46,035 nt of DNA from the IMG/VR virus record IMGVR_UViG_3300029448_000062, positions 1,127 to 47,161 of that record; one strand, 5' to 3'. Numbering within the stretch: position 1 is the first letter of the stretch; every line of letters starts with the position of its first letter. The notes beneath the pieces were generated by a model. It was not told the DNA's origin. It was given only the letters and a program-made list of their open reading frames with translations, and did no database searches. Below are positions 1 to 46,035 of this stretch, in pieces. This DNA comes from a virus. Position numbers and translations under genes: made by a program.

Positions 1-201
1 ACCATGTACGTTTTCTTCGTCTGTATCGTCTACCTCACATCCACTAAATATTATTTGAAAACTTAAACACCTATTAGGCATTGTTGTTACAGCTATTGCC
101 ATTCCATGCAAAAACTCGCCATGATATTTCTCATGGTTACAAGTATATTCTCTTCTCACCCAACACTTAAAATGGGGTATATTGCTTTGCAAATAAGCCA
201 T
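1..201 (-). CDS. Conserved phage protein, cut by the window edge
   Basis: An open frame starts with ATG at 201 and runs without a stop through base 1, so only the first 67 residues are visible. The start lies just past the stop of the upstream 106-aa gene. The visible part is rich in aromatic residues and His/Cys, includes the stretch HGEFLHGMAIAVTT, and ends DDTDEENVHG. I recall similar short proteins next to tail genes in uncultured marine phages, where the chain continues past the cut; that is memory, not a search. Function unknown. Its position between the adaptor gene and the tail nozzle suggests a virion or tail-assembly role. Confidence 0.75.
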   Translation of the reverse strand, partial: MAYLQSNIPHFKCWVRREYTCNHEKYHGEFLHGMAIAVTTMPNRCLSFQIIFSGCEVDDTDEENVHG

Positions 202-202
202 A

Positions 203-523
203 TTAACTTGTTGTTACTGATACAATACCAACATGACCAAACATTGTATCTATTTTAGCATCAAAATCATCAAATCTAGGCACTCCAACGTGAATTTCTA
301 ATGGCTCTGTTGCATCAGGTCTTGCATCTCTTATAGACTGAGGATCATCACTTTTTACTCTTCCTACAAAATTTTGAGGATGATCACCGTCAGCTACATC
401 TCTTCCTACTCTTACACCATTTTTTTTACCATTAGTAAACTCATACACAAGTTCTGCTATTGGATATCTAAACCCTGTTCTATCGCAAATTCCAAAAGCA
501 TATTTTCCTCTTGCATAAGTCAT
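203..523 (-). CDS. Conserved small virion-region protein (106 aa)
   Basis: A 106-aa protein translated right after the gp4-like adaptor gene: its ATG at 523 overlaps the adaptor stop codon by one base. The sequence begins with a motif around CDRTGFRYP and contains VRVGRDVADGDHPQNFVGR. I associate this pattern with a small conserved protein of marine podoviruses and pelagiphages. There is no signal peptide or membrane segment. It lies between the head-tail adaptor and the tail nozzle, so a head-completion or tail-joining role is plausible but unproven. Confidence 0.8.
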   Translation of the reverse strand: MTYARGKYAFGICDRTGFRYPIAELVYEFTNGKKNGVRVGRDVADGDHPQNFVGRVKSDDPQSIRDARPDATEPLEIHVGVPRFDDFDAKIDTMFGHVGIVSVTTS

Positions 524-1203
524 TAAGCACTCGTGTAAAATGTATTATACGGAACAAATTTAATAGACGCTGTTTCTGCATCCTCACCTGCAGCCAATTC
601 AAATTGAAATTCATATTCTTGCTTTAAAGAAGCAACTCTATTAGCTACTTCTGGTTTTTTCATTGCTATGTAATATGCCATACCTGCAACTAAACATGGT
701 ACAAATCTAGGAGGTACATAGCTTGTTGTCGTTCCTGCTATTCCAGAAGATATGCTATCTATACCTTTTAGCCTAAAATACGCTAACGTATATGTTGTGT
801 CTGGAACAGGATGGAGAGTTACCGTTGTTGATCCTGAAAGTCTTTGTACAAATATCTGTGTGGGCTTTGCTTGTGTATTTTTGTTAGATTTCTGTGCATA
901 TGTTGATACGCTTATTCTAGAAAGGTTTGTGTCAAGCTGAGATGTTCCTGATCCTGTTCTAATCGTATGCTCTATAATGTCTATTGTGTCTGTTGGCATA
1001 GTGTATGTAGCTGTGCCTGCTGATAAAGACAGAGTACCTGAATCTATTGTAAAAAGATTTATACCTCTGTTTTGCCATTCTAATGTTAGTATATTGAGGC
1101 TTCTTCTAGCTGTTTTTAAATCATAACCAGATCGCATCTCTAGACCTGCTCTTTCAAACGCTTCCTCAAATAATTCTGGTAAATCTGGTGTTACAACTGC
1201 CAT
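523..1203 (-). CDS. Head-tail adaptor, P22 gp4-like (226 aa)
   Basis: Likely the adaptor ring that docks under the portal and seals the packaged DNA. The N-terminal helical part (residues 5-50: PDLPELFEEAFERAGLE, then the DLKTARRSLNILTLEWQNRG helix) matches my picture of P22 gp4-type adaptors, and the length fits. The start is well supported: GGAGGGAAC precedes ATG at 1203. A palindrome of the genome-wide family lies directly upstream of this ribosome site. The partner nozzle gene sits at the far right of the window (45166-46035), consistent with a P22-style short tail. Family assignment is by recognition, not alignment. Confidence 0.75.
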   Translation of the reverse strand: MAVVTPDLPELFEEAFERAGLEMRSGYDLKTARRSLNILTLEWQNRGINLFTIDSGTLSLSAGTATYTMPTDTIDIIEHTIRTGSGTSQLDTNLSRISVSTYAQKSNKNTQAKPTQIFVQRLSGSTTVTLHPVPDTTYTLAYFRLKGIDSISSGIAGTTTSYVPPRFVPCLVAGMAYYIAMKKPEVANRVASLKQEYEFQFELAAGEDAETASIKFVPYNTFYTSA

Positions 1204-1212
1204 GTTCCCTCC

Positions 1213-1232
1213 AAAAGTACTATGGTACTTTT
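1213..1232. repeat. Palindrome family, variant copy
   Basis: AAAAGTAC and GTACTTTT arms around TATG. This is a variant of the genome-wide palindrome, placed just upstream of the ribosome site of the minus-strand adaptor gene and downstream of the 60-aa gene stop. It is the most divergent copy I accept (TAC in place of TTC/TTA in the arm). Confidence 0.5.
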
Positions 1233-1241
1233 ACTTTAATA

Positions 1242-1424
1242 TTAATCTTCTTTTTTTTCAATCACTAATGGTTTGCAGTAAGCTGAATAGTTTCTAGTCT
1301 TACCTGCTGTAGACAAATTAACTATATCTTCATACCATTTGCATTTTGAATAACTAGAATATCTTACCTCTCCCTCTGGTTCTGTGTTGTTCATTATAAC
1401 TAAAATAAATATTAATGTTTTCAT
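1242..1424 (-). CDS. Small protein with signal-like N-terminus (60 aa)
   Basis: ATG at 1424 overlaps the stop of the Cys-rich secreted protein gene (ATGA overlap), which supports translation. The first 12 residues (MKTLIFILVIMN) look like a short export signal or anchor, followed by a polar chain with two cysteines (SKCKWY and AYCKP) that could form one disulfide. Function unknown. With the two genes before it, it forms a three-gene envelope-protein group inserted between capsid and adaptor genes; blocking superinfection or helping lysis are possible roles. Confidence 0.6.
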   Translation of the reverse strand: MKTLIFILVIMNNTEPEGEVRYSSYSKCKWYEDIVNLSTAGKTRNYSAYCKPLVIEKKED

Positions 1425-1921
1425 TTAAAGCTGTCATTTAAAGAGTCTACTACGCTGTCTATATTAGGTTCTTTTCCGTTTGGGTCATACTTGCATTGAA
1501 ACTCTACTGGACACTGCCCCTCAACAACTAAAGTATAAGTATTGTTTGCTCCCTTATATAAACACACTTGCTGTCCATTCTTTGCTTGTTTTCTTTTATA
1601 TCTTCTACACGTTACATACTTTGGGTCTTCTCTTATTCCTCTTCTTTTTTCCTGTTCCCATGTCCAATCGCTAAATTTTTTAAGAAAACAGGTAAAACAT
1701 TGTTTAATATTTTCTGATTTAGCTAAGTATATTACTTCTCCATCAGCGCATAGCCATTCAAACGTATATTGTCCTCCATCTTTTCTAACACAATTACCAC
1801 CAACCTCTGTCGATGCCCATGAGGGAGTAAACAAATAAAACGAGAATAACAGTCCCAACAGCCAAAGTAACAGTAAGAGCAACCCACCCAATAACCTTTT
1901 CTCTAAATATTTTTCTGTCAT
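1421..1921 (-). CDS. Secreted cysteine-rich protein (166 aa)
   Basis: I choose ATG at 1921, not the longer open frame up to 2023, because MTEKYLEKRLLG is followed by a strong Leu-rich hydrophobic core (residues about 10-30) and a likely signal peptidase I site after TPSWAS. The mature part holds eight or more cysteines spread through it, typical of a disulfide-stabilised periplasmic protein. There is no lipobox cysteine at the cleavage site, so it is not an obvious lipoprotein. The gene starts inside the 3' end of the previous gene in another frame, overlapping by 128 bases. Function unknown. Confidence 0.65.
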   Translation of the reverse strand: MTEKYLEKRLLGGLLLLLLWLLGLLFSFYLFTPSWASTEVGGNCVRKDGGQYTFEWLCADGEVIYLAKSENIKQCFTCFLKKFSDWTWEQEKRRGIREDPKYVTCRRYKRKQAKNGQQVCLYKGANNTYTLVVEGQCPVEFQCKYDPNGKEPNIDSVVDSLNDSFK

Positions 1922-2288
1922 AGATTTCTTTTTGCCTTCTTTTACGAATTTGACCTTCCATGCGTAGCAACTCATCCCAAGATGCTGTGCCGTGTTTAAA
2001 CTTAATAAACTGTTGAAGTTCATAGCGTTGCTCTTCTAATCTTTTTTTAGCTGTAAAGGCTTCTATTGCCTCTTGTTCAATGCTACCACCACCGAATAGC
2101 TTACGAACCATTGTAGGGTTCTTTGCAGAATTGTGAGCAGCATCAACATCACTAACAGCACCCATCCAACGAGATAGGTCTTGCGACATGGATTCTAAAT
2201 CTTTTCCTGCCGCAAAAGCCCTTTTAATTCCGTTAAAAGCCGTGCTTGCTGTTGTAACAGCAGCCGAAATAGTTATTGGATCAAACAT
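1794..2288 (-). CDS. Membrane-anchored coiled-coil protein (164 aa)
   Basis: A soluble N-terminal part, a charged helical region (residues about 75-125, rich in E, K and R) and one C-terminal membrane segment (VIGWVALTVTLAVGTVILVLFVYSL, about residues 131-155). MFDPITISAAVTTASTAFN at the start resembles a conserved marine phage protein I remember near tail genes; its role is not known to me. The 3' end overlaps the start of a signal-peptide protein in another frame, an arrangement seen in Rz/Rz1 spanin pairs, but the topology here (C-terminal anchor) is not that of a classical inner spanin. Confidence 0.7.
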   Translation of the reverse strand: MFDPITISAAVTTASTAFNGIKRAFAAGKDLESMSQDLSRWMGAVSDVDAAHNSAKNPTMVRKLFGGGSIEQEAIEAFTAKKRLEEQRYELQQFIKFKHGTASWDELLRMEGQIRKRRQKEIYDRKIFREKVIGWVALTVTLAVGTVILVLFVYSLMGIDRGWW

Positions 2289-2294
2289 TTTTTT

Positions 2295-2897
2295 CTAAGC
2301 GAAAAAAACCGTCATCATGTCTGCATTGTCTAACGTATAGCTAACACTTAATCCACTAGCAAACATTACTCCATTTTGAGGAATAGTTCTGTCCACTGTT
2401 TCATTTGCTGTACCTATCGTTCTTGACTTCATCAATGTTGAGCCACTTTCTGGCGTTCCATTAATAAACGATATTGTACCTGCTGTACCACCTGAAGTTA
2501 TTGAAAAACCTTTTAATCTTGTTCTTCCTCCAAATACAGCTTGAGCGCACAACGAACCTGAACCAACTGTAATGTTAGCTGCGTATTTAGCTGAACACTC
2601 TACAGCACTAACTGTTAAAAATAGTTTAGCCCCTGCTACCGTTTCTGCTGAACCAGTTGATGTAATAACTTCTGTCATAGCGTCACCAAAAACATCAGTA
2701 CCTGTTATAGTACAAGTCTTTGCGTTGTCGCTTGTTCCAGTTGTTGTTACGGTCACATTTCTAGCAGTACCATTTGCATGGGTAGTATTAGCCATAGTTG
2801 CTGACGTATCAGGTCTAGCCGCAGTTACTAAACGATTAGCACTTGCGGCATTTTCATCACTGATCGTAATAACATTTACGTCTGTAATAAGTGACAT
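2295..2897 (-). CDS. Virion protein, decoration-like (200 aa)
   Basis: Thr/Ser/Ala/Gly-rich, almost no Lys, and predicted all-beta by its alternating pattern, as in capsid decoration or head-fibre proteins. Features include TARNVTVTTTGTSDN and a central ITSTGSAETVAG. There is no signal peptide. It lies in the capsid cluster just after the 244-aa gene of similar composition, with ATG at 2897. The function is inferred from position and composition only. Confidence 0.7.
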   Translation of the reverse strand: MSLITDVNVITISDENAASANRLVTAARPDTSATMANTTHANGTARNVTVTTTGTSDNAKTCTITGTDVFGDAMTEVITSTGSAETVAGAKLFLTVSAVECSAKYAANITVGSGSLCAQAVFGGRTRLKGFSITSGGTAGTISFINGTPESGSTLMKSRTIGTANETVDRTIPQNGVMFASGLSVSYTLDNADMMTVFFA

Positions 2898-2914
2898 AAG
2901 ATTACCCCCATAAA

Positions 2915-3649
2915 TTAACCGTTAGCGTAGTCGAAAGCTGCCCCGTGTATCTTAATCATAATTTTACCTGCTGTGTAAGCTGCTTCCGTAGCATCACCTG
3001 AAGTTAAATAAAGATACTTTTTAGTAAGAGCCGATAGTGTTGTTCCTCCATCTGCCTCATTATGAAGACCTAATGTTAAATCACCATTATTAAACAGAAC
3101 TGTGCCACTTGTTACAGCCGCATTTTCTGCTGTTGTTCCTGTTGCAGAACACACTAGGTTAATATCTGGATCACCACCTGTTGGAACTTCTAGGCACATA
3201 AACTCTACTAAATAGGGTATGCCGTTTACAGCACTTGTAAGTTCAGCGATATAGGCATTTGCTGCCCCACCATCTGTACCGATAACATCATCGGCTGTAC
3301 CACCTGATGCTAAACCACCATGTAAATCAATCAATATTGTGGTTATAATATCACCACCGATTTTATTTATGAATGTGTTAATAGCGGCATCTGTAATACC
3401 AGAACCGTGAGCATTTGGGGTTACGTTAAATATTGTAGCAGCTGTACCTAAACTTGAGTTATTAGCACCTGTTGATGTACCTGCGGCTACGATGTTGTCT
3501 CTACCTGAAGTTGCTACTTTTTGTACTTCTAAGACACCACCACTTGATGCAACAATCTGTTCTGTAATAGCTCCAGTTGTTGCGCTTTGAGAAACGGTTT
3601 TAAGACCGTTCTTAGAACGGACTGCACCTGAAAAAGTTGTATTAGCCAT
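2915..3649 (-). CDS. Virion protein, possible decoration protein (244 aa)
   Basis: A Gly/Ala/Thr/Ser-rich protein with an AAGAP-like low-complexity style typical of abundant phage surface proteins. The start at 3649 is preceded by AAGGAGAATTAC, a strong ribosome site, which fits high expression. It follows the major capsid protein gene after a 94-bp gap. The N-terminus (MANTTFSGAVRSKNGLK) resembles head proteins I recall from uncultured marine podoviruses. Exact role unknown; decoration or head-vertex protein is most likely. Confidence 0.7.
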   Translation of the reverse strand: MANTTFSGAVRSKNGLKTVSQSATTGAITEQIVASSGGVLEVQKVATSGRDNIVAAGTSTGANNSSLGTAATIFNVTPNAHGSGITDAAINTFINKIGGDIITTILIDLHGGLASGGTADDVIGTDGGAANAYIAELTSAVNGIPYLVEFMCLEVPTGGDPDINLVCSATGTTAENAAVTSGTVLFNNGDLTLGLHNEADGGTTLSALTKKYLYLTSGDATEAAYTAGKIMIKIHGAAFDYANG

Positions 3650-3743
3650 GTAATTCTCCTTGTCTTGGCTATTGTCAGCTTACGCTGTCAAGGTGAAAGT
3701 TAAAGGGGGCATCCATGAACTAATGCCCCCCTGCGTTTGCTAG

Positions 3744-4655
3744 TTAAGCGGCTCCTGTTGAACCGTAAATTCCAAGTGGATCAGATACACCGAAAGAGTA
3801 TCTCTCTCTTGCTTTGTATCTTACGTTTCCAGTATTGAAATCTCCGTCCATACCAGTTGCCATAGGAGTTCTAACGAAATGCTTCAATCCGTTAGGAACG
3901 TCTGTCATTATAAAGAAAGCATCGCTATCTGTTAGATAATGATTAACTCTATAGCCCTCTGGTATAGAACCATTGGTCTTAATAGCGTTGATATCATTAT
4001 CAGCAGTTCCTACTCTCAAGTCTGTTTGTAGCAATCTAGTTGCTGTAAACATAAGTGCAGGAGGCACGATTAACTTTCTTGGCTTTGCTGCGATTAACAG
4101 TCCTCTTTCATCTACGAAAGCAGCGATGTCAATGACAGCTTGCTCTAGAGATGTTTCGTTGAGGTCAGCCGCTACTGATGGCTGATTTCTGTTGTTACCA
4201 CCTGCCACAGTACCATGAGAGGCACTAAACAAGAACGCACCGTCACCAGATGTGAATGTATCAAATCCAGTGTTAAGCAGTGATGCTGCTTTGGTTTGCT
4301 TTGTATAAGCCATAGCTCTGGCAAGAGCCTTTGTATAACGTGCTGAAAGGCTGTCATACAAATTGTCTTCCATTGCTTCCTCAGTGATAGAGAAACCCAT
4401 AGCGACAGTTTCATGGTTGAAACGTGCTGTGAATGACTCTTGTGCTGTGTCATAAGAGATGGATGCACCTTCCTGTTTAACAGGAGCCGCACCGAACCCA
4501 GACAGCTTTACTTCTTCCTCAAAACTTCTATCGGAGTTTTCAGTTTCATAAATGTCTGCGTGTTCATTCTCATAGCCATCGTACTCTAGTCCAAACAGTG
4601 CGTTAAGACCAGGTAATAACTCTTTTAAGAGTTGCGCTCTACTTACTACTGCCAT
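3744..4655 (-). CDS. Major capsid protein (303 aa)
   Basis: Probably the HK97-fold major capsid subunit, closest in my memory to the Mu gpT-type major head proteins. Supporting points: length near 300; an acidic N-terminal arm (GYENEHADIYETENSDRSFE); a long spine-like helix region (EAMEDNLYDSLSARYTKALARAM); a P-domain segment with HGTVAGGNN; and RKLIVPPALMFTATRLL. It lies between scaffold-type and decoration-type genes. AGGAGGTGGTTAATC before ATG at 4655 is an excellent ribosome site, as expected for the most abundant virion protein. Confidence 0.8.
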   Translation of the reverse strand: MAVVSRAQLLKELLPGLNALFGLEYDGYENEHADIYETENSDRSFEEEVKLSGFGAAPVKQEGASISYDTAQESFTARFNHETVAMGFSITEEAMEDNLYDSLSARYTKALARAMAYTKQTKAASLLNTGFDTFTSGDGAFLFSASHGTVAGGNNRNQPSVAADLNETSLEQAVIDIAAFVDERGLLIAAKPRKLIVPPALMFTATRLLQTDLRVGTADNDINAIKTNGSIPEGYRVNHYLTDSDAFFIMTDVPNGLKHFVRTPMATGMDGDFNTGNVRYKARERYSFGVSDPLGIYGSTGAA

Positions 4656-4657
4656 GA

Positions 4658-5260
4658 TTAACCACCTCCTGGTGCGTTGCCAGAAACAACACCTATGCCA
4701 TGTTGATGACCAGTGTTAAATTTAGCTAACATGATTGGGTAGGAAGAACCTCTTTCATCACCATCATAACCACCTAACCAATCAATAATTCTAATTGGCA
4801 AAGCTGCTGTAACGGCTGTTGTGCTTATGTCTAAAGACACACGAGATATTCCAAATGTAGAACTTGATGCTGTTTGCTCTAACTCTACGTTAGAACCAAT
4901 GTCATCATCATTTACTGTTCCGTCTGCTTGAACGGCAAACGTAACATTTGGATCATCAGCGACATAAGCCATACCTTGGGTATGGGCTGTTCCTGACCAT
5001 TGTTGACTGAAACTAAGCTGACTTGTGCTTAGATCAATATATTTACATCCAAGAAAAATACCGATTGGCGTTGCCGCACTTGTACCTGTATCTTTTTGAA
5101 CAGTGACTGTAGAGCCATCGTCATTTAACTTGACGACATCTCCATAACAAATCCTTGTGGAGTACGAGGATAGGATTGGATACTGGCGAAAACCACCAGT
5201 ATACTCTCCACCGAGAGTGCCTACAGGTCGCAAACCAAAAGGAGCAGATGTGCTAGACAT
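4658..5260 (-). CDS. Virion protein upstream of the capsid gene (200 aa)
   Basis: MSSTSAPFGLRPVGTLGGEYTGG at the start, then a beta-rich chain with GDVVKLNDDGSTVTVQKDTGT and PIGIFLGCKYID. I recall this pattern from marine podovirus proteins placed directly before the major capsid gene and often described as capsid or decoration components. It ends GNAPGGG two bases before the capsid ATG, so the two genes are likely co-translated. A head decoration protein is the best guess. Confidence 0.75.
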   Translation of the reverse strand: MSSTSAPFGLRPVGTLGGEYTGGFRQYPILSSYSTRICYGDVVKLNDDGSTVTVQKDTGTSAATPIGIFLGCKYIDLSTSQLSFSQQWSGTAHTQGMAYVADDPNVTFAVQADGTVNDDDIGSNVELEQTASSSTFGISRVSLDISTTAVTAALPIRIIDWLGGYDGDERGSSYPIMLAKFNTGHQHGIGVVSGNAPGGG

Positions 5261-5273
5261 ATGTCTACCTCCA

Positions 5274-5708
5274 TTAAGTTGATCGGGTGCTTCGCTCTGG
5301 TTTTAGAACGGGCATCCGAGGGTCATTGTTACGCAAGTAAGAATTGTCCACTGACTCGATTTGCCTCTGAGACATCTCTTTGTGAGCTTCCTTACGAGCC
5401 TCTACTTTTTCGGTTGCGTTACTGCACAATAGCAATCCACCAACCTCTACATTGTCCTTCCATCTTGAGTCTATGTCTGACATGACTTGTAACTCAGGGA
5501 AGTCCTTTGCGGCTACTGGATTCCATCCTTCACGAAATTTGGCAGATACATTAGGTGTATCAGATTGACCCATTACAGATGTTCTAATCCAACGAAATTT
5601 AACACCATTTCTAGGTTCAGGCGTTGGCAAAAGGGTAGGACGCTCCCATCCTTTTTTTCGTAAGTCCATCTCACGGGTTTCGCTATCTCTGGTTTCTCTA
5701 TTAGCCAT
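5274..5708 (-). CDS. Conserved head-region protein (144 aa)
   Basis: A charged N-terminus (MANRETRDSETREMDLRKKGW) is followed by a middle part with FRWIRTSVMGQSDTPNVSAKFREGW and a helical C-terminal region. It has no membrane segment. It starts inside the 3' end of the scaffold gene (8-base overlap) and precedes the virion protein at 4658-5260. I remember homologues in pelagiphage-like genomes annotated as hypothetical. A structural or assembly role is inferred from its position only. Confidence 0.7.
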   Translation of the reverse strand: MANRETRDSETREMDLRKKGWERPTLLPTPEPRNGVKFRWIRTSVMGQSDTPNVSAKFREGWNPVAAKDFPELQVMSDIDSRWKDNVEVGGLLLCSNATEKVEARKEAHKEMSQRQIESVDNSYLRNNDPRMPVLKPERSTRST

Positions 5709-6636
5709 TTGATTGATCCTTCATTAATTGCGCTGCATACTGCTCATTACTGAGTCCAAGTCGCTTTGCGAGTGCTACTTGGGTTCTTGTTAGACGCACT
5801 GTGCGTGATTTTTTTCCGTGTCTTTCAACGGGGGCTACCACGTTTCCGTTTTGGCGTTCAGGTGCTTCTTGCTGAACTTCAAACTTTTCAGGGAATATAT
5901 TTCTCATTCCCTCATCTATTCCTTTATAATACTCTTCTGAGCCTGGCACAACACCTTTTTGTTGCAACTGCTCATGCAACCCCATAGCTGTACCACGCAT
6001 AATAGAGTCTTTTTCAAACCAATCGTTGTTTTTCTGCCACTCTATATCTATTTGAGACAACTTTGGTCTTTGAGGCTTTGGAGGTTCTTGAGCTTTAATT
6101 TCTTGTGGTTGAGGTTTGTATTCTTCTACTCTAAATTTTTCATTCTGTAGCTTGGTTAATTGCTCTTGAGCCTCTATTAGTTTATCAGGGTCTCCTGATT
6201 CATAAGCTTCTTTGTAGTCTTTTTTTGCTTTTTCAAGTTCTGCACCAACTCTGCCTTTTGCCTGATCAATAAGCATTGATTCGCCATCAGCTAAAGTTTT
6301 TCTTAGATTTTCATTTTCTTTTTTAAGATTTTCAGCAAAAGTTAAAGCTTCTTCTCGTAAACGAGCCGCTTCTTCTTTAGCTCTTCTTTCTTCGTGAAAC
6401 TCATATTTTAGCTTTGATATTCTTTTTTGAACACCTTCACTGTAAGTTTTTATTTCTTCTTCAGTTTCGATTTCGTTTTCAGGTTCTGAAGCTTCTTTTC
6501 TTTTTGGAACACGATCTTCTTCTGGGGTGTCATCTACTATTTCTACTTCAAAATCATTAACTTCTTCTTCTTTTCTAGGAAGCTCCTTCATGTTCTCTTC
6601 TGATATAACTTCCTGTTCTTCTGCTAAATTATTCAT
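5701..6636 (-). CDS. Probable capsid scaffolding protein (311 aa)
   Basis: Very acidic N-terminal 70 residues (EEQEVISEENMKELPRKEEE onward), a long Glu/Lys/Ala coiled coil (residues about 65-170), a Pro/Gln linker, and a basic C-terminal helix-turn-helix-like end (RTVRLTRTQVALAKRLGLS). This is the classic scaffold layout, in which the basic tail binds the capsid shell. The gene sits between GroES and the capsid cluster, the usual scaffold position. Its ATG overlaps the GroES stop. No protease domain is visible. Confidence 0.75.
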   Translation of the reverse strand: MNNLAEEQEVISEENMKELPRKEEEVNDFEVEIVDDTPEEDRVPKRKEASEPENEIETEEEIKTYSEGVQKRISKLKYEFHEERRAKEEAARLREEALTFAENLKKENENLRKTLADGESMLIDQAKGRVGAELEKAKKDYKEAYESGDPDKLIEAQEQLTKLQNEKFRVEEYKPQPQEIKAQEPPKPQRPKLSQIDIEWQKNNDWFEKDSIMRGTAMGLHEQLQQKGVVPGSEEYYKGIDEGMRNIFPEKFEVQQEAPERQNGNVVAPVERHGKKSRTVRLTRTQVALAKRLGLSNEQYAAQLMKDQSNG

Positions 6637-7004
6637 ACTCTTCTATACCCTCTTGGATCATCGACCACTGCTTCAACAGTGTCGTCATTAATTAATCTAA
6701 ACTCTTCGTTGTGAATTTTAAATCTTGTTCCTGAGTAAGACCTAAAAATAACAAAATCACCTTCTTTGCAATATGCACCGTTTGGAAATTTATTTTTATC
6801 TTTGTAAGCGTCTTCTCCCATTTTAACAACAAATCCTACAATGGAAGCTATGCCTTCTGCGTCTCTTATAGCATCAGGTACATATACACCACCTTCGGTT
6901 TTTTCTTCTACTTGTACTGGAGAGATTAAAAGTTTATAACCCTTCGGTTTCGGCATTTGAGAAGCTACTTTTGGTTCTTCTTCTTTCTTTACAGCTTGAT
7001 ACAT
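6633..7004 (-). CDS. groES: Phage-encoded GroES co-chaperonin (123 aa)
   Basis: The cpn10 fold is recognisable: KLLISPVQVEEKTEGGVYVPDAIRD (roof strand plus mobile-loop region, residues about 24-48), GFVVKMGEDAYKDK, then CKEGDFVIFRSYSGTRFKI near residues 80-100. The length is a little over cellular GroES (about 97 aa) because of an N-terminal extension (MYQAVKKEEEPKVASQMPKPK). By analogy with T4 gp31, it would partner host GroEL to fold the capsid protein. The location next to scaffold and capsid genes fits this. GAGG precedes ATG at 7004. Confidence 0.85.
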   Translation of the reverse strand: MYQAVKKEEEPKVASQMPKPKGYKLLISPVQVEEKTEGGVYVPDAIRDAEGIASIVGFVVKMGEDAYKDKNKFPNGAYCKEGDFVIFRSYSGTRFKIHNEEFRLINDDTVEAVVDDPRGYRRV

Positions 7005-7054
7005 TTTTTACCTCATGCAGTGATTAAGGATCACAGTTCCTTGCGTTAAAAACG

Positions 7055-7076
7055 AAAAAGTTACATATAACTTTTT
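7055..7076. repeat. Palindrome family copy
   Basis: AAAAAGTTA-CATA-TAACTTTTT, directly downstream of the stop of the 62-aa gene and upstream of groES on the minus strand. It is followed by further T residues. Near-perfect arms. Confidence 0.8.
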
Positions 7077-7265
7077 TTAATCATTATTATAATTTTTCTG
7101 AATGTCAAGTAAGTCTTGATGAATTTTAATAAGACACCTATATTCTCCGACCATTCTAGAGTATTCACTCATGTCGTTAGCATTGCCTGAAGCTATGTGT
7201 TCTTTTAACTGTTCTTTATAATCTATTATTTTTTTTATAATAGGAGCGTAGATTTCTTCACTCAT
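7077..7265 (-). CDS. Small helical protein between portal and GroES (62 aa)
   Basis: Fully helical by composition, with charged heptad-like spacing (KIIDYKEQLKEHI, YRCLIKIHQDLLDIQ). The start ATG at 7265 overlaps the 3' end of the portal gene by 8 bases, as the other late genes do, which supports a real gene. A palindrome copy follows directly after the stop. Function unknown. Small helical proteins in this position can be assembly factors, but nothing in the sequence proves it. Confidence 0.65.
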   Translation of the reverse strand: MSEEIYAPIIKKIIDYKEQLKEHIASGNANDMSEYSRMVGEYRCLIKIHQDLLDIQKNYNND

Positions 7266-9666
7266 CTACAAACTCTCTTGCAAGGTCAATACCTTCTTGA
7301 ATACCTTGTTTTGTTTCTTCTCTTTTGCCTTTTTGCTCGTCTTGTATAGCTTTTGTAGCTACTTTAGCTAAATCTATTTGCTGATCTTTTTGTTTTTGTT
7401 CTGCATCTAGTTTTATTTTTGCCATATCCATTTGTTGTTTGTGAGCAAACTCTGCTTCTTTTAAAGCCATTTCTTTTTGTTGAATAACTGTTAGAGGGTT
7501 CTGTTGTTGTTCTTTAGCCTCTTGTTGTGCTACTTCTGCTTTACTCTTATTAAGAACCTTTGCAGATGCTTCTGCTGTTAATTTAGATAACTGCTCTTCA
7601 ACGTCCTGTGGTAGTGGCTCGTCTTCACTAGGCATAGGCACACCTAACTGCCCCTCTATTTCTTTTCTATATTGAAATGCAACGTGTTCTGCAATATGAG
7701 CCGCCATTGCGTTTTGTATTACTGATGCAAACGGTGACTGCCCTATAATTTGTTGTAGTTTTGGGTCTTGAGCTGCGGCTGTATGAACAGCTATATGAGC
7801 TTCGTGATCTTGATATTTAAATGCTTTTACTGGCTCTTGCTTCATTATAGCCATGTTTTCAGCTACAGGGTCTTTTGATTTTATATCTTCAGGAAGTTTA
7901 ATAATACTATCGGCATCCTGTATTCCCAACACCTCTAGCATTTGCCTGTGCAACTTTCCCATGTCGTACAATTGTGGTGCTTGTTGTGCTAATTGTAGTG
8001 CTGATTGGTACTGCGTTACTCTTTGTGCCATTGTAGACGCATTAGGGTCTGATACAGGTATTACATCAACTCTGCCATCAAAATCTTTTGTTCTTGAGAA
8101 GTCACCCTCTGTTTCATAGATATACTCAGACGGCATAAAGTCATGTACACACTTAGCTAGTATACGGAGTTCTTTCTTCAGAGCCGCATGAAGCCTTGAC
8201 TGAACACCAGACATGACTTTCATTGATCTTTCTAATAGTGCTAGTGTAGTACCCACTGGGGCGTTAGGGTTCATGTTTCCTACTTGAACATCAGCTATTG
8301 AACCAATTCGTCTTCCTTCTTCGACAATATTCCCCAATAACTGGTAAAGCACTGAGGATGGTTCTTTATAAGGTATAAACGTAATGGAATCTCGTATCGC
8401 ACCACCAGGAACATCGACATCCCTGAACTCACCAGGCATGAGAGGCGAATCATCCCCTTTAATACGGAGACCCCTAGCTTTAAGACCAGCAGGAAGATTC
8501 GATAACGTACCTGCATCAATAAGCTGACGAAGGATGGACGTTGCCGATTTAGCCAATCCACCAATAAGGTGAATAAGCCCTGTGCCGTAGAAACCAAGGC
8601 TTGGAAGGTATCTGTAGTGAACGAAATGTGGTCTTTTAGTTTTCTTTTCATCATCTTCATACCAATTCTTTCTAATAGCTAAGATCGTTCTAGATGATTT
8701 GTCTATTGTAACAATGTAGGGTCTTGCCAGACCATCTTTATCTTCAAACGGTTCAGGCATATCAAGATCAACGTGCATCTCTAGTATGGTGTGCCTGTCA
8801 TCGTCATCATAAACTTCATTACTTCCTTCCATATCGTCATACTTTTCTTGTATGTCAGACTCATCTCTTGTTGGTTCTGGAAGTTCTATATCTTTATAAA
8901 AACCATTAACTTGCAGTTCTCTTACTTGGTTTTCTGTTTTTTTCATTACATGAGTATACCGTGAACAAGACATCAAGTCGGATGCACCATAAGAAACTAC
9001 AAAGTCTTCGGCAGGTACAAACATAGAACATGGTCTTTCCATGATTGGGTCGTAATAAACTTTTTTAAACGCTGATCCTGCAAGGGGGAGACGGAAGAGC
9101 ATTTGCTCCATCTCGTCACGGTATTCAGTCATTTCTTCAGTCAACATATAGTTCATTTCGTTTTCTACACGTTTAGACTGTGCTGTCTTTTCTTTGGTTT
9201 GTTTTCCTACGATCTTAGTGCGAACAGGTCCTGACGCAGGGAATATCTCTCCCATTGCTTGCGCTTGAAACCTGACAATAGCTTCTGATAGTAGTGGATG
9301 AAAAACTCCAGAAGCACCTTCCCAAGGTTGGGTTCTTTCTTCTATCTTCATTCCAAGAAGATCAAGACCTTTTACATAAGATCGTGACCATTCTTTTCTA
9401 GACGATCTATCTGATTCAAAATCTTCTACTAGCTCTGATGCTATTTCTTCTAAGTCTGCATCTTCTATAAAATCAGCTAGATTTGAGTTGTGATCAGGTC
9501 CGACAAGCTCTTCTGTCAAACCACCTTCAAAGTCAACTACAACACCACCGTCATCTGTTTCTACAGATACAGAATCTGGATTAACGACTTCTACTTTAAG
9601 TTCTGACTCAGAAGGGTTATCTTCTATGTCAACCTCAAACGGTTCAAGATTTTTATCAACAGCCAT
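7258..9666 (-). CDS. Portal protein (802 aa)
   Basis: The dodecameric portal through which DNA is packaged and ejected. The large size, the TQPWEGASGVFHPLLSEAIVRF region (about residues 109-130), FRLPLAGSAFKKVYYDP and FVPAEDFVVSYGASDL are typical of P22-like and marine podovirus portals. An acidic N-terminus precedes the domain, and the C-terminal 110 residues are a Gln/Lys/Glu-rich helix (EAKEQQQNPLTVIQQKEMALKEAEF), as expected for a crown or barrel helix. It sits between terL and capsid genes, and ATG at 9666 overlaps the upstream gene. Confidence 0.85.
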   Translation of the reverse strand: MAVDKNLEPFEVDIEDNPSESELKVEVVNPDSVSVETDDGGVVVDFEGGLTEELVGPDHNSNLADFIEDADLEEIASELVEDFESDRSSRKEWSRSYVKGLDLLGMKIEERTQPWEGASGVFHPLLSEAIVRFQAQAMGEIFPASGPVRTKIVGKQTKEKTAQSKRVENEMNYMLTEEMTEYRDEMEQMLFRLPLAGSAFKKVYYDPIMERPCSMFVPAEDFVVSYGASDLMSCSRYTHVMKKTENQVRELQVNGFYKDIELPEPTRDESDIQEKYDDMEGSNEVYDDDDRHTILEMHVDLDMPEPFEDKDGLARPYIVTIDKSSRTILAIRKNWYEDDEKKTKRPHFVHYRYLPSLGFYGTGLIHLIGGLAKSATSILRQLIDAGTLSNLPAGLKARGLRIKGDDSPLMPGEFRDVDVPGGAIRDSITFIPYKEPSSVLYQLLGNIVEEGRRIGSIADVQVGNMNPNAPVGTTLALLERSMKVMSGVQSRLHAALKKELRILAKCVHDFMPSEYIYETEGDFSRTKDFDGRVDVIPVSDPNASTMAQRVTQYQSALQLAQQAPQLYDMGKLHRQMLEVLGIQDADSIIKLPEDIKSKDPVAENMAIMKQEPVKAFKYQDHEAHIAVHTAAAQDPKLQQIIGQSPFASVIQNAMAAHIAEHVAFQYRKEIEGQLGVPMPSEDEPLPQDVEEQLSKLTAEASAKVLNKSKAEVAQQEAKEQQQNPLTVIQQKEMALKEAEFAHKQQMDMAKIKLDAEQKQKDQQIDLAKVATKAIQDEQKGKREETKQGIQEGIDLAREFVDE

Positions 9667-10427
9667 TATCTAATTCTAAAGTTTGTTCCTTTAGTGGCTA
9701 GACCTCCACCTCTCATTTTAAGAACCTTACCACCTTTAGCCATGCCTTTTTTCTTCATAGCACCACCACCTGCGTACATTTTTTTCTTCATAACGCCACC
9801 ACCACGCATGGTTTGTTTCTTCATAGTGGTTCTACCACCTGCAGCGTAAGTTTTCTTTTTCATAACGCCACCACCACGTTTTTTACTTGCGGCAAAACCC
9901 TTTAGTGATTCAGCGTGTTGCTTAGTTTGTTTCTTCTTAGCAAAAGTATTAGCCCATTCTTTTAGGGTCATTCCTTTTTTCTTTAACTCTGCCCCTGTAA
10001 CAGCTAATTTCTTTTCTCCCTTTTTATCATAAAAGTATTTTTCTCCTGCTTTTCTTGCCGCCGCTATACTTCTTGGCTTATCTTTTAAAGGATCAGCCCC
10101 TTTTTCTACTTGTCCTTTTGCTGTGCTTTTCTTTGGAGTATCTCCAAGAGCAGGTCCTTTCTTAACAAGCTTTACAGGACTAACTAGGTTTGGCTCTTTA
10201 TTTTTTTTATTTTTTTGTTCTTTTTTGATTTTCGGAACAGTTGAAACTCCTTGCCTTGGCAAGCCAGGTCCTCTTTCTGGTGGGTAAGCAACTATTCTAT
10301 TAGGGTCGTTTCCTTTTTCTTTATCTTTCTTTAATATTTCTTGGGCTTTTTTGTTTCCGTAGTTAGTACCCATAGAGCTTAAAACTCTTTCTTTAAACGA
10401 AATACCTTTTTTATCTTTATCTGCCAT
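9666..10427 (-). CDS. Lys/Gly/Met-repeat basic protein (253 aa)
   Basis: Very basic protein. Residues 1-165 are Lys-rich and polar. Residues about 180-253 are built from short repeats of the type GGGVMKKKTYAAGG, MRGGGVMKKKMYAGGG, AMKKKGMAKGGK and KMRGGGLA, so four or five units of MKKK plus GGG. The 75-aa protein upstream shares KMRGGGLA. Such a chain would be flexible and nucleic-acid binding; a DNA-condensing or packaging-linked role between terL and portal is inferred. The start at 10427 has GGAGCAGTT before it. Confidence 0.7.
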   Translation of the reverse strand: MADKDKKGISFKERVLSSMGTNYGNKKAQEILKKDKEKGNDPNRIVAYPPERGPGLPRQGVSTVPKIKKEQKNKKNKEPNLVSPVKLVKKGPALGDTPKKSTAKGQVEKGADPLKDKPRSIAAARKAGEKYFYDKKGEKKLAVTGAELKKKGMTLKEWANTFAKKKQTKQHAESLKGFAASKKRGGGVMKKKTYAAGGRTTMKKQTMRGGGVMKKKMYAGGGAMKKKGMAKGGKVLKMRGGGLATKGTNFRIR

Positions 10428-10436
10428 AACTGCTCC

Positions 10437-10664
10437 TTATCTTACTTTGTATCCTGTTAAACTAGCTGAACCACCTTTTGCTAGACCACCTCCACGCATT
10501 TTAATAACACCACCTGCTTTCTTACCTCTTTTTCCTGCATCTTCAATATCTTTTACTGTTATTGTTTTTCTAGCAGGTCTCAATCCTAGCATTTTTTGTG
10601 TTATTTTAGGAACAGGGTTTGTAAACGATACTATTGTTCCATCTTTTTTTCTATATTTAGCCAT
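10437..10664 (-). CDS. Small basic protein ending in Gly/Lys repeat (75 aa)
   Basis: Begins MAKYRKKDGTIVSFTNPVPK and ends KKAGGVIKMRGGGLAKGGSASLTGYKVR. The KMRGGGLA motif is also at the C-terminus of the next gene (9666-10427), so the two share a repeated tail. The start overlaps the stop of terL by one base, showing tight coupling. There is no membrane segment. Function unknown; a nucleic-acid-binding or packaging accessory role is a guess from charge and position. Confidence 0.65.
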   Translation of the reverse strand: MAKYRKKDGTIVSFTNPVPKITQKMLGLRPARKTITVKDIEDAGKRGKKAGGVIKMRGGGLAKGGSASLTGYKVR

Positions 10665-12175
10665 TAGTAATACTCCACTGGTCTTCTATATTTAGGCTCG
10701 TCATCCCAATCGTCTTTTTCGGCACGAACCCATCCACCTTGACGAAATCTTAACAGTGCCTGTGTGGTGCTGTCAACTAAATCATCGTGTTCTCCAGACG
10801 GAAATGACGCACATTCTTCAATAACCTCATCTGCCCATCTAGACTCATAATACCACACACTGCCACTAGAAAACAAGTCAGTAACTGCGTTAACTCTAGC
10901 AATTTTATCGTTACCCCTAGTGGGGGTAAACTCCGTAACAGGTATCCCCATAGCTCTTAATTCAAATATTAAAGGCGCACCAGAAGCTTTTGCTTCTACA
11001 ATCATCTGGTCTGGTTCAAATTCCCAATATTTATCGTATGCTGCACGTTTTAACTCTGGAAACTCCAGTTTTTCTTTAAATGCATCTAAAAGAATCAGAT
11101 GTGGTCTGTTTTGATCGACATCTTGGTGGTGATAGAACACCCCCCATGTGGTGCAAGCACTATAATCGCTTCTTTGTGTCTTTAAAAACGCTGTATCCCA
11201 TGATTGAATGATGCATTCACAGGGTGGTAGCTCTGATTCTGTCCATTCTTGCCACCATTCACGTTTAATTAACGCTCCTTCCTCGGAGGTGGGGTCTTGT
11301 TGGTACTGTGCGTTCCATTTTGCTACTGGTAATTCAGCTTTTAAGCTGTCTAACTCGTCTAAGCTCCAAAATTCTTCCCATAATGGCGTACCAGAGGGTA
11401 AAATAGCAGGTAATTGTATTAATTCCCACTCATCTGCACCTTCTCTTTCGGTCATACTCTTTAAAATCTTACCTGTTAGGTCTCTTTTTGACCATCTGGT
11501 CATAACTAAGATGATTGCACCACCTGGCTGTAGACGTTGACGAGGACCTGAAGTGTACCATTCGTATACTTTGTCGTATACATCGGGGTTATACTGCCCT
11601 AATTGAGCTTCCTGCTCCGAGTGTGGGTCATCAATTATAAGAATATCAGCACCTTTACCTGTTACAGCACCACCAACACCAATAGCAAAGTAGTCACCAC
11701 GCTTGTTTGTGTTCCATCTACCTGCGGCTTTACTGTCTGTTGACAGTTCAATGCCACTAAAGACATTTTGATAATCTTTTGACTGTATAAGGTTTCTTAC
11801 TTTTCTACCAAAGCCTACTGCCAACTCAGCAGTGTGGGCTGTTTGGATTACTTTCTTATCTGGATACTGCCCCAAAAACCAAGCAGGGAAAAGATACGAT
11901 GCAAATTCTGACTTAGTATGACGGGGTGGCATATTGATTATCAATCTTTTTAGTTCGCCTTTGGCAACTCTTTCAAAAGCATCAGCCATTACTTCGTGAT
12001 GTTCACCACCGATAAATCCAGACCACATCATCTTGACAAAAGTTAAGAAGTCAGTTTTCGATAAATCTTTTTCTTTGGCAGTTTCATACTCTTCTAAGAG
12101 TTTCAGCATTTCTTTTTGCTGATCTAAAGGAAGTAGAGCAATTTTAGCTTTTAAGTCTTTAGACTGAATGTTCAC
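10664..12175 (-). CDS. terL: Terminase large subunit (503 aa)
   Basis: Packaging motor ATPase and nuclease. The Walker-A-like loop PPRHTKS is at residues 83-89, after LIINM. Walker B ILIIDDPHSE is at 178-187. The adenine-binding and coupling region precedes a C-terminal RNase H-like nuclease with SWDTAF near residue 328 and the acidic HDDLVDS near 470. The length fits TerL. The start is GTG at 12175, overlapping the HNH stop, with AGGAAG upstream. I would expect headful packaging from the P22-like company, but cannot show it. Confidence 0.93.
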   Translation of the reverse strand: MNIQSKDLKAKIALLPLDQQKEMLKLLEEYETAKEKDLSKTDFLTFVKMMWSGFIGGEHHEVMADAFERVAKGELKRLIINMPPRHTKSEFASYLFPAWFLGQYPDKKVIQTAHTAELAVGFGRKVRNLIQSKDYQNVFSGIELSTDSKAAGRWNTNKRGDYFAIGVGGAVTGKGADILIIDDPHSEQEAQLGQYNPDVYDKVYEWYTSGPRQRLQPGGAIILVMTRWSKRDLTGKILKSMTEREGADEWELIQLPAILPSGTPLWEEFWSLDELDSLKAELPVAKWNAQYQQDPTSEEGALIKREWWQEWTESELPPCECIIQSWDTAFLKTQRSDYSACTTWGVFYHHQDVDQNRPHLILLDAFKEKLEFPELKRAAYDKYWEFEPDQMIVEAKASGAPLIFELRAMGIPVTEFTPTRGNDKIARVNAVTDLFSSGSVWYYESRWADEVIEECASFPSGEHDDLVDSTTQALLRFRQGGWVRAEKDDWDDEPKYRRPVEYY

Positions 12176-12378
12176 TGTTTCTTCCTATTCCTTCTAGCAG
12201 ATACAACTCTTAAATTACTTTTCTTGTTATTTCTAGGATTTCCGTCTCTATGGTCAATATGTTTTTTATCCCCTTTCTTAACAGTACCTTTCTTTATAGC
12301 TTTTCTTCTGTTTTTATTTCTTAACGCTCTTTCCTGCTTCATTTTCTTAGAGGCATGATATTTTCTATATTCACTCAT
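12172..12378 (-). CDS. Small HNH-type endonuclease (68 aa)
   Basis: A basic N-terminus (KKMKQERALRNKNRRKAIKKG) followed by KHIDHRDGNPRNNKKSNLRVVS, the familiar HNH core pattern (H-D-H, then N spaced by about 8, then NLR). HNH proteins beside terL are common and can be needed for cutting or packaging. This one is short, lacking an obvious zinc finger. It ends overlapping the terL start. The region upstream carries four AGGTATACCT palindromes, so its transcription may be regulated separately from terS. Confidence 0.75.
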   Translation of the reverse strand: MSEYRKYHASKKMKQERALRNKNRRKAIKKGTVKKGDKKHIDHRDGNPRNNKKSNLRVVSARRNRKKQ

Positions 12379-12405
12379 TTTTTTCTTTACATCCTTTCCT
12401 CTTAT

Positions 12406-12480
12406 AGGTATACCTGTATAATAGGTATACCTTTTATAGGTATATCTTTAAAATTACTTCGTAATTTAACAGGTATACCT
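12406..12480. promoter_or_regulatory. Operator-like array: four AGGTATACCT palindromes
   Basis: Perfect 10-bp palindromes AGGTATACCT lie at 12406-12415, 12423-12432 and 12471-12480, with a one-base variant AGGTATATCT at 12438-12447. An additional inverted repeat, AAATTAC-TTC-GTAATTT, lies at 12451-12467. The array occupies the gap between divergent genes: the HNH gene (minus, start 12378) and the membrane protein gene (plus, start 12481). Spacing of 17, 15 and 33 bp suggests cooperative binding of a dimeric regulator. No candidate regulator gene is adjacent. Confidence 0.65.
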
Positions 12481-12711
12481 ATGGTTCTAGAACTAGCTAC
12501 AATATGGAACATACTGCTAACAGTCATAGTAGCACCTATAGCCTGGTATATCAAATCCCAAAATGATGAACTCAAAAGAGTTCAAATACTTCTAAACAAA
12601 ACACGGGAGCAGTACGTTCATAAGAATGACCATAAAGATGACATAGATAGAGTGGTCGAACACTTAGTGAGACTAGAACAGAAGCTAGATAGCCTATTAG
12701 CCTCCAAATAA
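12481..12711 (+). CDS. One-helix membrane protein with coiled coil (76 aa)
   Basis: A plus-strand gene inside the minus-strand late block. I take ATG at 12481, the first base after the last AGGTATACCT site; the open frame extends upstream through the operator array, but that part encodes only a repeat-derived peptide. The N-terminal membrane segment is LATIWNILLTVIVAPIAWYI (residues about 5-24), followed by a charged coiled coil to the end (RVVEHLVRLEQKLDSLL). No clear ribosome site is visible, so leaderless or weak translation is possible. The layout resembles small holin-like or accessory phage proteins; function unknown. Confidence 0.6.
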   Translation: MVLELATIWNILLTVIVAPIAWYIKSQNDELKRVQILLNKTREQYVHKNDHKDDIDRVVEHLVRLEQKLDSLLASK

Positions 12712-12923
12712 GCGTCACTCAGTAGGCAGTGAACCCAAATACAACACAAAGTACCACCAAACCATTAAACCCTCTGTATCGCCTTTAATTAGCCTTTCCA
12801 TAACATAGGAGAATAACACACTAAACCAAACCAATTCATTCACTTTAAAGCGTTTTAACAGTTCCATATGATTCTATGTGCAGATTACTATATATACTCA
12901 TGTCCAACTGGGTGCTTGTCATC

Positions 12924-12945
12924 GGTGGGGTGGGGGTAGGTGGGG
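12924..12945 (+). other. G-rich tract beside the terS stop
   Basis: The tract has G runs of 2, 4, 5, 2 and 4 separated by T or TA, directly abutting the terS stop codon. It stands out in an AT-rich genome and could form a two-layer G-quadruplex on the plus strand. The rest of the 234-bp gap (12712-12945) shows no gene. Position beside terS makes a packaging-site role conceivable. Confidence 0.45.
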
Positions 12946-13443
12946 TCAATCTCCAAGTAAGGTTTTGATCTTTGCCTCTAGCTCCTCTTTTATCTGATCA
13001 GCATCTCTGGACTCATCAACTGAAATAGCAGTATTGAAAAGCTGTACGTCCTTGAGCTTGCCCAGAAGTTCCAAGGCTCTGACTCTGGATGTTGGACTGC
13101 CATGTTCAAAATCTGATGCCTCTCTTTCGAGTCCTGTAATAATTTGATGTGATCGATTGAGCGATTGACTCCGATGCCTTTCTTCTAATTGCAGTTTCCT
13201 GTCTTCGTAAATTGGGGTTAAATTGGGGGATCGGAATAATAGGTGAGCCTCTTTCCTGACATTGGCATCACTGAAGTTCTTACAGTCATATGAGGCTTTA
13301 TAGCTATCGGTTAGCGTGAGAGGTTGATCTACTCCTATTCCTAATATGCCATCAATGAATTTAGACTGCTTGGCAGTCAGACGAGTCCGAGTTTTTGTCT
13401 GCCCTTTTACAAGCTTTAACTTTGGTTTTTTATGGTCTTTCAT
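12946..13443 (-). CDS. terS: Terminase small subunit (165 aa)
   Basis: The DNA-recognition subunit of the packaging enzyme. RLTAKQSKFIDGILG (residues 21-35) followed by LTLTDSYKASYD and NVRKEAHLLFRSPNLTPIYEDRK is the helix-turn-helix plus central helix pattern of the TerS family. The C-terminal half is helical and charged. It is separated from terL by the plus-strand membrane protein gene and HNH. AGAGGAG lies upstream of ATG at 13443, and a copy of the 22-bp palindrome lies just before that, at the head of the late block. Confidence 0.8.
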   Translation of the reverse strand: MKDHKKPKLKLVKGQTKTRTRLTAKQSKFIDGILGIGVDQPLTLTDSYKASYDCKNFSDANVRKEAHLLFRSPNLTPIYEDRKLQLEERHRSQSLNRSHQIITGLEREASDFEHGSPTSRVRALELLGKLKDVQLFNTAISVDESRDADQIKEELEAKIKTLLGD

Positions 13444-13460
13444 CGTTCAAATTCTCCTCT

Positions 13461-13482
13461 AAAAAGTGGTCTATAACTTTTT
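13461..13482. repeat. Palindrome family copy before terS
   Basis: AAAAAGT-GGTCTAT-AACTTTTT, 18 bp upstream of the terS start and immediately before its ribosome site, at the beginning of the minus-strand late block. The left arm has one mismatch. A possible operator or promoter element for late transcription. Confidence 0.7.
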
Positions 13483-13534
13483 TATTTGGGTGCTAAAAAG
13501 TACAATATACCACTTAAAAGAACAAAAGGTAAAC

Positions 13535-13663
13535 ATGAATATAAGGCTTATACAGAGGCATACAGGACTTTTAGGTAGTCTAGGTTACGAAACACCTCCA
13601 GAGGCTACTGACAGGCTTTATATTCGATCTGAGCATTTTGACCTCAAAAAAAAAATCCTTTAA
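13535..13663 (+). CDS. Possible small gene (42 aa)
   Basis: ATG at 13535 follows AAAAGGTAAAC, a reasonable ribosome site, and encodes MNIRLIQRHTGLLGSLGY followed by a polar chain ending in LKKKIL. It diverges from terS. The last codons lie inside the first iteron-like repeat, which is odd for a conserved gene. No family is recognised. It may be a real small early protein or chance coding at the edge of the origin-like region. Confidence 0.35.
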   Translation: MNIRLIQRHTGLLGSLGYETPPEATDRLYIRSEHFDLKKKIL

Positions 13664-13881
13664 AATCAATGACTTAGAAGTTCACTTTCTGTACTTTTAG
13701 ACATTTGGCTGAAAAAAAACCCTTTAAAAACAAGGACTTAGTTTTTGCACATATACCCTTTTAAACAAAGGCTTTGAAATAAAACCCTTTAAAATCAAAC
13801 ACTTAGCACATAGCCACAATAAAATAAGGGTGTAAATAATAGCTGAGAGGCTAGAAAAAACCCTTTAGAATCAATGACTTA
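13651..13881 (+). repeat. Iteron-like repeats, candidate replication origin
   Basis: Five copies of a 20-26 bp direct repeat of the type AACCCTTTAAAATCAATGAC followed by TTAG. The CCTTT cores start near 13658, 13721, 13757, 13786 and 13862. The third copy is degenerate. A second repeat, CAATAAAATAAGGG, occurs at 13817-13830 and again at 13917-13930. The region is AT-rich, non-coding and bracketed by two copies of the 22-bp palindrome. Direct repeats in an AT-rich gap are typical of initiator-binding origins, but no initiator gene is obvious. Confidence 0.6.
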
Positions 13882-13903
13882 AAAAAGTCATATATAACTT
13901 TGA
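13882..13903. repeat. Palindrome family copy after iterons
   Basis: AAAAAGT-CATATAT-AACTTTGA, directly abutting the last iteron-like repeat. The right arm is imperfect at its end. Confidence 0.65.
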
Positions 13904-13981
13904 GTGTTATGAAACCCAATAAAATAAGGGGATTGAGATATCTATTTATTATCAATGGTTTAACTATGTCTTATTATTAGT

Positions 13982-14010
13982 TTGACATGGATATCAAGTT
14001 ATGATCTAAC
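13982..14010 (+). promoter_or_regulatory. Candidate promoter for the 14 kb leader
   Basis: A perfect -35 TTGACA at 13982-13987, then a 17-bp spacer and TCTAAC at 14005-14010 as a moderate -10 (4 of 6). Transcription would start near 14016, just at the GGGGC hairpin that opens the structured non-coding segment upstream of the 69-aa gene. Confidence 0.5.
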
Positions 14011-14011
14011 A

Positions 14012-14361
14012 GAGGTGGGGCAATGCCCCTTGTACGAATCATGTGGCAAAAATACAACAGAAAGGAAATCGCCAAGAACCAGACATCGCAAGCCAAAATG
14101 GGTCTCAAAATCTGACATTAGCTGTAATATGTAGGTAGCCAGAAAGTCGAGAGAAAATCGCCCCCAATAAATCCACCAATCAAAAGGTGAGTAGAGCGAG
14201 CCAGAGAAATAGCCAAACTCAAAACAGAAACAAACCAAGGACTAGGCTCTGCGATGTAGGGCAATTTTCTGAGGTCTTTCGACATCAAATAAATTAGATG
14301 GGGCGAGCAATCGCCCCTCTTAATTTTACGAGAGGTGCAGAAATAGTTCTGCATCTCTTTT
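14012..14361 (+). ncRNA. Candidate structured leader RNA or small RNA
   Basis: About 350 bases without a convincing gene on either strand. Hairpins visible on the plus strand: GGGGC-AAT-GCCCC (14017-14029); a possible GAGCC/GGCTC helix (about 14198 and 14246); GGGGCGA-GCAA-TCGCCCC with a GNRA loop (near 14300-14317); and a final 12-bp stem with TTTT (14331-14361). AGAGGTG occurs both at 14011 and in the 5' arm of the final stem, so the 3' arm could pair with either. Promoter, structured segment, terminator-like hairpin and then a gene is the layout of an attenuator or riboswitch-type leader. No known class is recognised. Confidence 0.45.
14331..14361 (+). terminator. Terminator-like hairpin before the 69-aa gene
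   Basis: A 12-bp stem AGAGGTGCAGAA / TTCTGCATCTCT (one G-U) with loop ATAG, ending in TTTT. It stands only 20 bases before the ATG at 14382 and 10 before its ribosome site, so it may act as an attenuator rather than a simple end. Confidence 0.55.
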
Positions 14362-14381
14362 AGAATTAATGGAGTGAAAAA

Positions 14382-14591
14382 ATGAAAATTAAACCAAATA
14401 AAATTTTTGAATTTTGGAGTTGTGACGAGATTGCTGAGTGTGTCGATGGTGTAAGTGAAGATTTATATCGATCTCTCTGGCGAATGGTAGGGCAAGAGCA
14501 ATCAAGAGATTCCTTAGTTGTTGCTGACATTTGGAACAAATTCAGCGATGAAGAAAAATTAGAGTTAAACAGTTTGAAAGTAGGTGAGTGA
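14382..14591 (+). CDS. Unknown acidic protein, first of accessory module (69 aa)
   Basis: Starts at the ATG of the shared leader GGAGTGAAAAAATG. The sequence is acidic and helical (SCDEIAECVDGVSEDLYRSLWRM and FSDEEKLELNSLKVGE), with no signal peptide or membrane segment. No family is recognised. It is the first gene after the candidate structured leader and precedes a hairpin (GAGCCTC-ACT-GAGGCTC). Being the first plus-strand gene of the module, an early host-directed role is possible but unsupported by motifs. Confidence 0.65.
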   Translation: MKIKPNKIFEFWSCDEIAECVDGVSEDLYRSLWRMVGQEQSRDSLVVADIWNKFSDEEKLELNSLKVGE

Positions 14592-14643
14592 AATTACATA
14601 GGATGAGAGCCTCACTGAGGCTCGACTCCCCTGTAATTACAGG
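14591..14643 (+). promoter_or_regulatory. Intergenic hairpin
   Basis: A 7-bp stem GAGCCTC-ACT-GAGGCTC at 14607-14623 sits inside an outer helix, ATTACA with GG after a bulge, paired to CCTGTAAT. It follows the stop of the 69-aa gene and precedes the leader of the next. There is no T-run, so it may be an RNA-processing or translation-control structure. Confidence 0.45.
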
Positions 14644-14674
14644 ACAACATCAACGTCAAATAGGAGTGAAAACC

Positions 14675-15373
14675 ATGACAATATTATCAAAAGAAATGAT
14701 CGACGTAATTGAAACAGTGAATGCAATGATCGAAACAAATCGAAACACTAACAAGGCAAACAGTGAGGCGATCAACAAGGGCAACATCGATATCTATGCA
14801 ACAACAGTTGCAAGCTTTTCCAAATATAAAGCTGATACGATAAGCACCAAGGACGTTAAAATCTTTAGAGGTCAATGCTCAAACGATTGTTTCCTTAGTC
14901 CATCGAAGACCAAAAAGGTAGTTGAAAAAACTCAATGGGTCTTTGAGGACTTCAAGAAAAACAAGGTTTTCAAATCATGGCATAACCTTGGATATGCTGA
15001 GATTGTCACTGAGATTAAGAACAAGTTCGAAGAACTTGGGATCACATCAGAGGCAAAGTTGATTAAGCATTTTGATCCAAAGAGACAGGATCAGTCAGAC
15101 GTAGAAAAGCTTGTTGAAAAAATCCTAGGCAGACCATCCAAAAACGAGGGTGGATGGGTTGGTGGATTGGATGCCAGAGACCTTAGAAAATTCGAAGAGG
15201 TATTTGAGGCAACCAAGGATGCAAAAGATGAGATGAATGGCAAAGGTGCGAAAGCTGAGAAGACCAAAAAAGAAGAGCAGAAGATCAACGAAGAGGTCAA
15301 CGAATGCTCAGATATGTTGGTTGCCTCTGCTAATGCTGACAATCAAGCAGACCTAGACAACAACCCATTCTGA
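14675..15373 (+). CDS. Unknown soluble protein with SSB-like acidic tail (232 aa)
   Basis: I use ATG at 14675, after TAGGAGTGAAAACC, rather than the longer frame that would translate the upstream hairpin. N-terminal helical region, then a globular part with CSNDCFLSPSKTKKVVEKTQW and ILGRPSKNEGGWVGGLD, then a Lys/Glu-rich linker. The last residues, ADLDNNPF, resemble the acidic-PF tip of single-stranded DNA-binding proteins. It is directly upstream of the MoxR-type ATPase and could be its client, adaptor or a DNA-binding partner. No family is recognised. Confidence 0.7.
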   Translation: MTILSKEMIDVIETVNAMIETNRNTNKANSEAINKGNIDIYATTVASFSKYKADTISTKDVKIFRGQCSNDCFLSPSKTKKVVEKTQWVFEDFKKNKVFKSWHNLGYAEIVTEIKNKFEELGITSEAKLIKHFDPKRQDQSDVEKLVEKILGRPSKNEGGWVGGLDARDLRKFEEVFEATKDAKDEMNGKGAKAEKTKKEEQKINEEVNECSDMLVASANADNQADLDNNPF

Positions 15374-15383
15374 TTATTTCTAA

Positions 15384-15424
15384 CAGGGCAGTTTAAAGTT
15401 ATAGCTAACTTTTTTACTGCCTTG
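15384..15424 (+). repeat. Palindrome copy with extended stem
   Basis: Core TTAAAGTTA-TAGC-TAACTTTTT at 15393-15414, enclosed by CAGGGCAGT (15384-15392) and ACTGCCTTG (15416-15424), which pair over 9 positions with one G-U. It begins 11 bases after the stop of the 232-aa gene and precedes the shared leader of the ATPase gene. As RNA it forms one long hairpin; no T-run follows the outer stem. Confidence 0.75.
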
Positions 15425-15473
15425 ATAGATGCAATCAGCATCATCTCAAACAATAATTATAAGGAGTGAAAAA

Positions 15474-16544
15474 ATGAGATTTAGTGATATTAGAGATTCA
15501 ATAGTTTCAATTATGAGACATAATTTAGAAGTTCAACAGTCTGGAAAGGCAACGGACTCGTCCATCCTTAACCCATATGTTGTTGGTACATATGGCATTG
15601 GAAAGACTTGTTGTGTTAACGATGCCATCAAGGTGTTAGGCAGTGATTGGGGATGTGTTCCTTATCGATTGTCAGACCATGAACCCACGATTTTATCTGG
15701 TTGCAGAATACCAAATAAAGAGGGAACAGAGGTTGTTATCGCACGTCCAGATTGGCACGTTAAGGTCTGGGATGCATTCAACAATGGCAAGAAATATGGA
15801 GTTCTTTTTCTTGACGAGGTTGCAGAGGCTGAGATGCAAGTTCTTAATGTTGGTAGGCAGTTGATCAACGGACTCGGAATTGGTGAGTTCAAATTGCCCC
15901 AAGGCTGGTTCATCGCATTAGCTGGAAACAGAGTTAAAGACAAGGCTGGTGCAAAGAGACTGCCCACACATTTTAAGGACTGCTTAGTGTTTCTTGAGGC
16001 TGATGCAGACCTTGAAGACACTTGCTCTTATGGTGTTGAATCTGGTTGGGATTTCAAGGTTGTTTCCTACCTCAGAGCGAGACCAGAGTTTTACTGCAAT
16101 AACGATCCTCTGGAAGATGTTTCTCCTAATCCTAGATCATGGGAGAGGGTGAGCAATGCCTTAAAGTTAAAGGGTCTCGGTGCTAGTGTACTGCAACAGA
16201 TAATAACAGGAACAGTTGGTGAGTCAGCCTGTGCAGATTTCATCGGTTTTCTTAAAGTTATCAAAGATGTTCCAGAGTTTCTAAACTTGGATAATCTTAT
16301 TGCTAACCCAAAGACTGCGAGAATACCAGAGAGACCAGACGTTCAATATGCTCTTTGTGGTGCTTTATCTGGCAAGGCAACGAAATCAAACATCGGCAAC
16401 ATAATTGCTTACATCTCAAGATTTCAAGAGAAAGAAATGGCAGTTGTTTGCATTAAGGATGCAGTCAAAAGAGACAATTCTTTTTCCTCACACGAAGAGG
16501 TTAAAGCTTGGTTAAAAGCAACAGGTAGGGAGTTAATGGTATGA
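15474..16544 (+). CDS. MoxR-type AAA+ ATPase (356 aa)
   Basis: AAA+ ATPase. Walker A GTYGIGKT lies at residues 38-45, Walker B VLFLDE at 110-115, and sensor-1 Asn in ALAGNR at about 152. LPQGWFIALAGN and the following RLPTHFKD match the MoxR-like ATPases found in phages and bacteria. The start is the ATG of AAGGAGTGAAAAAATG; a longer frame exists but lacks this site. It overlaps the next gene (metallopeptidase-VWA) by four bases, the classic MoxR plus VWA pairing in which the ATPase remodels or activates a target held by the VWA partner. The target here is unknown. Confidence 0.85.
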   Translation: MRFSDIRDSIVSIMRHNLEVQQSGKATDSSILNPYVVGTYGIGKTCCVNDAIKVLGSDWGCVPYRLSDHEPTILSGCRIPNKEGTEVVIARPDWHVKVWDAFNNGKKYGVLFLDEVAEAEMQVLNVGRQLINGLGIGEFKLPQGWFIALAGNRVKDKAGAKRLPTHFKDCLVFLEADADLEDTCSYGVESGWDFKVVSYLRARPEFYCNNDPLEDVSPNPRSWERVSNALKLKGLGASVLQQIITGTVGESACADFIGFLKVIKDVPEFLNLDNLIANPKTARIPERPDVQYALCGALSGKATKSNIGNIIAYISRFQEKEMAVVCIKDAVKRDNSFSSHEEVKAWLKATGRELMV

Positions 16545-17785
16545 ACCTAGACGTAGACACAAAAATTGCGAAAGCAAAAACTATGTTGATCTTGAAGTTT
16601 CCATTCTATGGGTCAACTCTTTTAAGCACTGTTGTCCGAGAGGATAACAGTGTGCCAACGATGGCAACCGATGGAAAGAGCATTGTTTGGAATAGGTCTT
16701 TTGTTGAGACCTTAACAGTCCAAGAGGTCATGGGTGTTTTTGCCCATGAGGTCTTACACATTCTTTTCAAACACGCATTAAGGTTGAGAGGCAGAGTTCA
16801 CTTAACTTGGAATATTGCTTGCGATTATGCCATTAATCAAATCCTTAGACGAAGTGATTTCACTCTCCCACAGGGTGCTATATTCCACGAGGAATATGGC
16901 AAGTTTTCTGCCGAGGTCATCTATAATAAGATCAGACAGGAAGAGGAAGAGGAACAGGGCAACCAACCAGAACAGGGCGAGGGCGATGGAGAGGGCAACG
17001 ATCAAGGCGAAGATGGTCAAGGCTCTGGAAATCAGCCTCAGTCTAGCAGTGGTTCTGGCAACCATAAGTCTCAAGGTTGGGGTGATGTTGTTGAGCCTAA
17101 AAATGCAGATGGTTCTGCCTTGTCAGAAACTGAGTACAAGTTGGCAGAGGCTGATGCAGATCAGAAACTTCTCAATGCGACTCAGCATAGATCAAGGGGA
17201 GATATCCCAAGTGAACTGCATGGGATCATCGACAAATTACTTGAGCCTAAAGTTTCATGGCATGATCAGTTTGATCAGTTTATTAAGGGTGGCGATAATC
17301 GGCAAGGTTGGACTGAGAAAAAGATCAACATCATTAGGCACAGGACAACAGGAGTTCTTGATCCTGTAGTTGACCGAAAAGGTGTTGGTCATATTGTAGT
17401 AGCACAGGATCAATCTGGATCAGTTCACGACAAGGAACTTGTCCGAGGCTTTACCGAGTTGAACTATCTTTGCGAAGACCTCAAGCCAGAGAGTGTCACT
17501 GTCATTCCATTCGATGCAGACGTTAACAAAGACAAGGTGCAGTTTTTCGATCAAGGCGAAGAGATCGAAAAGGTTAACATCAAGGGCAGAGGTGGAACGT
17601 GTGTTCAGCCTGTCTTTGACTTCATCGAAGAAAAAGGCATTGAGGTTGACAGGCTTATAATCTTTACTGACATGGGCATATTTGACTATCCAGAAGTTGC
17701 CCCAGATTATCCTGTCCTCTGGGTGAACGTGTCACCATCCAAAGGCGTTGCTCCATTCGGTCAGACTATCAAGGTGGATCAGTGA
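16541..17785 (+). CDS. Zincin-like metallopeptidase plus VWA domain protein (414 aa)
   Basis: N-terminal putative metallopeptidase domain: VFAHEVLHILFKHALR gives HEVLH at residues 69-73, followed by WNIACDYAIN with a possible third metal ligand (D95). Residues about 134-190 are a Glu/Gln/Gly/Ser-rich linker. The C-terminal VWA-like domain carries a MIDAS: DQSGS at about 290-294, GGT near 351-353 and FTDMG. This is the DUF2201 architecture I know from bacteria, always with a MoxR ATPase. The ATGA overlap with the ATPase gene implies coupled translation. It could cleave or unfold a host protein or assemble a metal-dependent complex; substrate unknown. Confidence 0.85.
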   Translation: MNLDVDTKIAKAKTMLILKFPFYGSTLLSTVVREDNSVPTMATDGKSIVWNRSFVETLTVQEVMGVFAHEVLHILFKHALRLRGRVHLTWNIACDYAINQILRRSDFTLPQGAIFHEEYGKFSAEVIYNKIRQEEEEEQGNQPEQGEGDGEGNDQGEDGQGSGNQPQSSSGSGNHKSQGWGDVVEPKNADGSALSETEYKLAEADADQKLLNATQHRSRGDIPSELHGIIDKLLEPKVSWHDQFDQFIKGGDNRQGWTEKKINIIRHRTTGVLDPVVDRKGVGHIVVAQDQSGSVHDKELVRGFTELNYLCEDLKPESVTVIPFDADVNKDKVQFFDQGEEIEKVNIKGRGGTCVQPVFDFIEEKGIEVDRLIIFTDMGIFDYPEVAPDYPVLWVNVSPSKGVAPFGQTIKVDQ

Positions 17786-18222
17786 TGGAGTACAAGCACA
17801 ACGATGGGGGGGAATGGTTCTATAAACCATTTCTCCCCAAACATCCTAGGGCGAGAGACCCTAAAACTTATTTCGGATCAGTGGCAATTGCTATTGCCTC
17901 TGACATTTCCTACATCGATGCTCACGAGAAAATGAAATTTATTTCTGAGACCTCAAAGACAAGGCGAGTCCAATACCATAAGCTTAAAGAGTATATTTGT
18001 AGTATTGGTTTCGATTGGCATTCTACTATGCGTATAGGCTCTGGAGTAGAGGTTCATTTACGCAAAGAGGAGTTGCCAGAGGGAAACCTTATCATCAAGG
18101 TCTCTGGTGATCTTGTTGCAGTTATCGATGGAGTTATTAACCATTATCATGATCCTAGACGATACGATGGAGAGGGCAATGTGAATCGTGCAGTTTATGG
18201 TTATTGGAAAAAGCAAGAGTAA
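17785..18222 (+). CDS. C39-like peptidase fold lacking catalytic residues (145 aa)
   Basis: The start is ATG at 17785, overlapping the VWA stop (TGATG). VAIAIASDISYIDAHEKM, then YHKLKEYICSIGFDWHSTMRIGSGVEVHLRKEELPEG and LVAVIDGVINHYHDPRR, reminds me of bacterial and phage proteins of papain/C39-like fold whose conserved pattern is DCVTRAIAIATG ... SKHLTAVIDGVIHDTHD. In this protein the expected Cys is replaced (TYFGSVAIAI) and the expected His before TAVIDG is replaced (SGDLVAV). It may therefore be a binding rather than a cutting protein. Co-translated with the MoxR/VWA pair. The comparison is from memory. Confidence 0.6.
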   Translation: MEYKHNDGGEWFYKPFLPKHPRARDPKTYFGSVAIAIASDISYIDAHEKMKFISETSKTRRVQYHKLKEYICSIGFDWHSTMRIGSGVEVHLRKEELPEGNLIIKVSGDLVAVIDGVINHYHDPRRYDGEGNVNRAVYGYWKKQE

Positions 18223-18225
18223 CTG

Positions 18226-18270
18226 GATGGGGATTGGAAAAGTTATATATGACTTTTTTTAATCCCTATC
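18226..18270 (+). repeat. Palindrome copy with extended stem
   Basis: Core GAAAAGTTATATATGACTTT at 18237-18256, enclosed by GATGGGGATT (18226-18235) and AATCCCTATC (18261-18270), which pair over 10 positions with one G-U. It starts 4 bases after the stop codon of the C39-like gene. The outer stem differs in sequence from those at 15384 and 19634. Confidence 0.75.
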
Positions 18271-18434
18271 AAGATACCCTTGGGTGTCAGAGTAATTTTG
18301 GTCGGTGCGATCATGGTTTACTACTCTTTAAACAAGGTTCAAACCTCTAACTGCAAGGCTCTTTTCGGTGTGGGAGTTAAGCCTCTAAAGTGAAACTCCC
18401 CTACTAAACGTCATTAAAAAAAAGGAGTGAAAAA
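18271..18434 (+). promoter_or_regulatory. Structured untranslated leader
   Basis: 164 bases without a gene. Inverted repeats AGAGTA/TACTCT (about 18290 and 18325) and GGGAGTT/AACTCCC (18372-18378 and 18394-18400) could fold. CCTCTAA is repeated. It ends in the shared leader GGAGTGAAAAAATG. No clear promoter found; role unknown. Confidence 0.4.
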
Positions 18435-19286
18435 ATGACATTATTTAAAAACGTATTGCCATCAACAAAGATGGTGGAATTGTACAACGAAGATATCAAA
18501 AGGTTAGCTAGTCTTTATGGTATGGGTTCGGATATAATCCGACTCCTTGCCAAGCAATGTACACACAGATATTTTTACGAGATTTCAAACAATGCAGATG
18601 AGGGAACAGACGAGTTTCTTTATTTTCAAAATTTCGCAAAATCTGTAGGTGGTAATATTGCTCATGCATTGCCTTTGCTATCTGTCGCTAAACTTATGAG
18701 AGCAATCCGAAAGATAAGGAAAGAGAGCAGAGGGGATATCTATAATCCTGTAAAAGGTAAAGACTATCTGGAGGCTACATTTTCCAACAGTCTACAGAAA
18801 AGAATATTAGAGAACCAAGTGTCTTTTTCTAATTCTTTAGCTATGAATTTTCCAAAGGCTCATGGAACTATTCACATTAAAATCAGAGAGCCTAAAGGCT
18901 ACAAAGGTGATGTCTTCGAAAGAAGTGGTCATGTAATCTCTGCCCCTTACAATTGGAAGTGGACAGTCGAAAATGAGGGCATAGCAGTTGTGCAGTCTGG
19001 TAAGCGATTAATGTTTACTCTAAAGGCTGAGTACATACCCAAAGAGAAGTTGCTTAAAGATGGCATAAAATCCTACAAGGTAACACTGCTTGATCCTGTC
19101 TGGTCAAAAGATAGGAGAAAGTCGTATTACGATTTTGAGCCTAAGATAAATCAAGATTGGTGGATTCTCAAAAAAGAAACTATGGATGAGGATTTAATCG
19201 GTGTAGGCGAAGATGTTCATTCTGCTAGGTCTCTTATCGAAAGACGTTATACTAGTAGAGCAACCAAAACTTTGTTGGGGGTGTAA
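18435..19286 (+). CDS. Unknown protein of the accessory module (283 aa)
   Basis: Starts at the ATG of AAAGGAGTGAAAAAATG. N-terminal helical region (residues 1-100) with a possible small helix-rich domain (ALPLLSVAKLMRAIRKIRKESRG). The middle and C-terminal part is mixed, with basic and aromatic residues (APYNWKWTVENEG, INQDWWILKK), and no signal peptide or membrane segment. The last 30 residues are Arg-rich (SLIERRYTSRATK). No family is recognised. Two small membrane protein genes follow with 1 base or less between frames, so the three are likely one transcript. Confidence 0.7.
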   Translation: MTLFKNVLPSTKMVELYNEDIKRLASLYGMGSDIIRLLAKQCTHRYFYEISNNADEGTDEFLYFQNFAKSVGGNIAHALPLLSVAKLMRAIRKIRKESRGDIYNPVKGKDYLEATFSNSLQKRILENQVSFSNSLAMNFPKAHGTIHIKIREPKGYKGDVFERSGHVISAPYNWKWTVENEGIAVVQSGKRLMFTLKAEYIPKEKLLKDGIKSYKVTLLDPVWSKDRRKSYYDFEPKINQDWWILKKETMDEDLIGVGEDVHSARSLIERRYTSRATKTLLGV

Positions 19287-19287
19287 G

Positions 19288-19431
19288 ATGACTATTAAAG
19301 AAATAATAAACTACATCAAAGAGATGCACGTTATTGATATCTTTAACTGCATCCTCTTATTCATGGGCATATTGGTAATGATCTTTATCTGGTTTGCATT
19401 CGCAATTGAGATGGGTGGTGGCAATGTTTGA
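19288..19431 (+). CDS. Small membrane protein (47 aa)
   Basis: ATG at 19288, one base after the preceding stop, with GGGGGTGTAAG upstream. A short amphipathic N-terminal helix (MTIKEIINYIKEMHVID) is followed by one membrane segment (IFNCILLFMGILVMIFIWFAFAI, residues about 18-40). Its 3' end overlaps the next small membrane gene. Function unknown. A pair of tiny overlapping membrane proteins in an early module could be an anti-host or exclusion device. Confidence 0.6.
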   Translation: MTIKEIINYIKEMHVIDIFNCILLFMGILVMIFIWFAFAIEMGGGNV

Positions 19432-19615
19432 GTTCTGGAATAGAGGCTTTTTTAATAAAGTCGTGATTGTCTCTGGCATTGCTTGGATTATTATCACAAT
19501 AGGCATTATCAACAATTTAGCTAACGACAACCTAGACAATGTCTCTACTTGGTCGAGTCTTGCCCTTGTAGATATCTTATGCCTTTTAATTGGCTTATGG
19601 GGATGTGACTACTAA
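19424..19615 (+). CDS. Small two-helix membrane protein (63 aa)
   Basis: ATG at 19424 overlaps the end of the 47-aa gene by 8 bases, with GGTGGTGG just upstream. Two hydrophobic segments: VVIVSGIAWIIITIGIINNL (residues about 13-32) and LALVDILCLLIGLWG (about 46-60). It ends 18 bases before the extended palindrome hairpin at 19634. No family is recognised; the two-helix hairpin shape is compatible with holin-like or channel-like proteins, but the lysis cassette is elsewhere. Confidence 0.6.
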   Translation: MFEFWNRGFFNKVVIVSGIAWIIITIGIINNLANDNLDNVSTWSSLALVDILCLLIGLWGCDY

Positions 19616-19633
19616 CAACTGATTATGTCCTTT

Positions 19634-19678
19634 GGGACACTAAAAAAGTTCTATATAACTTTTTGCTAATAGTGTCCC
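19634..19678 (+). repeat. Palindrome copy with extended stem
   Basis: Core arms AAAAAGTT and AACTTTTT with CTATAT between them (19643-19664), enclosed by GGGACACTA (19634-19642) and TAGTGTCCC (19670-19678), a perfect 9-bp match. It lies between the 63-aa gene stop and the leader TGCAATCAAGCATCAT-ATAGGAGTGAAAAAATG. Confidence 0.8.
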
Positions 19679-19714
19679 TGTGGGTGCAATCAAGCATCAT
19701 ATAGGAGTGAAAAA

Positions 19715-19996
19715 ATGAACAATAAAATTAAATGGAAAAATATCGAAACATCCGAAGAAAAAGAACTTAATTACATTAGAAGAATGGAACAGAAACAAAT
19801 AGAGGATTCTTTAATTCTAAAAAGAGTTGAGGATTGGCTTGCACAAGAAGTTGCCGATTCTGAAACTTCCTTAGAGTGTGAAGATTTGGAAGATGACCCC
19901 ATACACGAGGGTCGGTTGGAACTTGCCGAGGGTATACAAAAATTAATTAACACTTGGCGAAAAGAATTTAAAAAGTATATGATAGAACACCGATAG
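19715..19996 (+). CDS. Unknown acidic helical protein (93 aa)
   Basis: Starts at ATG after ATAGGAGTGAAAA. Highly charged and helical, with the acidic stretch ETSLECEDLEDDPIHEG in the middle and a basic end (WRKEFKKYMIEHR). No membrane segment or recognised motif. It is the last gene of the plus-strand accessory module; two strong terminators follow (20047-20075 and 20102-20136). Function unknown; acidic early proteins may mimic DNA or bind host proteins, but there is no direct sign of that here. Confidence 0.65.
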   Translation: MNNKIKWKNIETSEEKELNYIRRMEQKQIEDSLILKRVEDWLAQEVADSETSLECEDLEDDPIHEGRLELAEGIQKLINTWRKEFKKYMIEHR

Positions 19997-20046
19997 GCTA
20001 CTGCCTGCTATACAGGGTTCACTCCCTTTTGCCTATCGGAAACTCT

Positions 20047-20075
20047 GGGGGAATTTTTATTCCCCCATTTTTTTT
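20047..20075 (+). terminator. Rho-independent terminator
   Basis: Perfect stem GGGGGAAT-TTTT-ATTCCCCC followed by A and eight T residues. It ends the plus-strand accessory module after the 93-aa gene. Confidence 0.85.
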
Positions 20076-20101
20076 ATAGCAGGAAACTCCCCCATATCTC
20101 A

Positions 20102-20136
20102 GCCCTCAGACCTTTTGGTCTGGGGGCTTTTTTTTT
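20102..20136 (+). terminator. Rho-independent terminator, second in tandem
   Basis: An 11-bp stem GCCCTCAGACC-TTTT-GGTCTGGGGGC with one T-G pair, followed by nine T residues. It backs up the terminator 27 bp upstream. Confidence 0.9.
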
Positions 20137-20213
20137 GTCTTTTTTTTCGGACTTAAATCAGCATTTAAATCCGTTTATCTTTTATCAAGGTTTGCTACTA
20201 TATAGATTCAAGC

Positions 20214-20318
20214 TTGAAAAAGGGAGAGTTTGTATATTGGAATACTCCAAACAACATCGGTGGTCACTGCCCAAAAATTGGTCTGATACTTATTGAATCA
20301 GTTAAGGGATATATTTAG
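20214..20318 (+). CDS. Possible microprotein (34 aa, TTG start)
   Basis: TTG at 20214 opens a frame reading KKGEFVYWNTPNNIGGH, then CPKIGLILIESVKGYI and a stop at 20316-20318. The sequence looks protein-like (GEFVYW and KIGLIL resemble small beta-barrel starts), but there is no strong ribosome site and the start is non-ATG. It overlaps the proposed structured RNA. I would keep it only if homologues show the same frame. Confidence 0.3.
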   Translation: MKKGEFVYWNTPNNIGGHCPKIGLILIESVKGYI

Positions 20319-20335
20319 GGACTCTCCCTAATTCA

Positions 20336-20357
20336 AAAAAGTTCTATATAACTTTTT
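20336..20357. repeat. Palindrome family copy between convergent units
   Basis: Exact consensus: AAAAAGTT, CTATAT, AACTTTTT. It is identical to the core at 19643. It lies between the candidate small RNA and the minus-strand terminator of the primase gene. Unlike the copies at 15384, 18226 and 19634, no longer outer stem is visible. Confidence 0.8.
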
Positions 20358-20392
20358 CGTTCCCTGGTTGCCGTCCCAGGCATTCCTAACCT

Positions 20393-20420
20393 AAAAAAAA
20401 AGAGCCTCCGAAGAGGCTCT
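20393..20420 (-). terminator. Rho-independent terminator of the primase operon
   Basis: On the minus strand: AGAGCCTC-TTCG-GAGGCTCT followed by eight or more T residues. The stem is 8 bp with the very stable UUCG loop. It lies 130 bases after the primase-helicase stop and closes the rusA/primase transcript. Confidence 0.9.
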
Positions 20421-20549
20421 GAAGTTTGACATAATTGTCAGAGTGAAAAAACTATTTAGGTCTACTTTGTTATATTGCTTTTTTTGTTGTTTTGTCAAGT
20501 GGTTAGGCAAAGACACTTATCATCATAACGTGTCCAACTCGTGTCCAAC

Positions 20550-22298
20550 TTAAAAGGGAACATCTTCATCGCTACCCAAGAAGTCATCATATATACCTTT
20601 AGGCTTGAACTCACTGTACGTTGAGGTGACGGCATTGTAGTTAAGAGATGTATCTCCTTGCTTGCCAACCCACGAGTACCGACACTTCCAACAATGAACT
20701 TCAGTTATATTTGACTCAGATGGATTGGGTCTGTGTATAGAAAGTCCTACATCAGCTTTGCTAAACCATGACGCACTACCAGAAATATCATAGCCTTTTG
20801 GCACAGGTATCTTACCAGACGAATCTCTCATCATCTTTGTGGGATGAGCAACGAACCATAAGTGAACGTCATAGCTTTGTGCGAATACTCTTAACTGTGT
20901 CAGCATATCTGATACCCAATCTGTCTCCTTAACGTCTTGAGGTTTGGCTATGTAGTTGTACGGATCGATTACACAACCTCTCACTCCATGACGTAGTACG
21001 GCTACCTTTAGCCTTTCTATTATAGAGTTAAGTGTTGCTAACGAACCATCTGCCTGATGAACAAAACTAAAGTGTTCTTGAAGAAACTCTCTTCCCTGCG
21101 ATAGGTCGGCTTTTGTCATTCTAGGACTAACACCCTCAAAGAACGGCTTTCCACAATGCTTGGATATTAATTTTGCTAAATGTATATCTGGTTGGTTCTC
21201 GAAGCTACAGACTGCAAATTTCCACCCCTTGTTCTTTGCTAAGTTTACCATTAGCTGATCGACAAACTCAGACTTACCACTAGACGGATGCCCTGTTACC
21301 ACGGATATCTGTCCTGTAACAACAGTGTATAGATCATCTACGTTGTCGTAGCCTGTTGACTCTCCCTTGCCAAAACCATCTGTGTAAAGTTTCTCTAACT
21401 TCTTGTAGAAATGATTTGCATCATACAACCCCGATACGGGGAATGGTTCTGCCTTCTCTATTGCTGATAAAAGTTCTATAGAACTTTTTTTAGTTAGAAC
21501 CTCGTTAGCATCCTTACACCCCTCTGGATATTTAAATCTAAAACATTTATGTCTGCCAACTCTTCTAGCTATTTCCTCTGACATTGCTCTACCAGACGAA
21601 TCATCATCAGTTGCTATGATTATCTTTTCCACACTCTCCAATACTTCTTTGGCATTCCACAAAAAACGAAATTTATTATCTGACTCTGGATCGATCTTGC
21701 CATCAACAACTTTCATCACTGCTCCATTTGGAACACTGACCACGTTATCGTAACCAACTTCTAAGAAGCTGAGTACGTCAACTTCTCCCTCGCATACAAT
21801 CAAAGGCTTTTCTGAATCTATACTGTCTATGTTAAAAAATGTTTGAGGTGAGCCGTTACAGGCAAACCCTTTATCCTTGATTGCTCTTATCTTTGATGCG
21901 TAAACATGACCTTGATTTGTGTAGGGAAAACTTACACACTCTGTTTCCTGCCCCACGGAATTTATATAATTATTAAGACTTTTTAGTCCGACCTTGTTCG
22001 CTATTTTCTCACTGATCCCTCGTTCAGAAAGCCACTGTAAGCTATTGTTTGTTAAGGGTTTTTCGTCTAATTGTTTCACTACTGACATAGGTTCAACCTC
22101 TCTTTCATTTTTATAATTTTCAGAACCAGAAAGACTACAATGGTGACAATAATATACAGAACCATCGTGATCAACTTTGACCGATAGTGTCTTTAAATTT
22201 TTCTTTTTTCTGTCACGACATTCAAAACTAGGGCAATGTATTTTATATTGACCAACACCTAATTTTTGAACCATGACGTTTATGTCTACGTTTTCCAT
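20550..22298 (-). CDS. Primase-helicase, T7 gp4-like layout (582 aa)
   Basis: Makes primers and unwinds DNA at the fork. The N-terminal zinc finger has Cys 22, 27, 51 and 54 (CPSFEC and CHHC). TOPRIM domain: IVCEGEVDVLSF near 165 and IIATDDDSSGR near 228. RecA-like helicase: GHPSSGKS near 334-341 and CVIDPYN near 444. I choose ATG at 22298 (GTAGGAATC upstream) over one 8 codons earlier. The C-terminus GSDEDVPF is an acidic tail ending in PF, as in SSB and T7 gp4, likely for contacting the polymerase. A palindrome copy lies inside the gene. Confidence 0.9.
   Translation of the reverse strand: MENVDINVMVQKLGVGQYKIHCPSFECRDRKKKNLKTLSVKVDHDGSVYYCHHCSLSGSENYKNEREVEPMSVVKQLDEKPLTNNSLQWLSERGISEKIANKVGLKSLNNYINSVGQETECVSFPYTNQGHVYASKIRAIKDKGFACNGSPQTFFNIDSIDSEKPLIVCEGEVDVLSFLEVGYDNVVSVPNGAVMKVVDGKIDPESDNKFRFLWNAKEVLESVEKIIIATDDDSSGRAMSEEIARRVGRHKCFRFKYPEGCKDANEVLTKKSSIELLSAIEKAEPFPVSGLYDANHFYKKLEKLYTDGFGKGESTGYDNVDDLYTVVTGQISVVTGHPSSGKSEFVDQLMVNLAKNKGWKFAVCSFENQPDIHLAKLISKHCGKPFFEGVSPRMTKADLSQGREFLQEHFSFVHQADGSLATLNSIIERLKVAVLRHGVRGCVIDPYNYIAKPQDVKETDWVSDMLTQLRVFAQSYDVHLWFVAHPTKMMRDSSGKIPVPKGYDISGSASWFSKADVGLSIHRPNPSESNITEVHCWKCRYSWVGKQGDTSLNYNAVTSTYSEFKPKGIYDDFLGSDEDVPF
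21468..21489. repeat. Palindrome family copy inside the primase gene
   Basis: TAAAAGTTC-TATA-GAACTTTTT; the central 20 bases are a perfect palindrome. It is located between the TOPRIM and helicase parts of the coding sequence, in the linker region. Confidence 0.75.
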
Positions 22299-22338
22299 GA
22301 TTCCTACACTCTGAACATTCACAATAAAATAATACCAT

Positions 22339-22755
22339 TTAATTTGTCAAGTAGGTTGGTGTATCTGCTTGATCATAAGTGCTTACCCTTATGATTGTTC
22401 TAGGATTTTCTTTATCCAGACCCCAATAGATATGTTTCTCTTTTACCTGTCTGTCGTTGTAGTAAACATAATCTTGCATACAATCGAGTATAAGTGATTC
22501 GTCTAGGTCTGGTCTCCTAGATGCGTAGTAGATCATCATCTCAACCTTTACATAATCTTCTGTTAGTGGATCAATTTTTGGTATTTGTTTCTGAAACTCT
22601 TTAACGTAGTTTAGTGCCTTTTTAGATTTTATTGGAACAATTCTGTCCTTAATTTTTACTAACTGTCTCTGATTTGCTTTGGAACATGGCTCTCCTAAAA
22701 CTGTAAAAGTAATATTAAAAATATCTTTTTTAGGTTTTTGCATTGACAATGACAT
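22339..22755 (-). CDS. rusA: RusA-type Holliday junction resolvase (138 aa)
   Basis: Resolves branched DNA by cutting Holliday junctions. FTVLGEPCSKANQRQ at the start, then RRPDLDESLILDCMQDYVYYNDRQV with D83, D85, D91 and D101, is the RusA active-site pattern; the length (about 120-140) fits. Start ATG at 22755, with AAGGA upstream. It precedes the primase-helicase on the same strand with 40 bp between them and likely shares its transcript. A minus-strand promoter candidate lies at 22783-22811. Confidence 0.85.
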   Translation of the reverse strand: MSLSMQKPKKDIFNITFTVLGEPCSKANQRQLVKIKDRIVPIKSKKALNYVKEFQKQIPKIDPLTEDYVKVEMMIYYASRRPDLDESLILDCMQDYVYYNDRQVKEKHIYWGLDKENPRTIIRVSTYDQADTPTYLTN

Positions 22756-22771
22756 ATCTTATCCTTATAAA
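22743..22771 (+). promoter_or_regulatory. Strong sigma70-type promoter for the recombination genes
   Basis: TTGACA at 22743-22748, exactly 17 bp, then TATAAA at 22766-22771. It overlaps the start of rusA on the other strand. It drives the plus-strand block that starts with the exonuclease at 22813. Confidence 0.75.
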
Positions 22772-22782
22772 TAATTTTAATA

Positions 22783-22811
22783 ACTATAAAGAAAAACAAA
22801 TAGGTTAACAA
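22783..22811 (-). promoter_or_regulatory. Candidate promoter for rusA and primase
   Basis: On the minus strand: TTGTTA (22806-22811), a 17-bp spacer, then TATAGT (22783-22788). It lies just upstream of the rusA ribosome site. Divergent to, and interleaved with, the plus-strand promoter at 22743-22771. Confidence 0.55.
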
Positions 22812-22812
22812 G

Positions 22813-23739
22813 ATGATTACTAATAAGCATGGTCTCCCAGAGGCTTTTGTAAACTTTGCTCGTAACGATAAATATACGAAAGGTGATTCGGATATTTCGG
22901 TTACGCAGTTAATAGATAGTCCTCGTGTTTTATTGATGAGAGAAAAGCACAAAGAGGATTTATCAGTTGATGCGATGGATATGGTATTCGCATTATTTGG
23001 AACGGCAGTTCACTCCGTCCTTGAGGGGGCAACAGGCAAGAACGTAGTAAAAGAAGAACGTATATATTCGGACGTAAGAGGGTGGACATTATCTGGTGCG
23101 ATAGATCAATACGAAGTAGAAGACGATGGAATAATAATTACTGACTACAAAGTAACATCGGTTTGGTCTGTCATATACGATAAGCAAGAGTGGGTTAATC
23201 AGTTAAATGTTTATGCTTACTTACTAGAGAAAGAAAAAGGCATACCTGTTAAGACGATTCAGATATGTGCCATACTGCGAGATTGGAACAGGCGAGAGGC
23301 ATCGTTAAAGCCAGATTACCCCAATACCCCAATGGTTGTCTTAGACATACCTCTATGGTCTTTAAAAGATCGTACAGGCTATGTAGAGGACAGAATGTCC
23401 ATACATCAAGAGGCTAGACAGGGATTTGACTTTGATGAAGTTGTTTCACTTTGCAGTTCTGCTGAGAGATGGGCAAGACCAGATAAATGGGCAGTTATGA
23501 GAAAAGGTAGAAAGAGTGCCGTTAGACTATATGACAATGAAGAGGATGCAAAAGAACATATAGTGACGAAAAGAAATGAGCCATCCAAAAATCAAAAACC
23601 AAATCCTTACAAGATCGCTGACTATTACATTGATCATAGGAAAGGTGACAACTCTAGGTGTAGTGGAAACTACTGTGGGGTTGCTGAATTTTGCACACAA
23701 TATAAGGAGTTACTAAATGAGCGAACAAAAGAAATTTAA
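22813..23739 (+). CDS. RecB-family PD-(D/E)XK exonuclease (308 aa)
   Basis: Likely a DNA exonuclease of the RecB/Cas4-type superfamily, partner of the annealing protein. GTAVHSVLE contains H67; SGAIDQYE provides D98; IITDYKVT supplies D111-x-K113; and a QLNVYAYLL-type motif follows at about 131. The C-terminal RCSGNYCGVAEFC holds three Cys spaced as in Fe-S-carrying family members, but the fourth cysteine near the N-terminus is missing, so a cluster is uncertain. It is the first gene after a strong promoter. Recombination and host-DNA degradation are the expected roles. Confidence 0.85.
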   Translation: MITNKHGLPEAFVNFARNDKYTKGDSDISVTQLIDSPRVLLMREKHKEDLSVDAMDMVFALFGTAVHSVLEGATGKNVVKEERIYSDVRGWTLSGAIDQYEVEDDGIIITDYKVTSVWSVIYDKQEWVNQLNVYAYLLEKEKGIPVKTIQICAILRDWNRREASLKPDYPNTPMVVLDIPLWSLKDRTGYVEDRMSIHQEARQGFDFDEVVSLCSSAERWARPDKWAVMRKGRKSAVRLYDNEEDAKEHIVTKRNEPSKNQKPNPYKIADYYIDHRKGDNSRCSGNYCGVAEFCTQYKELLNERTKEI

Positions 23740-23905
23740 TATTGAAACAGAATTTTATAATTGGTTAGAAAAATGTCCTTTGTCACATTGGCAAACGATA
23801 TCAGAGCATAAGCACACTGATCACATAGCAGTGACAGTCAAATTTAAGATACCTAAAAAAAGTGATATAGAACTTTTAGATGAATATAGGGGTTTAGAGG
23901 TATGA
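23717..23905 (+). CDS. Small unknown protein (62 aa)
   Basis: Starts inside the exonuclease 3' end (23-base overlap), preceded by AAGGAGTTACTAA. Mixed polar protein (NWLEKCPLSHWQTISEHKHTDHIAVTVKFKI), with no membrane segment. The C-terminal KKSDIELLDEYRG is encoded by a copy of the genome-wide palindrome, so its end is partly constrained by DNA sequence. The ATGA overlap with the next gene supports translation. Function unknown. Confidence 0.7.
   Translation: MSEQKKFNIETEFYNWLEKCPLSHWQTISEHKHTDHIAVTVKFKIPKKSDIELLDEYRGLEV
23857..23878. repeat. Palindrome family copy inside a gene
   Basis: AAAAAGTGATATAG-AACTTTTA, within the 3' part of the 62-aa gene; it codes for KSDIELL. Sequence nearly identical to the copy at 25004. 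Confidence 0.75.
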
Positions 23906-24135
23906 CAGTTCCATCATTTTTTTATGTCCTTTATCTGATAACTATTCCAGACGTTCTTAGTGAGGGTCAAAATGTTCACAGGATTGCTTTTGAAGAACAA
24001 GAGGATTGTTTGTATATGGCTCACACTTTAGACCAAGAACTTGACCCTTTTGCAAGGAAGCAACAATGCCAAGAACTTACTGAATACAATTTTTTTGTCA
24101 GAGTTCCATTGCCAAAGCCAGAGGGGATGTTGTGA
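23902..24135 (+). CDS. Small unknown protein (77 aa)
   Basis: ATG at 23902 overlaps the previous stop; ATG of the next gene overlaps its TGA. The N-terminus PSFFYVLYLITIPDVLSEGQ is hydrophobic and may be a weak signal peptide or an amphipathic segment. The middle is acidic with DCLYMAHTLDQELDPFARKQQCQELTEYNF. Two cysteines. No family is recognised. It sits in the recombination operon, so it may be an accessory factor, but the sequence gives no direct support. Confidence 0.65.
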   Translation: MTVPSFFYVLYLITIPDVLSEGQNVHRIAFEEQEDCLYMAHTLDQELDPFARKQQCQELTEYNFFVRVPLPKPEGML

Positions 24136-24293
24136 TGATCAATTACGATTTAAAAAAGTTATCTAGTATTAAAAACTTTGAGATAAAGAAATCTACAGTG
24201 GGTAGCAACCGAACTTGGAAGAAAGAAACAATTGAGGCTTTTAAAAAGATTGCTAGAAACAAGAGGAAGAAGAATGCCCATAATGACAAATGA
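24135..24293 (+). CDS. Small Lys-rich protein (52 aa)
   Basis: A short gene with a TGATG overlap: ATG at 24135 follows the previous gene's stop, and its own TGA at 24291-24293 lies inside the next gene. It encodes MINYDLKKLSSIKNFEIKK, then a basic chain with RTWKKETIEAFKKIARNKRKK. The high Lys/Arg content suggests nucleic-acid binding. Overlapped neighbours on both sides support it being real. Function unknown. Confidence 0.55.
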   Translation: MINYDLKKLSSIKNFEIKKSTVGSNRTWKKETIEAFKKIARNKRKKNAHNDK

Positions 24294-24594
24294 GCAAGCC
24301 AATGAGTATTTCAAAGATAGAAAAGCCAAGTGGTGGTCTTGGCATAAGAAAAACCCAGAGGTTTATGAATTGTTTGAGAAGTTTACTCTTCAAGCAATTA
24401 AGAGAGGACACAAGAGATTATCAGCTTGGCTGATAATTAATCGTGTTAGATGGGAGACTAGTGTGGAAACATATGGTGACCCATTTAAAGTTAGTAATGA
24501 TTATATAGCTTTTTATAGTCGTTACTTTATGCACAGATACCCCCAATATAAGGGGTTCTTTAAATTACACGCAATGATTGGAGAAAATTTATGA
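24274..24594 (+). CDS. Conserved phage protein of unknown function (106 aa)
   Basis: ATG at 24274 after GAGGAAGAAGA is the best start; an ATG at 24283 is an alternative. KWWSWHKKNPEVYELFEKFTLQ, then IINRVRWETSVETYGDPFKVSNDYIAFYSRYFMHRYP, is a pattern I know from many phage and prophage genomes, where it is annotated only as hypothetical and often lies near recombination genes. Aromatic, helical, no membrane segment. It is followed at once by the annealing protein gene (ATGAG overlap). Confidence 0.75.
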   Translation: MPIMTNEQANEYFKDRKAKWWSWHKKNPEVYELFEKFTLQAIKRGHKRLSAWLIINRVRWETSVETYGDPFKVSNDYIAFYSRYFMHRYPQYKGFFKLHAMIGENL

Positions 24595-25286
24595 GTGAAA
24601 AAACAATATGGTCTACCCTAAAGGGTATAAATGTCGAAGAGAAAAAGATGGTGGAGAAAAAGAATAATCTTTCCTACATCTCTTGGGCAAAAGCTTGGAG
24701 TGCATTATGTGATGCCTATCCAGACGCAACATTAGAAAAGCATTGTAATGATCAAGGCTTTCCATATTTTAAGGACGATAACGGATGGTGCTTTACTAAA
24801 GTAACTGTGACTGTAGGTGATAAATCTATAACAGAGATGCTACCTGTTCTTAACTATGCGAACAAGCCTTTGCAGAATCCTAATAGCTTTGAGGTCAATA
24901 CCTCTCTACAACGATGCTTGGCAAAAGCTATTGCTTTACACGGCATGGGTGTACAGGTCTACTCTGGTGAGGACTTGCCCCCTTCTGCCGCAGCCCAGGA
25001 ACAAAAAAGTGATATAGAACTTTTTGATGCAAGTATCAATAATCCAGATGGAGAAAAACAGGATTGTCATAAGTTACACATAAAAGACGTTGCCTCTAAA
25101 TTTATAGGTTTATTGGATTTATGTAAGACATCGGATGAAGTAGTGGATTATTGGAAAGCTAATAATAAAGAGGGTTTTGCAGTCCACGTTATTGAAAAGG
25201 CAGACAAGGACGTTCTTGCTACTTGTCGAGTGAGGTTTAAAGAAAAGCGAGATGAATTAACCAATAAAGCAAAAGGAGTAAATTAA
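24591..25286 (+). CDS. Sak3-type single-strand annealing protein (231 aa)
   Basis: LSYISWAKAWSALCDAYPDA (from residue 27), PYFKDDNGWCFTKVTVTVG, ITEMLPVLNYANKPL, NTSLQRCLAKAIALHGMGVQVYSGEDLP (residues about 100-130) form the pattern of DUF1071 annealing proteins (Sak3). These coat single-stranded DNA and pair homologous strands; with the exonuclease two genes upstream this makes a phage recombination system. Residues 130-231 are a variable helical C-terminal part. The linker QEQKSDIELFDAS is encoded by a copy of the genome-wide palindrome. Confidence 0.85.
   Translation: MSEKTIWSTLKGINVEEKKMVEKKNNLSYISWAKAWSALCDAYPDATLEKHCNDQGFPYFKDDNGWCFTKVTVTVGDKSITEMLPVLNYANKPLQNPNSFEVNTSLQRCLAKAIALHGMGVQVYSGEDLPPSAAAQEQKSDIELFDASINNPDGEKQDCHKLHIKDVASKFIGLLDLCKTSDEVVDYWKANNKEGFAVHVIEKADKDVLATCRVRFKEKRDELTNKAKGVN
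25004..25025. repeat. Palindrome family copy inside the annealing gene
   Basis: AAAAAGTGATATAG-AACTTTTT, encoding KSDIELF in the linker between domain and tail of the annealing protein. Almost identical to the copy at 23857, in the same reading phase. Confidence 0.75.
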
Positions 25287-25609
25287 TGGATAATCAACAA
25301 TATGCTAATGGAAGTCTTTTCCAAAATGTTAACAAGAGCAAAGAGGCTCACCCAGATTATACAGGAACACTAGAACTTAGTTCAGAAGTGGTAGAGGATT
25401 TAAGTAATCAATTCCATGCAGGTGTTCCATTTCCTAAAATTTCCATCGCAGGATGGAAGAGAACTGCAAGGAAGTCTGGTAATGTTTTTCTATCTGTAAA
25501 GGCTAGTGTCTTACAGGAAAGAAAAGGGCAAGAACCTGTTAACACCTCTAAACCACAAGCAACTGCAAGTGCTGATCCTTTTAAGAACCAGAATGACCCA
25601 TTTGGCTAA
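25286..25609 (+). CDS. SSB-like protein with PF tail (107 aa)
   Basis: NGSLFQNVNKSKEAHPDYTG, then KISIAGWKRTARKSGNVFLSVKAS is a small OB-like beta barrel pattern that I know from phage proteins placed beside annealing genes (DUF736-type). It ends ADPFKNQNDPFG, with a double DPF ending like the tip of SSB tails. This would bind single-stranded DNA or carry partners at the fork. TAATG overlap with the annealing gene. Function by analogy only; the OB assignment needs structure prediction. Confidence 0.65.
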   Translation: MDNQQYANGSLFQNVNKSKEAHPDYTGTLELSSEVVEDLSNQFHAGVPFPKISIAGWKRTARKSGNVFLSVKASVLQERKGQEPVNTSKPQATASADPFKNQNDPFG

Positions 25610-25898
25610 GAAGATCAGAGATGCTAAGTATCTCTCTGTTGTCCGTGGTGAGCCTTGCCTAATTTGTTTTAAAGAGGGTGAGGCTCATCATATTATGTAT
25701 GCAGAGCCTAGAGGTGTAGGTTTAAAGGTTGGTGACAATTGGGTTGTTCCTCTTTGTCACGAGCATCATATGAGTATTCATCACTACGGAAATGAAAAGA
25801 AATGGTGGATATTCCAAGGTATTGATCCCATTGAATGGGCAGACAAAAATTGGAGAAAGTATAATGAAACTAGATCGAAGAAAAGCAAGCTACCTTAG
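25593..25898 (+). CDS. HNH nuclease, Ref-like (101 aa)
   Basis: I start at ATG 25593, inside the end of the SSB-like gene, since the longer open frame is a shadow of that gene. PCLICFKEGEAHHIMYAEPRGVGLKVGDNWVVPLCHEHHMSIHHYGNEKKWW carries CxxC, AHH, and LCHEHH: the zinc-bound HNH pattern of recombination-associated nucleases such as the P1 Ref and DUF968 families. Length about 100 matches. The setting among recombination genes agrees. Overlaps the next gene by 35 bases. Confidence 0.8.
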   Translation: MTHLAKKIRDAKYLSVVRGEPCLICFKEGEAHHIMYAEPRGVGLKVGDNWVVPLCHEHHMSIHHYGNEKKWWIFQGIDPIEWADKNWRKYNETRSKKSKLP

Positions 25899-26112
25899 AG
25901 CGATGCCTTATGACGTTGTAGTGGAAGTTACTTACAGACGTACAAGAAGAGTAAGAGCAAACACATTAACACAGGCAAAAGAATTTGCGAAAGAACGAGA
26001 AGAGGGTTACGCAAAAAGGCGATACGATCAACAAAAGATCATAGAGTATGAAGTAAGAAAAGTGTCGGCTATAAAAGGTAAACCATCAGAGGAGAGAGTG
26101 GATGTCAAGTAA
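25864..26112 (+). CDS. Small basic protein (82 aa)
   Basis: I use ATG at 25864, with TTGGAGAAAGTATA upstream, overlapping the HNH gene. MKLDRRKASYLRAMPYDVVV, then VTYRRTRRVRANTLTQAKEFAKEREEGYAKRRYDQQK: strongly basic, with a beta start and helical end. Possibly nucleic-acid binding. No family is recognised. It overlaps the following gene by 11 bases, so it is part of the same translational chain. Confidence 0.65.
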   Translation: MKLDRRKASYLRAMPYDVVVEVTYRRTRRVRANTLTQAKEFAKEREEGYAKRRYDQQKIIEYEVRKVSAIKGKPSEERVDVK

Positions 26113-26557
26113 TAATATTAAAGATGTTGCTATCAATTTTGAGGCAGTAAAGGTTTCTATGTCACAAGACAAGAACGGAACTAACTTGAGGCTTTGTATA
26201 CATCCAGATGATGTACCACAAGAACTACATCAGCATTGGGTGGGCAGTAGATACATGGTTGCTATGGTTAAACTAGATGACGAGAATCAGCCAGAACTTA
26301 GCGAAGAACAAATAAAAAGACAGAGACTCGTTAAGAGTGCAGTGATGGTTTGTAAGGAGCAGAGTTTCTGGGATTATTTGGCAAGCACGAATCCTTTTTC
26401 AGTAGATGTTAAAATAAATTCAGAATCTTCCTGTGCTGACGAGTTACGAAAACGATTAGGTATAGACTCAAGAAGTGATCTACATAGAAACGATATAGCT
26501 TTAAGAAAGTTTGAATCTATTCTTTTAGATTATCGTGAACATACAGAACTACTATGA
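26102..26557 (+). CDS. Conserved phage protein (151 aa)
   Basis: DVAINFEAVKVSMSQDKNGTNLRLCIHPDDVPQELHQHWVGSRYMVAMVKLDDENQ is a pattern I know from phage hypothetical proteins near recombination or replication genes. The protein is soluble, with charged residues throughout and a helical C-terminal part. It has no nuclease or NTP motif that I can see. The ATGA overlap with the methyltransferase gene implies co-translation. Function unknown. Confidence 0.7.
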   Translation: MSSNNIKDVAINFEAVKVSMSQDKNGTNLRLCIHPDDVPQELHQHWVGSRYMVAMVKLDDENQPELSEEQIKRQRLVKSAVMVCKEQSFWDYLASTNPFSVDVKINSESSCADELRKRLGIDSRSDLHRNDIALRKFESILLDYREHTELL

Positions 26558-27642
26558 TCAAAATCAAGATAGGTAATTGCTTGGACGTTCTCAAGGAACT
26601 CCCCAAGCAACACTTCCATACTGTGGTCACCTCTCCCCCTTACTATGGGTTGCGTGACTACAATACTGGAACTTGGATTGGTGGTGACCCTAATTGTCCA
26701 CATAAACGTCTAACTAAGATTTCAAAAGACACTGCAACAGGACACATGAATATGTATAACCACGGAGATGTCGTTGGTGATGCCATTTACAGACAAACGT
26801 GTCCAACTTGTGGTGCAAAACGTCAAGATGACCAAATTGGCTTAGAATTGACCCCACAGGATTACGTCTCACGGCTTGTAGAGGTGTTCCGTGAACTCAG
26901 ACATACGTTAAGAGATGACGGCACTGTATGGCTTAATTTGGGGGACTCCTATCACAACTATCGCTCAGATGGGGGTCAAGCCAAGCAAACAGTGTCTAAA
27001 ACACGACAAGACCTACCAGATGTCTCTCCACACAGGGCAAACAGGGTAGATGGACTAAAACAGAAAGATTTGATGGGGATACCTTGGAGAGTAGCTTTCG
27101 CTTTACAAGAAGATGGATGGTATCTACGACAGGATATTATTTGGCATAAACCAAACCCTATGCCTGAGTCTGTAAAGGATAGATGCACAAAAGCACATGA
27201 GTATATCTTTCTTCTCAGCAAGAACTCACACTACTACTTTGACCATGAGGCTATACAAGAAGAGGCAACAGATTGGGGAACTAGAGATAGGTCAAATGGA
27301 AAGTATCACAATGAGGGTACAGGTCTATCTCCCCACACAGGACTAGAGAAGTCTTACGAAACTAAAAACAAACGATCAGTATGGACAGTAAACACTAAGC
27401 CATACAAAGAAGCACACTTTGCAGTCTTTCCTACTGATCTTATAGAGCCGTGTATCAAGTCAGGTTGCCCTAAAGATGGTCATGTCCTTGATCCTTTTGG
27501 TGGCTCTGGTACGACAGGGTTAGTGGCAGATAGACTAAATAGAAATGCAACGATTATAGAACTTAACAAGGATTACATCCAGATAGCAGAGGATAGGCTT
27601 ATGGGTGAAACTCCACTATTTACGAAAGTGAAAGTAGAATGA
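26554..27642 (+). CDS. DNA methyltransferase, beta-class layout (362 aa)
   Basis: Sequence-specific N4-cytosine or N6-adenine methyltransferase. Catalytic motif IV TSPPYYGLRDY lies at residues 27-37 and the SAM-binding motif I DPFGGSGTTG near 312-321; motif IV before motif I is the beta arrangement. Between them is an insertion with CPHKR and CPTCGAK (a likely zinc knuckle) and VWLNLGDSY. No restriction enzyme gene is nearby, so it is an orphan enzyme, probably protecting phage DNA from host restriction. A second, unrelated methyltransferase-like gene lies at 44314. Confidence 0.88.
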   Translation: MIKIKIGNCLDVLKELPKQHFHTVVTSPPYYGLRDYNTGTWIGGDPNCPHKRLTKISKDTATGHMNMYNHGDVVGDAIYRQTCPTCGAKRQDDQIGLELTPQDYVSRLVEVFRELRHTLRDDGTVWLNLGDSYHNYRSDGGQAKQTVSKTRQDLPDVSPHRANRVDGLKQKDLMGIPWRVAFALQEDGWYLRQDIIWHKPNPMPESVKDRCTKAHEYIFLLSKNSHYYFDHEAIQEEATDWGTRDRSNGKYHNEGTGLSPHTGLEKSYETKNKRSVWTVNTKPYKEAHFAVFPTDLIEPCIKSGCPKDGHVLDPFGGSGTTGLVADRLNRNATIIELNKDYIQIAEDRLMGETPLFTKVKVE

Positions 27643-27899
27643 CAAAGAAAGAAGATATAATAGGAAAAGCACAGGAAACTGTGGGAGCAAGGGGAGATAG
27701 CTACGGAACTCCTTACACAAACTTTAGTAGAATAGCTAAACTCTGGTCAGTTCATCTAGAAAAGGACATATCTGTATATGATGTAGGTGCTATGCTTATA
27801 TTGTTGAAACTTGCAAGATCGAAAGTAGATATGCACAATGATGACACTTGGGTGGATATAGCAGGGTACGCAGGTGCAACGGCAGAGGCTATAGAATGA
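27639..27899 (+). CDS. Small conserved phage protein, DUF6378-like (86 aa)
   Basis: YGTPYTNFSRIAKLWSVHL, then VYDVGAMLILLKLARSKVDMHNDDTWVDIAGYAGA matches the all-helical phage family I remember as DUF6378, whose members have a MazG-like flavour with conserved Asn and Asp residues. If related to MazG-type pyrophosphatases it would bind nucleotides, but no catalytic motif EExxE is present. ATGA overlap with the methyltransferase gene. Confidence 0.75.
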   Translation: MTKKEDIIGKAQETVGARGDSYGTPYTNFSRIAKLWSVHLEKDISVYDVGAMLILLKLARSKVDMHNDDTWVDIAGYAGATAEAIE

Positions 27900-28090
27900 G
27901 ACACAAGTCAATTATAATTAAACACAGATATGACATAAATGCAGGGGAACTAAAGGCTTATTTTACTGAGCATTATGACGGAATGCACGTTGTTATGAAG
28001 ATTGATTGCTTGATCGATGCTATGGCAGACATAAAAAAAGAATTAGAAAAGCAAAAAGATATCTGTTATCCAAAAAAAAGTTATAAGTAA
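27896..28090 (+). CDS. Small unknown protein (64 aa)
   Basis: ATG at 27896 overlaps the stop of the previous gene (ATGA). It encodes MRHKSIIIKHRYDINAGELK and a helical second half ending in a Lys-rich tail (KELEKQKDICYPKKSYK). It is the last gene of the plus-strand recombination block. Its stop codon lies in a copy of the 22-bp palindrome that also contains the stop of the convergent giant gene. Function unknown. Confidence 0.65.
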   Translation: MRHKSIIIKHRYDINAGELKAYFTEHYDGMHVVMKIDCLIDAMADIKKELEKQKDICYPKKSYK

Positions 28091-28096
28091 CTTTTT
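28075..28096. repeat. Palindrome family copy at the convergent gene junction
   Basis: AAAAAGTTA-TAAG-TAACTTTTT. Contains the TAA of the 64-aa gene (28088-28090) and overlaps the stop of the minus-strand giant gene (28095-28097). Placed exactly where two transcripts meet, so a two-way terminator is plausible. Confidence 0.75.
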
Positions 28097-31000
28097 AGTC
28101 GCCAAACCCTAGAGCCGTTAGGAAAGGAATATCTACGTTCTTCATAACGGCATTACCCCTTTCTATTAGTTTCTGTATTCTCTTATCTAGTAATTCCATT
28201 CTACGATCTTTTTCCGAATCACTTATTTTACCTTTTGGCATTCTTAGTAATTTATTTCTAATAGTAGTAAGCTTTTGTCTCTTAGTGTTTATGGCTCTTA
28301 TTATACCATATACTTTTAACTCATCTGGATACTTGTTTCTTATAGCTTGTACTTCTGATCTATCACCACTCTCTATAGCCATTTTAAGTTCTTTTCTGGC
28401 TATAAATACTTGATTTCTTTTATCTATAAATGCTCCTGTATCTTCACGTTCAGAGGTTGAGTAAATACCTTTTCTAACTATTGGTACTCTTCTTATACCC
28501 TCTCTGACTTCTTCAGCCGTTAGTCCTTCTTCAAATGCTTCAAATGCCTCACCAGAGGCTACCTTATATCCTGCCGTCATAGTCCTTTGTAGAAATGCAC
28601 CTGCCCCACCAGTGAAATAACCGAATACATAGTCAAGAGTATCTGGGGAGATATCAACAACCCCTTTCCTGACTTTTGATCCACCTGTCAGTGCGTTAAT
28701 AGTTTGGGCAGTTGAAACAGACATTGGCGATGCACTGTTCCAGTAAGCCTGACTGTCTGGTGTGCCTACTGCAAACTGAGATACCTCTTTGTAAATCGGA
28801 GTGCCATCGTAATCTAGGTTCTGATTAATACTTACTATTGGGTCTAGAACTGTTGGAGATATTAAATTGCCTACACTCTCTGCTCCACCAAGTGGATTGA
28901 CTGCCTCAAGCGTAGTGGAGAATATAGAACTAGTAGTCTGTGCGGCTGTGTACCCACCTCTTGTTCTTCGGCTCAGTGATCTTCCAAAGTTATAAGCCAT
29001 GTTAACCCCGTAAGGGAGAGGTATAGTGATGAATGTTTTGTATTCTAAGTCTTTACCTGTCATTGCTTCTATACCTGCGGCAGGTAAGTTACCTATAACT
29101 ATATTATGCTCTAACATGAAATCGGTTATCTTGTCGTACTCCAACATACCTTCTTCGTCTTCATCAGATATTAGTGCGTTCAATTGATCCATTAGCATTG
29201 AGAATGCAAAGATACCCATCCACAGTTTTCTAACTTTAGATGATTTTGAAAATGCGTTAAGCAATGCAAACGAACCTTGTAGTGATGCGTTAAAGAATAA
29301 GAATAATGAGTTAAGTTGTGTTTTTAATTCACCACCTTTGGCAAAGTTCACTGTTATGTTACGGGCGGCTAGGGCGGCTTGTTCCTTACTGTATTTACCT
29401 GTATCCAATAAAGCTTTGTATGTCGCTACACGAACACCATTTTCAGCCGCTGTATTCATGTTTTCAACCATACCCAATACAGTTTTAGTGCCTTTACCTG
29501 CCCATCCATTCTTCATTTTCTGGGCGTTTCCAACTAATCCACCCTCTGATATTGTGTTTAGTATCTTGCTGATGTCATTGGCTTGGTCTTCTAGAGTTGT
29601 CATCTGGTTGTTGACGTTCTTACCACCCATCTCAACAAACTCTTTATATAGAAGTGCCTCTTCGGTATCTACGTCTCCTTTTGCCTCGGCTCTAAACACA
29701 CCACGAGACATTCTAAAAGCATTTTTAAATACATATGTCTTTAGGTTTTCTCCTTCATATTGGTCTATATTGACCAAAGCAGTCTGGACATCTCTAAAGA
29801 AGTTAGGGGCTATAAAAGCAGGGTTATAGGATGTGTTTATGCTTGAAAGAAATCTATTAAATTTTCCTAAGTTTGTTATTACTGATTCGGGTAATATCTG
29901 AATACCTGTATCACCTCTAAAAGCACCTGCTATGACAGGACTTGTAAAGTGGATTACAATCTCCTGACCACCTTCTTTTACTATAAACTTGTGCTTATCG
30001 TTCCATACTTCTACTGAGCTAACAGGACGAGTGCTTAACACTCCTGTCCTAGCATCCACAACTCTCTTCTTGTCAGTTATATTATCTATGTAAGCAAACT
30101 CTCTAAGCATATCTGGGTCTTTTCTTATTAAGTTTAACATTGCTAGACCGACTTTATTTCGCTCTACATTTATGGTTGAGTTAGAGTTTTGTGTGAATAG
30201 ATTAGCAAGTATGTTGGGAGAGTAGTCTAATCTACCTTTTACTTTCATGTCTGGAGAGCCTTTGTCTCCATATAAAGGCTTCGTGTATCTACCTTTACTT
30301 GTATAATCCTGTGTCTCATCTTCAGCGTGAAACACTCCTTTTAATGGAACATAGTTTTCCCAACCCGATCCATTAGCAAAAATACCCACTAGATCACCAT
30401 CTTGTCGTGTTTGGTTAGTGTCTTTAACAACATCCTGAACAGTTCTCTGCAAATCCTGTAAAAGTTTGCTATAACTTTTTTTGCTATCAAACCAATCTAT
30501 TATAGCATTAGCTTCAGCGTTAGACATTCCAGAACCACGATCTTTGTTTTTGTTTACTCCGTTTACATCTATTCTGGCAACGTAAGCGTTTCTTTCTTTT
30601 GCATGAAGAGCATATAAGTATGCCTCTGCCATAACCAACTGCTTACTATCCTCTCCATAAAGAAGTCTTTTAAATAAGCTAGGCTTAAAAGAGTCTATAG
30701 CTGTTTTGATATATCCATCTTGATCTGGGTCAGATGCCTGTTGAGATATTCTTTTTAGCTCTTCTATCTCGGCATCAGTGAATTTAAATCTTTGAATAAC
30801 CTCTAATACAGCTTTATATATTCCTTTTGTTTTCCTATCTAGCAAGTCTCCAACTTTACCATGAAGTAACTGCTCTCTAAGAATTGGGTCGATAGCATCC
30901 GTAAGTTTAAGACCTTGCTTTTGTAGGTTATCTATCATCCTACCAACTGGTATTGTTCTGTCTTGAACTATCCTCAGAAAATTATCAGATATTTTTCTAG

Positions 31001-34000
31001 CCTGTTCTGTGTCTAAAGGATTGCCACCATATAGCCTCTTGAACTTAGATGCACCTTGCAATGCTGCGGCTATGGCGTTAGAGGAGGCTGTATACATCAT
31101 TTTGTGATTGTGTTCTTTTACGTCAGCCCTAGGCGTATCCTCTGTCTTAGAGTTCTCCTTCACTTTAGCCGTCATTATACGACCAATGCTCTTACGTCTT
31201 TCTTCTACCCTGTCTGTGTGTCTTTTGTTTCTTTGGGCAATGTCTTGGTTGACTTCTTCTTGGCTCTGGAACTTTTGGATTTTTCCACTAACTTCTGAAG
31301 CTCTAGTACTAACCTCGGCATTTCCTGTGTTGGGATTAACCCCACCAGTGACTCTGAATCTGTCTGTTGTGGGGAGTGCTTCTTGAATATTGTCATCGCT
31401 TAAACCTTCCTCTCTTAAAAATTCTATTGCTCCGTCTACATAGTCATTCTCACGACCACTACCTTGAGCCACGCCTAGGTCTTTAAATAAACTCTTTTCG
31501 TGAAACCACATTAAAGCTTGGAAATCAGCCATCGTTAATGTGCCAGGTTTTATTATGTTATCTTCTTCTAATATCTTTATCGCTCTTCGTGAGGCATCTC
31601 TCATATAACTTCGTTCTGTTCCAGTTCTTGGTGTTTCCTGTAGGCTTTCCCCAAAATTCTTGTCCATTCTATTAGCGACAAGAGACATCTCGGTATTTTC
31701 ATCTATACCTGCTTTACGTCTGTTTTCTGCTATTCTTCTACTTCTGACAGAACCAAGTGGCATATCCTCCGTTCCCTGTTCAGATATAGACCCATAAAGT
31801 TTATTTCTTTCTGCAACAAATTTTAATGCCATATTTATTACGTTAGAATCTACCTCTTGAATAGTTCCATCGAACCTTCCTTTCTTAATTATAGGATTGC
31901 CCATAGCCTCCATAGTTGCACTAAGAGCATCTCTATCTATCTTAGGTAATTCTCTTTTTGGTCTTTTTAGTTGGGTTATAAAGTCGTTGTACGCTCTTAT
32001 CTTTGTTTTATCTTGTGTCTCATAGAATGGGTTTCCAGTAATTCTATTGTAGAATCTCTGCCACCATCTATCCATCGTAAGGCTCTCGTAATTACCTCGT
32101 AGGTTCTGATAGAAACCATTTCCTATTTTAGCTCCTATTAATCCAGACACACTAACCACTGTATCTACAGTTTCTTGAGCTAGGTTTTTAGTTAGATTTA
32201 GTCCGTAATCTTCTTCTATTTGTTTTATAAACTCATTATTTTTTATGTCTCTTACTGACAGTTTTTCATTTAGAAGCTCTGCAATACCTATAGTGTTTCC
32301 TTGATACCTTTCTAACAAAGCATTGTAGAACTCAAATGCTTTCTTCATAGCATCTATTTGCTTTCCATATTTTATTCCTTGAGTCTCAAATCTACCTGTA
32401 TCAAGCCATGATCTATATGCTTGCATTGCGTACTTAGCGTTATCTACAACTGATGTTCCGTTAGATGTAACAGCTAGAGCGTAATCGAATACTGCTTCAC
32501 TTTTTTTAGCCTCAAGAAGTTCTATTGGTGACATAGTTTCTGGGTCAGGCATCAACTCTGGATGAGCTAGTGCAAATAGTTTCTTAGCTAGTTTTAGCTT
32601 ATTGTCATACCAACCTATAGCGTTTCCATCTCTAGCTAACGCTAGTTCTGCCTCTGCTGCCATTATGGTTGCTATCTGCTCAAAAGTCTCTGGATTAGTA
32701 TCAGTGTATTCTAATCTAAAGTCTTGACCTGTTCTTGCTATTCTTTCTTCTAAGTAAGCACGAACTGCTTGAACCAAGGTTCTTTCAACATCATCTTGAC
32801 CAAGCTTGGTTTTAAATTTTAGCGTCTGAGGGTCTACATCTGGTATAGAGGACATATTATAAAGAACTCGATTCTTCATAAGTCTACCGATTGACTTTCT
32901 CTTAAACTCTTCATTTTTAGGTGCTGTTCTTATAGAAACTTTCTTTGCTTCATCAAGATATTGATTAAATAAAGCCATAGTCTCAGCATCACCTTCGGCA
33001 TACTCTTCCAATAGCTCTCGTGAAACGTCACTGTTACCGAGTGTTTCTAAAGATACGACTGTAAGATAATTATCATTATTGAGCATCTCCTTCATGGTGT
33101 ACTCTTCATCCTCGTATTTTTTAGATTCAACTTTTTGCACAGGATATTCTTCGTCATAAAATCCTGCGTTAGCCCATGACTCTGTTACGTTGTCTCTCAT
33201 ATTTTGCTGTAAAACACTAAATTGATTTGGTGATCCGAGCATTAAGAAATCTATGTTTCCTGTATACCCATTTTCTATGTAATTTGCATAGTCCTCAAGT
33301 TGCCCTTGACCTCTCTCTATGTCACCCTGACTATACATCTTTCTACCAACAGACTTTCGTAGGCTTACATCTGACTTGCCGTAGACATTTTCATACTCTG
33401 CTATGTCAACTCTCATAACATCACTAGGTCTAACAACAACCTCTTGCTCTGGGTCATTGTTAAATATATCTCCATATCCTAGATTAGGAGCGACAACTAT
33501 ATCTTCTTTATCAACCAGATAACCCTGTATCTCTGGCTCTACTTGACCTCGACCAAATAAACCAATCTCTCTCTTTCTTTGCTTTATGTGTTCCCTATAG
33601 GCAAAGCTTCTCTTGTTCTTAAACAAACCCATTGATCTTGGGTTTGGAGTGAGAGAGTAAGAATGCATCTCGCCTTTATACAGGTTCTTAGAGTCTACAG
33701 GTCCTATCCTGAAGATAGGGATTCTATTTGGTAAATGAACCAACTGAGCCTGTGTGATCTTCCATAGATCGAATCTAATCTTCTCTAGAGCCTCTAGGTT
33801 AGGCTCAAAGCTCATGTCATTTTCTTGGGGCAGTCTGTCTATTTCTTGCTGTCTCAAGCCAATTTTATCTTGAAACAACGTAGCCACATTTCTACGTCTA
33901 TTGCCTGAGTGTCTAGCTTGTAAGAACTCTAGACCCCTATCAGTGAATAGATTTGCTACATATTGCTCTCTGGGTGCGCCTATATCCATGCCTTCTTTTA

Positions 34001-37000
34001 GACCCAGGAACTCTATTGTTATAGGATCGAACTTGTATCCATCTTTCTCCATACTTGCTATGGTTTCTTTGAATAGTTTGTTCTTATATTTATAGCTTTC
34101 GTAGTTATTCTCTGCATCTTCTAGAACTCTACTAATAGACAATCTCTTCCCACGTTTACCTTCTTTTTGTCTAGCTTCTCTAGTATCTCCTATTTTACCA
34201 GACCGAACATCTTCAAATATCTGCTCAACAGAGACTATGCCATTGTCTTGATGTGCTAAGAATATAGATCGGAACAACTCTATAATTCTGTTTAGTATTG
34301 TCTTTGGCTTGCCTGTCATAGGTAGCTTATCATCAAGTACATCCCTAAACATTTCAGCCACTGACTCTTCCTGCACCATGTCATTAAACTCTTGATCTGA
34401 CATATTTGGGAACATCTCTCTCTTATAAAGATGCTTCGCATGATCTAAGTAGGTGTAATTCCTCGTGACTTTCTTGCCGTCAACAAAAACAACTCTGTTC
34501 CTAGTAGCCGCAGCCTTCACTAGTTGTTGGTACTCTGCCTCTGTAATAAGTTGTAGCTCTCTGAGAGAGTGCAATATCTCATGGTTTAAAGTGCTTTTTA
34601 GCCTTTTATAGACAGTCTTTGCCCCCTCTTCGTCCATGACAGTATCAGGGTCAAACAAGTCCATAGCTATGCTTATTATTCTTTTGCCGTCAGCACCCCT
34701 ACCCTCTTGAGCGTATGTAACGAAATCTTGATCTGGGTCTATTATGTTTTCTGATTTTATAATAATGTTGTTAGCTAAGTTCATCTTGTTAAGATATTTA
34801 ACCAAGCTTGACCTCATAGACTTTAACGTGCTTCTATATCTAGGCTTTAATCTTTTCTTAGCATTGACCTTTGCTGTCTCTCTAATGGAGTTACCATCGT
34901 TCTTAGCCTGATCTTTTTGTACACTATCTGGAGGATTAGCTATTAGGTCTTCTAGTTCTTTGATGTCTTTCCTTAACTTCTGTACTTCTTGTCTAGCAGA
35001 TTTCTTTTCTGCATCATTTCTGTCTGGAGCTTTCTTTCTGTTTGTCTCTCTTTTTTCTTCAAGAACTCTTTTTTTAAATCTTAGTCTATCTTGCAATACC
35101 TCTGGATTAGTATCGTCTTTGTTAACGCCCTCTTTCCCATACTTCAGGTTCTCAACACTAAAATCACTAGTGTTCATAGACTTTAATGTGTTTTCGCTAT
35201 TCTCTATAAATCCTACGAACTTATTCTCTTCTTCTTTAGAGTCTTTAAGTTTTTTTCTTACCCCTGTGGGTTCAGTATCTAAATCTCCTTTTGCTCCTAG
35301 TAACCTTTTAATTCTTTTTGCTACGCCAGCCACTTTCTTGCTATTCAAATTCTGTGGAGTTATTTTTGTAAAAGTTTCTCCTTCTTCGGCTTTTAAATAT
35401 TGATTTACTATCTTTATATTCTCTGGATCATATAAATCTAGATTATCTAATTGCTCAAGTCTAAGAACTCTAGCCTCTAGTATTTCTGTTTCTTTCTTTT
35501 GATTGTCTAGGTCTACTTTAGCTTTGTTGGTTTCTGTCTCTAGCCTGTCGGCTTCTTTACCAATATCACCTTCTAAATCAAATGTTGTTTTAAACTCAGC
35601 TTTACCGATTGGCTTTAATGCTTTTGTATCAGTGTTAAATTCACCTCTTCTTGTAACCCTTATCTTATTTAACTCAATGAGTTCATTTTTAACTGCCTCT
35701 ATAAGGTCAAATGATTCGGTCTTAATTGCTCTTCTTATTAGATTATCAATTTCTATTTCTGAAAGATTCTCTTTCTTTGTTCCTCTAATAGCCGTAAGAA
35801 CTTTGTTAATTTGATTTTGACTGTACGGCTTTTTCTTTTTTAACTTATTAAATCGTGACTCTGTTGCTGCAGGTCCTGCTAAACCTTGTTCTGATGCTAG
35901 TCTTTCTGCTGTCTTAACACCTAAAACAGAGTTTACTTCTGATAGTGTTATGGGTTTTGTTGGGTTTATATCGTTTTGTACTCTAAAAAGTCTTATCTGT
36001 TCTTTTTCTTTTTCTGTTAACTCATCAGGCTCTACGTTTCTCTGCGCTTTTGTTCTTCTAGTAGCCTCTCTTGCAATTTCTGCTTCTGATAGCTTCTGAT
36101 TTGTTAGACCACCTTGATCTGCCTGTATCTTTAACTGCTCTTCGTTTAACTGCTCTTTTACTTTGTTAAATGCTTCTTGGTCATCAATACTCTCTATAGC
36201 ATCGTCTTCATCTAGTTCATTTCTCTTTCTAAGTTCTTTCTGTGCTTCTATAGCTTCTGGTGACTTAGATATGGCAGTAACACCACCTTTTAATGTACCA
36301 CCAACTATACCACCTGCTACTCCTGCCTCTAAATACTCTGCCAGAGCATCATCGCTAAATATGTCTAGACCTGCTTGCGCTCTTTCCAAAAGCTGTTGCC
36401 CAACCTCTGTAGCACTTTCTAAACTAGCTCCTGTTCCGACTGCCCCTGCTACTCTAGCTGTTCTAGGAGCTTTCTTTGATAGCTTTGTAAATAAACCTGC
36501 AACCTCTATAGGATTACCTGCTTCATCTACTTTTTGAAAAAAGTTAGCGTTAACTTTTAGACCTGACTTATTAGCTAATGTCAGAAATCTAAGACTCAAG
36601 CTTTCTAAAGCTGACTGACCAAGACCTGTTATAAAAGCCGCCCCTTCGTCTACTTCTACAGGTCTGTTTGCCGATATGTCTGCTTCTTTTTGTCTTTCTC
36701 TGTTAGCACCATATAACAAAGGCAGTGTAACAGCTATACCACCTACAATTGCGGCAAAAGGCAACGCAGGTGCGGCAAGTGCTAAAGCAGTTCCTGCGGC
36801 TATTGCTGTTCCTATCTGTGGAGCTGCCTGACCTAGTGTTTCACCAACAAACTTTGCTCCTGAACCTACGCCTTCTACTTCATTTAATCTTGTTAGTCCT
36901 TCGGCTTTTTGCGATCCTGACTCAGCATAGGATTCAGCCATCTCACCACCATAATTCTCTAGTGACTCTATGCCTAATGATTTACCAATACCCTGTAGTG

Positions 37001-37226
37001 TAGAACCAATCTGATTACCCATGTAGTCAGTGCCAACGTCAATAGCACCCAAAATACCTGATCTAGCCTCGTATTCTGGGGTCTCTTCTACTGGTGTTAG
37101 GGGTTTTTCTCTTTGGAATAGGTATTCAGCTATTCTTCTCTTTTCGTCTTCAGTAGGAGTTTCTCCTGCAATGTTAACTGGATAATATTTTCCAGTTGTA
37201 GGGCTTTGTATTAGCTTAAATGCCAT
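28095..37226 (-). CDS. Giant polyvalent virion protein with zincin motif (3043 aa)
   Basis: Probably packed in the virion and injected with the DNA, like the large polyvalent proteins of other phages. Residues about 125-175 are Ala/Gly-rich and hydrophobic (possible membrane-active part). Residues 350-800 are Lys/Glu coiled coil. LNHEILHSL gives HEILH at 882-886, a zincin-type metallopeptidase motif, with downstream acidic ESVAEMF. Around 2460-2490 SYNPAFIAPNFFRDVQTALVN resembles LPD38-type polyvalent domains, and hydrophobic segments follow near 2640. The motif R-K-S-I/V-G-R recurs near 1290, 1445 and 2012 (variant RLSISR near 1030). It contains one palindrome copy. Confidence 0.75.
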   Translation of the reverse strand: MAFKLIQSPTTGKYYPVNIAGETPTEDEKRRIAEYLFQREKPLTPVEETPEYEARSGILGAIDVGTDYMGNQIGSTLQGIGKSLGIESLENYGGEMAESYAESGSQKAEGLTRLNEVEGVGSGAKFVGETLGQAAPQIGTAIAAGTALALAAPALPFAAIVGGIAVTLPLLYGANRERQKEADISANRPVEVDEGAAFITGLGQSALESLSLRFLTLANKSGLKVNANFFQKVDEAGNPIEVAGLFTKLSKKAPRTARVAGAVGTGASLESATEVGQQLLERAQAGLDIFSDDALAEYLEAGVAGGIVGGTLKGGVTAISKSPEAIEAQKELRKRNELDEDDAIESIDDQEAFNKVKEQLNEEQLKIQADQGGLTNQKLSEAEIAREATRRTKAQRNVEPDELTEKEKEQIRLFRVQNDINPTKPITLSEVNSVLGVKTAERLASEQGLAGPAATESRFNKLKKKKPYSQNQINKVLTAIRGTKKENLSEIEIDNLIRRAIKTESFDLIEAVKNELIELNKIRVTRRGEFNTDTKALKPIGKAEFKTTFDLEGDIGKEADRLETETNKAKVDLDNQKKETEILEARVLRLEQLDNLDLYDPENIKIVNQYLKAEEGETFTKITPQNLNSKKVAGVAKRIKRLLGAKGDLDTEPTGVRKKLKDSKEEENKFVGFIENSENTLKSMNTSDFSVENLKYGKEGVNKDDTNPEVLQDRLRFKKRVLEEKRETNRKKAPDRNDAEKKSARQEVQKLRKDIKELEDLIANPPDSVQKDQAKNDGNSIRETAKVNAKKRLKPRYRSTLKSMRSSLVKYLNKMNLANNIIIKSENIIDPDQDFVTYAQEGRGADGKRIISIAMDLFDPDTVMDEEGAKTVYKRLKSTLNHEILHSLRELQLITEAEYQQLVKAAATRNRVVFVDGKKVTRNYTYLDHAKHLYKREMFPNMSDQEFNDMVQEESVAEMFRDVLDDKLPMTGKPKTILNRIIELFRSIFLAHQDNGIVSVEQIFEDVRSGKIGDTREARQKEGKRGKRLSISRVLEDAENNYESYKYKNKLFKETIASMEKDGYKFDPITIEFLGLKEGMDIGAPREQYVANLFTDRGLEFLQARHSGNRRRNVATLFQDKIGLRQQEIDRLPQENDMSFEPNLEALEKIRFDLWKITQAQLVHLPNRIPIFRIGPVDSKNLYKGEMHSYSLTPNPRSMGLFKNKRSFAYREHIKQRKREIGLFGRGQVEPEIQGYLVDKEDIVVAPNLGYGDIFNNDPEQEVVVRPSDVMRVDIAEYENVYGKSDVSLRKSVGRKMYSQGDIERGQGQLEDYANYIENGYTGNIDFLMLGSPNQFSVLQQNMRDNVTESWANAGFYDEEYPVQKVESKKYEDEEYTMKEMLNNDNYLTVVSLETLGNSDVSRELLEEYAEGDAETMALFNQYLDEAKKVSIRTAPKNEEFKRKSIGRLMKNRVLYNMSSIPDVDPQTLKFKTKLGQDDVERTLVQAVRAYLEERIARTGQDFRLEYTDTNPETFEQIATIMAAEAELALARDGNAIGWYDNKLKLAKKLFALAHPELMPDPETMSPIELLEAKKSEAVFDYALAVTSNGTSVVDNAKYAMQAYRSWLDTGRFETQGIKYGKQIDAMKKAFEFYNALLERYQGNTIGIAELLNEKLSVRDIKNNEFIKQIEEDYGLNLTKNLAQETVDTVVSVSGLIGAKIGNGFYQNLRGNYESLTMDRWWQRFYNRITGNPFYETQDKTKIRAYNDFITQLKRPKRELPKIDRDALSATMEAMGNPIIKKGRFDGTIQEVDSNVINMALKFVAERNKLYGSISEQGTEDMPLGSVRSRRIAENRRKAGIDENTEMSLVANRMDKNFGESLQETPRTGTERSYMRDASRRAIKILEEDNIIKPGTLTMADFQALMWFHEKSLFKDLGVAQGSGRENDYVDGAIEFLREEGLSDDNIQEALPTTDRFRVTGGVNPNTGNAEVSTRASEVSGKIQKFQSQEEVNQDIAQRNKRHTDRVEERRKSIGRIMTAKVKENSKTEDTPRADVKEHNHKMMYTASSNAIAAALQGASKFKRLYGGNPLDTEQARKISDNFLRIVQDRTIPVGRMIDNLQKQGLKLTDAIDPILREQLLHGKVGDLLDRKTKGIYKAVLEVIQRFKFTDAEIEELKRISQQASDPDQDGYIKTAIDSFKPSLFKRLLYGEDSKQLVMAEAYLYALHAKERNAYVARIDVNGVNKNKDRGSGMSNAEANAIIDWFDSKKSYSKLLQDLQRTVQDVVKDTNQTRQDGDLVGIFANGSGWENYVPLKGVFHAEDETQDYTSKGRYTKPLYGDKGSPDMKVKGRLDYSPNILANLFTQNSNSTINVERNKVGLAMLNLIRKDPDMLREFAYIDNITDKKRVVDARTGVLSTRPVSSVEVWNDKHKFIVKEGGQEIVIHFTSPVIAGAFRGDTGIQILPESVITNLGKFNRFLSSINTSYNPAFIAPNFFRDVQTALVNIDQYEGENLKTYVFKNAFRMSRGVFRAEAKGDVDTEEALLYKEFVEMGGKNVNNQMTTLEDQANDISKILNTISEGGLVGNAQKMKNGWAGKGTKTVLGMVENMNTAAENGVRVATYKALLDTGKYSKEQAALAARNITVNFAKGGELKTQLNSLFLFFNASLQGSFALLNAFSKSSKVRKLWMGIFAFSMLMDQLNALISDEDEEGMLEYDKITDFMLEHNIVIGNLPAAGIEAMTGKDLEYKTFITIPLPYGVNMAYNFGRSLSRRTRGGYTAAQTTSSIFSTTLEAVNPLGGAESVGNLISPTVLDPIVSINQNLDYDGTPIYKEVSQFAVGTPDSQAYWNSASPMSVSTAQTINALTGGSKVRKGVVDISPDTLDYVFGYFTGGAGAFLQRTMTAGYKVASGEAFEAFEEGLTAEEVREGIRRVPIVRKGIYSTSEREDTGAFIDKRNQVFIARKELKMAIESGDRSEVQAIRNKYPDELKVYGIIRAINTKRQKLTTIRNKLLRMPKGKISDSEKDRRMELLDKRIQKLIERGNAVMKNVDIPFLTALGFGD
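30459..30480. repeat. Palindrome family copy inside the giant gene
   Basis: TAAAAGTT-TGCTAT-AACTTTTT within the coding sequence of the giant protein (about codon 2250). The left arm has one base difference from the consensus. Confidence 0.6.
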
Positions 37227-37233
37227 TTACCAC

Positions 37234-38889
37234 CTACTTGTCTTCTTTTGTAGGTGACGTAGTTTTGTATAACTCCTTTAACATATCTGTTAGATCAGTA
37301 TCTAGAATATTGTCTCCCATAAGACCTTTTGCCTGACCCTGCAAAATATCTCTTACCTCTTCCATCTCTTTTAGTTCTGCCATTAACGATGCTCTCTCTG
37401 CATCATCCATAGATACATCTTCTGTTCTTAGTTTTGTTTTTAGAGTTATAATATCTGTTGATAATTTTGTGTACCTAGCTAAAGCATCTTTTGCTGATAG
37501 TCCTGCTTTGTTTGCCGCTTTCGTAATAGCCGCTTGCACTGCTCTATCTTTCTGAGCTAGTGTCGCTCCTGCTATGCCTATTTTTGCTTCCAGACCTTGC
37601 ATTTGAGCCATTCTATCTCTGTAGGCTTTGTCTGAGGCAGATAGTGTTTTAATGCCTTCACCTACGTCATCTAACTGACCTCTTTGAGCTAACTTTAAAC
37701 CTGATTGCATTAAAGCAAGATACTTGTCTTTATCAGCACTTTCTTTTGCTTCTTGTCTAAATTTATCTAAACTTGCCGTTAAATCAGAAAGATAGTTTCT
37801 TGGTGCAGGATCATCTGTGCCTGGTGGAGGCGTTTCTTCATCTTTCTTTTCTGGTGATTCAGGTATCTCGTTAATATCGATCATTCTTTGTGCATCACGC
37901 ATAGAATCAGGTTGCCCACCAGTATTAGTTGCAGGTGACCCTGTAGTATTCTTAAACTCGTCTTTAAGTGTTCCGTCTATATTATAAAACTTACCTTCGT
38001 TCTTATCCCATTCAGCTTGTTCATTTATAACTGTTCCTTTGTCCACATATATACTTGAACTTGGGGGTCTAGGCTTAACTTTTGGTATAAAATTACCACC
38101 ATAATCTTTAAATTGATTCAAGCCACCACCAAACATATTAACAACACCACCCTCATTCATAGCTCTAATCATTCTTGGGTCATCATATGGCATCATCCTA
38201 GGTACTTGACCTTTGCCACTCATACCTCGCTGTTGTTGACCTAGCTCTATGTCGAACCTATCTTCTGCCATACCTTCTACTTCACCGAGAAAATTATCTA
38301 CATCTCCTCTGCTTCTTTCGCTAACTCTTCCCATTATGTCACGACCAAAGCCACCCAAACCTCCTCCGTAGCCTTGTCTAGCAATCTGCGATTGCTGAAT
38401 GTGATTACTTGGGGGGTAGTCCTCAAGTGGGCTACTCAAAAAAGGGCTTCCTGCTATTTTCTCTGCTAACCTTGGCACACCCATCATAGGTCTGCCAAAC
38501 TGCATAAATCCACCACTACTAGCCCTTATAGGCTCTTCCATAATATCTATCTCATCTTCTTCTGAGGGCAAATCAGCCATTTGTTTCATTGCCATGAGAC
38601 CTTGATCCACACCTGTGTTACCTGCTATATCTGATTTAGGAGACATAGCCATAGCCATCTGTGATGATTCTTGCATAGGCATCCCTGCTGACGCAACAAC
38701 ATCTTCTACTACAGTAGTTTGATTCTCAGATTTTCTCATAGCTATATCTTGTTCATCGGCTTCCCTTCTTTTTAATTCCCCTATAACCATAAAAGGCTCT
38801 ATACGAGGGTCAGGTCTTGCAGCTAACTTTAGAAGCTGTTCTTTTTGAAACCCTTTTAGGGCATCTTGCATCTCTATAAGATTATACAT
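37234..38889 (-). CDS. Probable internal virion or ejection protein (551 aa)
   Basis: Begins MYNLIEMQDALKGFQKEQLLKLAARPDPRIEPFMVIGELKRREADE, a start I recall from phage proteins beside DNA-ejection genes. The middle is Gly/Met/Pro-rich and disordered (GGLGGFGRDIMGRVSERSRG), and the C-terminal 180 residues are helical, with long Ala/Asp/Lys/Glu stretches. There is no signal peptide. It starts 8 bp upstream of the giant gene, so the two are likely translated together. The role is inferred from position and composition. Confidence 0.65.
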   Translation of the reverse strand: MYNLIEMQDALKGFQKEQLLKLAARPDPRIEPFMVIGELKRREADEQDIAMRKSENQTTVVEDVVASAGMPMQESSQMAMAMSPKSDIAGNTGVDQGLMAMKQMADLPSEEDEIDIMEEPIRASSGGFMQFGRPMMGVPRLAEKIAGSPFLSSPLEDYPPSNHIQQSQIARQGYGGGLGGFGRDIMGRVSERSRGDVDNFLGEVEGMAEDRFDIELGQQQRGMSGKGQVPRMMPYDDPRMIRAMNEGGVVNMFGGGLNQFKDYGGNFIPKVKPRPPSSSIYVDKGTVINEQAEWDKNEGKFYNIDGTLKDEFKNTTGSPATNTGGQPDSMRDAQRMIDINEIPESPEKKDEETPPPGTDDPAPRNYLSDLTASLDKFRQEAKESADKDKYLALMQSGLKLAQRGQLDDVGEGIKTLSASDKAYRDRMAQMQGLEAKIGIAGATLAQKDRAVQAAITKAANKAGLSAKDALARYTKLSTDIITLKTKLRTEDVSMDDAERASLMAELKEMEEVRDILQGQAKGLMGDNILDTDLTDMLKELYKTTSPTKEDK

Positions 38890-38892
38890 TAC

Positions 38893-39777
38893 TTAACCAA
38901 AATATTTAGCACCACCAAGTGCTGTTAAACCTAGCCCTATAGCCCTTCCGAATGGATCATAAGGCATTCTTGTTGAAGTAGTCTGTGAAGGCTGTACAGG
39001 AATACCTCTAAGAACAGATGAAAATAATCCTAGCTTTTCACCAGGATATGCTTGCTGTCTCATAAAATCTTGATAACCCATATCTAAAGAAGCTTGGTCT
39101 CTAGCCATACCTGCCTTACCTATCTGCTCTAGCATACGAGCCGCATCTACATCACCTGCTCTGGCTCTTTCTGATAGATTAGCATATTGATTTGCCGCCC
39201 CTAAACCTAACTGCTGACCTTGGAAGTCAGCCGCTCTGTCTGCTTGAAATAGTCCTGCGGCTTGCTCATATGCTTTTTGTCTTCCTGTAGCCTCTATATC
39301 ACCTAGTCTATCTAGATATTTACTTCTAGCTATTCCTTGCTCTACACCTTGCCTAGAACCACCAAACGCACCTGCTCCTATAGCTTGAGATGCTTGACCA
39401 GGCATCGATGCAAGGTAATCCTCTGTAGCGGCATCCTTCTGTCTTCTAATAACAGAATCCATATACGGTGACATATACTTGTCTACTTCTGCACCTGTAA
39501 ATTGACGAGGTTCATAATCTAAAGATTGACCGACTCTAGTCATCGCCTTGTCTAAACCAGGCAATCCTGCCCCTGCAATGTCTCTAACCATACCTTCAGA
39601 TGTCAATAAATCTTGACTAGGGTCAGCTATTCGCTGTCCTCCGTAAGGCTCGTATTCTCTTTTTGACTCTGCTTCTGTTCTTCCTAAAAGCCTTTCAAAA
39701 TACGGTCTTACATACTCAGGCAGATTAGTCTGAGTAACTGTTGATTTGGTTTCTGTTGAGCCTCCACCACCACCCAT
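38893..39777 (-). CDS. Probable internal virion or ejection protein (294 aa)
   Basis: Begins MGGGGGSTETKSTVTQTNLPEYVRPYFERLLGR; then a long Ala/Gln/Gly-rich helical part (ASMPGQASQAIGAGAFGGSR, AANQYANLSERARAGD) and a short hydrophobic C-terminal end (AIGLGLTALGGAKYFG). Helical, Ala/Gly-rich proteins of this size beside tail and ejection genes in podoviruses are usually injected core proteins. I recall marine homologues. Gene lies between the GNAT-like gene and the 551-aa gene with short gaps. Confidence 0.7.
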   Translation of the reverse strand: MGGGGGSTETKSTVTQTNLPEYVRPYFERLLGRTEAESKREYEPYGGQRIADPSQDLLTSEGMVRDIAGAGLPGLDKAMTRVGQSLDYEPRQFTGAEVDKYMSPYMDSVIRRQKDAATEDYLASMPGQASQAIGAGAFGGSRQGVEQGIARSKYLDRLGDIEATGRQKAYEQAAGLFQADRAADFQGQQLGLGAANQYANLSERARAGDVDAARMLEQIGKAGMARDQASLDMGYQDFMRQQAYPGEKLGLFSSVLRGIPVQPSQTTSTRMPYDPFGRAIGLGLTALGGAKYFG

Positions 39778-39778
39778 T

Positions 39779-40189
39779 TTATAACTCCATCTTATATGCT
39801 ATGTAATCTTGCTTCCAACCATGCTGTCTTCCCCATCTAATCCACGCTTTTCTTCCGTATCCTTCTAGATGTCTACAGCCATTGTCTCTAGCAAATCTTG
39901 TAATAATTCCTTGTGCTTCTGGCAACCATTCTTTCATTTTTCTGCCACCAATAAAATCTAGTGCTAATGCTCTACTTTCTGGATATTGTATCACACGAGT
40001 TGTAACACAAGCTACTATTTTTGTATCTTCCATAACAACCCATAAGTTATAAAAGTCATTCTTTATATATTGATAGACATCTTTAATTGTCATTTTTCCT
40101 TTAGCTGTTTCTACAGCAGGTTCTAACAATTTCTTAACATCTTTCCATACTACATCTAAAACTTGCTTTGGCACTGCACTAAACATCAT
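39779..40189 (-). CDS. GNAT-like small protein, T7 gp13-type position (136 aa)
   Basis: WVVMEDTKIVACVTTRVIQYPESRALALDFIGGRKMKEWLPEAQGIITRFARDNGCRHLEGYGRKAWIRWGRQHGWKQDYIAYKMEL has the strand-helix order and the C-terminal RxxWIRWGRQHGW pattern of GNAT acetyltransferase folds. Length (136) and position in the ejection cluster resemble T7 gp13 (138 aa), also an internal virion-type gene with a GNAT-like fold. The acetyl-CoA loop (R/Q-x-x-G-x-G/A) is not evident, so catalytic activity is doubtful. Start overlaps the upstream stop. Confidence 0.6.
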   Translation of the reverse strand: MMFSAVPKQVLDVVWKDVKKLLEPAVETAKGKMTIKDVYQYIKNDFYNLWVVMEDTKIVACVTTRVIQYPESRALALDFIGGRKMKEWLPEAQGIITRFARDNGCRHLEGYGRKAWIRWGRQHGWKQDYIAYKMEL

Positions 40190-41532
40190 GCGATTGCCCT
40201 CTTCATAACAGCCATCATATCTTTTTCTGGAGGTTGCTTCCCAGTGCCATGTCTAGCCATTCTTACTTTCTTCATTAAGTCATCTAGCTTCTTAGCACCT
40301 GCATCTGTAGAGCCATTCCCTATATCAGCAACAGCATCAGCCGCTACAATGTACTCTCCATCAGCAATCTTCATAGGTTGCTTCCTGCCACCTTCTCTAC
40401 CTCTTTCCTCAACAAGTTCAGCATCTATGCTGTCACTCATCCCGTCTCCTTCTCCTTCTATCAAACCAGGCAATCCTTCTTTTTTTCCCCCCATCTTACC
40501 TGTAGCAATCAACATTTCTAAGTCTTTTAAGGCTGCATATCCAAATGTTTCTATAAATAATTGTATCGCTTCATCAGGATTTTCTAATTTACCCATAAGA
40601 GCATTGGCTGCATCTATAATAATTTTTTCTTCATCTTCTGTCATGCCTGTGTCTTCAGCCATGCCACCTTCCCTCATACCTTGCATCTCTGGAGTGTACT
40701 CTCCTGTTTGCATATAGTTGTACTCATCTCTAGCTTGAGGAGTGGCTAAAGCACTAGCCAAACCAAAACCCATTCCTGTCTTGCCCATCTGACCAATAAA
40801 GTTTCTAAATTTTTCGTTTCCTAGCAACCCTACTAAGCCACCTATGTTCTTGCCTTGACCTGCCATAGATTTCTCTATAGCTTCTCCTCTCTTTTTTTCA
40901 TAAGAGGAAAGTTTACCATCATTGTCTAAATCAGCTTTTTCTACATTTTGCAGACCACCTTCTGCCATATACCTGACATTGTAGTTTGGAGCTACACCAT
41001 AGTCTAACTCACCCATGTATCCTGCTCTAAAACCAGGTGGTGGCTGTCGTCTTCTCATTCTTGGTGGAGACATAGCCTCTCTATTTTCAAAAGGTATGTC
41101 TTCATCCTCTGGCATAGCAGGTGGTTTTGACATAGCCTGTCCTATAGTAGCCTGTCCTATAGTTATTGGGTTTGAGGCTGCGGCTTGCAGTCCACCCATA
41201 AGATTTGACTGACCTAGATACTTTACTGGGTCTGCACCTACCCCACTAGATAAAAGCTTCGGATTAAGATTAAGAGCCTCACCATATGATGGGATATCTT
41301 TTGGTATCCCCTCTGCTACATTTTTAGCTTGACCACCCATACCACCAAGTACGCTTCCCAAGACTTTACCCCCTAGGAAGCTTGTTGCACCTGTTTTTAA
41401 CCCTTCCTCAAAGTCTCCAGTCTCTAAGAACCTACCTAAACCTGAACCTAAAGCTCCTGCTCCCAAAGCTCCTATAGCTGATCCAGTGCCGAGTGTTGAT
41501 CCTAGTAATCCTAGTATTAAAGGAAGTGCCAT
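40186..41532 (-). CDS. Ejection-type protein with EF-hand loop (448 aa)
   Basis: The N-terminal 60 residues are hydrophobic Gly/Ala/Leu-rich (LPLILGLLGSTLGTGSAIGAL), as in membrane-active ejection proteins. The middle is flexible. Near residues 196-210 the loop DLDNDGKLSSYE has D at positions 1, 3 and 5 and E at 12: a canonical calcium-binding EF-hand loop. The C-terminal part holds DDLMKKVRMARHGTGKQPP. I set the start at ATG 41532, with AAAGG upstream, rather than a TTG one codon earlier. A palindrome copy lies 14 bp upstream. Function inferred from location. Confidence 0.65.
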   Translation of the reverse strand: MALPLILGLLGSTLGTGSAIGALGAGALGSGLGRFLETGDFEEGLKTGATSFLGGKVLGSVLGGMGGQAKNVAEGIPKDIPSYGEALNLNPKLLSSGVGADPVKYLGQSNLMGGLQAAASNPITIGQATIGQAMSKPPAMPEDEDIPFENREAMSPPRMRRRQPPPGFRAGYMGELDYGVAPNYNVRYMAEGGLQNVEKADLDNDGKLSSYEKKRGEAIEKSMAGQGKNIGGLVGLLGNEKFRNFIGQMGKTGMGFGLASALATPQARDEYNYMQTGEYTPEMQGMREGGMAEDTGMTEDEEKIIIDAANALMGKLENPDEAIQLFIETFGYAALKDLEMLIATGKMGGKKEGLPGLIEGEGDGMSDSIDAELVEERGREGGRKQPMKIADGEYIVAADAVADIGNGSTDAGAKKLDDLMKKVRMARHGTGKQPPEKDMMAVMKRAIA

Positions 41533-41545
41533 CAATAACCTTTCA

Positions 41546-41567
41546 AAAAAGTTCTATGTAACTTTTA
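41546..41567. repeat. Palindrome family copy upstream of the ejection gene
   Basis: AAAAAGTTC-TATG-TAACTTTTA, 14 bp before the ATG of the EF-hand ejection gene (minus strand), in the 100-bp gap that separates this block from the endolysin side. It could be the operator or promoter of the ejection gene block. Confidence 0.75.
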
Positions 41568-41635
41568 CCACACTATTTCGTAAGCCAAAAGCTCAAAATA
41601 ACATAAATTAAACATTAAAAAGAATTTTATACCTT

Positions 41636-41938
41636 TTACCATTTTACTTTGTCTGCCCAATATGCCGCTGACATCTTGCCTTTAGCAATATTTTTACCAT
41701 GCCTTGCCTTAAAGCTTTTTCTTTTCATCTTCATTGTTCTTGATTCTCCTGCTTTTGGCTTTCCTGCTGTGCCTTTTACAGCCCCAACTTTCTTGCCTTG
41801 CTGACCAAAACGTATTGTTTTAATTTTGTCGCCCTCTTTAGCCACAACAATATGTGACTTTTTAGGGTGATTAGGGGTTCTTTTAGGCTTGTTATATCCA
41901 GATACCCCTGCCCTAGCTAGTCTTGGGTCTCTACTCAT
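41636..41938 (-). CDS. Small Lys-rich conserved marine phage protein (100 aa)
   Basis: RDPRLARAGVSGYNKPKRTPNHPKKSHIVVAKEGDKIKTIRFGQQG ... RKSFKARHGKNIAKGKMSAAYWADKVKW is a pattern I know well from cyanophages and other marine phages; the final KMSAAYWADKVKW is typical. Strongly basic. Function unknown to me; DNA or RNA binding is a reasonable guess. The start overlaps the endolysin 3' end by 8 bases. It is one of four small basic proteins in the lysis-side cluster. Confidence 0.8.
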   Translation of the reverse strand: MSRDPRLARAGVSGYNKPKRTPNHPKKSHIVVAKEGDKIKTIRFGQQGKKVGAVKGTAGKPKAGESRTMKMKRKSFKARHGKNIAKGKMSAAYWADKVKW

Positions 41939-42440
41939 TGATTTCCATCATTTTTATGGCTTTTTCAGTTGTTTCTTTGTTTCGTCTTGTCCAACCTTTA
42001 CCAAAGGTATCAAATGTCTTTAATGACTCATAGAAGTTCTGACGTATCTTGCCAAACTCTTCTATAACATATTCTGTATCTTGTGTTTTAATCAACGCTA
42101 GTGTCTTAGGACCTATCGCACCATCCTGTGATGCCCCACATATTTTCTGTATAGCCTTTGCGCTGCGACCAGTTCCCGAATTAACAGCCCAGTCAAAAAC
42201 TACCCAATCAACACCAGATTCTAGGTCATCACATTTACAGCGATTCCAGTAGTTTTTCTTATATATAGGGGCTACATCTTCAACAGTTAGGTCTTTCATG
42301 TCCTTAGTTCCACCCCATTTCTCATACACTCTCTTCGTAACTCCCAGGTTTGTTTCGCCTCCAGGGTCTTTTGGATGATTCACATAGCCCCCTTCGTGGT
42401 GTAGTAGCATTTTTAAACACTCGTCAAAATTATCTTTCAT
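41931..42440 (-). CDS. GH108 endolysin (169 aa)
   Basis: Degrades the cell wall at lysis. LLHHEGGYVNHPKDPGGETNLGVTKRVYE is the GH108 N-acetylmuramidase signature, with E16 of HEGGY as the catalytic Glu. The middle VVFDWAVNSGTGRSAKAIQK and the end DGAIGPKTLALIK match the peptidoglycan-binding part that follows in this family. Length fits. No signal peptide, so it needs the holin encoded at 42751-43146. Overlaps the zinc-ribbon gene upstream by 11 bases. Confidence 0.9.
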   Translation of the reverse strand: MKDNFDECLKMLLHHEGGYVNHPKDPGGETNLGVTKRVYEKWGGTKDMKDLTVEDVAPIYKKNYWNRCKCDDLESGVDWVVFDWAVNSGTGRSAKAIQKICGASQDGAIGPKTLALIKTQDTEYVIEEFGKIRQNFYESLKTFDTFGKGWTRRNKETTEKAIKMMEINE

Positions 42441-42642
42441 TGTCTTCCTCCTTTTTTACTATAGTAGCATTTTTTACAATAAAATCCATCCAATCCTTTG
42501 CCATGTCGTAGGAGTAGAACCCCTCACAATACTTGCAAGTAAGATGATCATTTACTTTCTCCATAGTATGACCACATACTTCGCACCTAATTGATAGTGG
42601 CGTTATTATTCTCTTTATCCTTTGGAAGATAAACTTCCACAT
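42430..42642 (-). CDS. Zinc-ribbon small protein (70 aa, start uncertain)
   Basis: RCEVCGHTMEKVNDHLTCKYCEGFYSY is a four-Cys zinc ribbon (CxxC, 12 residues, CxxC), followed by DMAKDWMDFIVKNATIVKK. The frame is open further up, but that part shadows the upstream zinc-ribbon gene. I give ATG at 42642 without a good ribosome site; the true start may be later, near the upstream gene's stop. Sits between holin and endolysin. Zinc ribbons of this kind may bind nucleic acid or host protein; function unknown. Confidence 0.5.
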   Translation of the reverse strand: MWKFIFQRIKRIITPLSIRCEVCGHTMEKVNDHLTCKYCEGFYSYDMAKDWMDFIVKNATIVKKEEDNER

Positions 42643-42754
42643 AGGAATCACATTCTGGGCAGGATAAATTTGTAACAATTGTATATTCTTCATTGTCTTC
42701 AACATCATGGTCACCACCCCATATTAACTCTTTGTTACAATGCCAACAATTCAT
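42587..42754 (-). CDS. Zinc-ribbon small protein (55 aa)
   Basis: MNCWHCNKELIWGGDHDVED, then LSCPECDSYVEVYLPK carries CWHC and CPEC, a four-Cys zinc ribbon. ATG at 42754 overlaps the holin stop codon (ATGA), which decides the start against a longer frame that shadows the holin gene. It precedes a second zinc-ribbon gene. Two zinc ribbons between holin and endolysin is unusual. Function unknown; perhaps regulators of late expression or of host proteins. Confidence 0.7.
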   Translation of the reverse strand: MNCWHCNKELIWGGDHDVEDNEEYTIVTNLSCPECDSYVEVYLPKDKENNNATIN

Positions 42755-43146
42755 TTTGTTAATCCTTTTTGCTTTTCGTATGTGCGTAGTCCACCAATTC
42801 CTAGCATACCACCTAACACCGTAAGCAACGTACTCATATCGAAATCTGGCAAATCTGGAACATCCACACCTACAAAGGCACACACAAAGATAATTATGTC
42901 TTTTAATAGAAAATGATATAGGAAAGCAATCGCACAAACCCAGCCAACTGCTGGTCGCCAACCTCCCTTAAACAGTGACCCTGACTGTGCCTCTGCCTTA
43001 TTAACTTCTATTTGAGAAATTGCCAATTCTTGGGCGTGTTTTTGTCCAATCGTAGCTATCTCGTGAGCCAAAGCAGCTTTTTGATCTTTATCTTCAATAA
43101 ATTTATCTAGTAAACCTGTAACAGGTGCAATTAAACTTTGTAACAT
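42751..43146 (-). CDS. Holin, three-helix type (131 aa)
   Basis: GGWRPAVGWVCAIAFLYHFLLKDIIIFVCAF (residues about 61-93), then MSTLLTVLGGMLGIGGLRTYEKQKG is a well-known phage holin family pattern (three-helix holin of the type also found in gene transfer agents). An amphipathic N-terminal helix precedes the membrane segments, and the basic end GLTK suits a cytoplasmic C-terminus. Holin is followed by zinc-ribbon genes and endolysin, forming the lysis cassette. Confidence 0.85.
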   Translation of the reverse strand: MLQSLIAPVTGLLDKFIEDKDQKAALAHEIATIGQKHAQELAISQIEVNKAEAQSGSLFKGGWRPAVGWVCAIAFLYHFLLKDIIIFVCAFVGVDVPDLPDFDMSTLLTVLGGMLGIGGLRTYEKQKGLTK

Positions 43147-43385
43147 TATCTATATTTCCTAACTTTTTTAGCTATTCTTTTAGGTTGTTTGACAAATTGT
43201 TTGCCTTTTTTTGTTCCTCTACGTTTTGCTCTTGTAGTAGCGGCATATTCTTTTGGTGACAAAGATTTTATAGCCGCTTCAGGAAGATAACGCTCACCTG
43301 TTTTAGCCGACTTTTTACCTGACTTTGTTCGCCATTTTTGTTTTGTCCACTTTTTGAGACTTTTTTGGCTTTTAGCTAGTGCCAT
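43146..43385 (-). CDS. Small Lys-rich conserved protein (79 aa)
   Basis: KSLKKWTKQKWRTKSGKKS, then GERYLPEAAIKSLSPKEYAATTRAKRRGTKKGKQFVKQPKR is a pattern common in marine phage genomes, as I remember. Extremely basic, with no acidic clusters. The start is ATG at 43385 and its stop overlaps the holin start (TAATG type). Likely DNA or RNA binding, but function unknown. One of several such basic proteins between 41.6 and 44.0 kb. Confidence 0.75.
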   Translation of the reverse strand: MALAKSQKSLKKWTKQKWRTKSGKKSAKTGERYLPEAAIKSLSPKEYAATTRAKRRGTKKGKQFVKQPKRIAKKVRKYR

Positions 43386-43390
43386 TTTTC

Positions 43391-43687
43391 TTAGGTCTTC
43401 CCCTTTTTTGTTTTGTGCTTTGCTCTAATGTCTTCTTTTGCTTTTTTGGCGATTTGAGCTTGTTTGGTTTTTCCTGCGACTTTTGCCCTTTGTTCCATGA
43501 CAGTAAGGATTTGAATCTTTCTAGCAAACAACTTATTAATTCTTTTAACCTTACGAGCAGTTGCTTGGGCATCTGCCACAGTGGCAAATCTAATATTGAC
43601 TGTATCTTTGGGATTTTCATCTGTATATAGCCTCCTTCCAGAGCCTTTTGGTTTTTTTCCTGTGCCTACTTTTGGGTCTTTTTTCAT
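43391..43687 (-). CDS. Small basic conserved protein (98 aa)
   Basis: MKKDPKVGTGKKPKGSGRRLYTDENPKDTVNIRFATVADAQATARKVKRINKLFARKIQILTVMEQRAKV is a pattern I recall from small proteins in uncultured marine podoviruses, in the same neighbourhood. Basic N-terminus, mixed middle and Lys-rich helical end (KAKEDIRAKHKTKKGK). The stop-start overlap with the next gene upstream (TAATG-like) supports translation. Function unknown. Confidence 0.75.
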   Translation of the reverse strand: MKKDPKVGTGKKPKGSGRRLYTDENPKDTVNIRFATVADAQATARKVKRINKLFARKIQILTVMEQRAKVAGKTKQAQIAKKAKEDIRAKHKTKKGKT

Positions 43688-43992
43688 TAACTTCTATAAC
43701 CACCACCTGCTTTTTTGTATGCCGCAGCCAACATTTGAGCTTTTCTAGCACTCCATTGACCAGGCTTGCCCCCCTTAGAACCTGCTTTTATTCTATTAAA
43801 TATTTTTTTTCTCATCTCAGGTTTTGTGTAGTTACCTGCTTCATTAACTCTTGATTTACTTTTTTTTTTTGGCAAGCCACCTCTTTTCAACTCTATGGCT
43901 TTTAATGCTTTTGCTTGTCCTGCGTGTGCTTGACTAGCTTTTGTTAATTTACTTGCTACTTTTTTTATTACTTTTTTAGCTCTTGCTGTCAT
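43687..43992 (-). CDS. Small basic conserved protein (101 aa)
   Basis: I start at ATG 43992, following AGAGGAGCTAAAG, rather than 7 codons earlier. GNYTKPEMRKKIFNRIKAGSKGGKPGQWSARKAQMLAAAYKKAGGGYRS is a family pattern I remember in marine phages and also in large eukaryotic viruses, without a known function. The N-terminal 40 residues are a Lys/Ala-rich helix. Probably a nucleic-acid-binding protein. It overlaps the end of the EF-hand membrane protein gene. Confidence 0.75.
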   Translation of the reverse strand: MTARAKKVIKKVASKLTKASQAHAGQAKALKAIELKRGGLPKKKSKSRVNEAGNYTKPEMRKKIFNRIKAGSKGGKPGQWSARKAQMLAAAYKKAGGGYRS

Positions 43993-44317
43993 CTTTAGCT
44001 CCTCTCTTTGCAAGCTGATTAAATCCTATAAAGGAAGCCAAGACTCCCATGTTACTTAATACCCAAATTTCGGCAATTCCTGAGAGGTGGTCAATTCTTT
44101 CGATAGGAACAAGGGGTGTCATTAGCACTATAATAAAAGTTGTTACTGTTAACGCAGAAAACCAAACCAGATATCTTTGTTGATCTTCTTTCTTATCTCG
44201 ATTTTCTAAAAGAACCATACGCTCTCGCATAGCCATTTCTTGATCTGATACTATCCCATCACCGTTAGTGTCGGCTTTTTCCCATATAGAACCTTTTTCT
44301 AATTGCTTTTGTTTCAT
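43976..44317 (-). CDS. EF-hand membrane protein (113 aa)
   Basis: Residues 16-27 DTNGDGIVSDQE form a canonical EF-hand calcium loop (D1, N3, D5, I7, S9, E12). Then a charged helix and two membrane segments (YLVWFSALTVTTFIIVLMTPL, about 49-69; and IAEIWVLSNMGVLASFIGFNQL, about 81-102). A membrane calcium sensor or a calcium-bound tether is possible. It lies between the methyltransferase-like gene and the small basic genes. A second EF-hand loop occurs in the ejection protein at 40186-41532. Confidence 0.75.
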   Translation of the reverse strand: MKQKQLEKGSIWEKADTNGDGIVSDQEMAMRERMVLLENRDKKEDQQRYLVWFSALTVTTFIIVLMTPLVPIERIDHLSGIAEIWVLSNMGVLASFIGFNQLAKRGAKDDSKS

Positions 44318-44868
44318 TCTACTCTTCCGTAAAATTTAGTCTGATCTTTGTTATTCTCATCAAAATAATACCAACAACAATTATCCTTACCAGTATTCTT
44401 ACTACCCTCTATCCACTTTATTCTACCAATACTTACAACTTTCTTCAACATTTTCTGAAAAATACTGCTTTGTTTAGTATGCATCCAATCTGCATCAAAC
44501 AATAACCATGCAGGTTTTATTGATGTTAAGTGAAATATAAGTGGATGAAGAACCTCTCTATCCCAAGGTGGATTAGTTATAAAACAATCCATAACTGGCA
44601 CATCTTCTGCCATTAAACTTAGTGCATTTTTCTTAACTATATCTTTTCTTTGTGGCTCAATATCACAAGCATAACTGCATATAAAACGTAACTCATCTAA
44701 TTGCATTACGTTTATTTTCTCTAAATGATCTATTAATGCACCATTACCTGCACAAGGCTCTACAAAATGTTTTACATTTTTTAAATGAGGAAACAATGGC
44801 TCTACTGCCTCTTTTGGAGTTGGATAATAATCCCTTGGGATTCTCTCAAAGTTACTTCTTTTGCCCAT
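44314..44868 (-). CDS. Adenine methyltransferase-like protein (184 aa)
   Basis: Methyltransferase of the NPPW/NPPY type: FVEPCAGNGAL (residues 35-45) is the SAM-binding loop and FITNPPWDRE (near 95-104) the catalytic motif. DYYPTPKEAVEPLFPHL at the start is typical of small phage Dam-like or rRNA-type enzymes. It has no clear target-recognition domain, so DNA or RNA targets are both possible. Separate from the larger methyltransferase at 26554-27642. The start at 44868 follows the 98-aa gene with one base between. Confidence 0.75.
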   Translation of the reverse strand: MGKRSNFERIPRDYYPTPKEAVEPLFPHLKNVKHFVEPCAGNGALIDHLEKINVMQLDELRFICSYACDIEPQRKDIVKKNALSLMAEDVPVMDCFITNPPWDREVLHPLIFHLTSIKPAWLLFDADWMHTKQSSIFQKMLKKVVSIGRIKWIEGSKNTGKDNCCWYYFDENNKDQTKFYGRVE

Positions 44869-44869
44869 T

Positions 44870-45166
44870 TTATGGAGTGCTTACTGTTACTGAACCTAAA
44901 GCTGATGTTCCAGATATACCTTGTGGATGAGGGGTATTAACCTTACTAATTTTTAAAAAACCATTATGTTCAAATATTGATCCAACTTCTAAATTGTCAT
45001 CATGTGATTGTAAGTTAGTTAATACCATTTCAGTATGCCTACCTTGTCCTCCTGAGTTTTGTTGCTCTGTATACAAAGCAAAAGCTCTTACTATCTGTGT
45101 AATGTATTGAGGATCATATTCCGTAGGAGCAGACGGAAAGAACGGTATAGGTACTTTGCCCACCAT
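44870..45166 (-). CDS. Conserved small protein next to the tail nozzle (98 aa)
   Basis: GKVPIPFFPSAPTEYDPQYITQIVRAFALYTEQQNSGGQGRHTEMVLTNLQ, then a C-terminal end rich in Ser, Thr and Gly. This pattern (proline-rich start and YTEQQN) is known to me from marine phage tail-region genes. The start at 45166 overlaps the nozzle stop. Possibly a tail fibre adaptor or tail-tip protein, but without direct evidence. Confidence 0.65.
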   Translation of the reverse strand: MVGKVPIPFFPSAPTEYDPQYITQIVRAFALYTEQQNSGGQGRHTEMVLTNLQSHDDNLEVGSIFEHNGFLKISKVNTPHPQGISGTSALGSVTVSTP

Positions 45167-46035
45167 TATCTTCTACCATCTTGCCTGATATCTATTCTAG
45201 GCGTTCCTAAACGCCATGTAACACCTGCATCTGTACTTTCTAACCTAACAGCAAATGAACGCCCTCTGAGGCGTATATCAGCCTTCTCAGTGTATAACTC
45301 TATAGGCGTACTAGCTGATTGCGTAACGGTGCTTGAATCTGAGTTTTCATATGTAGTACCAGGAAATCTTCTAGCCTTTACTGTAAAATTAACACTTGGC
45401 GATGTTGCCGTTGATTCTCTAAATGTAACATCTGGTATAACTCTGTTAGCTGAAAAAAATCTATCTCCCTCCCCTATAGTTATTTGACTAGATTCTATAT
45501 ACGATGTTATTCCTGAAGCAGGAGACTCTGAACCGTCATCTAAACCAAACTCCTGATAATATAAGTAATTATCTGTTGATGCGGCTACAGGATATAAAAG
45601 AACACCTCTATCTACCCACGCTGTTCTTGCTAATGTGCCATAATACCAAACATTTTGCTCGTAGTTATAAACAACGTAACTATCATTGGTTGTTGATTCT
45701 GATGATGGGTAAAACCACCATACCTCTGAATAAGCACTATTCTGACCAGACACTATTTTAGTGTCCTGATCTCTGTTTAAATTGTTAAATACATAATCTT
45801 GCACTGTGCATGGTAACTTTTGTGTTCGACCATTATAGACATAGAACTCTCTATAACCCATCCAGTAAACTGATTCTTCTACAGCTACGGCAGAGTTTTC
45901 AGATATTATGGTGGTATTTCTGCCAACCTCTGTAATACCAAATGTAAACGGAGGTCCGATAAACTGTAGTGCATGAACTGACACATCTGTAATAACCAAT
46001 GTCTGTTGTTTGGTTTGTACGGCTGTAATAATCTC
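45166..46035 (-). CDS. Tail nozzle, P22 gp10-like, cut by the window edge
   Basis: No stop is found up to base 46035, so the frame is open beyond the window and the N-terminus is missing. The visible part carries ESVYWMGYREFYVYNGRTQKLPCTVQDYVFNNLNRDQ and YSEVWWFYPSSESTTNDSYVVYNYEQNVWYYGTLARTAW, close to the beta-propeller of P22 gp10 (nozzle). A TTG at 45999 is only a possible internal start. It ends RIDIRQDGRR. The nozzle forms the lower part of the short tail and confirms podovirus-type morphology. Confidence 0.85.
   Translation of the reverse strand, partial: EIITAVQTKQQTLVITDVSVHALQFIGPPFTFGITEVGRNTTIISENSAVAVEESVYWMGYREFYVYNGRTQKLPCTVQDYVFNNLNRDQDTKIVSGQNSAYSEVWWFYPSSESTTNDSYVVYNYEQNVWYYGTLARTAWVDRGVLLYPVAASTDNYLYYQEFGLDDGSESPASGITSYIESSQITIGEGDRFFSANRVIPDVTFRESTATSPSVNFTVKARRFPGTTYENSDSSTVTQSASTPIELYTEKADIRLRGRSFAVRLESTDAGVTWRLGTPRIDIRQDGRR

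Follow-up and report, generated by a model that had tools for sequence, protein, structure and literature searches.

A conserved leader RNA ending in a predicted 22-bp hairpin precedes exchangeable small genes in uncultured marine phages

In the window, the whole stretch of 46,035 nucleotides of viral DNA that was analyzed, a promoter at position 13982 is followed by a region in which no plausible gene was found (14010–14381). The original prediction described this region as a structured leader laid out like an attenuator, a riboswitch, or a long regulatory RNA. The locus raises the question of which kind of RNA is encoded here and what role it may have in the expression of the genes behind it.

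Genomic setting, relatives, and upstream DNA

The window is part of a 51.8-kb IMG/VR virus record carrying genes for terminase, portal, capsid, primase-helicase, a Sak-like annealing protein, and holin. The source phage is marine and podovirus-like. By terminase large subunit, its nearest isolated phages are HTVC023P-type pelagiphages and phage DSL-LC04 (51–56% identity), from which it differs in gene order around terS. The leader site is the point of divergence between the terminase side, running leftward (TerS, 12946–13443), and a rightward operon comprising a gene in an exchangeable slot and genes for a 232-aa protein, an AAA ATPase, and a VWA/DUF2201 protein. The 232-aa protein is encoded by the first conserved gene past the slot (14675–15373, plus strand), which was listed as 261 aa from GTG 14588 and has its conserved start at ATG 14675. 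A search of known-phage DNA with the region gave no match, and in a search of genome contigs no relative of the 232-aa protein and a single weak match to TerS were obtained.

Relatives of the leader were gathered using three queries, the downstream gene, the hairpin, and TerS. This yielded about eight further contigs, representing six distinct near leaders and a distant lineage, L041–L043, whose TerS is 65% identical to that of the window. Such a leader is absent from L044–L051 (TerS ~60%), where a short 5′ UTR runs straight into the 232-aa homologue, and the element is therefore confined to one phage clade. As most relatives are close, the independent evidence comes mainly from two lineages.

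The predicted sigma70-type promoter (13982–14010, plus strand) consists of TTGACA (13982–13987) and, 17 nt further, TCTAAC (14005–14010), as originally described. TTTGACAT occurs at the equivalent place in 7/7 leaders compared, including that of L041, 336–445 nt upstream of the first ATG. The −10 element is poor, which is why the promoter was missing from the list produced by a consensus scan. Upstream of the promoter and past terS, four to five direct repeats of the AAAnCCTTTAAAATCAATGACTTA type are located at 13646–13881 (no strand assigned), spaced mostly by 64–76 bp; their CAATGACTTA core units recur in L004, L006, L013, and L041. These repeats are likely protein-binding DNA, and the question arises whether they are origin, packaging, or activator sites. 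They are followed at 13884–13901 (again unstranded) by a copy of the palindrome AAAGTT-N6-AACTTT with one mismatch, a probable operator.

This 18-bp palindrome is dispersed over the window in 9 exact and 5 one-mismatch copies, compared to 0 and ~0.6 expected. The copies start at 7057, 13463, 13884, 15395, 18239, 19645, 20338, 21470, 23859, 25006, 28077, 30461, 36540, and 41548 and lie in genes as well as between genes; the excess was seen only at a spacer of 6. The palindrome is retained in the relatives, the L044 clade included, and is absent from the pelagiphage loci compared. As a set, the copies are reminiscent of the stoperators of mycobacteriophages or of dispersed centromere sites. One copy is enclosed by a hairpin at 15367–15441, between the genes for the 232-aa protein and the ATPase, and at the same site L044 has a different hairpin, likewise around a palindrome.

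Structure and conservation of the leader

The untranslated leader extends from 14011 to 14381 on the plus strand (~370 nt). The segment 14010–14381 folds better than all of its shuffled versions (z = −4.15), and the relatives have leaders of ~300–400 nt. Among relatives the ends are alike and the middle is variable; in L002 the middle has been exchanged as one block. Together with the covariation described below, this agrees with the proposal of a geneless, structured leader, and we are almost certain that the leader represents a conserved structured RNA. Candidate reading frames within it (a 50-aa frame starting with TTG, and ATG 14043, which has no ribosome site) were rejected as they were, by eye, frame-broken or absent in relatives.

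Near the expected transcript start, a 5′ hairpin, GGGGC-AAU-GCCCC (14017–14029, plus strand), is not significant on its own (z = −1.36). L004, L007, and L013 have a GC-rich 5′ hairpin of other sequence, and that of L041 is unconvincing. With its 5-bp stem and 3-nt loop, the hairpin was considered as an N4-type virion polymerase promoter; this was rejected because neither loop nor stem is conserved and because the only matches of the 3043-aa protein of this phage are to LPD38 and to uncharacterized phage families. A linear motif, GAAAGGA...CCAGAnATCGCAAG (14060–14092, plus strand), has columns that are invariant in the near relatives, while L041 retains only GAAAGGAG and CCAGA of it. The GAAAGGAG...CCAGA-type motif comes after TTTGACAT, usually past the G+C-rich 5′ hairpin. 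A further hairpin, GCTCTGC-GAT-GTAGGGC (14246–14262, plus strand), preserves its pairing in L006 as GCTCTGC-GAT-GCAGAGC. RNAalifold gave no supported common fold for the leader middle, where structures vary between relatives; long-range pairs that it proposed there were discarded since they had no covariation support (energy −8.2, positive covariation term).

The 3′ end of the leader is formed by two stems on the plus strand. The penultimate hairpin, GGGGCGA-GCAA-TCGCCCC, is present at 14300–14317 as noted earlier. The final hairpin (14320–14369, 50 nt, z = −7.65) had been read as a 12-bp stem followed by TTTT, but it comprises 22 bp, arranged as 9 and 13 pairs around a single C·U mismatch, and includes the TTTT among its paired bases. 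A ribosome-binding site, GGAGTG (14371–14376, plus strand), stands immediately past this hairpin, and the ATG that it serves ends at 14384. Taken together, the last two stems (14294–14375, 82 nt) have a z of −7.87, with 0/200 shuffles folding as well.

Across the relatives, 97.7% of the cells in these two stems are paired, and 8 of the 29 pairs are altered on both sides, a degree of covariation that 0/500 shuffles reached and that slid versions did not show at all. Seven of the doubly altered pairs belong to the final hairpin. The penultimate hairpin, which is missing in L004 and L007, has one covarying pair, a position at which C-G, U-G, A-U, and G-C all occur. In the final hairpin, the A-U pair beside the mismatch is replaced by G-C in L013 and L006, and in L041 the upper stem is largely rewritten on both strands, with 22–23 bp still paired. 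In the relatives the hairpin likewise directly precedes the ribosome site, and it is retained where the upstream sequence differs (L002, L004, and L007) and where the downstream gene differs (L003, L004, L007, and L041). For these final two stems only, the original proposal was thus borne out by the relatives, whose changes were compensatory and kept the pairing rather than destroying it. A covariance model of the hairpin found one match in the window and one per carrier, on the leader strand, accompanied by weaker mirror matches on the opposite strand; no match was found in the pelagiphages (HTVC023P-type, DSL-LC04) or in the L044 clade.

Judged by this comparison of sequences, the last two stems are under selection as structures, and their conservation as such, G-U pairs included, points to RNA. 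The near relatives are 92–98% identical at the hairpin, loop and sequence included, a retention that could reflect recombination or use at the DNA level. Rfam searches at gathering score and at E up to 10 yielded only chance matches and no family, both for the leader and for six related loci. The leader RNA is a new family of an ordinary kind, without an Rfam entry, and as such a well-defined and testable one among uncultured marine phages.

Possible roles of the final hairpin

The reading that we favor, with a probability of roughly one half, is that the leader hairpin processes or protects the message in the manner of an RNase III site. It is suggested by the compensatory evolution of both last stems and the rewritten yet paired upper stem of L041, by the constancy of the hairpin while its flanks are exchanged, and by the lack of a free U-tract. 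Transcription would start from the promoter where the operon diverges from the terminase genes and open the rightward operon with ~370 untranslated nt, whose 3′ end would present the G+C-rich stem and then the 22-bp hairpin; the ribosome site of the first small gene, whichever that is, would follow directly. Host RNase III would cut one or both strands of the hairpin around the mismatch, freeing the upstream leader and trimming the messages to a uniform, short 5′ end at which the ribosome site is exposed, as happens at R1.1 in T7 early messages. The duplex, with 22 pairs in the window and 22–23 in L041, has the length of one to two helical turns, approximately that of an RNase III site. Alternatively, an uncut hairpin may protect and insulate the message by preventing pairing between the variable leader and the ribosome site; the trace left would be the same if the hairpin served to block exonucleases or to insulate that site. 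We infer transcription, cleavage, transcript ends, and the effects on stability and translation from these features.

RNase III sites of phage T7 stand before genes. In the case of T7 R1.1, cleavage at a 49-nt stem matures and protects T7 mRNA (PMC8708148). The window hairpin is likewise an imperfect hairpin of ~50 nt in a phage mRNA, a likeness of length and layout. It differs, however, in lying in a 5′ leader after a host-type promoter and in having one mismatch where R1.1 and related T7 sites have a large internal loop.

The leader could instead itself be the product, a phage small RNA of ~330 nt with CCAGAnATCGCAAG as conserved seed and a 3′ end made at the hairpin; to this extent the label of a long regulatory RNA is possible. 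The untranslated length, held at 305–420 nt in all leaders, the short invariant motif inside a fast-changing body, and the block exchange of the L002 middle would fit such a product. However, the middle structures vary and gave no supported common fold in RNAalifold, little of the motif is left in L041, and a merely tolerated leader would look alike, so that we regard this explanation as rather unlikely. In P4-type phages, the immunity leader likewise opens an operon with a long untranslated stretch that could release a small RNA; by contrast, nothing here pointed to lysogeny, seq/cI complementarity, or premature termination.

That the element acts as DNA, as part of a replication origin or as a packaging site beside terS with its hairpins extruded, appears improbable. 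Direct repeats and palindromes at 13463–13901 do adjoin terS, and the covariance model sees the hairpin on both strands. On the other hand, the conserved stems use G-U pairs, as RNA would allow, a ribosome site marks the end of the element, and the repeats lie upstream of the promoter, outside the leader. GC skew was considered as a sign of an origin and discarded, since it merely tracks gene direction.

Quite improbable as well is an intrinsic terminator or attenuator, in which the final hairpin would stop the majority of transcripts, with read-through to the 69-aa gene permitted by a regulated alternative fold. This was the first interpretation of the sequence, a strong, GC-containing stem and then UUUU ahead of a gene resembling such elements, and a lax pattern scan catches the adjoining stem at 14300. 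However, no free U-rich tract of 7–8 nt was found after the final stem: in the near relatives 3–4 of the 8 nucleotides past its upper part are U, and these are paired, absorbed by the lower half of the 22-bp helix, which is itself kept by compensatory change and so under selection. The tract is not conserved, reading UUCU, UUUC, or UAGC in relatives, and in L041 the upper stem is followed by UAGCAUUA and no U-tract. The genome's own strong terminator candidates (20046–20067, 20101–20128, and 20420–20401) are each followed by U8. As for the alternative fold, AGAGGTG does occur twice, at 14011 and 14331, but pairing of the 5′ copy with the 3′ arm has a probability of ≤0.008, whereas nearly all pairs of the local stem reach ~0.9–1.0, and this copy is absent in L007 and L041, leaving no conserved antiterminator partner. 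Thus, because the U's are paired and unconserved and the second AGAGGTG partner is uncompetitive, there is no support for termination or for the proposed switch. Left uncorrected, the terminator call would mislead operon prediction.

A ligand-binding riboswitch or a leader-peptide attenuator, which might be suggested by a small gene preceded by a long, structured 5′ UTR, is very improbable, given that there is no Rfam match, no conserved aptamer-like core between the leader ends, no reading frame kept with a ribosome site among relatives, and, because the downstream genes are swapped, no constant regulated gene directly past the leader.

A swap slot for small genes and a second RNA element

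The small genes located after the leader hairpin and before a second element (14592–14643) differ from phage to phage. The present occupant in the window is the 69-aa gene (14382–14591, plus strand; phrog_6757, unknown function), relatives of which occur in L002 (twice), L006, and L013. A 101-aa gene is found in L004 and L013, a 117-aa gene in L007, a 126-aa gene in L006, a 100-aa gene in L002, and a 123-aa gene in L041; the slot of L003 is empty. The leader hairpin forms the fixed left edge of this swap slot, and 14592–14643 forms its right edge. This defines a slot for small-gene exchange between two conserved RNA structures, and such slots are good places to seek new counter-defence or host-takeover genes.

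The second element (14592–14643, plus strand, z = −5.04), which also covaries, begins at the slot gene's stop codon and consists of a stem, AAUUACA/UGUAAUU, around a GAGCCUC hairpin. An alternative hairpin, CCUGU-AAUU-ACAGG, shares the 3′ arm UGUAAUU with this stem, and the two are mutually exclusive; of the two, the long stem is by far the more stable (−21.6, compared to −4.4 for the short one). L041, aligned here by hand and not by MAFFT, rebuilds both stems with other bases, CAAAGUAG/CUGCUUUG and CCUGC-UUU-GCAGG. In the window, L002, L004, L006, L007, and L041, the stop codon that ends the last slot gene is located at the 5′ arm of the element or within it. Two-state pairing and stop position are thus common to two lineages with different slot contents. 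On the basis of these two lineages and a hand alignment, the second element is more promising as a switch candidate than the AGAGGTG pairing proposed originally.

Hairpin and second element might together act as RNA frames of the slot that couple an exchangeable gene to the conserved gene behind it, an idea that we regard as speculative and unlikely. An incoming slot gene would gain a ribosome site right after the hairpin. A ribosome finishing the last slot gene would break the stem of the second element, because the stop codon falls at or in the 5′ arm, and the 3′ arm would then form the alternative hairpin. The switch at the second element is itself a prediction.

Two further features were observed elsewhere in the window. 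A cluster of inverted repeats with AGGTATACCT units is located at 12398–12482, between the terminase genes and beside a 68-aa HNH-like gene. On the minus strand, 3647–3693 matches the Mu-gpT-DE RNA of Rfam (RF03012) just over the gathering score, between the capsid gene (3744–4655) and the gene at 2915–3649.
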